Part shown: positions 1-32,852 of the stretch, piece after piece | Layout: each line of letters begins with the position of its first letter | Position numbering within the stretch: position 1 is the stretch's first letter | Assembly (NCBI GenBank): GCA_002753395.1 | Contig: PEAB01000041.1 | Location: 1-32,852 of the forward strand | Direction: 5' to 3' | Source of the DNA: Nitrospirae bacterium MYbinv3 | Lineage (GTDB): Bacteria > Nitrospirota > Thermodesulfovibrionia > Thermodesulfovibrionales > Magnetobacteriaceae | Length of the DNA: 32,852 nt | Made by a program: the position numbers and the translations under genes | Notes under the pieces: model-generated | The model's input: only the letters and a program-made list of their open reading frames with translations | Databases searched by the model: none | Told to the model about the DNA's origin: nothing

Positions 1-112
1 TTATCCACCTCTAAAAACAATGAGATTGAGAGTTATGAGGGAGATTTGCGTTCAAAATCATGATAAATCGATGAGTATTTTCGATAAAAGAGAAAGTTGA
101 GTATTTTTTGCG

Positions 113-622
113 TTAATAAAGACACAATAGACCTTTTGAAAGTAGTAAAGTAGATGTTTTTAAAGTTCTTCTATTTTCTTTTTGCAAGAGGCTCTGACAG
201 CGATATTCTGTCACCTCTGGCTCTATCGGGGGTATTTCAAATACTTGCCATCTCCGAGGCTCTTTTATACTCTCCTTCGATAACTCTGTCTTACAACATT
301 GGCAAATTTCAGGGTATATATCAATTATATGGTCTACATCCTCAACTGGAACTAACTCTCTAGCGGTACCCTTATGCCCTGGCTGACCACCAGCTTTACG
401 TCTTTTACTCTTACCACTCTTCTCTTTTTCCTTGTTACCTTTGAAATGATCCGTAGAGGGAGGCTTGGACGAGTTTTGGGAGTTCTTATCCAAACCAGCT
501 AACTTCTCCTTTAACTGTATATTCTCAAGGTGATACTCAAGCAGCTTTGCTACTGTCGGCTCCTTGCCTGAATCATAATAATGTCTCTGCTGCTATTCTA
601 TCCACTTCTTATCTCTTATCAT
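113..622 (-). pseudogene. IS66-family transposase, N-terminal remnant
   Basis: The reading frame starts at ATG 620-622. It is interrupted by an in-frame TAG at 593-595 (codon 10) and continues from about 592 to a stop near 113. After the stop codon the translation runs through a short coiled segment (LLEYHLENIQLKEKLAGL), the NSSKPPSTD motif, a basic KRRKAGGQPGHKG motif and a Cys-x2-Cys (CQCC) zinc-finger-like stretch. These are the standard N-terminal features of IS66 TnpC transposases. The frame is lost after EYRCQ, the whole DDE catalytic domain is missing, and no tnpA or tnpB is present. It is therefore a dead fragment: amber codon, frameshift and 3' truncation. The codon before the break reads as Gln-Gln in phase, so a CAG-to-TAG change is a likely cause. 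It may still be transcribed from the promoter at 638-666. Confidence 0.85.
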
Positions 623-686
623 ATTATTGATAAAACAATTGTAACTTAATTTGTATTTACTGTCAAGTTAATTTTGTACTCTCTTA
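621..686 (-). repeat. IS66 5' end segment, copy 1 (inverted partner at 32661-32726)
   Basis: About 66 bp, read on the minus strand from AGAGAGTACAAAATTAAC to the transposase start codon, recurs at 32661-32726 on the plus strand with only a couple of differences. It carries the promoter. The two copies therefore face inward-outward at opposite ends of the window. Confidence 0.8.
638..666 (-). promoter_or_regulatory. sigma70-type promoter of the IS66 remnant
   Basis: On the minus strand TTGACA (661-666) and TACAAT (638-643) are separated by exactly 17 nt, close to the sigma70 consensus. The predicted start is about ten nt before the ATG at 622. The same promoter with the same spacer length occurs in opposite orientation at 32681-32709. 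Confidence 0.7.
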
Positions 687-717
687 ACGATGTTTATAAT
701 GTAAACCGTTTTTTACC

Positions 718-1071
718 TTAGTCTACCTCCAGTACCTGTACCTCGGTGCAGCCATCTTTCTCTACCTTGAGTAGTAAGAATCCATTTGCGGGTTTCTCAA
801 AAGAACACACAGCGCAGTTTGATGAGATAACCTCAGTAAAATACACACTGCACCTGACCTCGATAATGCCGTCGTCAGATACCTCGTGACTATCGATGTG
901 CACCGACAGTGTCTCATAAGATGGAAAGCCGCCATAACGACAGAGTCTCTCCAAGGGGAGATGGCCCCTGTTCTCATCTATCTCACGCCTTAGGATGTCA
1001 TCAAAATCCATAGCGCCTCTGTGCTGGATACTCTGAGTAAGCAGCATGGTACAACGTTCAAACACACCCAC
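718..1071 (-). CDS. Small protein of unknown function
   Basis: 117 residues from a GTG start at 1071, or 109 from the internal ATG at 1047. The gene begins 3 nt after the stop of the methyltransferase gene upstream, so the two are almost certainly co-transcribed and probably translationally coupled. I do not recognise the family. The C-terminal half alternates hydrophobic and charged residues in a beta-like pattern (EVRCSVYFTEVI, GFLLLKVEKDG) and there is a Cys-Ala-Val-Cys pair near residue 86. There is no signal peptide and no membrane segment. It could be a partner or accessory of the upstream methyltransferase, but that rests only on gene order. Confidence 0.6.
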   Translation of the reverse strand: MGVFERCTMLLTQSIQHRGAMDFDDILRREIDENRGHLPLERLCRYGGFPSYETLSVHIDSHEVSDDGIIEVRCSVYFTEVISSNCAVCSFEKPANGFLLLKVEKDGCTEVQVLEVD

Positions 1072-1074
1072 ACC

Positions 1075-2538
1075 TTAACCCCCTTCCAAACCCGCTTGCG
1101 GCAGGACATTTACACGCAAATCCTTCTTAAACCCCTTGTATTGAAAACTGACAACGGTCTTGCCTGCCTTAAGCCCCTCCAGATGCAGGCCGTCAACGCT
1201 AACAATTGAGGGTGATTCAACAACCGCCTGAAGAGCCTCGGCGTCAGGAATCTCCCTGTATGCCCTGCCACGGTCATACTGAAAACACACCCTGCCTATT
1301 GCTGCCACGCTCCGGCAACTGCCAACGTATAGCTCGATACTGCTTTGGAAGGCCTTTCCACTCTCTATAGAAAAGGCAAGCTCTATGCCAGTAGGTTCCT
1401 GTGGCTCATACAATGGGGTTACAGCTTTTTCATCATTGTGTGTAACCGCTGGTCTGGCCTGTTTCAGTTCATCAAGCAACCGATTTACCCCTGTCTGCCT
1501 CAGCCGCCTTAAAACATACTTGCTGAGCGCCTTGTCCAGATAGTAGGCGCTGAGATCAAAGCGATCCTTTAGCCAGGCAGCACGTCTTTCTATCTCTAAA
1601 GGCAACGGGTGGGCAAACACCGTCGTCTTGTCAAAACAGTACGTGTTTTCAGACAGCGGGATGATCACACCCTCAAATGAGTTAGGCATAAAAAATAGAC
1701 CATAACCTGACTTGTCGTTAGCTAGCTGCTTATCGGGTGTTCCAAAGAACTCTCCAGTATAGATTCCGATCCTATGCAGACGGGCGTTTAACCCAAACAC
1801 CGCATAAATTGCCCTGTCCACGTACACATCCATCTTCCAATCGGTGCTGCGCAGGTGTAAGTCGTGAAATGCCATCGAATGTATCCCCTGCTTTATGTCA
1901 TATGTTGCCACAAGGTCTGCCACAACCCCTTCGTAGCTGTGTGAGGCATCCTGCACCAGATATATAGATCTTTTTGTAAGTGGCACCTTGTATTCTTTTG
2001 CAAAGTCCTCTAATGTCCCATGATAAAATCTGACGCTGCTAAGGGTCTCTGGCGCTATCCTGTAAAGTCTTTCATACGTAAACAGCATGTAATGGAGATT
2101 TAACTCAACCACATATAGTTGTAATCCAAACGCATGGGCTATCTGGGCAAAGATGACCGTTGCCCCGCCTAGATAGCAGCCTACCTCAACAATGGTATCA
2201 ATACTGGAGAGGTTATTTTTTATGTGGTTGTAGTTGTCAAAATAGTATTTGATTGAGGCCTCCTCATCGTGCCTCGTACAGGCTGAACCAACCCTGGCCA
2301 TAATAGTATCAAAAAACGAGTCTTTCCCCACGGCGCTTAGGCCAAGCGGGTGATGAAAATAACAGCGCCTCTTGCCATCATTATCTGGCGGCAAAACTGT
2401 GTAGTAATTGCATTGTGTCGATTTGGTATCAATATGCTCGCATCGAACGTTTTCAAAGACCGGCGGTCTGCCTATTGAATACTTCTGCCTTAGATCAGCA
2501 GATTTTTCTGTTGCGTTTATTTCTATAAAATATCCCAT
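1075..2538 (-). CDS. Class I SAM-dependent methyltransferase with C-terminal beta-rich domain
   Basis: About 487 residues. The best start is ATG 2536-2538, preceded by AAGGAAGG. The frame stays open another 45 codons upstream, but those codons translate an intergenic repeat (GSRGLVPLWVGLREGKA), so the longer start is an artefact. A glycine-rich SAM-binding motif (IVEVGCYLGGATVIFAQ) is followed by an acidic strand end (LYVVELN) and a QDASHSYEGVVADL stretch, the pattern of the Methyltransf_24-type fold. The N-terminal part has several Cys and His residues (CEHIDTKSTQCNYY, RRCYFHH) that could bind a metal. The last 80 or so residues look like an Ig-like/Big2-type beta domain (IVSVDGLHLEGLKAGKTVVS). 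The substrate is unknown; other methyltransferase and radical SAM genes nearby suggest small-molecule or glycan modification. Confidence 0.75.
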   Translation of the reverse strand: MGYFIEINATEKSADLRQKYSIGRPPVFENVRCEHIDTKSTQCNYYTVLPPDNDGKRRCYFHHPLGLSAVGKDSFFDTIMARVGSACTRHDEEASIKYYFDNYNHIKNNLSSIDTIVEVGCYLGGATVIFAQIAHAFGLQLYVVELNLHYMLFTYERLYRIAPETLSSVRFYHGTLEDFAKEYKVPLTKRSIYLVQDASHSYEGVVADLVATYDIKQGIHSMAFHDLHLRSTDWKMDVYVDRAIYAVFGLNARLHRIGIYTGEFFGTPDKQLANDKSGYGLFFMPNSFEGVIIPLSENTYCFDKTTVFAHPLPLEIERRAAWLKDRFDLSAYYLDKALSKYVLRRLRQTGVNRLLDELKQARPAVTHNDEKAVTPLYEPQEPTGIELAFSIESGKAFQSSIELYVGSCRSVAAIGRVCFQYDRGRAYREIPDAEALQAVVESPSIVSVDGLHLEGLKAGKTVVSFQYKGFKKDLRVNVLPQAGLEGG

Positions 2539-2590
2539 TATACCTTCCTTATGTCTTGTTGCTATAACCTGCCCATAATTAATTATAATA

Positions 2591-2622
2591 CAAAAAAGTG
2601 AAAAAGTGAGGGCTTTGCCCTC
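2591..2622 (-). terminator. Rho-independent terminator inside a repeat, downstream of the cyclase cluster
   Basis: On the minus strand GAGGGC-AAA-GCCCTC (2608-2622) forms a perfect 6-bp hairpin followed by a T-rich tract (ACTTTTTCACTTTTTTG). It lies between the stop of the cyclase gene and the start of the methyltransferase gene. It is part of repeat family E/K. Confidence 0.7.
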
Positions 2623-2673
2623 CCTCAGACCCACCCACAAGGGGACCAGTCCCCTTGACCCCGTAATACTCAA
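2608..2673 (-). repeat. Repeat family E/K core module
   Basis: Read on the minus strand: GGGGTCAAGGGGACTGG, a CCCCTTG arm, then GGGTGGGTCTGAGGGAGGGC. This G/C-rich core recurs near 6264, 14388, 17745, 18604, 18718, 27207, 30850 and 32050. The first part is a palindrome around CAAGGGGAC/GTCCCCTTG and the second part is the terminator-like hairpin. Confidence 0.8.
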
Positions 2674-2706
2674 TCCTAATTTATAAATATATTTATGTCC
2701 ATGTAC

Positions 2707-4407
2707 TTATAACCTGCCTGTGAGCGCATAAATCACAGTCGGTTTGTGCTTCCCTTTTACAAGCACCTCACCTAATTGTTCTATTGTATATTTTTCTTTT
2801 GCTTTTTTGTAAGTAGATTCACTGATTATAATCCTCGTATTATAATTCTTTGTTAGACCTTCAAGTCTTGATGCAAGATTTACTCCGTCTCCAATAACAG
2901 TATAGTTATGTCTGACAACAGAACCCATATTCCCGGCAACTACAATATCTGTGTTTATACCTATACCTATATTAATAGGTGGAATGTTACTTTTTTGGAA
3001 ATCCATGTTTAATATTTCCAGCTCTTCAGTCATGTCTAGAGCGGCATTAAGAGCCCTATCAACATCATCGGGATGACTTATGGGAGCTCCAAACAATGCC
3101 ATTATGGCATCGCCTATGTATTTATCTATCACTCCTCCGTGCCTTTCTATGATCTCACTCATAACTGTCAAATATCTGTTAAGCAAATTTAAGATCATAG
3201 TGGGAGTGGTGTTTTCGCTTAATGTAGTAAAACTCCTTATATCGGAAAATAATATGGTAACTTCCTTTTCCTCACCGCCTAATTCTACCTTTTTACTTAA
3301 AAGTTCTTTTGCAATGGCTGGTGAAACTACTTTACCGAGCAAGTCACTAACCAAATCTCTCTCCTGTAATCCCCTTGCCATGTTGTTAAATGCAGTTGAT
3401 AACTCGCCTAACTCGTCCTTCTGGTTTACTTCTATGTTGATGTTATAGTTGCCATTCTCTATCTGCCTCACACCAACAACAATGGTACTCACAGGTTTTG
3501 TTACAGAGCGGGATATTCTTATGGAAACAACGAATGAAATCAACAGACTAATTAAAGTTATTATAGCAAACCTTGTGCGTAAAAGGTTGTAAGGTCTTAA
3601 AACCTCATTCAATGATCTCTGTAATAAAATAAAAAATGACGAACCTTTCCGTTTTTCCATAAGAATTATAAACGAGATGTATTCACTCTGTCCAAGCCTG
3701 AGAGACTGTTCTTCTTCCGCGTTCAAGATGTTAACATTCACTTGCCCCACAAGATATTTTCTTAGGTCTTCTGAAAGTGTACTAGCCACTAAATTTAGTT
3801 TTCCGTTTGCACTCAAATGAAACACTGAAATTTGTGCAATGATAAGACTACTAATATCCTTCAATACTGTATCATTAATCATAAACCCTATTACAAGCCA
3901 GGCAATGGGGTCAGGGGCAAGTATTGGAACTATCACTATTTGAAAATATCCTCCATCTCTAGTCGTAATAGAAGATACCTCGCCTTCTTCCTCAGTCTTT
4001 TCGATTAACTCCTGAGACGCATAACGCTTGCCTCTTAAATCAGGCTGTAGAGTATCTGCCATTATCGTATACTCCAAAGAAACGAGTGAGGCATAATCAG
4101 CTTTTACTCGATCCTTTAAGTTGTCAACGATTGAAAGAAGGGTCTCATAGTCAGCACTCAAGATAGACTGCTTAAAGGCAAAGTCCATAGACAAAATTTT
4201 TGTGTTTTCTGAGAGTTGATTTTTTCGGTTATCCATTATCCTATAAAACACCTTAGATCCCATTATTAAATCCTTAGATATTATAGAACGTGCACTTGCC
4301 ATGTTTGTCACGCTAATGGCAAAAAACACTACCAATTGGATTATTACGACAAGACTTACTAAATAGGATAATATACGATACTGAAAACTACGGATATACC
4401 CCGCCCC
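2707..4407 (-). CDS. Membrane-bound class III adenylate/guanylate cyclase with extracytoplasmic sensor and HAMP
   Basis: From the first canonical start (TTG 4335) the protein has 542 residues, but the frame is open to about 4407. The extra codons encode a strongly hydrophobic stretch (ILSYLVSLVVIIQLVVFF), a good first membrane helix. No ATG, GTG or TTG exists in that extension; an ATC at 4393-4395 behind AGGGGG is one possibility. Numbered from the TTG, residues 30-250 look like a periplasmic Cache-like sensor, 256-275 a second membrane helix, 276-325 HAMP, and 355-542 the cyclase. Metal-binding D365 and D409, K405, transition-state N486 and R490 are all present. T479 sits where many cyclases have Asp, as in class IIIb enzymes. 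It should make cAMP in response to a periplasmic signal. It lies next to the cupredoxin and barrel genes and probably reports on them. Confidence 0.85.
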   Translation of the reverse strand, partial: GAGYIRSFQYRILSYLVSLVVIIQLVVFFAISVTNMASARSIISKDLIMGSKVFYRIMDNRKNQLSENTKILSMDFAFKQSILSADYETLLSIVDNLKDRVKADYASLVSLEYTIMADTLQPDLRGKRYASQELIEKTEEEGEVSSITTRDGGYFQIVIVPILAPDPIAWLVIGFMINDTVLKDISSLIIAQISVFHLSANGKLNLVASTLSEDLRKYLVGQVNVNILNAEEEQSLRLGQSEYISFIILMEKRKGSSFFILLQRSLNEVLRPYNLLRTRFAIITLISLLISFVVSIRISRSVTKPVSTIVVGVRQIENGNYNINIEVNQKDELGELSTAFNNMARGLQERDLVSDLLGKVVSPAIAKELLSKKVELGGEEKEVTILFSDIRSFTTLSENTTPTMILNLLNRYLTVMSEIIERHGGVIDKYIGDAIMALFGAPISHPDDVDRALNAALDMTEELEILNMDFQKSNIPPINIGIGINTDIVVAGNMGSVVRHNYTVIGDGVNLASRLEGLTKNYNTRIIISESTYKKAKEKYTIEQLGEVLVKGKHKPTVIYALTGRL

Positions 4408-5056
4408 CTAAAGAACCAGGGGCACGTCTGACACTCAACACTTTCTTCAGCTCTATTGCAAAATCTGCTTTCATATCGCTACCCTTGCTAATGACGACAG
4501 TCTCCTTAACAGATGCAGAGGATTTCTTTATATGTGGATGCCAAACCTCCACCTTGTATTCGCCTGCTGGGATATTTTTGATAATTGCCTTCCCACCTTT
4601 ATCTGTCTTTGCAAAGAATGGTGTTTCAACAATATAAATATATGCCTTCATCCAATCGTGTATATTGCAGCCTAGAACAACAACACCTGGTTTATCAAAA
4701 GTGACAGGATTAACCTTGCCCTTCCCTGGGGGATACAATGGAATCTCAAACTTCTTTGCCTCAGATAAAGAATACACATGATGTCGAATCTTGTCGCTAT
4801 TAGGGAATGATAACGTTGTACCAACCATGATGGGGGTTACAAAGTCAATGAAGGTCTTATCAACCTGGTCAATTACAGAGATAATTTCCTTGTCAGCCTT
4901 TTTCACCTCTCCAGAACGAGGGATTGCAGTTATCACGGCATACTCAACCATATTGCCGTCATTGTCTTTGACCTCCGAGATTAGATCTTGGCAATAACCA
5001 ACTCCTCCCAACAACAAATAATATAAAATAACTACAGTGAACGCTAATCTTTTCAT
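4388..5056 (-). CDS. Exported cupredoxin-like protein (methylamine-utilization-protein type)
   Basis: 222 residues. Residues 1-22 form a signal peptide (KR, a hydrophobic run, then GYCQD, which could also act as a lipobox-like Cys). The 70-145 region carries the ligand pattern of a type I copper site: H92/H93 in RHHVYS, C130 in GCNIHDWM, H133 and M136. A carboxypeptidase-regulatory-like beta domain follows (KAIIKNIPAGEYKVEVWHP). In databases such two-domain proteins are often named methylamine utilization protein, although the real role is not established. The stop codon overlaps the 5' extension of the cyclase frame, which supports translational coupling. Likely role: periplasmic copper or electron-transfer sensor component working with the barrel and cyclase. 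Confidence 0.75.
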   Translation of the reverse strand: MKRLAFTVVILYYLLLGGVGYCQDLISEVKDNDGNMVEYAVITAIPRSGEVKKADKEIISVIDQVDKTFIDFVTPIMVGTTLSFPNSDKIRHHVYSLSEAKKFEIPLYPPGKGKVNPVTFDKPGVVVLGCNIHDWMKAYIYIVETPFFAKTDKGGKAIIKNIPAGEYKVEVWHPHIKKSSASVKETVVISKGSDMKADFAIELKKVLSVRRAPGSLGGGVYP

Positions 5057-5070
5057 AAATTAAAAGGTAT

Positions 5071-5215
5071 CTTCTTATATTTCATGGTAATTATGCTTAT
5101 AAGCCTTCTGGATTCCTGCTTACGCAGGAATGACATACTTGTACGCCTATTACTGTCGTTCCCGCGAAAGTGGGAATCCATGTCTTGAAGCAAGAAAAAT
5201 AAACTTATCATATTT
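5071..5215. repeat. Repeat family F, copy 1
   Basis: Begins with TATTTCATGGTAATTATGCTT, then a GGATTCCTGCTTACGCAGG palindrome with AATGACA, and ends with a TCGTTCCCGCGAAAGTGGGAA palindrome and ATCCATGTCTTGAA. Copies at 11376-11555 and 27359-27520 share the order of these blocks. It separates the barrel gene from the cupredoxin gene. Confidence 0.8.
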
Positions 5216-5230
5216 TTTTAAAAGAACACA

Positions 5231-6121
5231 TTAAAAGGTATATTTAATGCTTGTTAAAACAAGATTATCGTAGTAATGTAGATCAGAGGTATAACCATCT
5301 ACACGAATATAACTGACATTCACGGAAGTATGTCCATTTAAAGCATAACTCAAACCGATAGTGAATTCATTAGAAAGGGCATTCAACTTGTAAGTCCACA
5401 AATGCCTTTTGAACGTTTCGTCCCAGACTAGAGCCTTTGTAAAATTTGCAAGTTTAAGCATGTCATTATGCTCATTAGTAGAAGTAATATCACCAGAATA
5501 AACAGAATAGCTCAGAGACGCCAACAATCGTTCTGTTAACAAATAACTTAACGAAAGAGTACCCTTATGTCCAACCTGATCAAATGGATTACCTAAAAAT
5601 CCCTCAGCAACATTCTTGTTGTTACTACCGTTTCGATAGATAAAATCATAAGACAAAAGCATATCAAATCTTTCAGAGAACCGCTTTCCAAAAGCAACCC
5701 CTCCATTATAAAGCCAACTATTCCTCAAGCTCTCATTTACTGCTAAATAACCTGCAAAACTATGTACCCTCAGCCAGGGGACTTCCTGCCCCAAACCAAA
5801 CTTATGTGTTACAGCGACATCGACGCCTGAAGACAAGCTGTCCAAACCATCATATCTTTTATAAGCCTTCGCCTTCAGGTCAGCGACAATACGCAGCCTT
5901 GTATAATCACCTAGTTGGTAATACCTTCCAAAGACAATGGACGGAGATATCGCTATATCGCTTAACCTTCCATTTTTGTCGATGGCAAAGTTGATATTGT
6001 CCTCAAACCCTCCCTCTAAAGAGGTGTTAAGCACCCACTCCCCCCATTCGGCACTTGCTGTTTGGCAAAAAACAAAAACAAGCAATAACCCTGATACTAC
6101 GTACCTAACCTTATTAATCAT
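5231..6121 (-). CDS. Outer-membrane beta-barrel protein
   Basis: About 296 residues from ATG 6119-6121; the TTG three codons upstream is also possible. A signal peptide ends at TASAEWGEW. The mature part is a series of alternating amphipathic strands with aromatic girdle residues, and the chain ends in Phe (SIKYTF), the usual outer-membrane C-terminal signature. The pattern (SLEGGFEDNINF near the mature N-terminus, SPSIVFGRYYQLGDYTRLRIVADL) resembles surface barrel proteins found beside cupredoxin genes. I cannot name the transported or sensed ligand. It is the first gene of the minus-strand cluster with the cupredoxin and cyclase genes, with a repeat F element inserted after it. Confidence 0.75.
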   Translation of the reverse strand: MINKVRYVVSGLLLVFVFCQTASAEWGEWVLNTSLEGGFEDNINFAIDKNGRLSDIAISPSIVFGRYYQLGDYTRLRIVADLKAKAYKRYDGLDSLSSGVDVAVTHKFGLGQEVPWLRVHSFAGYLAVNESLRNSWLYNGGVAFGKRFSERFDMLLSYDFIYRNGSNNKNVAEGFLGNPFDQVGHKGTLSLSYLLTERLLASLSYSVYSGDITSTNEHNDMLKLANFTKALVWDETFKRHLWTYKLNALSNEFTIGLSYALNGHTSVNVSYIRVDGYTSDLHYYDNLVLTSIKYTF

Positions 6122-6223
6122 TTTGACCAATTAATCCTTGCCAATATTTTTAAGTACCATTACACTTTCAATAATATATATGAAACCATAACGTATTTAT
6201 TATGTCAAGTTATTTATTTTAGC

Positions 6224-6381
6224 GGGTGCATAAAAAACTCATGGGAACAAAAACATACTTTAATGGGGTCAATGTGACTGGTCACCTTGCGGAGGGGTCT
6301 GAGGGGAGTTTTTGCGAACCCCTGCGGCAACAGGCAGAGCCTCCTCTTCTTTGACAAAACCCACGACTTTCTTTTGTACCC
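6224..6381 (+). repeat. Repeat family E, uninterrupted copy
   Basis: Starts GGGTGCATAAAAAACTCATG, contains the core GGTCAATGTGACTGGTCACC, then GAGGGGTCTGAGGGGAG, GCGAACCCCTGCGGC and CTTTGACAAAACCCACGAC. This copy has no insertion and serves as the empty-site reference for the copy at 18567-18900. It fills the gap between the barrel gene and the next gene; nothing else was seen there. Confidence 0.85.
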
Positions 6382-6416
6382 ATTTTATGGACGTAGACCA
6401 AACTATAACACGTACT

Positions 6417-7841
6417 TTAGTCTACGTTCCATATGAATCTGCCGCTGGGTTCAGTCTGCACCCTTGTCGCTACACAAGCGCTGGTAAGGTAACAGGAGTC
6501 GGCCTTGTTGTAATATTTAAAGATTGGGTCTGAAAAGTTGGCTGGATGTAGAGTCACAGGGTTAGCTATCAACGCATCCTCGATCTCAAACCCCACAACG
6601 GGATTGAAGATAACTCGAAATGCCTCGCTGCTGAAGCGCCACAGATCGGGTTGTTGGATAAAAGGTTTCGTGCTTCTATCTACAACAAAGAGTCTCCCGC
6701 CGGGCCTTATTATATGTGCTATTGAAGGTGCAGCAACCCACGGATATTCCAAAAGCCCCATGACGTCCCATAAGATTACGGCGTCAAATTGCCCCTCATC
6801 TATCATCGCAGGCATCTTGTATATAGCCTTGGCGTTTTTTACATCGGTGTATACCTGCATGTCAATCTTTAGACCTGTAAGATTCTTTTTGCGTAACGCC
6901 TTCTTGCCATTTAGGGTTGTTATGATGGCAATCTTAGGGGCGTGCTGTTGTTTAACGTCTTTTAAAAAACCATCGAAAAGCTCATCTACGGATCCGACGG
7001 GATTTTCAAGAGAGCGGAACCTTCGCTTTATGTGCCCTTCCCCTGGCTGGGATGTCATGGATCTCTCGGTCTTTTCAGGATAGAAGTGCCACTTTGGCAG
7101 TACCTCTGTACAGTCTATGTCCCATTTATACTTACTAGGCTCATAGTTACCCGTTTTACGTGCAAGGACGTGTGTAAAGAGATAACACCTTCTGCCGTTG
7201 GAAATGACAGAGTTTGTCCCGTGATGACACAGCGACCCTGGCCATATGATTGCCTCATTTTCAATTTCAAAGCCATTAAAGCTGCCCAAGATGGTTGAAA
7301 AGGCGTCGCGGCCATATCGCCAGAAATCCCACGGCATTTCGTGTGTGGGAAAGGTATGATGGCTGCCTATGTAGACAAACCCGCCCGGACGCAAAACCTT
7401 GTTTATCTCAAGTGCAGCCTTCCAGGGCATAGCAATATGTTCAAAGACAGCCGCTGAATACACGCCGTCAAAGGTGTTAGGTTCAAACAACTCCGACAAC
7501 CTGTGGGCATCGCCTACGACATCAACGCCTTCCCCCTCCATGATGTCCAATCCGGTGAACCTGCCCCTTGAAGTTATAAGGTGACGCGGCATTGAGGAGA
7601 TAACCGTGCGCGACCCTATCTCAAGGATATGAGGGCTGGGGAGTTTAGACATCTCTGAGAAGAACTCAAGATCACAGTACTGCTCCTTCATACCAATAAT
7701 ATGTGGCTGACGATTAGCTGCCTCAACCCTTTTAAGGATATCGTGATACTGCTTTTTTAAGGTGTTGTATGCATAAGGATACTGTTTATGTATCCCTTGC
7801 TTTAATGCGGTTATAATATTATTTAAGTTTTTTGAGATCAT
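6417..7841 (-). CDS. Tandem methyltransferase-like protein (two SAM-MTase halves)
   Basis: 474 residues. The N-terminal half has a SAM-binding strand (HILEIGSR), an acidic residue after the second strand (FTGLDIMEGEGVDVVGDAH), and a Methyltransf_11-type block FDGVYSAAVFEHI...LRPGGFVYIGS followed by WDFWRYGRDAFSTI and GFEIENE. The C-terminal half repeats the later blocks in the same order: FDAVILWDVMGLLEYPW, IRPGGRLFVVD, PDLWRFSSEAFRVIF and GFEIEDA. The glycine-rich SAM loop is not recognisable in the second half. This looks like an internal duplication with one active and one degenerate unit. The substrate is unknown. Start ATG 7839-7841 has no clear ribosome binding site; a TACAAT lies 9 nt upstream. 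Confidence 0.75.
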   Translation of the reverse strand: MISKNLNNIITALKQGIHKQYPYAYNTLKKQYHDILKRVEAANRQPHIIGMKEQYCDLEFFSEMSKLPSPHILEIGSRTVISSMPRHLITSRGRFTGLDIMEGEGVDVVGDAHRLSELFEPNTFDGVYSAAVFEHIAMPWKAALEINKVLRPGGFVYIGSHHTFPTHEMPWDFWRYGRDAFSTILGSFNGFEIENEAIIWPGSLCHHGTNSVISNGRRCYLFTHVLARKTGNYEPSKYKWDIDCTEVLPKWHFYPEKTERSMTSQPGEGHIKRRFRSLENPVGSVDELFDGFLKDVKQQHAPKIAIITTLNGKKALRKKNLTGLKIDMQVYTDVKNAKAIYKMPAMIDEGQFDAVILWDVMGLLEYPWVAAPSIAHIIRPGGRLFVVDRSTKPFIQQPDLWRFSSEAFRVIFNPVVGFEIEDALIANPVTLHPANFSDPIFKYYNKADSCYLTSACVATRVQTEPSGRFIWNVD

Positions 7842-7871
7842 ATTGATGCTATTGTAACATGTCTTTATAAG

Positions 7872-9023
7872 TTAAAGGTATTTTTTAACAAAAGTCCTGG
7901 CATATGGACACGCTTCCTTCCCACAAGGTCCTGGGATTAGGGTATGCTTGTACGACTTCTGCCTGAGCATTTGGACATACTGGCCGTTCCAGTATGAGGC
8001 AAACGTAATCTCACGTGCGTCATAGGGGCGAGTAAGCATACAGCAGGGCAAGCAGACATCCCCGCTCCAGTACTGTATAGACGTAAATGGGTATATACAT
8101 TGTACCGAGTCCCCATCCACAGGTATAGTTTGGTATGGCATGGGTTGCTCTAATTTGGATTCTAAGGGTTCATCACTGGGTGGAAAGATAGATAAGGAAG
8201 GGTCAAAAACGCATACCACATAAACCTTTGATCCCACAGCCAGTCTTATCATCATATCCTTGAAGTCCTCGTATCTGCCGGAGTGGAATAGGTCTGCCTT
8301 CGGATCCTCATCAACAATTCGTCCTATCGAAACACGGTTAAGCACCACAAAGTCTACATTTACTTCTTGAGCAAACGCTACTATGTTTGGTATGTCAGCA
8401 TAGTTATAAGTGCCCACAGCAACGTTAAAATACAAGATCGTTTTCTCCCTTCTGCCTTGGAGGACATCGGCAAATGCCCTTAGGTTTTCCTCAAAGCGCT
8501 GCCATTTACCGTTTTTGCGAATATACTCATACAAATCTTTTGTGCCGTCTATAGAGACACTGACGCATCTAAAATTACCTGTCTTAAATGCGTCCATATG
8601 TTTGTGCAGTAGTAGAGCGTTTGTAACGGTTCTAAGTGAGATCCCCCGCCGTGTCAGGTCAGCCACAGCATAATCGAAATCCTTCCATAGTAAAGGTTCA
8701 CCTACCCCTGCTATAGAGACATCCTCAAGGGTGTAGATAAAGTCACCAAGATTTTCCAAAAACCAGTCATAACTCTTGTCTAAGGTTTTTGTCCTTTGAG
8801 GACCGGCACACATTATACAATCCAGGTTACAATGTGTAGTAACGCTTAACTCAACCCTGCATGGACCATTATTTAAGATAACGGCCTTATTCTTTATGTT
8901 TTTAAGCAGTCGATGCCTATTGTTCTCAGGGCTTTTTTCCCGAAACTTAGAAGATTGGCTCTCTCCGCCAACAATGCCTGCCAGCTTCTTAAGGATCCCC
9001 TGACCATTCGCTATAAGTCCCAC
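7872..9023 (-). CDS. Radical SAM/SPASM-type protein
   Basis: 383 residues from GTG 9021-9023. The radical SAM cluster motif CxxxCxxC is seen in HCNLDCIMCAG near residue 70, followed by the GxGEP-like motif GVGEPLL. The C-terminus has a SPASM/twitch-like Cys set (CIYPFTSIQYWSGDVCLPCC and CGKEACPY) that could hold auxiliary Fe-S clusters. Members modify peptides, sugars or cofactors; the substrate cannot be read from the sequence. It is directly upstream of the tandem methyltransferase (30 nt gap), so the two may act in one modification pathway. The start codon is six nt after a TATAAT box and has no ribosome binding site, so the mRNA may be leaderless. Confidence 0.8.
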   Translation of the reverse strand: MGLIANGQGILKKLAGIVGGESQSSKFREKSPENNRHRLLKNIKNKAVILNNGPCRVELSVTTHCNLDCIMCAGPQRTKTLDKSYDWFLENLGDFIYTLEDVSIAGVGEPLLWKDFDYAVADLTRRGISLRTVTNALLLHKHMDAFKTGNFRCVSVSIDGTKDLYEYIRKNGKWQRFEENLRAFADVLQGRREKTILYFNVAVGTYNYADIPNIVAFAQEVNVDFVVLNRVSIGRIVDEDPKADLFHSGRYEDFKDMMIRLAVGSKVYVVCVFDPSLSIFPPSDEPLESKLEQPMPYQTIPVDGDSVQCIYPFTSIQYWSGDVCLPCCMLTRPYDAREITFASYWNGQYVQMLRQKSYKHTLIPGPCGKEACPYARTFVKKYL

Positions 9024-9029
9024 TTAATG

Positions 9030-9035
9030 ATTATA
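9030..9035 (-). promoter_or_regulatory. -10 box placed for a leaderless transcript
   Basis: TATAAT on the minus strand, six nt upstream of the GTG start of the radical SAM gene. No good -35 box was seen at the usual distance. Confidence 0.45.
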
Positions 9036-9094
9036 ACCCAACCACATTAGTTTTTACCACATGATTAGCAACAGGCCAACTATTCACATAGAGA

Positions 9095-9192
9095 CTGTCT
9101 GAACCTTGATTACGCGGATTAAAGGATTTACAGGAAAAAGAGATAACATAATCCTGGCAATCCTTCAATCCGTTAAATCGTGGTTCAGACAG
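9095..9192. repeat. Repeat family A, copy 1 (imperfect palindrome)
   Basis: About 98 bp bounded by CTGTCTGAACC and GGTTCAGACAG. The two halves (ACGGATTAAAGGATT... and ...AATCCTTCAATCCGT) are near reverse complements, so the element can fold into a long hairpin. Full copies also lie at 11924, 12121, 13148 and 24036. Confidence 0.85.
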
Positions 9193-9198
9193 TTTCCA

Positions 9199-11262
9199 CT
9201 ATGTAGACCTCCTCTTTCTGAGGCGATGGGCCATCATTAACGCAGACAGCGTTATAAGTGTAATTGTGCCCCATTCGTTGATTGTAGGTACGTTCGTTAC
9301 TGTCTGGACAAACGCCACAGGGTCTACTATTGTGCCGTTGACTGTCAGGTCGTTGTCTCCGAGCTGCCCGTCTGTTAGGTGGAGGATAACGGTCTTCTGC
9401 CCCTGGTTAACGGTTATTTCGCCACAGGGTTTGTTGCTGACGGCGTTATTGCAGGTGAAGTCGTACCAGTGAGAGGTGGCATTAGTGGCTGTCGGCCCGT
9501 ATTTGAAGACCCTGTTAATGTTTACTGTCTGAGGCAGGGTAAAGATAACCTGAGTGTCGATGTTTGGCTGCACGTTCTGGACCGTGAAGGTTAGCGTGCC
9601 TAAGGGCAGGCGGCCGCTATTGCCAGTTGAGAGATTCAATCCGCTTACGTCAGGAGTTGCTGTAGAGCTAACGCTTGATAGGGTTGCAGGTAAGGTGGTT
9701 GAGATGTTGATGGTAACTGGCTTTCCCTTGTCGTCAGTGACCACCAATGGAGTTGGGGTTGACGTTGGCGTGGGTGTAGGAGTCGGGGTAGGAGTCGGAG
9801 TAGCCGTAGGGGTAGGAGTAGCGGTAGGTGTGGGCGTTGGCGTTGGAGTAGCCGTGGGTGTCGGGGTTGGTGTAGGCGTAGGCGTCAGATTGAACGTTGC
9901 CGTAATGTTCTTTGCCGCCGACATTGCTACCGTGCATGTTGAGCTTGTCCCAGAGCAGTCACCGCTCCAGCCAGTGAAGGTTGAATCAGGATCAGCCGTT
10001 GCGGTCAGGATTACGGATGCGCCAGTGGGATATGGAAAGGAACACGTTGAACCGCAGTTTATCTCAGAAAATGTGCTTGTTACAGTACCTGAGCCTGTGC
10101 CAGACTTAGAAATGACAAGATTGACCAAAGTACCAACCGGTCCAGAACGAACGGGCCAAACATAGCCGTTGAAGGACTTAGCTTCGGGGTAGTTGTAGCC
10201 AACGTTCATGTTGACGATCCACGCGTTGGACGTATAGCCAGCGCCAGTAGTCGACGACCAGTAGTGGAGGTTGCCAGACTGCACATTGGCAAATGGATGA
10301 CCGAATTGAAGCGGAGGGTTATACATTTCAAGATCAAGCAGGCTAAACAGCTCTTTTTTATTCGGAAGGCTCCAATCACTATAGCCAAGGTACCCTGCAC
10401 TGTTTAAGCATACTACATAATTTAGCGCGCCTTGCCAAGACATGCTGCCTCCTGTACATGACCCCACAGTGGGGGTACTGGCGTCTTTGCTCCATATGAG
10501 CTGTGTAAGGTTGTCTGTTACGGTATTGTTGCCGTTGTCTGTAAATCTCGGATTTGGCCAGGCCACACCCTTCTGCAACGCGCCGTCGTCACCAGCGGCA
10601 TAACTGGTCGTCTGTCCGGTTGCCCAAATAAACGAATTACCAAAAGCCCCAGATTGTCCAGAACGAACGGGCCAAACATAGAGGTTGAACGTTTTTTCGT
10701 ACTCGTTGCCGGCGAAGCCAACGCCCATATAGACGACCCACGCGCTGGACGTATAGCCAGCGCCAGTAGTCGACGACCAGTAGTAGGCGCCATACAGCAC
10801 ATTGGCAAAACCCTGTGAGTTGAGGCATGTTTCTTGATTTCCTTGGCCAGCGTTGAAAAGGCTCACCAGCTCGTTGATGTTCGGCAGCCGCCAGTCGGTG
10901 TAACCGTATGTACCGGCCCCGCTGTTCATCGTGGCAACATAGTCCAGCGCCCCTTGCCATGTAAAACCACCGGCAAGGTTGGCGTCTTTGGTCCACATTA
11001 GGCCGGTGAGGTTGTCGGTCATCGTTTGGTCGCCGTTGTCTGTGAAGCGCGGATTCGGCCATGCCACGCCCCTTTGCAATGCGCCATCGTCCCGCTGCGG
11101 GGTGTTATTATCGTAGCTCGTTGTCTGACCCGTCTGCGGCAGGCTCACGGTACCGGCGTTCACCGCTATGAACAGGAGCATCAGCACTGAAGCTGTTACG
11201 CAGAACACCACCAGCGACTTGTTTACTAAGTTGCTGCTTACTAAAATCCTTCGCTTTTTCAT
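9199..11262 (-). CDS. Exported protein: two Lcl/DUF1566 domains, beta repeat, TP-rich stalk, IPTL-CTERM tail
   Basis: 687 residues, start ATG behind GAGGAGGATT. An N-terminal signal segment (about 20-37) precedes two DUF1566/Lcl C-terminal-like domains (about 65-205 and 225-375). Each contains WPNPRFTDNG, DNLT, WQGAL, WSLPN/WRLPN, YYWSSTTGAGYTS and YVWPVRSG. Next come a bacterial InlB-type repeat (GSGTVTS...CSFPYPTGASVILTATAD...GWSGDC), a Thr-Pro linker of about 45 residues, a beta domain, and an IPTL-CTERM sorting tail (VPTINEWGTITLITLSALM then RLRKRR). This implies an exosortase-like export or anchoring route and surface display. The last about 125 bp of each DUF1566 domain (10657-10784 and 10141-10265) are much more alike in DNA than the rest, with adenine-biased differences. 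That is how variable regions of diversity-generating retroelements look. No reverse transcriptase is in the window. Confidence 0.85.
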   Translation of the reverse strand: MKKRRILVSSNLVNKSLVVFCVTASVLMLLFIAVNAGTVSLPQTGQTTSYDNNTPQRDDGALQRGVAWPNPRFTDNGDQTMTDNLTGLMWTKDANLAGGFTWQGALDYVATMNSGAGTYGYTDWRLPNINELVSLFNAGQGNQETCLNSQGFANVLYGAYYWSSTTGAGYTSSAWVVYMGVGFAGNEYEKTFNLYVWPVRSGQSGAFGNSFIWATGQTTSYAAGDDGALQKGVAWPNPRFTDNGNNTVTDNLTQLIWSKDASTPTVGSCTGGSMSWQGALNYVVCLNSAGYLGYSDWSLPNKKELFSLLDLEMYNPPLQFGHPFANVQSGNLHYWSSTTGAGYTSNAWIVNMNVGYNYPEAKSFNGYVWPVRSGPVGTLVNLVISKSGTGSGTVTSTFSEINCGSTCSFPYPTGASVILTATADPDSTFTGWSGDCSGTSSTCTVAMSAAKNITATFNLTPTPTPTPTPTATPTPTPTPTATPTPTATPTPTPTPTPTPTSTPTPLVVTDDKGKPVTINISTTLPATLSSVSSTATPDVSGLNLSTGNSGRLPLGTLTFTVQNVQPNIDTQVIFTLPQTVNINRVFKYGPTATNATSHWYDFTCNNAVSNKPCGEITVNQGQKTVILHLTDGQLGDNDLTVNGTIVDPVAFVQTVTNVPTINEWGTITLITLSALMMAHRLRKRRST
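9751..9885 (-). repeat. Tandem Thr-Pro coding repeat
   Basis: Short degenerate tandem repeats (GTAGGAGTCGGGGTAGGAGT type on the plus strand) encode the TPTPTPTATPTP stalk. Such DNA is prone to length change by slippage in multiples of six bases. Confidence 0.8.
10141..10265 (-). repeat. Variable-region-like segment 2 (DUF1566 domain 2 end)
   Basis: Shares a 47-bp block with one mismatch (10219-10265) and a 25-bp end (10141-10165) with segment 1. Between them the coding strand is rich in AAC codons (AWIVNMNVGYNY). See the finding on retroelement-like diversification. Confidence 0.6.
10657..10784 (-). repeat. Variable-region-like segment 1 (DUF1566 domain 1 end)
   Basis: Partner of 10141-10265. 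Positions where segment 2 has A on the coding strand hold G, T or C here (protein AWVVYMGVGFAG). Confidence 0.6.
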
Positions 11263-11284
11263 AATTAATCCTCCTCAATTATAA

Positions 11285-11375
11285 TGAAGATGCCTGGACC
11301 TCGATTTAACGGATTGTAAGGGGTTGCGAACCCCTGCGTCAATTCGGACTATCAGGATAAGGTTAGCTCCTTTTC
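11285..11375. repeat. Degenerate repeat A half joined to an E-type fragment
   Basis: GGACCTCGATTTAACGGATT matches the left half of repeat A and runs directly into GGGGTTGCGAACCCCTGCG, a block of repeat E. It is a chimera of two repeat families upstream of the DUF1566 gene. Confidence 0.5.
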
Positions 11376-11555
11376 CGTATCTTCTTTATATTTCATGGTA
11401 ATTATGCTTTTAAACTTTCTGGATTCCTGCTTACCCCTGTTCAAGCCAGGGGCAGGCTGTGGAATGACATATATGGAAAACACCTATTACTGTCATTCCC
11501 ACGAAAGTGGGATTCCATGTTTTGAAACCATAAATATAAATTTACTATGTTTTTA
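11376..11555. repeat. Repeat family F, copy 2
   Basis: Same block order as 5071-5215 (TTTCATGGTAATTATGCTTT, GGATTCCTGCTTAC, CATTCCCACGAAAGTGGGAT, CCATGTTTTGAA). It carries an internal extra GC-rich palindrome, CCCCTGTTCAAGCCAGGGGC. Confidence 0.75.
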
Positions 11556-11569
11556 AGATGATGCCGTTT

Positions 11570-11614
11570 TCCTGAAAATCCTTTCATCCGCGTAATCATA
11601 GTCCAGACAATCTT
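11570..11614. repeat. Repeat A, right half only
   Basis: TTTTCCTGAAAATCC...GTCCAGACAATC matches the 3' half of family A without its left arm. Confidence 0.55.
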
Positions 11615-11755
11615 TTATGGCAAGTTGGTTGTTATCAATGACTCCGCCCAAAAAGGCGCAGCCCACATTATGCAAAAAGCCGCTGAACATCAACGGCGTA
11701 AATAGAGCGTTTGATAGCTGGAGAAAGGTTATTAACGGAGTGTTACTTGTAAGTG

Positions 11756-11800
<45 letters not shown>

Positions 11801-11923
11801 AAATATTGCGCCAGATCAGGGGTTTTGCAAATCTTTGCTTTTGGATTTCTCTCCATATCTAAAGTTGATTTAGATTTGAATAAATGCAAAACATGTAATA
11901 TCTTTCCATCGTTCATTAAAAAA

Positions 11924-12021
11924 TGTCTGAACCTCGATTTAACGGATTGAAGGATTAACAGGATTGAGTTATCCGGTTTTCCTGTAAATCCTTTCATCAT
12001 GTGTAATCCTAGTTCAGACAG
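11924..12021. repeat. Repeat family A, copy 2
   Basis: TGTCTGAACCTCGATTTAACG ... TAATCCTAGTTCAGACAG. Same palindromic layout as 9095-9192, with a diverged loop. Confidence 0.8.
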
Positions 12022-12120
12022 ACTCAAGATATGTAATAGACTTCTATCGTTTATTAAGATACTCTACAACGCATGATTTGTCTTGTCAATCAGGTAAACA
12101 CCTTATTTTTCATAAAAAAA

Positions 12121-12216
12121 TGTCTGAACCTCGATTAAACAGATTTTAGGATTAACAGGAAAAGAGAGAACATGATCCTGAAAATCCTTTCATCCGTTTA
12201 ATCCTAGTCCAGACAG
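12121..12216. repeat. Repeat family A, copy 3
   Basis: TGTCTGAACCTCGATTAAAC ... TTTAATCCTAGTCCAGACAG, 100 nt after copy 2. Nothing else recognisable lies in 12022-12364 except AT-rich DNA. Confidence 0.8.
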
Positions 12217-12373
12217 TCTCTTTGCCTGCTTATACATAACATTGTTCATAATAGCTAAGGAGATAAATTAAATCAAGAGAAATGTATTTTTCATAAAAGG
12301 GGGTTTATGAAAATTGCATTTCACATATTGAGATCTGCATATGAGATATTTTACATAAACAGACTTGTTTAGC

Positions 12374-12919
12374 ATGAAACTTTCGTGTTATTATTTAGTT
12401 ATGAGACAGGCGATAGCGCTTCTATTAGCGGCAGTGGTTATTGTTATGGCTGCCGATAAGCCCTCAGAGGCAAGAGATGTCCCATATACGCAAGAGGACA
12501 GGGACAGGATTATAAGACTCGAAGAAGGGCAAAAGACCACAAATCTGCGGATAGACGAAGGACTAAAGGCCGTAAACCAACGGATAGACGGCTTGGAATC
12601 CTCACTAAACAAACGGATAGACGGTGTTGATAAACGAATAGATGATATGAGAGCCGACATAAATGGCTTCAAGGTCGATATGAATAGAAGATTTGACCAG
12701 ATGTTTACACTAACGCTCTGGGGTTTTGGAGTACTCTTTGGCGGTATGGGACTTTTATTGGGGTTTGTATTATGGGACAGACGTACAGCCCTTGCCCCTG
12801 CTATGCGAAAAACCAAGGAAGTCGATGAACGTTCCGAATTGATTGTAAAGGCCCTCAAGGAAGTAGCTGCAAAAAACCCTGACGTAAAAGACGCCCTTAA
12901 ACACACCGGACTCCTGTAA
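12374..12919 (+). CDS. Membrane protein with signal segment, coiled coil and one internal membrane helix
   Basis: About 181 residues from ATG 12374; the frame opens at TTG 12365 and a second ATG at 12401 begins a cleaner signal segment (MRQAIALLLAAVVIVMAADKP). A long heptad-like region with repeated RIDG/RIDE units follows (LRIDEGLKAVNQRIDGLESSLNKRIDGVDKRIDDM). Then come a membrane helix (about LTLWGFGVLFGGMGLLLGFVLW) and a short charged cytoplasmic tail. The layout is like small sensor-free coiled-coil membrane proteins of unknown role. No clear ribosome binding site lies before any of the three starts. It stands alone between repeats, with no operon partner. Confidence 0.65.
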   Translation: MKLSCYYLVMRQAIALLLAAVVIVMAADKPSEARDVPYTQEDRDRIIRLEEGQKTTNLRIDEGLKAVNQRIDGLESSLNKRIDGVDKRIDDMRADINGFKVDMNRRFDQMFTLTLWGFGVLFGGMGLLLGFVLWDRRTALAPAMRKTKEVDERSELIVKALKEVAAKNPDVKDALKHTGLL

Positions 12920-12971
12920 TTGCTTGCCCATCCCCATAAATTCACTTAATCCTGAGTTCATACAGTATTAG

Positions 12972-13003
12972 GAACGTGGATTCCCGCTTTCGCAGGAATG
13001 ACA
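12972..13003. repeat. Short F-type palindrome
   Basis: GTGGATTCCCGCTTTCGCAGG followed by AATGACAGG. It is one palindromic block of repeat family F without the rest. The remainder of 13004-13104 holds no recognisable feature. Confidence 0.6.
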
Positions 13004-13104
13004 GGTGTGGCGGTATTGACATGTAGTGGTAGGAGGCCAGGTAGCAGCGAGTTTGACAAATTGAGTGGATATGGCAAATTGGTTTTGAATAATAGACAAC
13101 GGAG

Positions 13105-13281
13105 TTAATTTGACAATGTCATATTCCATTATAGTTGCAGTTAAAAATGTCTGAACCACGATTTAACAGATTTAAGGATTGTCAGGATTATGTTCTATCT
13201 TTTTCCTGCAAATCCTTTCATCCGTTTAATCCTAGTTCAGACAATCTCTATGTTTACTTAAATCTGACATTGTCAAATTAA
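13105..13281. repeat. Element G: 17-bp inverted repeats enclosing a repeat A copy
   Basis: TTAATTTGACAATGTCA at 13105-13121 and its exact reverse complement at 13265-13281 bound 177 bp. A complete repeat A (13148-13243) sits inside. The right arm ends 1 nt before the stop codon of the DNA methyltransferase gene. A left-end relative occurs at 26948-26985. Confidence 0.8.
13148..13243. repeat. Repeat family A, copy 4
   Basis: TGTCTGAACCACGATTTAAC ... TTTAATCCTAGTTCAGACA, inside element G. Confidence 0.85.
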
Positions 13282-13282
13282 T

Positions 13283-14338
13283 TCAAAAGGCAATTAGATC
13301 ATACTCGACTTCACAACAAAGCCCCGTAGATATCTCCGCTAACCTCTTTCTTACCACCCTGATTGCGTGTTCTGAGCTGTCTATACCAATCCATCTACGA
13401 CTCAGTTCTTCTGCGGCTAATAAAGTTGTACCCGAACCGCAAAAACAATCCAACACCAAATCTCCCTCGTTAGATGATGTTTGGATTATGAATTTCAACA
13501 TGTCAAGATTTTTTTCAGTCGGGTAAGAGGGATATTGCGGATCCTTAAAATCCCAAATATCTTGCATCTTTTTCCCTTTTCTCTCATCGGCAAAGATCTT
13601 TTTCCGCGGCACGCCATTAGTCGACCACTCAACTAACCCATCTTTGTCCAACGCATCCAAGACCTCTGGGCTGCAACGCCAATGTCGCCCCTTTGGCGGC
13701 TTCATCCCTCGCCACTCTTGCCCAGTCTTACCGTTGACTGTCTCCCCAGGCGCATGTAGAGGAACGGTTGTGTATCTCCTGCCGTTATTATCAATTTTTT
13801 TGAAAAGCCTTTGTACCCCATCCTCTGAGAAAGGGACTTCCTGATTATTCCATACCGGATCTTGCGACTTTGAGTAAAATAGAATCATATCTTTTATATT
13901 GCCATACGCCCTACGGTCAAAATTCTTCGGATTGCACTTAACACGCGTAATATCATTTCTAAAATTATTCCTTCCAAATATCTCATCCATTATTATCTTC
14001 ACATAATGACCAATCTTATTATCTATATGCAGATATATCGAAGACTTCTCAGACATCAACTCCCTCAGTAAAATCAATCTCACCCTCAAAAACTCTAAAA
14101 AACCACAACCAACCAATGTATCACTATAAGCAATATCACCACTATTACTCATACTTACTGTATTTGCCCTATCTTTGCTGATCTTAAATTCCCCATTGGT
14201 TGCAAACGGCGGATCTATATAAACGAGAGCAACCTTGCCTCTCAATCCATAATCCGCCAACAAGGTCTTCAATGCTGCTAAGTTTTCACCGTATATTAGC
14301 TTACTTATAAAACTCTCAGGATTAACTGATTTAAGCAC
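13283..14338 (-). CDS. Site-specific DNA methyltransferase (N4/N6, beta-type order)
   Basis: 351 residues from GTG 14336-14338, preceded by AGGGATAAGG. The catalytic motif DPPF is at residues 42-45 (VALVYIDPPFATNGEF), and the SAM-binding motif DCFCGSGTTLLAAE near residue 300 precedes RRWIGIDSS. Catalytic motif first and SAM motif last is the beta-class order, as in type III Mod and many solitary methyltransferases. The middle region (about 140-260) would contain the target-recognition part. No restriction endonuclease or type III Res gene is present nearby, so it appears to be an orphan. Its role may be epigenetic regulation or a relic of a restriction-modification system. At 351 residues it is shorter than a typical type III Mod. 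Confidence 0.85.
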   Translation of the reverse strand: MLKSVNPESFISKLIYGENLAALKTLLADYGLRGKVALVYIDPPFATNGEFKISKDRANTVSMSNSGDIAYSDTLVGCGFLEFLRVRLILLRELMSEKSSIYLHIDNKIGHYVKIIMDEIFGRNNFRNDITRVKCNPKNFDRRAYGNIKDMILFYSKSQDPVWNNQEVPFSEDGVQRLFKKIDNNGRRYTTVPLHAPGETVNGKTGQEWRGMKPPKGRHWRCSPEVLDALDKDGLVEWSTNGVPRKKIFADERKGKKMQDIWDFKDPQYPSYPTEKNLDMLKFIIQTSSNEGDLVLDCFCGSGTTLLAAEELSRRWIGIDSSEHAIRVVRKRLAEISTGLCCEVEYDLIAF

Positions 14339-14387
14339 TGCCTTATCCCTAGGTAAAAATCAATCGGATGGAAATTATCACTTTAAA

Positions 14388-14447
14388 GGGGTCAAGGGGT
14401 CGAGCCCCCTTGCGAGGGGGTCTGAGGGGGGGCGGAGCGCCCCCCTT
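14388..14447 (+). repeat. Repeat family E/K core module
   Basis: GGGGTCAAGGGGTCGAGCCC, CCTTGCGAGGGGGTCTGAGG and a terminal G7/C6 hairpin. It sits between pcm and the DNA methyltransferase gene. Confidence 0.8.
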
Positions 14448-14457
14448 CTGTTTTTTT
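14427..14457 (+). terminator. Strong hairpin plus T-tract, plus strand
   Basis: GGGGGGCG-GAG-CGCCCCCC (14427-14445) is a perfect 8-bp stem with a 3-nt loop, followed by TTCTGTTTTTTT. It would stop plus-strand transcription, yet both flanking genes are on the minus strand. It may block antisense reading into pcm, or simply be cargo of the repeat. Confidence 0.6.
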
Positions 14458-14459
14458 AC

Positions 14460-15101
14460 TCACTCCTGCCAGCCGTGTTTTCCTATGAGGGGTACAAATA
14501 GACATGGTACGTGGTACTCTGTTGTTATACTGCCAGCTGACTTTTTTAATTTCTGAAGCTGCTGTGAGTGTCGCTGTCCAACAGGAGCCAGTGCAATGCC
14601 GTTGTCGGCCAATTGTTCGATAAGCGGCGGGGGGATGTCGGGTGCTGCCGCCGTTACGAGTATGCGGTCAAATGGCGCCTCATTCGGCCAGCCAAGACTA
14701 CCGTCTGCCGATTTGAAGTACACATTACTATATCCCATATTGTTCAGATTCTGTCTTGCCCTCACCGTGTGAGATTCAATCCGCTCTATTGTATAGACCT
14801 CACTTACTATCTCTGCCAATATTGCGGTTTGATAACCCGAACCAGTGCCAATTTCAAGTACCTTGAGCGTTGAGTCAAGCTCAAGCAGCTCCGTCATCAC
14901 AGCCACCATGTATGGTTGAGATATAGTCTGCCCCACTCCTATATCCAAGGCCATGTCGTAGTATGCCCTTTCAATCATGTCATCGCTTACAAACAGATGC
15001 CTTGGGATTTTAAGCATGGCGTCAAGCACAAGGTTGTCCACTATCCCACGCGTTATGAGTTGTGTTGCAACCATATTCTTGCGTTTATCGTCAAAGTCCA
15101 T
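14460..15101 (-). CDS. pcm: Protein-L-isoaspartate O-methyltransferase
   Basis: 213 residues from ATG 15099-15101, which follows AAGGAGGT at a normal distance and begins one nt after the surE stop. The frame also opens upstream at a TTG inside surE, but that is unlikely to be used. Family landmarks: MVATQL near the N-terminus, the GVGQTISQPYMVA substrate-binding stretch, SAM motif LEIGTGSGYQTAILA, and VTAAAPDIPPPL. It repairs isoaspartyl residues in aged proteins in the cytoplasm using S-adenosylmethionine. The surE-pcm pairing is a widely conserved gene order and supports both calls. Confidence 0.95.
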   Translation of the reverse strand: MDFDDKRKNMVATQLITRGIVDNLVLDAMLKIPRHLFVSDDMIERAYYDMALDIGVGQTISQPYMVAVMTELLELDSTLKVLEIGTGSGYQTAILAEIVSEVYTIERIESHTVRARQNLNNMGYSNVYFKSADGSLGWPNEAPFDRILVTAAAPDIPPPLIEQLADNGIALAPVGQRHSQQLQKLKKSAGSITTEYHVPCLFVPLIGKHGWQE

Positions 15102-15102
15102 G

Positions 15103-15873
15103 TTAATCGAAGACCTCCTTCCACTGTCTTCTGAGACAATCAAGTGCCTCGTAGTTTGTCAGATCCAGGTGTATCGGTGATATGGAGATGTAACCGGACT
15201 CAACTGCGAGGTAATCGGTGTTGACGTCGTCCTCCCATGACGGCGTGCCACCGCCTATCCAGTAGTGCTTTCTCCCCCAGGGGTCAAATGTCTCATGTAT
15301 TGAGTCACTGTAGAGTCTCTTCCCCTGCTTCGTAAACTTGACCCCTTTAATTGAGGACTCCTGAAGATTAGGTACATTTACATTTAATAGGGTATCCTTT
15401 GGCAGGCCTTTTTCAAGTATTATCATGGCTAACTTCTTGGCAAAGGCGGCAGCGATGTCAAACTTGTATCCTACATTGCCGACCATTGATATAGCAAAGG
15501 AGGTCACACCCATGATCGTACCCTCGATGGCTGCCGAGACGGTACCGGAGTATGTTATGTCATCACCGAGGTTACCACCCATGTTTATGCCAGAGACAAG
15601 GAGAGCGGCTGGCCGATCTAACACCTTCTGTATAGCGATGGCCACGCAATCGGTCGGTGTGCCGTTTAAACAGTATATGCCCTCTTCTACCTCGCTGACC
15701 TTTAGTGGCCTGTGCATGGTTAATGAGTGGCTTGTGGCGCTCCTCTCCCTGTCGGGGGCCACAACCACGGTGTCGGCTATCTCCTTCATGGCCCGATAGA
15801 GCGCTATCAAGCCATCCGAACTGACCCCGTCGTCATTGGTGACAAGGATCAGCGGGCGTGTTTGTTTATTCAT
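15103..15873 (-). CDS. surE: 5'/3'-nucleotidase SurE
   Basis: 256 residues, start ATG behind GAGGAT. Metal site NDDG at residues 13-16 (ILVTNDDGVSSDGL), PDRERSATSHSLT, LNGTPTDCVAIA and SGINMGGNLGDDITYSGTVSAA are the standard SurE signature blocks. Length is typical. It dephosphorylates nucleoside monophosphates and is linked to stress survival. It is followed at one nucleotide by pcm. The upstream gene xerD ends about 40 nt before it, so a xerD-surE-pcm transcript is likely. Confidence 0.95.
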   Translation of the reverse strand: MNKQTRPLILVTNDDGVSSDGLIALYRAMKEIADTVVVAPDRERSATSHSLTMHRPLKVSEVEEGIYCLNGTPTDCVAIAIQKVLDRPAALLVSGINMGGNLGDDITYSGTVSAAIEGTIMGVTSFAISMVGNVGYKFDIAAAFAKKLAMIILEKGLPKDTLLNVNVPNLQESSIKGVKFTKQGKRLYSDSIHETFDPWGRKHYWIGGGTPSWEDDVNTDYLAVESGYISISPIHLDLTNYEALDCLRRQWKEVFD

Positions 15874-15913
15874 TTTTTCTATCCTCTTTGCTGTTTTTTT
15901 TACAGGGAGCGTT

Positions 15914-16789
15914 TTACGCCCTTGGGTGATACTTATTATATTCCTTCCTGATCAACTCAGTGGAAACCTTAATATAAACCTGTGTTGTCGATATGCATGA
16001 GTGTCCGAGCATCTTTTGTACGGAGCGCAGGTCAGCCCCTCCCTCTACTAAGTGTGTGGCAAAGCAGTGCCGCAGGGTGTGAGGGGTTAGATCGACACCG
16101 GCGGCCTTGCCATATGCCTTTATCGTCTGCCAGAACCTCTGTCGTGTTAGTGGTCCTCCCCTGTTACTTAAAAACAGATATGGGCTAACACGTTTTTTCA
16201 ATATAGAAGGTCGCACTTTTTTAAGATAAATCTCTATGCGCTTTTTTGCTCTGTCATTGACCGGTACAAGCCTCTCCTTTGACCCCTTGCCCCTTACCTT
16301 CATAAAGCCGGCGTCCAATTGCAGATTGACCATCTGTGTTAATACCAGCTCGCTAACCCTCAAGCCGGAGGAATACATAAGCTCTAACATCGCAATGTCA
16401 CGCAGCACAAACCTGCTTGATACGTTTGCAGACAGCAGCTCAACTACCGTCTCGATGCTTAATGCTTTTGGCAGAATCAGCCACTTTTTGGGGGTGAGAA
16501 GGTTCTCTGACGGATCATCGGCTCTCTCTTTCTCAATCAACAGGTACTTGCACAACGACCTCGTTGATGATATGAACCTGCATATAGAGTTAGCCGAATA
16601 TTTACCACGTCTCAGCGTTTCTATGTAGTTGATTACATCTTCCTTTTTAAAGCTCGAAGCCGTCTTATTGTGTGCCTCTAAGTAGAGAAGCAAACCCCTC
16701 AGATCATTTTCATAGGCCTCAACCGTATTATTGGCAAGCCCCCTTTCAGCGCTCAGATATGACTTGAACTTTCTTAAGAGATCACTCAT
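15914..16789 (-). CDS. xerD: Tyrosine recombinase XerD/XerC
   Basis: 291 residues. All catalytic residues are visible: R144 (SSGLRVSEL), K168 (RGKGSKER), H237 and R240 (TPHTLRHCFATH), H263 (LGHSCISTT) and the nucleophile Y272 (TQVYIKV). The N-terminal SAM-like core-binding domain starts FKSYLSAERGLANNTVEAYENDL. Length fits chromosome-dimer-resolution recombinases that act at dif. XerC and XerD cannot be separated with certainty here; the sequence looks somewhat more like XerD. Its start overlaps the end of the exonuclease gene by 8 nt, a sign of translational coupling. Confidence 0.9.
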   Translation of the reverse strand: MSDLLRKFKSYLSAERGLANNTVEAYENDLRGLLLYLEAHNKTASSFKKEDVINYIETLRRGKYSANSICRFISSTRSLCKYLLIEKERADDPSENLLTPKKWLILPKALSIETVVELLSANVSSRFVLRDIAMLELMYSSGLRVSELVLTQMVNLQLDAGFMKVRGKGSKERLVPVNDRAKKRIEIYLKKVRPSILKKRVSPYLFLSNRGGPLTRQRFWQTIKAYGKAAGVDLTPHTLRHCFATHLVEGGADLRSVQKMLGHSCISTTQVYIKVSTELIRKEYNKYHPRA

Positions 16790-17567
16790 ACATCTGTTTA
16801 TGCAGATAATCCTCTATGCCTGTTGCACGTTTGAGTTGACTGTAGACGTATTCTGCAACAGCCAACAGGTTTACCGTGTCCTCTCTATTGTACTTAATGA
16901 GGGTATTTAGGGAGGAGTTATCTCCCCGTTTATACATCTGCCACAGCCGTACAGCATCATAGCCATTCATCCCCTCAACCTCGTCGTCCCGATTAATGCC
17001 AAACCACTTCTCAAACTTCTTGAACCCGCCCCTTAACCCAATCCGCTTAGAATCAAGGCAGATGTCGTAGTGCATCATATCAAATCTTAGGGCTGGATAG
17101 TTTTTGATCAAAAATGGGACGTCAAAGACAGCTCCGTAAAACGTGATCAGATATTTGTAAGGTGAAAGCGCCTTGATGAGATTAGCCTCAGTAAGCCCTT
17201 TGCCCCTTACCATACATTTGTACTCATTTCCGTCGTAAAGACCTACCATGGTTACATAGCCGCCACACTCCGTTGCTAAACCGTTCGTCTCGATGTCCAG
17301 ACAAACTGCATCGTTTTTAAAAAATTCAAAGAATCTCCAATGATCCTTTCTTTTTATTTGTCTAGCAAACAGTGCCCAGTTGCCATCCTCCAGCCACTTA
17401 GTATAGAACTTAAGGCTCTTGTTAATGTTACACTTTCTCTCTCTGCTGACAAAGGGTATGGTATCCTCGTTTACGAAGTCATCCCATGTTATAATACCCT
17501 CCTGCCACAATTTTTTTTCGATTTTTTCCCCTATGCCGTCAAATACACAAAACGTATGTTTAATCAT
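16782..17567 (-). CDS. Predicted DEDD-type exonuclease (YprB/RNase_H_2-like) with N-terminal helix-hairpin-helix
   Basis: 261 residues. The N-terminus (GIGEKIEKKLWQEGIITWDDF) has a helix-hairpin-helix-like pattern. The nuclease part contains CLDIETNGL (Asp and Glu of motif I), ITFYGAVFDVPFL (motif II Asp) and YNREDTVNL (motif III Asp), as in RNase H-like 3'-5' exonucleases of the YprB family. MHYDICLDSKRIGLRGGFKKFEKWFGI is typical of that family too. It probably acts in DNA or RNA processing in the cytoplasm. It overlaps xerD by 8 nt. The ATG is 8 nt after a TATAAT box and no ribosome binding site is present. Confidence 0.8.
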   Translation of the reverse strand: MIKHTFCVFDGIGEKIEKKLWQEGIITWDDFVNEDTIPFVSRERKCNINKSLKFYTKWLEDGNWALFARQIKRKDHWRFFEFFKNDAVCLDIETNGLATECGGYVTMVGLYDGNEYKCMVRGKGLTEANLIKALSPYKYLITFYGAVFDVPFLIKNYPALRFDMMHYDICLDSKRIGLRGGFKKFEKWFGINRDDEVEGMNGYDAVRLWQMYKRGDNSSLNTLIKYNREDTVNLLAVAEYVYSQLKRATGIEDYLHKQMYE

Positions 17568-17575
17568 TGTACTCT

Positions 17576-17581
17576 ATTATA
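17576..17581 (-). promoter_or_regulatory. -10 box close to the exonuclease start
   Basis: TATAAT on the minus strand, 8 nt upstream of the ATG at 17565-17567. A transcript starting at the usual distance would have almost no leader. No convincing -35 box was seen. Confidence 0.4.
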
Positions 17582-17664
17582 CCCGTTAATAACCTTTCCC
17601 GCTAAAATACTTCCTACTGTATTATAGAACAATAATCAACATATTTCAAAGTTCAATAAAAAAA

Positions 17665-17876
17665 AGGGTGCATAAGAAAAACATGGGAACTATATTGTTT
17701 ACAGGATCAGACCAAGTTGCGTTTATACCAGTATTAGTATAGAAGGGGAGACCCTGTCTCCCCACAGACCCCTTGTGGGTGGGTCTAGGGAGGTGGTTGC
17801 GAACCCCTGCGGCAGAGGCAAAGCCTTCGCTTAAGGCACTGTTAATAGGGGGCAAAATCGTGGGATACTACTGCTT
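17665..17876. repeat. Repeat family E variant
   Basis: Starts with the E end AGGGTGCATAAGAAAAACAT, carries the 52-bp block at 17712-17763 and then GGTTGCGAACCCCTGCGGCA. The block contains the hairpin GGGGAGAC-CCT-GTCTCCCC. The 52-bp block recurs with one mismatch at 32018-32069. It fills the gap between two minus-strand genes. Confidence 0.75.
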
Positions 17877-18395
17877 TTAGTCTGACTTATCAGTTTTGTC
17901 AGTAATTGGGTTTGCAGCACATCTAAGTAAATCTATAAAGTAGCTCTGGTTTATTTTTAATATGTCGTAGTTTATAAAGATGCTCTGCTTAAAGCTGTCT
18001 ATTAGAACTGAGTTGATCTTACTCGTCTCTGCAGATAGCGTATTGTAGAATTTAATCAATGCAGCAGCATTCTCAAATGTGATAGAGATAAAGTCTGATC
18101 CAGTTTCCTCAATCACAATGTCATGGGCTGGCGTCGTTTCGATCTCAGAGACAGGTGTAACTTCAGGCGCATCAATGGAGGGCTGCACAGGTTGAACTGG
18201 GATTATAACCGCTTGTACCTCCATGACTTGCACTGTGGGGGCTGGTTGTATCGGTTGTAGTTCTTTTTTGACCTGATCTGGTTTGCTCTTTTTGCTTCTT
18301 GAAGTATTAGCAACCGGTTTTACGGTTTTCGAGGGATCTGTTAAACCTGCCTTGCTTGCATTGTCAACCTTATCTTTTTGTTTATTTCGAGCCAT
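17877..18395 (-). CDS. Protein of unknown function, disordered N-half and helical C-half
   Basis: 172 residues, start ATG behind ACAGGAG. Residues 1-45 are Lys-rich and low-complexity. Residues 45-95 are Pro/Val/Gln-rich with QPVQP units. The last 70 residues form one helical region (FENAAALIKFYNTLSAETSKINSVLIDSFKQSIF), which loosely recalls phasin-like helical proteins. No signal peptide, no membrane segment and no known motif were seen. It stands alone between repeats. I do not recognise a function. Confidence 0.65.
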   Translation of the reverse strand: MARNKQKDKVDNASKAGLTDPSKTVKPVANTSRSKKSKPDQVKKELQPIQPAPTVQVMEVQAVIIPVQPVQPSIDAPEVTPVSEIETTPAHDIVIEETGSDFISITFENAAALIKFYNTLSAETSKINSVLIDSFKQSIFINYDILKINQSYFIDLLRCAANPITDKTDKSD

Positions 18396-18495
18396 TTTCG
18401 TATCTCCTGTATGATTGTCCCTTTATTCATTCTTTGCTAGTATAGAAAACCTTCTTAAACTTAACAATAATTATACCTTAAACTTATAAAGTTTT

Positions 18496-18530
18496 GGGTA
18501 GTCATACAGAGATAGTTATATTCAATAACA
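18496..18530. repeat. Repeat family D fragment
   Basis: GGGTAGTCATACAGAGATAG followed by TTATATTCAAT matches the left end of family D (compare 23923). The rest of D is missing. Confidence 0.55.
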
Positions 18531-18648
18531 TGGACTTGTAATAGTTCACCCGTATGTATTTAGATCGGGTGCATATAAAACTTATGGAAACAAAAACATA
18601 CTTTAATGGGGCAAGAGGACTGGTCACCTTGCGGAGGGGTCTGAGGGA

Positions 18649-18814
18649 TAATGCTGTTGACTTAAGCATTATTGATGTATAGCAAGTAACATCTTTAGCA
18701 GTCACGCATGACATTTACGGGGTCAAGGGGACGAGTCCCCTTGTGGGAGGGTCTAGGGAGGGCAAAGCCCTCTCTATTTTTTTGCATCTTTATATCCTTA
18801 AGTCAACAGCATTA
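18649..18814 (+). mobile_element. MITE family C, copy 1 (166 bp)
   Basis: TAATGCTGTTGACTTAAG at 18649-18666 and its exact reverse complement at 18797-18814 bound the element. Flanks read GGTCTGAGGGA on the left and GGTCTGAAGGG on the right, an imperfect target duplication of about 11 bp. The uninterrupted E copy at 6224-6381 gives the empty site. It encodes no protein. Inside are the E/K core and a hairpin with T-tract, so it could end transcription on its plus strand. Confidence 0.85.
18758..18784 (+). terminator. Terminator-like hairpin inside MITE C copy 1
   Basis: GAGGGC-AAA-GCCCTC (18758-18772) followed by TCTATTTTTTT. The same hairpin occurs in MITE copy 2 (27246-27267) and in the repeat at 2591-2622. 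Confidence 0.65.
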
Positions 18815-18913
18815 GGTCTGAAGGGAGGGATTGCGAACCCCTGCGTCAATAGGCAGAGCCTCCCCTTCTTTGACAAAACCCACGACTTATTATGCGCCCC
18901 TTTTTTCTACACA

Positions 18914-18943
18914 TTGCCATTAAGCGTGGATGTGATATACAAT
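18914..18943 (+). promoter_or_regulatory. Candidate mqn promoter
   Basis: TTGCCA (18914-18919), 18-nt spacer, TACAAT (18938-18943). The -10 box ends only 4 nt before the first ATG (18948) and 10 nt before the second (18954), so the second ATG is the more credible start and the leader would be very short. Confidence 0.45.
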
Positions 18944-18953
18944 ATATATGTTT

Positions 18954-20042
18954 ATGTCGTTAGAAGTTTTTGAGAAGCTCAAGGATGGACAGAGGCTTAA
19001 CTCAGAGGATGCCTTATCGCTGTTTGCATCGGATAACCTGTTTGAGATAGGACAGGCGGCTGCTGGTGTAGCTTATAAACTACACGGGAATAAGGTGTAC
19101 TATACGAGAAATCACCACATCAACCCTACAAACATCTGCGTCAACAGGTGTAAGTTCTGCGCCTTTAGCCGCTCAAGCGGACAGGCAGGGGCATATGCCC
19201 TCACCATAGATGATATAGTCGAGAAGCTGAAGGCCTCGCAGCAGCCCCCAGTGGAAGTGCATGTGGTAGGCGGTCTCCACCCTGATTGGCCATTTGACTA
19301 CTACCTCAATATGCTGACCACCATAAAGGATAACTTCCCTAAAGTACACATAAAGGCATTTACAGCCGTGGAGATAGACTACCTGTCGCGGATAAGCGGG
19401 TTGGACCTGTGTCAGACGCTGCTTACGTTAAAGGCTCACGGACTTGACACGATGCCTGGCGGAGGTGCGGAGATCTTTGCCAACACAGTTAGACAAACAC
19501 TCTGCCCGGAGAAAATATCGGCGGAGAGATGGCTTACCGTACACGAAACAGCACACAAGATGAACATAAAGACCAATGCGACGATGCTATATAGACACGT
19601 AGAATCGTACCAGGACAGAGTGGAGCATCTCATGGCGCTGCGTCAACTTCAGGATAGAACTGGCGGTTTTCAGGCATTCGTCCCACTTAGTTTTCAACCG
19701 CTAACTACCGTAGAAAGCGGTATTATAGATCGTAACACACAGATAGACGCCCCCTTCCCATCGGCAATTGATGACCTTAAGACGATAGCAATTAGCAGGC
19801 TGGTGCTTGATAACGTTCCTCACATCAAGGCCTACTGGATCATGTTGGGAGAGAAGCTTACTCAGACAGCTCTCTTGTTTGGCGCTAGTGACGTTGACGG
19901 CACCGTTATGGAAGAAAAGATAGCACACAGCGCAGGCGCTGACTCTGGCCTGATGCACACGGTAGAGGAGCTAAAACACATGCTAAGGAAGGCCGGAAAG
20001 ATACCTGTACAACGAAACGCCTTTTACGAGGAGATTGATTGA
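18954..20042 (+). CDS. mqnE: Aminodeoxyfutalosine synthase MqnE
   Basis: 362 residues from ATG 18954, or 364 from ATG 18948. Radical SAM motif NPTNICVNRCKFCAF (C64, C68, C71 in the longer numbering). VHVVGGLHPDWPFDYY, FTAVEIDYLSR and the signature MPGGGAEIF are typical of MqnE. It joins S-adenosylmethionine to 3-(1-carboxyvinyl)oxybenzoate to give aminodeoxyfutalosine in the futalosine route to menaquinone. Its stop overlaps the TTG start of mqnC by 4 nt, so the two are coupled. The other steps (mqnA, mqnB, mqnD) are not in the window. The candidate promoter at 18914-18943 supports the later start. Confidence 0.9.
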   Translation: MSLEVFEKLKDGQRLNSEDALSLFASDNLFEIGQAAAGVAYKLHGNKVYYTRNHHINPTNICVNRCKFCAFSRSSGQAGAYALTIDDIVEKLKASQQPPVEVHVVGGLHPDWPFDYYLNMLTTIKDNFPKVHIKAFTAVEIDYLSRISGLDLCQTLLTLKAHGLDTMPGGGAEIFANTVRQTLCPEKISAERWLTVHETAHKMNIKTNATMLYRHVESYQDRVEHLMALRQLQDRTGGFQAFVPLSFQPLTTVESGIIDRNTQIDAPFPSAIDDLKTIAISRLVLDNVPHIKAYWIMLGEKLTQTALLFGASDVDGTVMEEKIAHSAGADSGLMHTVEELKHMLRKAGKIPVQRNAFYEEID

Positions 20043-21097
20043 AGGACAGCACAGAAACACTAACACGTATAACAAATAAAGAGGCGCTGGAACTATATAA
20101 TGGGCAGCCGGTACTACGGCTCGGACAAATGGCAGATGAGGTAAGAAAGACCCTTCACCCAGAGGGGATCGTAACCTTTATAAATGACAGGAACATCAAC
20201 TATACAAACGTGTGTATAAACCATTGCAGCTTTTGTGCCTTTTACAGGGATGAGAACTCCCCTGAGGCCTATGTCATAGAAAGGGAAGAGCTGATGAGAA
20301 AGATTGAAGAGACGGTAGCCCTTGGCGGCACTCAGGTGCTATTACAAGGTGGACTTCATCCAGGCCTTGACATGTCGTTTTATACAGGGATGTTGAAAAC
20401 TATAAAGGAGCTATTTTCGATAAACATCCACGGGTTTTCACCCCCTGAGATACACTACATTGCCAAGATAGCCGGACTCTCATCGCTGGAGACGCTAGTG
20501 ATATTGAAGGAGGCCGGTCTTGATTCAATCCCCGGAGGTGGAGCCGAGATCCTCTCTGACAGGGTAAGACGACGCATAAGCCCGAGGAAGATAAACAGCG
20601 CCCAGTGGCTGGAGATAATGCAGCAGGCACACTCCATAGGAATGAGAACTACAGCCACTATGATGTTTGGCGCCACCGAGACCCCTGAAGATATGATTGA
20701 GCACCTTGATGCTATACGCAGGCTCCAGGACAAGACAGGTGGTTTCACAGCATTCATACCATGGAGCTTTCAACCGGGTAACTCCGAGCTGGGTAAAGAG
20801 GTATCACCCACAACCGGAGTAGATTATCTAAGGGTACTTGCACTGTCTAGGGTCTATATGGACAACATCCGAAACGTTCAGGCCTCATGGGTCACTCAGG
20901 GCATAAAGATGGCACAGGTAGCGCTCAGGTTTGGCGCTAATGATTTTGGCTCAACCATGATAGAGGAAAACGTGGTCAAGGCCGCAGGGGTCAGTTTTAA
21001 GGCATCTAAAAACGACATAGTCAAGGCTATCCAGGCAGCAGGGTTTAAGGCTGCACAAAGGGATACTTATTACAAGACATTACAATATTTTTCTTAA
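20039..21097 (+). CDS. mqnC: Cyclic dehypoxanthinyl futalosine synthase MqnC
   Basis: 352 residues from TTG 20039-20041, behind GAGGAG and overlapping the mqnE stop. Radical SAM cysteines C59, C63 and C66 in NYTNVCINHCSFCAFYR. GGTQVLLQGGLHPGL, GFSPPEIHYIAK, IPGGGAEIL and FIPWSFQPGNSEL are family-specific. It cyclises dehypoxanthine futalosine. It is a close paralogue of the preceding gene; the two can be told apart by the LLQGGLHPGL versus VVGGLHPDWP blocks. Confidence 0.92.
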   Translation: MKDSTETLTRITNKEALELYNGQPVLRLGQMADEVRKTLHPEGIVTFINDRNINYTNVCINHCSFCAFYRDENSPEAYVIEREELMRKIEETVALGGTQVLLQGGLHPGLDMSFYTGMLKTIKELFSINIHGFSPPEIHYIAKIAGLSSLETLVILKEAGLDSIPGGGAEILSDRVRRRISPRKINSAQWLEIMQQAHSIGMRTTATMMFGATETPEDMIEHLDAIRRLQDKTGGFTAFIPWSFQPGNSELGKEVSPTTGVDYLRVLALSRVYMDNIRNVQASWVTQGIKMAQVALRFGANDFGSTMIEENVVKAAGVSFKASKNDIVKAIQAAGFKAAQRDTYYKTLQYFS

Positions 21098-21113
21098 AGC
21101 AGAGGTTTAAGTC

Positions 21114-22058
21114 ATGAATGAAGAAAACATATACGACATAATAATTATAGGAGGTGGGCCTGCCGGGCTATCAGCCGCTCAATATGCAGCCAGGATGGGT
21201 ATGAGTACTATAGTGCTGGATAAATCCCCTTTGGCAGGGGCTCTGGCATCTTCAAACAAGATTGAAAACTATCCCGGCGTCATGGAACCTATGACGGGTC
21301 CTCAACTGCTTGAGTTGTTTAAACAACAGGCTATATCCTTTGGGACTCGATACATTGAAAGCCTGGTAGTTGGGGCAAAGCTCGCTGATGAGATAAAAGA
21401 AGTATATGCGATGGACAATACCTACAAGGGTAGGGCAGTCATCATAGCAACAGGTGCAATGGGGAGAAAGCCTACCATTAAAGGGGAAAAGGATTTACTT
21501 GGCAGGGGTGTAAGTTATTGTGCTGTCTGTGATGCGGCCTTCTATAAGAACAAGGTGGTTTGTCTGGTTGGGGAGTCGGAGGAGGCAATTAAAGAATCAG
21601 CAGTTTTAGCAAGATTTGCCGACAAAGTCCACTTTATTACCACTACAAATAATACAGAGCTCTTAAAACATCCTACATTGTCAGAAAATAAGGTGAACGT
21701 ACTCTTAAACATGAGGTTGGTTGAGATAAGAGGCTCAGACGTAGTTGAGAGTATTGTGCTTGAGAACAAGGACGATAAAACAGAGATAGTTTTACCAGCC
21801 GACGGGATATTTATGTATCTGCATGGCAGCAGACCCATTGTGGATTTCCTTGATTATGTCGTAGATATCAGCGATGACGAGTGCATTATAACCAACAGGA
21901 TGATGGAGACAAACATTGAGGGTGTGTTTGCCGCCGGAGACGTGACGTGTGTTGAGGTCAGACAAGTGGTTGTAGCAGCAGCAAACGGGTGTGTTGCCGC
22001 CCTGTCGGCTGAGAAATACATCCACCACAGAAAAAGGCGAAGACTGGCCTGGGGCTAA
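21114..22058 (+). CDS. Thioredoxin reductase-like flavoprotein lacking the usual NADPH motifs
   Basis: 314 residues. FAD-binding GGGPAG at 13-18, redox-active CAVC at 136-139 (SYCAVCDAAFY) and FAAGDV at 272-277 place it in the low-molecular-weight thioredoxin reductase family. The second dinucleotide motif, normally GGGDSA, reads GESEEA at 153-158, and the HRRxxxR motif that binds the NADPH 2'-phosphate is replaced by TTTNNTE. It may therefore use NADH, ferredoxin or another donor, as described for ferredoxin-dependent flavin thioredoxin reductases. The start follows AGAGG. It begins 16 nt after mqnC and is probably in the same operon. The C-terminus is unusually basic (HHRKRRR). Confidence 0.8.
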   Translation: MNEENIYDIIIIGGGPAGLSAAQYAARMGMSTIVLDKSPLAGALASSNKIENYPGVMEPMTGPQLLELFKQQAISFGTRYIESLVVGAKLADEIKEVYAMDNTYKGRAVIIATGAMGRKPTIKGEKDLLGRGVSYCAVCDAAFYKNKVVCLVGESEEAIKESAVLARFADKVHFITTTNNTELLKHPTLSENKVNVLLNMRLVEIRGSDVVESIVLENKDDKTEIVLPADGIFMYLHGSRPIVDFLDYVVDISDDECIITNRMMETNIEGVFAAGDVTCVEVRQVVVAAANGCVAALSAEKYIHHRKRRRLAWG

Positions 22059-22216
22059 CCGGGTTTCGATCGTTTAGATGCAAGTATGGGGAGAGGCATA
22101 CGGAAAACCAAGTTGTAACAGGGATATCTGTACCTCTTGATTATATACTCCTGACGAAACCTTGTATTTCACAAATGTCTGATTTTGCTTAATAATTAAT
22201 GTCATACACAAATTAC

Positions 22217-22246
22217 TTGACAAGTTACTTTAATGTTAGATATAAT
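22217..22246 (+). promoter_or_regulatory. sigma70 promoter of the J-domain gene, leaderless layout
   Basis: TTGACA (22217-22222), 18-nt spacer, TATAAT (22241-22246). The next in-frame ATG is at 22253, six nt after the -10 box, so transcription would start at or next to the A of the start codon. Confidence 0.7.
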
Positions 22247-22252
22247 TTTCAC

Positions 22253-23200
22253 ATGTACGTTGTAAATGAATGTGAGCTATATGATGCCTGCAGGGTGCTC
22301 TTTGGAGACGAGGTTAAGATCGACCGGGGGTTCCTGGAGTACATCCAGTTGTCGGGTGTTAAGAGCGCCTACAGAAAGATAGCCCTTGCAACACACCCTG
22401 ACCGGTATGCCGCCGAGGGTGAGGACTACAAAAAGACCTGCACACAGCAGTTCATAGAGGCAACCGAGGCCTATGAAAAGATAAACACCTACTTAAAGCA
22501 CAGGGAAAACGGCTTCAGATTCAAAGACAGTTACGTAAATACCTTTAAACCTCAAAAGGACTCTTACGCAGGTAACTATAAGACGTGGCAGCAATCTAAT
22601 GCACATGCGTATCAAAACCAATCGGCAAAAGATACCCAGCAGTCATACTATGGTAATAAGTCAACGTTCAATAACACGCAGCAGAAGGCTGAATCGGCCG
22701 GTTTTGCCAGAAGTGGTTTTTCGACTAAACAATCAGAAAGACATAACGATCCATACGCAGGTAAGAAGGAAAACCCCTTTACGATAGATTCTCAAAACAT
22801 GTCCTCCTTTTCTTACCAGCTTAAGAACCTGCCAAGAAGGAAACTGCGTATCGGCGAGTTCTTATATTACTCAGGGATCGTCTCCTGGAAGGATCTTATA
22901 GCGGCCATCGTCTGGCAATCAAAGCAGCGTCAGCGTATGGGAGAGATAGCGATTAGATGGGGTTGGCTTACTGAGGAAAAAATCCTCGAACTGTTACGGG
23001 GTAAGATGCGTGGTGAGCGGCTAGGCGACTGTCTAGTCAGGCTTAAGGTGATCACACCATTTCAATGCAATATGCTAGTTTGGCAGCAACAGAAAAGTCA
23101 AAAACCTATAGGCGAGTATTTTGTAAGAGAAAAACTACTAAATGAAACGCTGATAAACCGCTATCTAAGGCATCTTACAGACCATAATGTAAAGTTTTAG
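22253..23200 (+). CDS. J-domain protein with C-terminal T2SSE_N-like domain
   Basis: 315 residues from ATG 22253. The frame opens 18 codons earlier (22199), but those codons overlap the promoter. An atypical J domain (residues 7-80) contains the HPD motif in KIALATHPDRY. A Gln/Asn/Tyr/Ser-rich linker of about 110 residues follows. The C-terminal 120 residues hold repeats of the form IGEFLYYSGIVSWKDLIAAI, MGEIAIRWGWLTEEKILELL, LGDCLVRLKVITPFQCNMLV and IGEYFVREKLL. These resemble the MshEN/GspE N-terminal fold that in secretion ATPases can bind c-di-GMP. It likely recruits DnaK to a target or responds to a second messenger; the role is not established. Monocistronic. Confidence 0.75.
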   Translation: MYVVNECELYDACRVLFGDEVKIDRGFLEYIQLSGVKSAYRKIALATHPDRYAAEGEDYKKTCTQQFIEATEAYEKINTYLKHRENGFRFKDSYVNTFKPQKDSYAGNYKTWQQSNAHAYQNQSAKDTQQSYYGNKSTFNNTQQKAESAGFARSGFSTKQSERHNDPYAGKKENPFTIDSQNMSSFSYQLKNLPRRKLRIGEFLYYSGIVSWKDLIAAIVWQSKQRQRMGEIAIRWGWLTEEKILELLRGKMRGERLGDCLVRLKVITPFQCNMLVWQQQKSQKPIGEYFVREKLLNETLINRYLRHLTDHNVKF

Positions 23201-23240
23201 TTGATTGTTTTAAAGCATAAGACCATGTATAAATAAAAAG

Positions 23241-23310
23241 AAGAGAGAGGGAAAGGGGGAGTCGAAAGACAAAAAATGTGTTGACTAGGCGTGTTTCACC
23301 CTCTTTTTTT
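23241..23310. terminator. Possible bidirectional terminator between convergent genes
   Basis: GAGAGAGGG on the left can pair with CCCTCTTTTTTT on the right across a long loop, leaving a T-tract. The stem is imperfect and the loop large, so this is tentative. Confidence 0.3.
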
Positions 23311-23331
23311 CATCAGCCCTCTCGATATAGA

Positions 23332-23748
23332 TTAACCTCTTGTACCAGTAGCTGTTCCAGGTTCTGAGCTGTATCCGCCTTTACGGTCAGTTGTTGCCGG
23401 CGCAACTGTGTTAGCAGTTGAGTTATTTTCATAGCCTCTCTGAGTTTTTTCTACTTCCTCAGTCTTTGCATTTTTCGCTGCGCTGTTGACCTTCTTGTCG
23501 GTATTCAATCTAGACAGCTCTGTCTTAGCCGCTGCGTCTTTGTTGTCCGCTGCTGCCTTGGTCCTCAGGCTCTCCTCGTACTTAGCACGAGCCTCGGCGC
23601 TGATAGTAACCTTGTCCTGGCCACGTGCTGCATTGCCTTTAGCCGCTGCTTCAGTCGTATTACCGACACGATTGACACTGCTTACGTTCTTACTCTGATA
23701 AACGTTAGCTGTCTGCTGTAATGAGTTAAAAGCCGAATTAACGTTCAT
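23332..23748 (-). CDS. Small disordered protein of unknown function
   Basis: 138 residues, ATG behind AAGGAGGT. The N-terminus is Asn/Ser/Gln-rich. The DKVTISAEARAKYEE stretch near residue 45 recalls the D-x-V-x-I-S-x-E-A-R motif found in several flagellar and FlgM-like small proteins. The rest is Ala/Lys/Glu-rich and low-complexity, ending in Gly/Thr/Ser. No signal peptide or membrane helix. It converges with the J-domain gene. Function unknown; a flagellar or secretion link is only suggested by the short motif. Confidence 0.65.
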   Translation of the reverse strand: MNVNSAFNSLQQTANVYQSKNVSSVNRVGNTTEAAAKGNAARGQDKVTISAEARAKYEESLRTKAAADNKDAAAKTELSRLNTDKKVNSAAKNAKTEEVEKTQRGYENNSTANTVAPATTDRKGGYSSEPGTATGTRG

Positions 23749-23922
23749 ATACCTCCTTCCTCCTTATTTAGACTTAATATCAGGCATACTGCCCGCCCGC
23801 TCTCAACATCGATACCATTATTATAATCGACACGAAAAGACACTTGCAGCTTTATCGGTTTATTAAGTTGATTTCTTTAGTTGTTTCTACTTTGACAATT
23901 TTAGATCTAAGTAAGCATTTGG

Positions 23923-24024
23923 GGTAGTCCTGCAGAGGTAGTGATATTCAATCCCCCTCCCTTGATGGGAGGGGTTAGGGGAGGGTTTTAAGTTTACTGT
24001 CACCACTACTTGTGCAGGACTACC
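23923..24024. repeat. Repeat family D, intact copy
   Basis: 102 bp bounded by GGTAGTCCTGCA and its exact reverse complement. Internal parts are GAGGTAGTGATATTCAAT, a G/C-rich GGGAGGGGTTAGGGGAGGG stretch and TTACTGTCACCACTACT. It is the empty-site reference for the interrupted copy at 27082-27358. The preceding part (23762-23922) is AT-rich with no recognisable feature. Confidence 0.85.
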
Positions 24025-24035
24025 AGCATTTGGAT

Positions 24036-24132
24036 TGTCTGAGCTAGGATTACACAGATTAAAAGATTAACAGGAAAAAGATTTTAAATAAACCTGGTAA
24101 TCCCTTAATCCGTTAAATCGTGGTTCAGACAT
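24036..24132. repeat. Repeat family A, copy 5
   Basis: TGTCTGAGCTAGGATTACAC ... CCGTTAAATCGTGGTTCAGACA, 11 nt after repeat D. The following 24133-24160 matches the reverse complement of the G-type flank seen at 26960-26985. Confidence 0.85.
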
Positions 24133-24238
24133 TTCTATTGCAACCATATCATGGCAATCGCATTTACGCATTTGTAAAAATTGGAATTCCCTCATTTAAT
24201 AGTGTATCATAAAACATATCAAAAGGATCAAGGTTATT

Positions 24239-25615
24239 ATGATACGGCACAGTTTTACAATAGCGGCCATTCAGAGCGGTACAGGCAAGACGACTATATC
24301 ACTTGGGCTTATGTCAGCTTTATGTAGAAGTGGTCATACGGTAGCGCCTTTTAAGGTTGGTCCGGACTTTATAGACCCTGGGCTGCACAGGGTGGTTACC
24401 GGCAGGACTTCGTGGAATCTTGATATCTGGATGTGTGGTGACAGTTATGTAGGAGGCCTGTTTGAAGATAAGTCCTCAGATTGTGATGTTGCCATTGTGG
24501 AGGGAGTTATGGGGCTTTTTGACGGCGAACATTCCTCCACCGCCGAGGTTGCACGACTTCTTTCTGTACCAGTTGTCGTAGTCCTTGACGTAAGAGGGAT
24601 GGCACAGAGTGCAGCTGCACTCATAGCCGGCATTAGGTGTATTGACCCAGACCTTAGTATCGCAGGGGTAATCCTAAACAGGATCAGCAGTGAACGGCAC
24701 TACCGGCTTGTCTCAGAGGCCATAACCCGATACTGTGATACTAAAGTCTTTGGCTGCCTGCCCCATGAGCCTGACATCGGGCTTTCACAAAGACATCTCG
24801 GCCTTCTTACTGCTGAGGATGGCTGCCTCAACAGCGGCATTGTTGAAAGGTTGACCTCGCTTATACAAGATAACATCGACTTAGATGGCCTCTTGGATGC
24901 TACCTTAATACAGAGCACAGGGAGCAGACCATTGCCCAGCATTACCACTCTAAGTGGTGTAGGTACAAGCAATGCCGTTTCTTTTCCAAGGGTGGCAGTG
25001 GCTAAGGACAATGCCTTTTGTTTTTATTATGAGGATAACCTTGAGATGTTCCAGCGATATGGCGTAAGGCTGCTTTTTTTCAGCCCTCTACAGGATGAAG
25101 GACTGCCAGATGGTATAGATGGCTTGTACTTAGGCGGTGGATATCCAGAACTCTATGCTGGGGTTCTGTCGGCTAATATCTCTATGCTGAACAGTGTAAG
25201 GCGCTTTATAACTGCTGGGGGAGTTACGTATGCCGAGTGTGGAGGGTTTATGTATCTTTCAGAGGGTATCACTGGGCTTGATGGAGTTTTTAATCCAATG
25301 GCTAGCGTCTTTCCAGCAGGGGCAATTATGAAAAACAGGCGCGTGAGTCTTGGTTACAGACAGGCCACCCTCTTAGAGGATACTATCATCGGCAAGAAAG
25401 GTGATGTGGTTAAGGGGCATGAGTTTCATTATTCTGAGATGGCTGATATGCCAACCGTGGGGGGTGAGCTTAATCAACATGTCAAGCGTGTGTTTAAAAC
25501 CCCACAGGGCGCTCAGGGCTTTATGGTTGCCAATTGTCTTGCAAGTTACATACACCTGCACTTTGGCAGTAACCTAAATATAGTCAGATGTCTCGTTGAC
25601 TCTATGACCCCATAA
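24239..25615 (+). CDS. cbiA: Cobyrinate a,c-diamide synthase
   Basis: 458 residues, ATG behind AAGGATCAAGG. P-loop SGTGKTT at 13-19, PFKVGPDFIDPGLH, IVEGVMGLFDG and RISSERHY form the N-terminal ATP-dependent half. The C-terminal class I glutamine amidotransferase half has LYLGGGYPELYA, nucleophile C334 in YAECGGFMYL, and HEFHYSE. It amidates the a and c carboxylates of cobyrinic acid during cobalamin synthesis. CbiA and CobB are orthologous names (anaerobic and aerobic routes). No other cobalamin genes are in the window and I see no cobalamin riboswitch in the leader, which is mostly repeat D plus repeat A. Confidence 0.9.
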   Translation: MIRHSFTIAAIQSGTGKTTISLGLMSALCRSGHTVAPFKVGPDFIDPGLHRVVTGRTSWNLDIWMCGDSYVGGLFEDKSSDCDVAIVEGVMGLFDGEHSSTAEVARLLSVPVVVVLDVRGMAQSAAALIAGIRCIDPDLSIAGVILNRISSERHYRLVSEAITRYCDTKVFGCLPHEPDIGLSQRHLGLLTAEDGCLNSGIVERLTSLIQDNIDLDGLLDATLIQSTGSRPLPSITTLSGVGTSNAVSFPRVAVAKDNAFCFYYEDNLEMFQRYGVRLLFFSPLQDEGLPDGIDGLYLGGGYPELYAGVLSANISMLNSVRRFITAGGVTYAECGGFMYLSEGITGLDGVFNPMASVFPAGAIMKNRRVSLGYRQATLLEDTIIGKKGDVVKGHEFHYSEMADMPTVGGELNQHVKRVFKTPQGAQGFMVANCLASYIHLHFGSNLNIVRCLVDSMTP

Positions 25616-25623
25616 TTGTCCTG

Positions 25624-26214
25624 ATGTATGAGCTAAAGATAATAAAGCCTGGTTATACAATCCATTTGGGCTGCAATCAGGTGCGGGCAGATGGAACTAT
25701 AACGTTGCTCAGAGGGCCTATGAATCTTATAGTAGACACTGGAAGTCCGTTTGACATGGGGGTAATACTGGATTCATTAGACAGGGAAGGTTTGGGAGTG
25801 GATGATATTGATTATGTGGTCTGCACACACGGTCATTCTGATCACATCGGCAACAACAATCTCTTTCAGGGTGCGATTTTTATTGTCTCATACGACATAT
25901 CTAAAGGAGACTTATATACCGTCCATGATTTTGCACACACACCGTATGTCTTGGATGATGACTTAAGCGTGGTTGCCACACCGGGTCATACCGCACAGGA
26001 CGTCAGTGTTGTTGTAAAGACATCGCTTGGGATTGTAGCCGTTGCCGGAGATCTGTTTGAGAGCAAGGAAGACTTGGAAGACGATTCACTATGGCGGCAA
26101 TGTAGTGTCAATCAGGCTGTTCAACTTAAACACAGACAGAGTATACTACAGATCGCAGATTACATAGTACCTGGACACGGTACATTGTTTAAGGTTACGA
26201 GGGGCAAAATATAG
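25624..26214 (+). CDS. MBL-fold metallo-hydrolase, MBLAC1-like
   Basis: 196 residues, start 8 nt after the cbiA stop, so probably co-transcribed. Metal ligands are seen in THGHSDHIG (H69, H71, D73, H74), TPGHTAQD (H122), AGDLFE (D143) and a final VPGHG. The compact size and the TPGHTAQDVSVVV block resemble the MBLAC1 group of metallo-beta-lactamase-fold proteins. The substrate is unknown; neither neighbour makes it clear whether it works with cobalamin synthesis. Confidence 0.8.
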   Translation: MYELKIIKPGYTIHLGCNQVRADGTITLLRGPMNLIVDTGSPFDMGVILDSLDREGLGVDDIDYVVCTHGHSDHIGNNNLFQGAIFIVSYDISKGDLYTVHDFAHTPYVLDDDLSVVATPGHTAQDVSVVVKTSLGIVAVAGDLFESKEDLEDDSLWRQCSVNQAVQLKHRQSILQIADYIVPGHGTLFKVTRGKI

Positions 26215-26296
26215 TTTGGATGTCTATAAAAAAATTATTTTTAAGAATATATTATTTATGGTATATTTATGCAGTGGTTATAGCGGTGTCTTATAG

Positions 26297-26950
26297 ATGA
26301 GCCATGATTCTTTGTCATTAAAGGCTTATTTAGAGGAGGTATCTGGTAAATCAGTGACTCTAAAGGTCACAAACAACTCTACGTCTATGCTCTCCGTGAA
26401 GTCGAGTGTGAAGAGTGCTGTTATACGTATTAACCAGATATTTTTAGATGCGGACGTCGATGTAATTGACGAAATTGGCGCTTTCTTGAAAAACACAAAG
26501 GGAAAAACCCCGCTTATCAGGCAATATATAAACAAGAGCGTAGATAGCATTAGAAATGTTGTAGATAAAAAAATAACCACAATCCACCAGGGTAAACACT
26601 ATAACCTGCTTAGCCTATACAACAATATAAACGAGGAATATTTCTCAGGCGCTGTCAAAGCTATTATAACATGGGGTAAGAAAAGTGCTAAACAGCGTGT
26701 GAAGACACGAAGGCTCGGGAGTTTCCACAATCCCTCAAACGTGATCAGGATTAATACAGTCCTCGACAAATCTACTATCCCTCCATACGTGATTGAGTAC
26801 GTTGTATATCACGAGATGCTTCATGCCTACATCGGTGTTGCTATGATAAATGGCAAACGCTATATACACACGATAGAGTTTAAACGACGAGAGATGCTCT
26901 TCAGAGAATATACAAGGGCAGTAGCCTTTCTGAAATCAAAAGTTTTTTAA
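26297..26950 (+). CDS. SprT-like zinc metalloprotease
   Basis: 217 residues. Zinc motif HEMLH at 172-176 (VVYHEMLHAYIG), with a third ligand candidate H191 in RYIHTIEFKRRE. ITWGKKSAKQRVKTRRLGSFHNPSNVIRIN preceding it is the usual SprT-like core strand region. The N-terminal 90 residues are less typical. Relatives (SprT, Spartan) act on DNA-protein crosslinks or other substrates; the exact role here is open. No obvious ribosome binding site precedes ATG 26297, and it is 82 nt from the hydrolase gene. Confidence 0.75.
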   Translation: MSHDSLSLKAYLEEVSGKSVTLKVTNNSTSMLSVKSSVKSAVIRINQIFLDADVDVIDEIGAFLKNTKGKTPLIRQYINKSVDSIRNVVDKKITTIHQGKHYNLLSLYNNINEEYFSGAVKAIITWGKKSAKQRVKTRRLGSFHNPSNVIRINTVLDKSTIPPYVIEYVVYHEMLHAYIGVAMINGKRYIHTIEFKRREMLFREYTRAVAFLKSKVF

Positions 26951-27081
26951 TTTGACGCTGTCATATTCCATATGGTTGCAACAAACTGTCTGAACCACGA
27001 TTTAACGGATTAAGAGATTAACAGGATTAGTTAAAATTGTGTGTTTTTGCACTTTTCCATCAATAGTGATTTTGTAAAGCA

Positions 27082-27358
27082 GTAGTCCTGCACAAGTAGT
27101 GGTGACAGTAAATTTGACACCCTCCCCTAACCCCTAATACTGTTGACTTAAGCATTAATATGTATGCACATGGGCGACATTTTAAGCAGCCATGCCTGAC
27201 ATTTACAGGGTCAAGGGAACAAGTTCCCTTGTGGGAGGGTCTAAGGGAGGGCAAAGCCCTTCTTTTTTCATCTTCACAACCTTAAGTCAACAGCATTACC
27301 CCTAACCCCTCCCATCAAGGGAGGAGGATTGAATATCACTACCTCTGTAGTGACTACC
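27082..27358. repeat. Repeat family D copy split by a MITE
   Basis: GTAGTCCTGCACAAGTAGTG at the left and ATATCACTACCTCTGTAGTG then ACTACC at the right correspond to the intact copy at 23923-24024 in reverse orientation. MITE C interrupts it inside the CCCCTAACCCCT stretch. Confidence 0.85.
27135..27298 (+). mobile_element. MITE family C, copy 2 (164 bp)
   Basis: Terminal inverted repeats TAATACTGTTGACTTAAG (27135-27152) and CTTAAGTCAACAGCATTA (27281-27298) match at 17 of 18 positions. It is flanked by an exact 11-bp direct repeat, CCCCTAACCCC, at 27124-27134 and 27299-27309. The intact D copy has this sequence once, so it is a true target site duplication. It carries no gene; the E/K core and an AGGGC-AAA-GCCCT hairpin with TTCTTTTTT lie inside. 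Confidence 0.9.
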
Positions 27359-27520
27359 TGTAAAGTTATGGAAAATAGATTCCAGCTTACGCGGGAATGA
27401 CAGAAAATCGTATATTTAGCCCCTCTATACCTGCCCCTGACCTTAGCAGTGGTCATTCTTGCGAAAGCAGGAATCCAGAAAGCTTAAAAGCATAATTACC
27501 ACAAAATATAATGAAGATCC
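27359..27520. repeat. Repeat family F, copy 3 (reverse orientation)
   Basis: Reads on the minus strand as GGTAATTATGCTTTTAAGC, TTCTGGATTCCTGCTTTCGC, AAGAATGACCA ... and ends CATTCCCGCGTAAGCTGGAAT. It is joined directly to the right end of repeat D. Confidence 0.75.
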
Positions 27521-27563
27521 AAAATCATTTTCCTGTAAATCCTATAATCAGTGTAATCCTAAT

Positions 27564-29657
27564 TCAGACAATCCCTAATACGTTTGACTTACCGTAAGGT
27601 CTGAGAGAGTTTAGCGCCGTCGCTATTGTTGCAGCGTTATGTGCAAAGGCGGAAAATACTGGCGTAGATATCCCGAAGATACTAAGACCGATTAAAACGG
27701 TGTTGATCGATATAATAAAACCAAAGTTGTTTTTGACTCTTTTCATGGCTTTTATGGATACATTTTTGGCGTGCGTAATCTTTTCAAATTTATTATCCAA
27801 GAGCACTATATCGGCTATCTCTCTCGTTATTTCTGCCCCATGCTTCATAGACACACCAACGTCTGAGACAGATAGCGCTGGGGAGTCGTTTATTCCATCA
27901 CCAAGCATGACCACGGTATGACCTTGCCGTTTTAGATCTTGAATGATCTCGGATTTTTTATCCGGTAAGATCTGGGCATAATATTCATCGATGTTTACAG
28001 ATTCCGCTACTCTTGAGGCTGTCTCGACACAATCGCCCGTAAGCATTAAAAACCTTTTAACTCCATGTTTTTTTAGCGCTTTCATAAATGAACGTATGCC
28101 CTTTCTAAGCGGATCATCAAGTATTATCAAGGCCGCAAGTCTGTCCTCTATGGCAACATATAGTACTGAATTACCTCTGCTGGTGTATTCTCTTATCATG
28201 TCATCTGCAAAGTCGATCGTGATTCCCTCATCTTCATATATAAAGTGTCTGCTGCCTATGAGTATCCTCCTGCCATCGATCTCTGATACAATTCCATGGG
28301 CAATGATATTTTCCACATCCTCATGTAATTCATCGTCGTGGCAAAGCTCGACCTCCTCAGCCTTTTTTGCAATCGAGGCCGTAAGTGGATGGTAATAGTG
28401 CTCCCCTACGCAAGCTGCATGTCTAAGCACGTACTCCTTGGTAAAGCCATTAAACGTTATAATATCCAAAACTGTAGGGACCGCTTCAGTGACTGTTCCG
28501 GTCTTATCGAATACGAAGACGTCTGCTCTGGCCAGGTTTTCGATAACCTTCCCGCCCTTGACCAAGGTATGCCCAGAGGCTAACTCGATAAGTGCAGACA
28601 TGATAGTAAGCGGAGTCGATAGTTTTAATGCGCAAGAGTAATCCACTAAAAAAACAGAGGTTGCTCGTAGCGTACTTCCCGTCATAATATATGTGACGAT
28701 GCTCAGCACAAATGTCAGAGGTACTATCTTATCAGCCAACTGTTCGGAGTAACTCTGTATATCGGCTTTCAGGTGCTGCGACTCCTCGATTATCTTAATG
28801 ACCTTGGAGATCCTGGTCTCATCCCCGCGGTGAGTTACACTTACCGTTAAGTGTCCCTCATCTAAGATAGTCCCTGCAAATACCTCCGTCCCTACTCCCT
28901 TTACCACATTAAGGGACTCTCCTGTCATAGATGACTGGTTCACCATCCCAACTCCCTCGCTAACCACGCCGTCCACAGGCAAAACACACCCCGCCCGTAA
29001 TACCACAAGGTCTCCTTTTTTTACGCTATTTAATGGAACCTTTATTTCTCTGCCGTTTTTCAGTATCCACACAGGACCGTTTCCGACCGCCAATGTCTCT
29101 GTCAAGCTCTTTTGTGTCTTCTTCTTCGTCCACAACTCGAGATACTCGCCGAATCTAAGTAAAAAAGAAATTACCGATGAGGTCTTATAGTCTTTGATCA
29201 GGAGGGCTGCTATTATTGCAGAACTATCCAAGACGCTTGAGTTAAGGCGCTTTTTTAATAGTTCGCCAAGTCCTTTTTTGATAAATGGAAATCCACCCTT
29301 GAGTGCTAAGAAGGGCTTAATCGTTCTAGGTATAAACGCACCAGACAACAAAAGGATCCCTGATACGATCAAATCCCTTTTCTTGTTTTCCATATGGTCT
29401 TCAAGTCTCAGTCTACCTTTCGTGCTAGTTAATGGCAGCTTCTTTAGCACATCTAAGATCTCATCGAAAACCGTTGGGTTGTGCTGGTTATATTTAATGA
29501 GTAGGCTTCCGGTAAGATTATTAAACGAAGCCGTTTTTATGTCGCCAATATCCAACATACGGCGCTCTATTGCTTGCTTGTCAAGCCTAGGTCTAGTAGG
29601 TATCTGAAGTCGTACTCTCATTTGACCTGGAATATTTAAGGCAACCTTATAGTTCAA
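27564..29657 (-). CDS. P1B-type heavy-metal ATPase, FezB-like
   Basis: 697 residues from TTG 29655-29657, which follows the stop of the preceding gene by one nt and has AAGGAAAG ahead. The N-terminal HMA-like domain begins IPGQMRVRLQIP. Membrane helices lie near 95-110, 310-325 and 333-360. TGES is at 245-248, the phosphorylation site DKTGT at 384-388, the P1B-specific HP at 423-424, TGD at 540-542 and GDGINDSP at 586-593. The metal-site helix reads DYSCALKLSTP (340-350) instead of the copper-type CPC. SCA/SCALK-like motifs and a PGRMR-like N-terminus are what I associate with the P1B-6 group that includes ferrosome protein FezB. That family call is from memory and needs a tree. The cargo is probably iron or another divalent metal. 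Last gene of a four-gene operon. Confidence 0.85.
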   Translation of the reverse strand: MNYKVALNIPGQMRVRLQIPTRPRLDKQAIERRMLDIGDIKTASFNNLTGSLLIKYNQHNPTVFDEILDVLKKLPLTSTKGRLRLEDHMENKKRDLIVSGILLLSGAFIPRTIKPFLALKGGFPFIKKGLGELLKKRLNSSVLDSSAIIAALLIKDYKTSSVISFLLRFGEYLELWTKKKTQKSLTETLAVGNGPVWILKNGREIKVPLNSVKKGDLVVLRAGCVLPVDGVVSEGVGMVNQSSMTGESLNVVKGVGTEVFAGTILDEGHLTVSVTHRGDETRISKVIKIIEESQHLKADIQSYSEQLADKIVPLTFVLSIVTYIMTGSTLRATSVFLVDYSCALKLSTPLTIMSALIELASGHTLVKGGKVIENLARADVFVFDKTGTVTEAVPTVLDIITFNGFTKEYVLRHAACVGEHYYHPLTASIAKKAEEVELCHDDELHEDVENIIAHGIVSEIDGRRILIGSRHFIYEDEGITIDFADDMIREYTSRGNSVLYVAIEDRLAALIILDDPLRKGIRSFMKALKKHGVKRFLMLTGDCVETASRVAESVNIDEYYAQILPDKKSEIIQDLKRQGHTVVMLGDGINDSPALSVSDVGVSMKHGAEITREIADIVLLDNKFEKITHAKNVSIKAMKRVKNNFGFIISINTVLIGLSIFGISTPVFSAFAHNAATIATALNSLRPYGKSNVLGIV

Positions 29658-29658
29658 T

Positions 29659-29844
29659 CTACTTTCCTTGTTCCGAATCCGTGATCATATTGATCATTTG
29701 CTCAAGTCTGTCAAGTCTGGTTTGAGTCTCTTGCCTTTCTTTGACTTTCGACAGGACATAAGAGGTACCTAAGACGCCCCCTATCCCAGCGATTACCTTC
29801 AGAAAAGCTGAAACATAGGTGGTTGTTGTATTGTTGTGCTGCAT
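29659..29844 (-). CDS. Small single-helix membrane protein
   Basis: 61 residues. One membrane segment (about 10-31, YVSAFLKVIAGIGGVLGTSYVL) is followed by a charged helix with heptad-like leucines (TRLDRLEQMINMI). It starts 4 nt after the stop of the DUF5132-like gene, behind GGAGGAG, and ends one nt before the ATPase start, so it is clearly part of that operon. I do not recognise a named family. Small membrane proteins are known in ferrosome clusters, which fits but does not prove a role. Confidence 0.7.
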   Translation of the reverse strand: MQHNNTTTTYVSAFLKVIAGIGGVLGTSYVLSKVKERQETQTRLDRLEQMINMITDSEQGK

Positions 29845-29847
29845 GGG

Positions 29848-30258
29848 CTACTCCTCCTTTGGTTTTGCTTGTTTTCTCTCGACTTTTTTATTGATGTGAG
29901 CTTCTACCTTTTCCAACATTTCTTTTTCTCTCTTCACCGACTCAGCATCGGCTTGTATATCTTTGTAGTGACCATGTTTTGCCTCTGATATTATGTCCTC
30001 CACATCCTCTATGACTCTTTCCACTTTTGACATAAACCAGTCCTTAAATCCGTACACTTCCTTCGCAAGACTAACGCCTGCTGGTTTAAGCTGACTTGAA
30101 ACCATTTCGATACCTAAAAATGCCAAAGCAACAAGCGCCCCACCAGATGCTAAAAGCAGGGTCTGCCTACTTATAGTATAACCATCTTTGTCTTTGCCTT
30201 GTCCATCGTGATTATCAGTACCTTGTTCAGTGCTTTCGACTGAATTGTCCTTGTCCAT
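29848..30258 (-). CDS. Membrane-anchored helical protein, DUF5132-like
   Basis: 136 residues, ATG behind AAGGAG. A hydrophilic Asp/Gly-rich N-terminus (1-28) precedes a membrane helix (about 33-55, TLLLASGGALVALAFLGIEMV), then a long amphipathic and charged helical tail (KDWFMSKVERVIEDVEDIISEAK..., ending Lys-rich). The LLASGGALVAL plus following helix resembles DUF5132, which I recall beside heavy-metal ATPase genes. It could coat or curve a membrane, as proposed for accessory ferrosome proteins; that is inference. Second gene of the operon. Confidence 0.7.
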   Translation of the reverse strand: MDKDNSVESTEQGTDNHDGQGKDKDGYTISRQTLLLASGGALVALAFLGIEMVSSQLKPAGVSLAKEVYGFKDWFMSKVERVIEDVEDIISEAKHGHYKDIQADAESVKREKEMLEKVEAHINKKVERKQAKPKEE

Positions 30259-30303
30259 TTATGATCTCCTTTCTTATCTAAAAATTACTGAGGTTTAGTT
30301 TCT

Positions 30304-30723
30304 CTAACCTACCGCATTTGCAACCTTTAAAGCCAACGGTAAAATAACGTCTAACGGTTTAGGCAATAGACTTTTTGCAGCCACCGCAAATAAAACATTT
30401 GCCAAATCCGCAGTTTTTTTTGGCATTTTTCTCATAATTGTAGTTTCTTGACCGGCACTATAACTTGTCTTAACGGTATTACATGTGCCTCTTGAATTGA
30501 AGCTTCCGATAATAGCATCGGTCTCGTTTATTAACGAGTCTGTTTTAGTAATGTTTTGGTCGTATTCGATAAGGATTCTACCGGTTCTGTAATTGACATA
30601 AGCGTGTGTAACACCATAAATACCATTTATCGCATCTTGCATAATGCTGCATCTATGGATATCCCCTATAAGGGGTTTATGCTCAAGCCTGATTCTACCT
30701 GGTAACAGACTTAAAGAACTCAT
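30304..30723 (-). CDS. HMA-like domain protein with hydrophobic C-terminus, FezC-like
   Basis: 139 residues from ATG 30721-30723, six nt after GGAGG. The frame opens up to 30771, but that start coincides with the predicted transcription start, so the short form is right. LLPGRIRLEHKPL at the N-terminus matches the IPGQMRVRL motif of the ATPase encoded downstream. Then comes a ferredoxin-like HMA pattern (INGIYGVTHAYVNYRTGRILIEYD) without the metal-binding CxxC. The C-terminal 35 residues are hydrophobic (LANVLFAVAAKSLLPKPLDVILPLALKVANAV). It is the first gene of the operon. A shared R-rich motif between the ATPase and a small HMA-like protein is what I recall for ferrosome clusters. Confidence 0.7.
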   Translation of the reverse strand: MSSLSLLPGRIRLEHKPLIGDIHRCSIMQDAINGIYGVTHAYVNYRTGRILIEYDQNITKTDSLINETDAIIGSFNSRGTCNTVKTSYSAGQETTIMRKMPKKTADLANVLFAVAAKSLLPKPLDVILPLALKVANAVG

Positions 30724-30750
30724 ACAAAACCTCCATTGCTTAATCGTAAT

Positions 30751-30769
30751 GAACATGAAATTCATTATC
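30751..30769 (-). promoter_or_regulatory. Fur-box-like operator over the start of the P-type ATPase operon
   Basis: On the minus strand GATAATGAATTTCATGTTC matches the classical 19-bp Fur consensus (GATAATGATAATCATTATC) at 14 of 19 positions by eye. It contains the palindrome ATGAA-A-TTCAT. It starts just downstream of the -10 box, where a bound repressor would block initiation. Confidence 0.6.
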
Positions 30770-30776
30770 ATGTGTT

Positions 30777-30805
30777 AATATACATTAAATATTTTGACTT
30801 GTCAA
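30777..30805 (-). promoter_or_regulatory. sigma70 promoter of the ferrosome-like operon
   Basis: TTGACA (30800-30805), 17-nt spacer and TATATT (30777-30782) on the minus strand. The predicted start lies near 30770, at the edge of the Fur-like site, leaving a leader of about 47 nt with GGAGG at 30730-30734. Confidence 0.75.
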
Positions 30806-30820
30806 GCAAATAATTTAAAG

Positions 30821-31015
30821 GGGTGCATAAGAAAGTCATGGGGTTTTTGGAGTAGAATGGAGGGCTTTGCCTCTGCCGCAGTGGTTCGCAACCCCCTCCC
30901 TCAGACCCAACCATAAGCGCTACGCTCATTGATCAGTCCGCTCCCTACGGTCGCTTGGCAGTCCCCTTGACCCCACTAATTTTATTGTCCCCCATGGAAT
31001 TTGTATGCCCCATTT
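30821..31015 (-). repeat. Repeat family E variant with long palindromic insert
   Basis: E-type ends face outward (GGGGTGCATAAGAAAGTCAT on the left; GGAATTTGTATGCCCC on the right). The core runs on the minus strand (GGGGTCAAGGGGACTGCC), with extra GCTACGCTCATTGATCAG and CTACGGTCGC palindrome parts. It lies upstream of the ferrosome-like operon promoter. 31016-31118 holds only the leader of the next gene. Confidence 0.7.
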
Positions 31016-31118
31016 AAAGCCGATGTGGAATAGTTCTACTTAGGATGCTCATATCAATACAAATAGTGTAAAATACAAATCAAGATAATAACATTAGAAT
31101 TGAAATGGGGGTATATTT

Positions 31119-31382
31119 ATGGAGAAACAGCATGTACAACTAAAAGAAGTAAGGGATCTGGCAAACAGGTTTACACCTCAGGAGATTGATACTTGTATAA
31201 CGCAGCAGCTTCAAGAGGGCATAAACGAGTGTAAGATGGGTCTTACTACCGACCACGTTATAAACGAGCTGTCCAAAGCCGAGTTTGTAAGAAAACGCAT
31301 GGAAGAGGGTGTTACACTTACTGATGCTATGCGTGAGTTGGCCAAAAAGATACGCAATGTGCAACACGCCTTTTCTGATTAG
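31119..31382 (+). CDS. Small conserved-looking soluble protein, function unknown
   Basis: 87 residues, ATG 31119 preceded by ATGGGGGTATATTT. The sequence is all-helical and charged (QLKEVRDLANRFTPQEIDTCITQQLQEG, ELSKAEFVRKRMEEGVTLTDAMRELAKKIR). The composition and clean start make it a likely real gene. I do not recognise a named family. No signal peptide or membrane helix. It converges with the lipoprotein gene downstream. Confidence 0.65.
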   Translation: MEKQHVQLKEVRDLANRFTPQEIDTCITQQLQEGINECKMGLTTDHVINELSKAEFVRKRMEEGVTLTDAMRELAKKIRNVQHAFSD

Positions 31383-31395
31383 GGATTAAAGTAGA

Positions 31396-31422
31396 CTAAG
31401 GGGATAACTAATCCCCCCTTAG
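31396..31422. terminator. Hairpin between convergent genes
   Basis: CTAAGGGG (31396-31403) and CCCCTTAG (31415-31422) form a perfect 8-bp stem with an 11-nt loop between the stops of the two converging genes. Neither side has a long T-tract, so it may be a weak bidirectional terminator. Confidence 0.5.
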
Positions 31423-31423
31423 C

Positions 31424-31900
31424 TTACTTATGCTTAACAGGGGTATTCCCTAACCATATCTGGACGCGAGTGTCATTACTTAGTTGACCTGGGGCATATA
31501 TGTATATGATACTGTTTTTGGTTGGTTTAGAAAAGGCTAATATAACGTTTCTCTTTGCATAGGAGGAGGCTATGAACTCCCAGCCTCTTCTGGGCATCTC
31601 ATGATTAAAGAATCTTATTAAGGACTCAACTGTTACTGGCGCTGTATATACCAATGCCCCACCTACAAAGGCACGCGTATTTATCAAGATAGATTCTTCT
31701 TCCTCTAATTTCAACTCGTTAGGTATTGGTACATCTTGAAACTCTGTCCCCATAAGATTGATATGTCCGGCAACAGGGGGAGGCGGGGCAGATGGAGTCT
31801 GCTCTATTGCTGTTGAGTCGGTAGACCTTACGGTAGTTGTTGCCGTGCACCCAACAGATGTCAGCATTATCAGTAAACCTAAAACAGCTAACCTTATCAT
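31424..31900 (-). CDS. Lipoprotein of unknown function
   Basis: 158 residues. A lipoprotein signal peptide with lipobox LTSVGC (Cys18) is followed by a Thr/Ser/Pro-rich linker. A conserved-looking globular part follows: FQDVPIPNELKL, GGALVYTAPVTVESLIRFFNHEMPRRGWEF, NVILAFSKPTKNSIIYIY. The VESLIRFFNHEMPRRGWE block is reminiscent of small envelope lipoproteins of delta-proteobacteria and Nitrospirota, but I cannot name the family. Start behind GGAGG. Likely anchored in the outer membrane. Confidence 0.75.
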   Translation of the reverse strand: MIRLAVLGLLIMLTSVGCTATTTVRSTDSTAIEQTPSAPPPPVAGHINLMGTEFQDVPIPNELKLEEEESILINTRAFVGGALVYTAPVTVESLIRFFNHEMPRRGWEFIASSYAKRNVILAFSKPTKNSIIYIYAPGQLSNDTRVQIWLGNTPVKHK

Positions 31901-31971
31901 TATTATAATTCAATCCTCCTTCAATTAATGTTCATATAACATAGCATAACAGCTTGATACTATTCAACATC

Positions 31972-32130
31972 TTATGCACCCTAACAATTGGGTACATATG
32001 CACACCCATATATAACACCAAGTTGCGTTTATACCAGTATTAGCATAGAAGGGGAGACCCTGTCTCCCCTAAGACCCCTCTGCAAGGGGACCAGTCCTCT
32101 TGACCCCATTATATCGCATGGTTATACACA
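31972..32130. repeat. Repeat family E variant
   Basis: Contains the 52-bp block at 32018-32069 (partner 17712-17763), AAGACCCCTCTGCAAGGGGA, and ends in TTGACCCCATTATA. It lies between the lipoprotein and pyrophosphohydrolase genes. Confidence 0.7.
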
Positions 32131-32161
32131 ATGTTTCTATCACATACTAAACTATTACCAC

Positions 32162-32191
32162 TTGACGAATTGTCAATTAAAATTCTACAAT
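32162..32191 (+). promoter_or_regulatory. Candidate promoter of the pyrophosphohydrolase gene
   Basis: TTGACG (32162-32167), 18-nt spacer, TACAAT (32186-32191). The leader would be about 75 nt. The -35 region overlaps the palindrome TTGAC-GAATT-GTCAA, a possible operator. Confidence 0.4.
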
Positions 32192-32271
32192 AAAATTGCT
32201 TTAAACACGTACAGTTAATCTAAGCTGAATATTGATTGACTGAGAAATGCTTTTTAATCAAGGTGGTGTAA

Positions 32272-32625
32272 ATGAATACGTATTTTAAAGGTTTGGCAGG
32301 AGAACTCAAAGAGTTTGCCAGGGAGAGGGATTGGGAGAAGTTTCATACACCAAAGAATCTGGCTATGGCCTTAAGCGTTGAGGTTGCTGAATTAGTTGAG
32401 ATATTTCAGTGGATGGATGAGGAGGAAAGCAGGACTTTAGAACCTAAAAAGTTAAGGCACTTGAGAGAAGAGATTGGGGATGTGTTGATTTATCTAACTA
32501 ACCTTGCAGATAAGTTTGATATAGACCCTCTTGAAGCAGCCATAGAAAAACTCCAACACAACAGGGATAAATACCCGGCCAGCATCGTCAGGGGTAAGGC
32601 CACCAAATATACCGATTATCTATAA
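32272..32625 (+). CDS. MazG/dCTPase-like nucleotide pyrophosphohydrolase
   Basis: 117 residues, ATG behind AAGGTGGT. The Mg-binding ExxE and ExxD motifs are seen in LSVEVAELVEIFQW and LREEIGDVLIYL. The ending RDKYPASIVRGKATKYTDYL is typical of the short MazG-like/DCTPP1 group (EAR). It hydrolyses (d)NTPs to monophosphates, removing non-canonical or excess nucleotides. It is monocistronic, with the IS66 promoter segment about 35 nt downstream. Length is normal for the family. Confidence 0.88.
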   Translation: MNTYFKGLAGELKEFARERDWEKFHTPKNLAMALSVEVAELVEIFQWMDEEESRTLEPKKLRHLREEIGDVLIYLTNLADKFDIDPLEAAIEKLQHNRDKYPASIVRGKATKYTDYL

Positions 32626-32660
32626 TTGTGTAATAGTTCACCCCCTACTGAGTAGTTCCC

Positions 32661-32726
32661 TTAGAGAGTACAAAATTAACTTGACAGTAAATACAAGTTA
32701 AGTTACAATTGTTTTGTCAATAATAT
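32661..32726 (+). repeat. IS66 5' end segment, copy 2
   Basis: Matches 621-686 in inverted orientation. Similarity stops at the T of what would be the ATG of the transposase, where CCCTACAACG begins. Confidence 0.8.
32681..32709 (+). promoter_or_regulatory. IS66-derived promoter facing out of the window
   Basis: TTGACA (32681-32686), 17-nt spacer, TACAAT (32704-32709), the same as at 638-666. It would drive transcription to the right, beyond the window. Confidence 0.7.
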
Positions 32727-32842
32727 CCCTACAACGTCACTTCCAGTCTAAACGGTTGATTTCTGCGGTAACTTCAAATAACACCAAAGCATGTAAACCG
32801 TTTATTTTGCCATGTTCTATTTCTAAACTGTCGTTGTAGGGT
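32727..32842. repeat. Segment bounded by CCCTACAACG inverted repeats
   Basis: CCCTACAACG begins right where the IS66 match ends (32727-32736) and CGTTGTAGGG closes near 32842, enclosing about 95 bp. It may be another small inserted element that removed or displaced the transposase start. No coding frame is evident in it. Confidence 0.5.
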
Positions 32843-32852
32843 TAGACTTAAC

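Follow-up and report, generated by a model that had tools for sequence, protein, structure and literature searches.

In an uncultured member of the magnetotactic Nitrospirota, two segments of a gene for a predicted surface protein with Lcl_C (DUF1566) domains are very probably remote variable regions (VRs) targeted by a diversity-generating retroelement (DGR) that belongs to the genus Candidatus Magnetobacterium. The gene lies in the window, i.e. the whole stretch of 32,852 nucleotides that was analysed. The assignment draws on a family of VRs in the same genome, a template in a sister species, adenine-specific change, a reverse transcriptase (RT) and an Avd gene linked to the template, and a surface tail recognised by homology. 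In the proposed mechanism, an RT-Avd complex would make copies of an AAC-rich template RNA in which the errors fall on adenines, the cDNA would replace the VR on the upstream side of a constant 3' block (IMH), and exposed loops of the C-type-lectin-like Lcl_C domains would be rewritten in a protein anchored through IPTL-CTERM and exosortase. In this way a surface protein that is exosortase-anchored and has two internal VRs would be tied to programmed hypervariation. The analysis also documents, for uncultured magnetotactic Nitrospirota, a DGR whose many targets are dispersed, and a search of the open-access literature for a DGR in magnetotactic Nitrospirota found no paper with both terms.

Architecture of the target gene

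The target gene with its two internal VRs occupies positions 9199-11262 on the minus strand and comprises 687 codons. Starting at the N-terminus, the 687-aa protein consists of a signal-peptide-like start, two Lcl_C/DUF1566 domains and a divergent InlB B-repeat, followed by a TP-rich linker, a choice-of-anchor U domain and, as its tail, IPTL-CTERM. The profile search gave 201 bits over two stretches for Lcl_C/DUF1566 (PF07603), above the gathering score. The tail passed the IPTL-CTERM cut-off (TIGR04174) marginally, with 21.5 bits against 20.5, as did an exosortase (PF09721) of the same genome, with 26.1 against 25.7. Since the tail passes its cut-off and an exosortase gene is present in the genome, display of the protein on the cell surface via the IPTL-CTERM/exosortase route can fairly be inferred, in agreement with the exosortase-type tail that had been proposed in the initial annotation of this DNA, both scores being marginal. 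C-terminal to the last VR lie 313 residues, the IPTL-CTERM anchor included, and the displayed protein may bind extracellular ligands. Sequences of the window and of the loci, 25 in all, went into a structure model of the second Lcl_C domain, which bears the region termed VRb below (pLDDT 87.6). The model's best fold match was the C-terminal domain of Legionella pneumophila Lcl (8q4e), which belongs to the same Pfam domain at 24% sequence identity, and C-type lectins came second.

Two variable regions within one gene

VRa lies in the first DUF1566 domain (codons 153-202; 10657-10806, minus strand) and VRb in the second (codons 325-374; 10141-10290, minus strand), both with adenine-biased changes relative to the template. 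The two domain bodies have diverged, as described initially, to 68.5% identity at the DNA level. Within them, a 47-bp block of VRa at 10738-10784 (minus strand) pairs at an offset of 519 with 10219-10265 (minus strand) in VRb, with one mismatch (46/47; P ~4e-7 given the background identity), and the last 25 bp of the two VRs (10657-10681 and 10141-10165, both minus strand) are identical (25/25; P ~8e-5 on the same basis). As the domain bodies are merely 68.5% identical, these shared islands exceed the background. The 25-bp ends form an IMH-like constant block, TATGTTTGGCCCGTTCGTTCTGGA in VRa, which recurs as identical DNA in most of the other VRs of the genome. Between the two blocks, the six codon pairs listed in the initial annotation were recovered, with eight of nine differences falling on A of the second segment; the lone non-A difference is a C to T change in the pair AAC/TAT. 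Likewise real are the difference of 3 nt in length and the non-A changes reported between the segments. Because the second segment is itself mutated, comparison with a real template is the better test.

The VR family and its targets

With the VRb segment as query, 12 matches, itself included, were obtained in the window's genome. Their alignment yielded 11 VR-like DUF1566 (Lcl_C) segments on eight contigs, two of them in the window gene, which share a constant 3' end; the twelfth match (C10:5456-5486) is a 31-bp remnant of that end. Differences among the VRs concentrate on codons resembling mutated AAC, and the nine VRs outside the window gene are of two background types. At least eight target genes of this family are dispersed over the genome.

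A TIR domain is fused to a VR-bearing DUF1566 domain at L020:3540-4436 (minus strand), L077:5265-6132 (minus strand) and L079:2827-3763 (plus strand). In the copy of this fusion from Candidatus Magnetobacterium casense, 19/19 changes fall on template adenines, which suggests that a likely cytosolic protein of defence or signalling is also diversified. In addition, the end of a Fic-like frame (L020:5452-5865, minus strand) and the start of another DUF1566-like frame (L075:2556-2807, plus strand) are each fused in frame to some 30 bp from the 3' end of the VR; these fusions would represent either remnants of VR ends or sites where such ends landed.

Template, Avd and reverse transcriptase in related genomes

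An AAC-rich template was deduced from the VRs of the window's genome and then used as a search query. It matched two genomes of the same genus, G001 (M. casense MYR-1; 93%) and G002 (92%). The M. casense match is flanked by an Avd-like gene and by an RT whose best PDB match is 8ub7, a 328-aa reverse transcriptase (E 3.6e-40), the DGR enzyme of BPP-1. The sequence VGNLTSQ is present in the M. casense RTs and in a 5'-truncated RT of the window's genome. GxxxSQ, in the form (I/V/L)GxxxSQ, marks DGR RTs (PMC3521204), and its occurrence in domain 4, together with the 8ub7 match, assigns the enzyme by sequence to the DGR clade. The DGR reading of the initial annotation thus finds its template, Avd and DGR-clade RT in the sister species. 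Two template-RT cassettes are present in G008, a genome from another genus of the family, and M. casense likewise has a second cassette.

An Avd-like frame stands directly upstream of the template in 5/5 cassettes examined. Avd of the related genomes gave E-values of 7e-8 (bAvd-like) and 3e-8 (NF033474), both below the curated cut-offs, and comparison with the PDB returned no informative match. G002 retains VR, Avd and template without an RT, the junction lying within a contig; at this locus (L072:3487-3810) the RT gene is absent after an intact VR-Avd-template and the VRs are still almost purely A-changed, so that the absence would reflect recent loss or a population variant.

In three of the four RT-bearing cassettes (L071:7628-9415, minus strand, L090 and L092; M. 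casense and G008) the template reads stop-free in frame into the RT, the exception being G008 C67, and the N-terminus of the template-RT frame even gives an Lcl_C match. The DGR RT at L071:7628-9415 (minus strand) carries a C-terminal MutS domain I at residues 490-561 (28.8 bits, cut-off 20.6), and MutS-domain-I-like sequence is also visible in the G008 RTs. Matches in other phyla left this part of the RT uncovered, and a literature search on DGR plus MutS, judged by title, found no such fusion.

Adenine specificity of the changes

Measured against their own template, the changes in the M. casense VRs fall on A in 22/23, 19/19, 17/18 and 17/19 cases, and those in the G002 VRs, against G002's own template, in 16/17 and 21/22. 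The 11 VRs of the window's genome were scored against the M. casense template as a stand-in from the sister species. VRb is changed at 16/39 A and 8/78 non-A positions (P=1.9e-4), VRa at 24/39 and 16/78 (P=1.5e-5), and the other nine VRs, with non-A columns set from other VRs of the same genome, show an A bias with P between 3e-6 and 1e-9, all these P values assuming independent columns in VRs of common ancestry. Pairing with a template repeat whose adenines take most of the mismatches, the feature by which a DGR target is recognised, was observed with the sister-species template. Over all 11 VRs, 36/39 A columns are variable vs 25/79 non-A columns. Changes affect 46% of the A cells at the first two codon positions vs about 6% of the non-A cells there, and 7% of non-A third positions; codon position does not account for the A bias.

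The conserved DUF1566 motifs YWSS and WPVR yield islands of identity, and one might take the two segments for parts of paralogous DUF1566 domains that diverged in the ordinary way, their conserved motif codons mimicking a DGR pattern. However, change is limited to those first and second codon positions at which an independent template has A, with third positions nearly fixed; the domain body upstream, represented by a control of 150 bp of DUF1566 sequence before each VR, lacks an A bias (odds ratios ~1); and the template predicted from the VRs was later found beside an RT. The A-specific changes, seen in the M. casense VRs and in 11 VRs of the window's genome, refute this explanation, which is exceedingly improbable.

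State of the element in the window's genome

The draft assembly of the window's genome is 96.6% complete. A search of this draft with the template query found no template matching the window VRs, and a full-length matching RT is absent from it. Contig C57 carries a matching RT at 88% DNA identity, which is 5'-truncated to the C-terminal two thirds or so; Avd and the N-terminal third of the RT are missing from the contig, and a template beside the truncated RT was sought there and not found. The final 119 bp of contig C83 recur without any difference at C57:4081-4199, next to the RT, and C83 carries an orthologue of the target gene that adjoins the cassette in M. casense. Since C83 breaks off within the expected cassette, at the place that the cassette occupies in M. 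casense, an assembly gap at this genome's own cassette is likely, deletion or loss being possible. The initial annotation had proposed to look for a template and a DGR-clade RT in the same genome and had regarded their absence from the complete genome as refutation. In the draft the template is indeed missing and the RT truncated, which nominally matches that refutation; the assembly is incomplete precisely at the expected cassette, and both parts are present in M. casense.

A second, complete DGR was found in the same genome on C78 (L016:1191-4865), composed of a trypsin-FGE target with a C-terminal VR, an HRDC protein, Avd, RT and template, with 28/39 mismatches at template A when flanks are counted in. 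It was rejected as the template source for the window VRs, being of another family (trypsin-FGE) to which the DUF1566 VRs are dissimilar. A third RT, on C53 (L002:1144-2349, minus strand), lies beside an aconitase-like gene, has PQGPISSA in place of GxxxSQ and is not DGR-like.

Age and templating of the window VRs

The initial annotation had suspected two templates or later mutation, and the window VRs are indeed richer in non-A changes than the others (8 of 78 in VRb and 16 in VRa vs 1-4 in the other nine). This 2-16-fold excess suggests that they may be retired. The 47-bp block of VRa further contains the private states TCGACTACTGGCGCTGGCTAT, partly at non-A sites, which are common to VRa and VRb and absent from the other nine VRs. 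On the strength of these shared non-A states, the window VRs probably form an older or separately templated subset, having either a template of their own or a history of mutual sequence exchange with less refreshing. Orthologues of the same architecture occur in M. casense (C22, with an internal stop or frame break) and in G003 (C200); their A bias is weak or absent and their 3' ends are altered, which suggests that the window gene is an old target whose use varies by species.

It is possible, if rather unlikely, that a second, diverged template already bearing TCGACTACTGGCGCTGGCTAT serves both window VRs. Non-A states common to these two alone among the VRs of the genome would be accounted for, and a close form of the states in a G003 VR (C9:6496-6522), the two template-RT cassettes each of M. 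casense and G008, and the split of the remaining VRs into two background types point the same way; yet no template carrying the states was found in six genomes of the family, and VR-VR exchange within the gene would account for the shared block too. Similarly doubtful is the view that the segments are fossil targets, made by an ancestral DGR whose template and RT have since been lost or broken, and now changing by point mutation and VR-VR exchange. Such a history would fit the C57 RT without its N-terminal third, the unassembled template and linked Avd, the loss of the RT in G002 at a junction inside a contig, and the non-A changes of the window VRs. Against it, the 119 bp shared by C83 and C57 place the assembly break where the M. 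casense cassette sits, and several other VRs of the genome are nearly pure in A changes (1/78 non-A), which argues for recent activity in the lineage. Remote VRs of a Magnetobacterium DGR remain the preferred reading, with homing presumably continuing at the window gene.

A candidate direct-repeat mark after the VRs

About 10 nt after most VR ends lie three ATTTGG-like words with a period of 8-9 nt. The element after VRa, TTTTGGTAATTCGTTTATTTGG (10624-10645, minus strand), agrees with three ATTTGG words at 15/18 positions (P ~9e-4 per 60-nt segment); that after VRb, CTTTGGTCAATCTTGTCATTTC (10109-10130, minus strand), is degenerate, its best register in 60 nt being 13/18 (P ~6e-3). The element occurs after stop codons, in frame as FGNSAIW and in frame as LVNLVIS, and the triple repeat is present in 0/5 templates. 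The strict pattern (at most two mismatches) occurs six times in the whole genome of the window, five times (four loci) directly after VRs, the sixth being a chance occurrence within an IstB-like gene; other phyla showed just scattered sites at chance level in their DGR loci. Some fresh VRs (C2a, L079:3760) lack the element, so that it is not strictly required, and its presence may reflect shared descent of the flanking DNA instead of a function.

BPP-1 requires a hairpin/cruciform after its IMH (PMC3240598). No such structure was found about 4-34 bp after the VRs of this family, and, barring three hairpins with T-runs (terminators), no stem-loop after the VRs rose above shuffles. The homing mark of the Magnetobacteriaceae could tentatively be, with a chance put somewhat below even, this direct repeat of three ATTTGG words, spaced at 8-9 nt and starting some 10 nt beyond the IMH, with no stem-loop; it would be maintained at the DNA level after stops or in two frames, and it is absent from templates. 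The repeat would then be a candidate for DGR target recognition without a BPP-1-type stem-loop and could allow VRs inside long genes such as the window gene, beyond gene ends; knowledge of a target-site mark would also aid the prediction of remote VRs in other genomes.

Comparison with known systems

DUF1566 is the commonest Pfam domain reported for DGR targets, and 11.3% of multi-VR DGRs in a survey have several VRs in one ORF (PMC6642488); remote and TIR-fused targets are also known (PMC7517822, PMC10907252). As these features have been reported, the mechanism itself is known; new are the group of bacteria that hosts the element, the surface protein of exosortase type with its internal VRs in tandem, the fusion of RT and MutS domain I, and the candidate direct-repeat element. 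The DGR of Stenotrophomonas sp. SKA14 (PMC6642488) has in common with the present one an RT, a template repeat, A-specific VR changes, DUF1566 targets and several targets per element, whereas internal VRs, at least eight dispersed target genes, an RT with MutS domain I and a direct-repeat element instead of a stem-loop after the VR set the present system apart. The remote-target DGRs known from cyanobacteria (PMC7517822) and the DGRs of conflict systems in multicellular bacteria (PMC10907252) likewise have remote targets that are dispersed, several DGRs in a genome, VR-bearing CLec domains in tandem and TIR-fused targets. Cyanobacterial DGR targets are mostly cytosolic and their VRs nearly always 3'-terminal (PMC7517822), in contrast to the large proportion of targets with surface-protein architecture and the internal VRs seen here. 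The order Avd-template-RT, a constant 3' IMH block and a template end unlike the VR end (IMH*) are shared with BPP-1 of the Bordetella phage (PMC3240598). A BPP-1-like context preference in AAC codons (A-to-T vs A-to-G/C) was considered and rejected, the two positions being not significantly different. A zinc-ribbon-like protein with two DUF1566 VRs was observed at L021:4526-5758 (plus strand); its neighbours in the row are vWA-like, PP2C-like and kinase-like genes, an arrangement that resembles the conflict-system neighbourhoods of PMC10907252.

Follow-up and report, generated by a model that had tools for sequence, protein, structure and literature searches.

A short element inserted in two dispersed repeats

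The window analyzed here, i.e., the whole stretch of 32,852 nucleotides that forms contig 66 of the 3.71-Mb genome of Nitrospirae bacterium MYbinv3 (175 contigs), carries a short sequence, here called element C, inside another repeat. This raises the question of whether C reached its position by transposition and, if so, which enzyme moved it. An initial annotation had described C as a miniature inverted-repeat transposable element (MITE) with 18-bp terminal inverted repeats (TIRs) and an exact 11-bp target duplication that splits the surrounding repeat. We found all coordinates of this description to be correct. Copy 1 of C occupies positions 27135 to 27298 (+ strand; 164 bp) and is 98% identical to its nearest other genomic copy. 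Its TIRs, located at 27135 to 27152 (+; TAATACTGTTGACTTAAG, followed by CAT) and at 27281 to 27298 (-; TAATGCTGTTGACTTAAG, followed by G), are 18 bp long and differ by one mismatch. They are the counterparts of the right and left ends, respectively, of an insertion sequence (IS) that is described below. The 11-bp sequence CCCCTAACCCC is present in identical form on the left (27124 to 27134) and on the right (27299 to 27309) of the element, and the repeat that is thereby split, repeat D, extends from 27081 to 27358 (-), with arms at 27081 to 27134 and 27299 to 27358 (inverted repeats).

A second copy of C, proposed to split a different repeat, E, with an imperfect 11-bp duplication, was likewise seen. 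This copy (18649 to 18814, +; 166 bp) has perfect 18-bp TIRs at 18649 to 18666 and 18797 to 18814, and its flanks GGTCTGAGGGA (18638 to 18648) and GGTCTGAAGGG (18815 to 18825) agree at 9 of 11 positions. The interrupted repeat E spans 18567 to 18899 (+), with arms at 18567 to 18648 and 18815 to 18899 (families D7 and D14). Unoccupied forms of both repeats lie in the same window: the intact D at 23923 to 24024 (+) carries the 11-mer once (GGGGTTAGGGG, 23971 to 23981), as does the intact E at 6224 to 6381 (+; GGTCTGAGGGG, 6296 to 6306). The window thus contains two filled and two empty sites.

The repeats that surround C have ends of their own. Repeat D has a terminal inverted repeat, GGTAGTCCTGCA (12/12; 18/20), and its intact copy is flanked by the exact 9-bp duplication AGCATTTGG (23914 to 23922 and 24025 to 24033). 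D is therefore itself MITE-like, and copy 1 is a MITE nested in a different kind of MITE. The ends of repeat E at 6224 to 6381 form an imperfect terminal repeat (GGGTGCATAAGAAA/TTTCTTATGCACCC), and E modules are also found at 17666 and 30821 of the window and in other parts of the genome. Copy 2 is situated between divergently oriented genes and immediately upstream of one of them, a radical SAM gene of the MqnC/CofH type (18948 to 20042); the insertion could affect the promoter of this gene. Repeats also occur within a coding sequence of the window: the gene at 9199 to 11262 (-) contains internal DNA repeats approximately 516 bp apart and encodes a 687-amino-acid protein that contains an InlB-like B repeat and two Lcl_C (DUF1566-type) segments.

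Genome-wide copies and target duplications

A search of the 3.71-Mb genome for the TIR with up to two mismatches returned 241 occurrences, compared to 0 for the reversed control. Pairing of TIRs by script in 101 regions around listed TIRs yielded complete copies of C in a number that is a lower bound, namely, at least 51. Most of these copies measure 164 to 167 bp, with shorter (105 to 128 bp) and longer (175 to 439 bp) variants, and no open reading frame of at least 100 amino acids was found within C. An exact 11-bp duplication flanks 25 of the 51 complete copies, and 39 of the 51 have flanks that match at 9 or more of 11 positions. At every other length from 5 to 16 bp, no exact flank match was detected among these 51 copies. 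Some copies at separate loci are identical over 166 bp, indicating that at least part of the spread is not ancient. C is thus a short, noncoding sequence that is bounded by TIRs, is flanked by duplications of a fixed length of 11 bp, and is present in many dispersed copies, as is characteristic of MITEs. Mismatched flanks were observed in about 12 of the 51 copies. In some copies, such as L126 and L169, one flank is of the D type and the other is of the E type, a pattern suggestive of recombination between copies of C.

The 39 duplicated targets (9 or more of 11 positions) comprised 19 of the D type (CCCCTAACCCC), 18 of the E type (CCCCTCAGACC, i.e., GGTCTGAGGGG on the opposite strand), and 2 others, with the consensus CCCCT(A/C)A(C/G)(C/A)CC. 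Exact duplications outside D and E were those of GGGGTTATCCT (L143) and GGGGTGAGCCA (L088); since these two targets belong to neither repeat, recognition may depend on the 11-mer rather than on the repeat as a whole. Insertions of C were found in both orientations. Candidate targets in the genome number at least 50 D sites that are near-intact and empty and 143 sites of the E type. As read from the sequence, the 11-mers of D and E alike coincide in part with the base of a G/C-rich hairpin.

The initial annotation had held that the repeats reflect real transposition and not mere palindromic structure. In addition to the 11-bp duplications and the pairs of filled and empty sites, this claim gained support from orthologous loci. 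Both window insertions were absent wherever the neighboring gene was found in congeners: neither the region downstream of the SprT-like gene nor that upstream of mqnC contained C in those congeners in which the genes were located. Upstream of mqnC, the congener G002 (Nitrospirae MAG nDJH13bin1) has an E-like hairpin without C. Neither a general lack of target duplications among the genome copies nor a presence at the same loci in all relatives, which would have counted against the claim, was observed.

An IS4-family insertion sequence with the same ends

A search of the same genome with DDE_Tnp_1 led to a transposase at C101. Its reading frame terminates in a C-type TIR (one mismatch), and GGGGTTAGGGG and the remainder of D come immediately after this TIR. 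This transposase matched the NCBIfam model NF033592 (transpos_IS4_1) with an E value of 4.5e-44 and 150.9 bits (cut-off, 115) and PF01609 with 46.3 bits. It contains the Y(2)R(3)E(6)K motif (YFKRWAIEGGYRDEK), and its catalytic spacing, D(77)D(115)E, falls within the D(60-110)D(100-150)E range of the IS4 family. Degraded IS4 copies were present at C117, C60, C108, and C137. The same TIR accompanies the transposase at C101, C117, and C60 and also in G002, a genome with many partial IS4 copies. Two of the copies in G002 are internally deleted elements of 654 and 454 bp that retain both TIRs and have lost most of the gene. The full length of the IS, approximately 1.5 kb, was inferred by overlap of three partial copies (L183, L186, and L057), among which there was neither an intact copy nor an intact open reading frame.

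The full transposon ending in the termini of C that the annotation had called for was thus recovered in part. An IS4 transposase with a matching right TIR stands beside a D target, and both ends of the IS are known from G002; none of the genomes examined yielded a transposase gene that is uninterrupted and has both TIRs, as every copy is truncated, frameshifted, or broken off at a contig end. Since the assembly is a draft of 175 contigs, some of which end inside IS ends, an intact copy may be missing from it.

The ends of C and of the IS also agree in their asymmetry. The right end of the IS continues with CAT and the left end continues with G, and in 40 of 51 copies of C, the base next to the TIR is C at one end and G at the other, indicating that polarity has been kept. 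C has ends in common with an autonomous transposon, with identity past the TIR limited to a few bases; the likeness is convincing over about 20 bp only, and the cores are unrelated. Elements of the IS4 subgroup have ends of the form -AATR--------WTW----, a length of 1,400 to 1,650 bp, and duplications of 10 to 13 bp (PMC2266710). TAATGCTGTTGACTTAAG matches every fixed position of this end, and the 11-bp duplication lies within the range. The IS231 subgroup had been considered first because of a common CTTAAG and was rejected in favor of the IS4 subgroup, since the tips read TAATG and not the CAT of CAT-------AA--TAA--- (PMC2266710).

Among 395 Nitrospirota genomes, no close intact relative of the transposase was found outside the genus. 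A distant IS4 relative (42% identity) on a plasmid of Methylomagnum ishizawai has the related end CAATGCTGTTGAATTA, indicating that end and transposase go together. This relative lies between inverted G/C-rich arms (GGACGGGGC/GCCCCGTCC), which suggests a palindromic target in Methylomagnum too; a recognizable target duplication was not found around it.

Cores, half-elements, and distribution in the genus

The core of C is not derived from the IS. It is E-like and contains the hairpins CAAGGGNAC..GTNCCCTTG and GGGAGGGCAAAGCCCTCCC, and two longer copies of C include more of E. In the congeners G001 and G003, C-type TIRs enclose another repeat, TGTCTGAACC...GGTTCAGACA (L049/L190 and L176 to L180), and five of six of these elements have duplications matching at 10 to 11 of 11 positions. 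One pair of IS ends thus carries different repeat cores in sister species. The TGTCTGAACC repeat also stands alone in the window, e.g., at 9086 to 9200, 13138 to 13253, and 24026 to 24137.

The TIR is restricted to this genus: three congeners have 6, 23, and 30 occurrences, and the counts elsewhere in the order are at chance level. When viral contigs were searched for the exact TIR, 16 solitary matches appeared, none with a partner TIR; most stood in a small number of repeated contexts that have no relation to C. C is thus not carried by those viruses.

Among the TIRs analyzed in the MYbinv3 genome, 87 were unpartnered, of which 17 run into a contig end. Most of the others keep the G end; outward, they are joined to GGTCTGAGGGG of E, and inward, they pass the core hairpin and enter the opposite side of E. 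The orientation of these G-end half-elements in E is uneven (35:2) compared to that of complete copies (16:7), a difference of modest significance (Fisher P = 0.02). Given this orientation bias and the position of the junctions within a common hairpin, the half-elements apparently arose by deletion of the DNA between the E-target hairpin and its counterpart in the C core. One-ended transposition was considered as their origin and rejected, as the same two observations favor deletion between repeats. The half-elements have possibly been multiplied by movement of E and would then represent nonindependent events.

Probable mode of mobilization of C and alternative explanations

We consider it very probable that C is a nonautonomous MITE that combines the ends of an IS4-subgroup IS of approximately 1.5 kb with an E-like core and that it was moved in trans by an IS4-type transposase into a preferred 11-bp site. 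IS4-family elements are known to move by cut-and-paste, and we infer both this mechanism and mobilization by a transposase of the C101 type for C. The transposase, supplied in trans, would bind the 18-bp TIRs of C, excise the element, and insert it at the consensus site, which is carried mainly by the dispersed palindromic repeats D and E, and the insertion would duplicate all 11 bp. When C is inserted into E in one orientation, its E-like core and the E target would form nearby direct repeats. Deletion between these would leave a half-element with a single TIR, as suggested by the junctions and the orientation bias.

Homologous recombination or gene conversion among palindromic repeats might instead have been the main means by which C spread, in which case the 11-mers would seem to be duplicated by virtue of the G/C-rich motifs common to D and E. 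The targets are indeed repeats, random re-pairing of the flanks already gives a mean of 4.6 exact 11-bp matches, and the D/E hybrid flanks indicate that recombination between copies does occur. However, the 25 exact matches observed lie well above the maximum of 12 reached in 5,000 re-pairings, and they occur at a length of 11 only; moreover, exact duplications of GGGGTTATCCT and GGGGTGAGCCA are found outside D and E, and the 11-mer is single in the empty D and E sites. Recombination as the main route of spread is thus largely refuted, and we regard it as highly improbable. Very little weight falls on a reading of C as a REPIN/REP-like element moved by a single-strand (HUH or IS200-type) transposase acting on hairpins. 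C is strongly palindromic, with a z score of -4.4 for folding of single-stranded DNA, which would suit such an enzyme; however, REPINs and IS200-type elements are not known to make target duplications or to have long TIRs, whereas C makes 11-bp duplications and its TIRs match those of an IS4-family IS.

It is also very unlikely that C was moved by some other transposase with similar ends, with the IS4 copies of the same TIR being just a further passenger or a partner of earlier times. Such a scenario would account for the lack of an intact IS4 copy in an assembly in which identical copies of C suggest fairly recent movement. The duplication length, the end consensus, the target site, and the restriction to the genus nevertheless all agree between the IS4 elements and C, and the IS4 relative in Methylomagnum has a related end as well. 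Trans-mobilization of C by the IS4-type transposase accordingly stays the reading that we favor.

Comparison with known elements

MITEs of ISs are common, and IS4-family ends around unrelated cargo are known from IS231 and the mobile insertion cassettes (MICs) of Bacillus cereus, which are moved in trans. C resembles these elements in having IS4-family ends around a core of other origin. Its ends start with TAATG, in contrast to the CAT of IS231, and its cargo is a dispersed repeat (E-like here and the TGTCTGAACC repeat in congeners), whereas that of MICs consists of genes. IS231 makes duplications of 10 to 12 bp (PMC2266710), similar in length to those of C.

With the IS4 subgroup as defined by De Palmenaer et al. 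in 2008 (PMC2266710), the system shares its ends, the 11-bp duplication, the YREK motif and DDE spacings, and, presumably, the length of the partner IS, which partial copies place near 1.5 kb. Some elements of this subgroup are known for their marked insertion specificity (PMC2266710). As to differences, C itself is nonautonomous, the specificity here includes the duplicated 11-mer itself, and the lineage of the partner IS was found in one genus only among 395 genomes of the phylum (E value of 1e-30 or lower). ISRm22, an IS4-family element of Sinorhizobium meliloti, has all of its copies inserted in dispersed palindromic repeats, with some hybrid flanks that were attributed to recombination between copies (Tobes and Pareja 2006, PMC1525189). 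C shares with ISRm22 and other REP-targeting ISs both the insertion into dispersed palindromic repeats and the occurrence of some hybrid flanks. ISRm22 is, however, a full IS with duplications given as 6 bp (PMC1525189), whereas C is a MITE with 11-bp duplications and two unrelated families of target repeats, D and E. BrickBuilt of Porphyromonas gingivalis, like C, is a bacterial MITE with another type of repeat as its core, in that case a minisatellite, and its duplications are of inconsistent length (PMC4596501). By contrast, the palindromic repeat that forms the core of C is related to the target of C, and the 11-bp duplications are consistent. A literature search of incomplete coverage returned no report of MITEs in Nitrospirae.

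C is thus a combination of known traits, namely, targeting of palindromic repeats, IS4 ends with foreign cargo, and a MITE of an IS, and it changes no principle of transposition. It extends the short list of elements that home to palindromic repeats and shows cleanly how a single set of IS ends can enclose different repeat cores in related species of a genus. More tentatively, the MITE lineage may repeatedly adopt as its core other palindromic repeats that are dispersed in the genome (E-like here and TGTCTGAACC in two congeners) while the transposase targets such repeats, an idea that we consider possible but doubtful. If it were true, target and cargo would feed each other: insertion into E would create direct repeats and, from these, half-elements, and similar recombination may swap cores. 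For the organism itself, the repeat-rich Nitrospirota genome constitutes a readable record of nested transposition, with filled and empty sites, an 11-bp signature, an IS family, and the products of decay.
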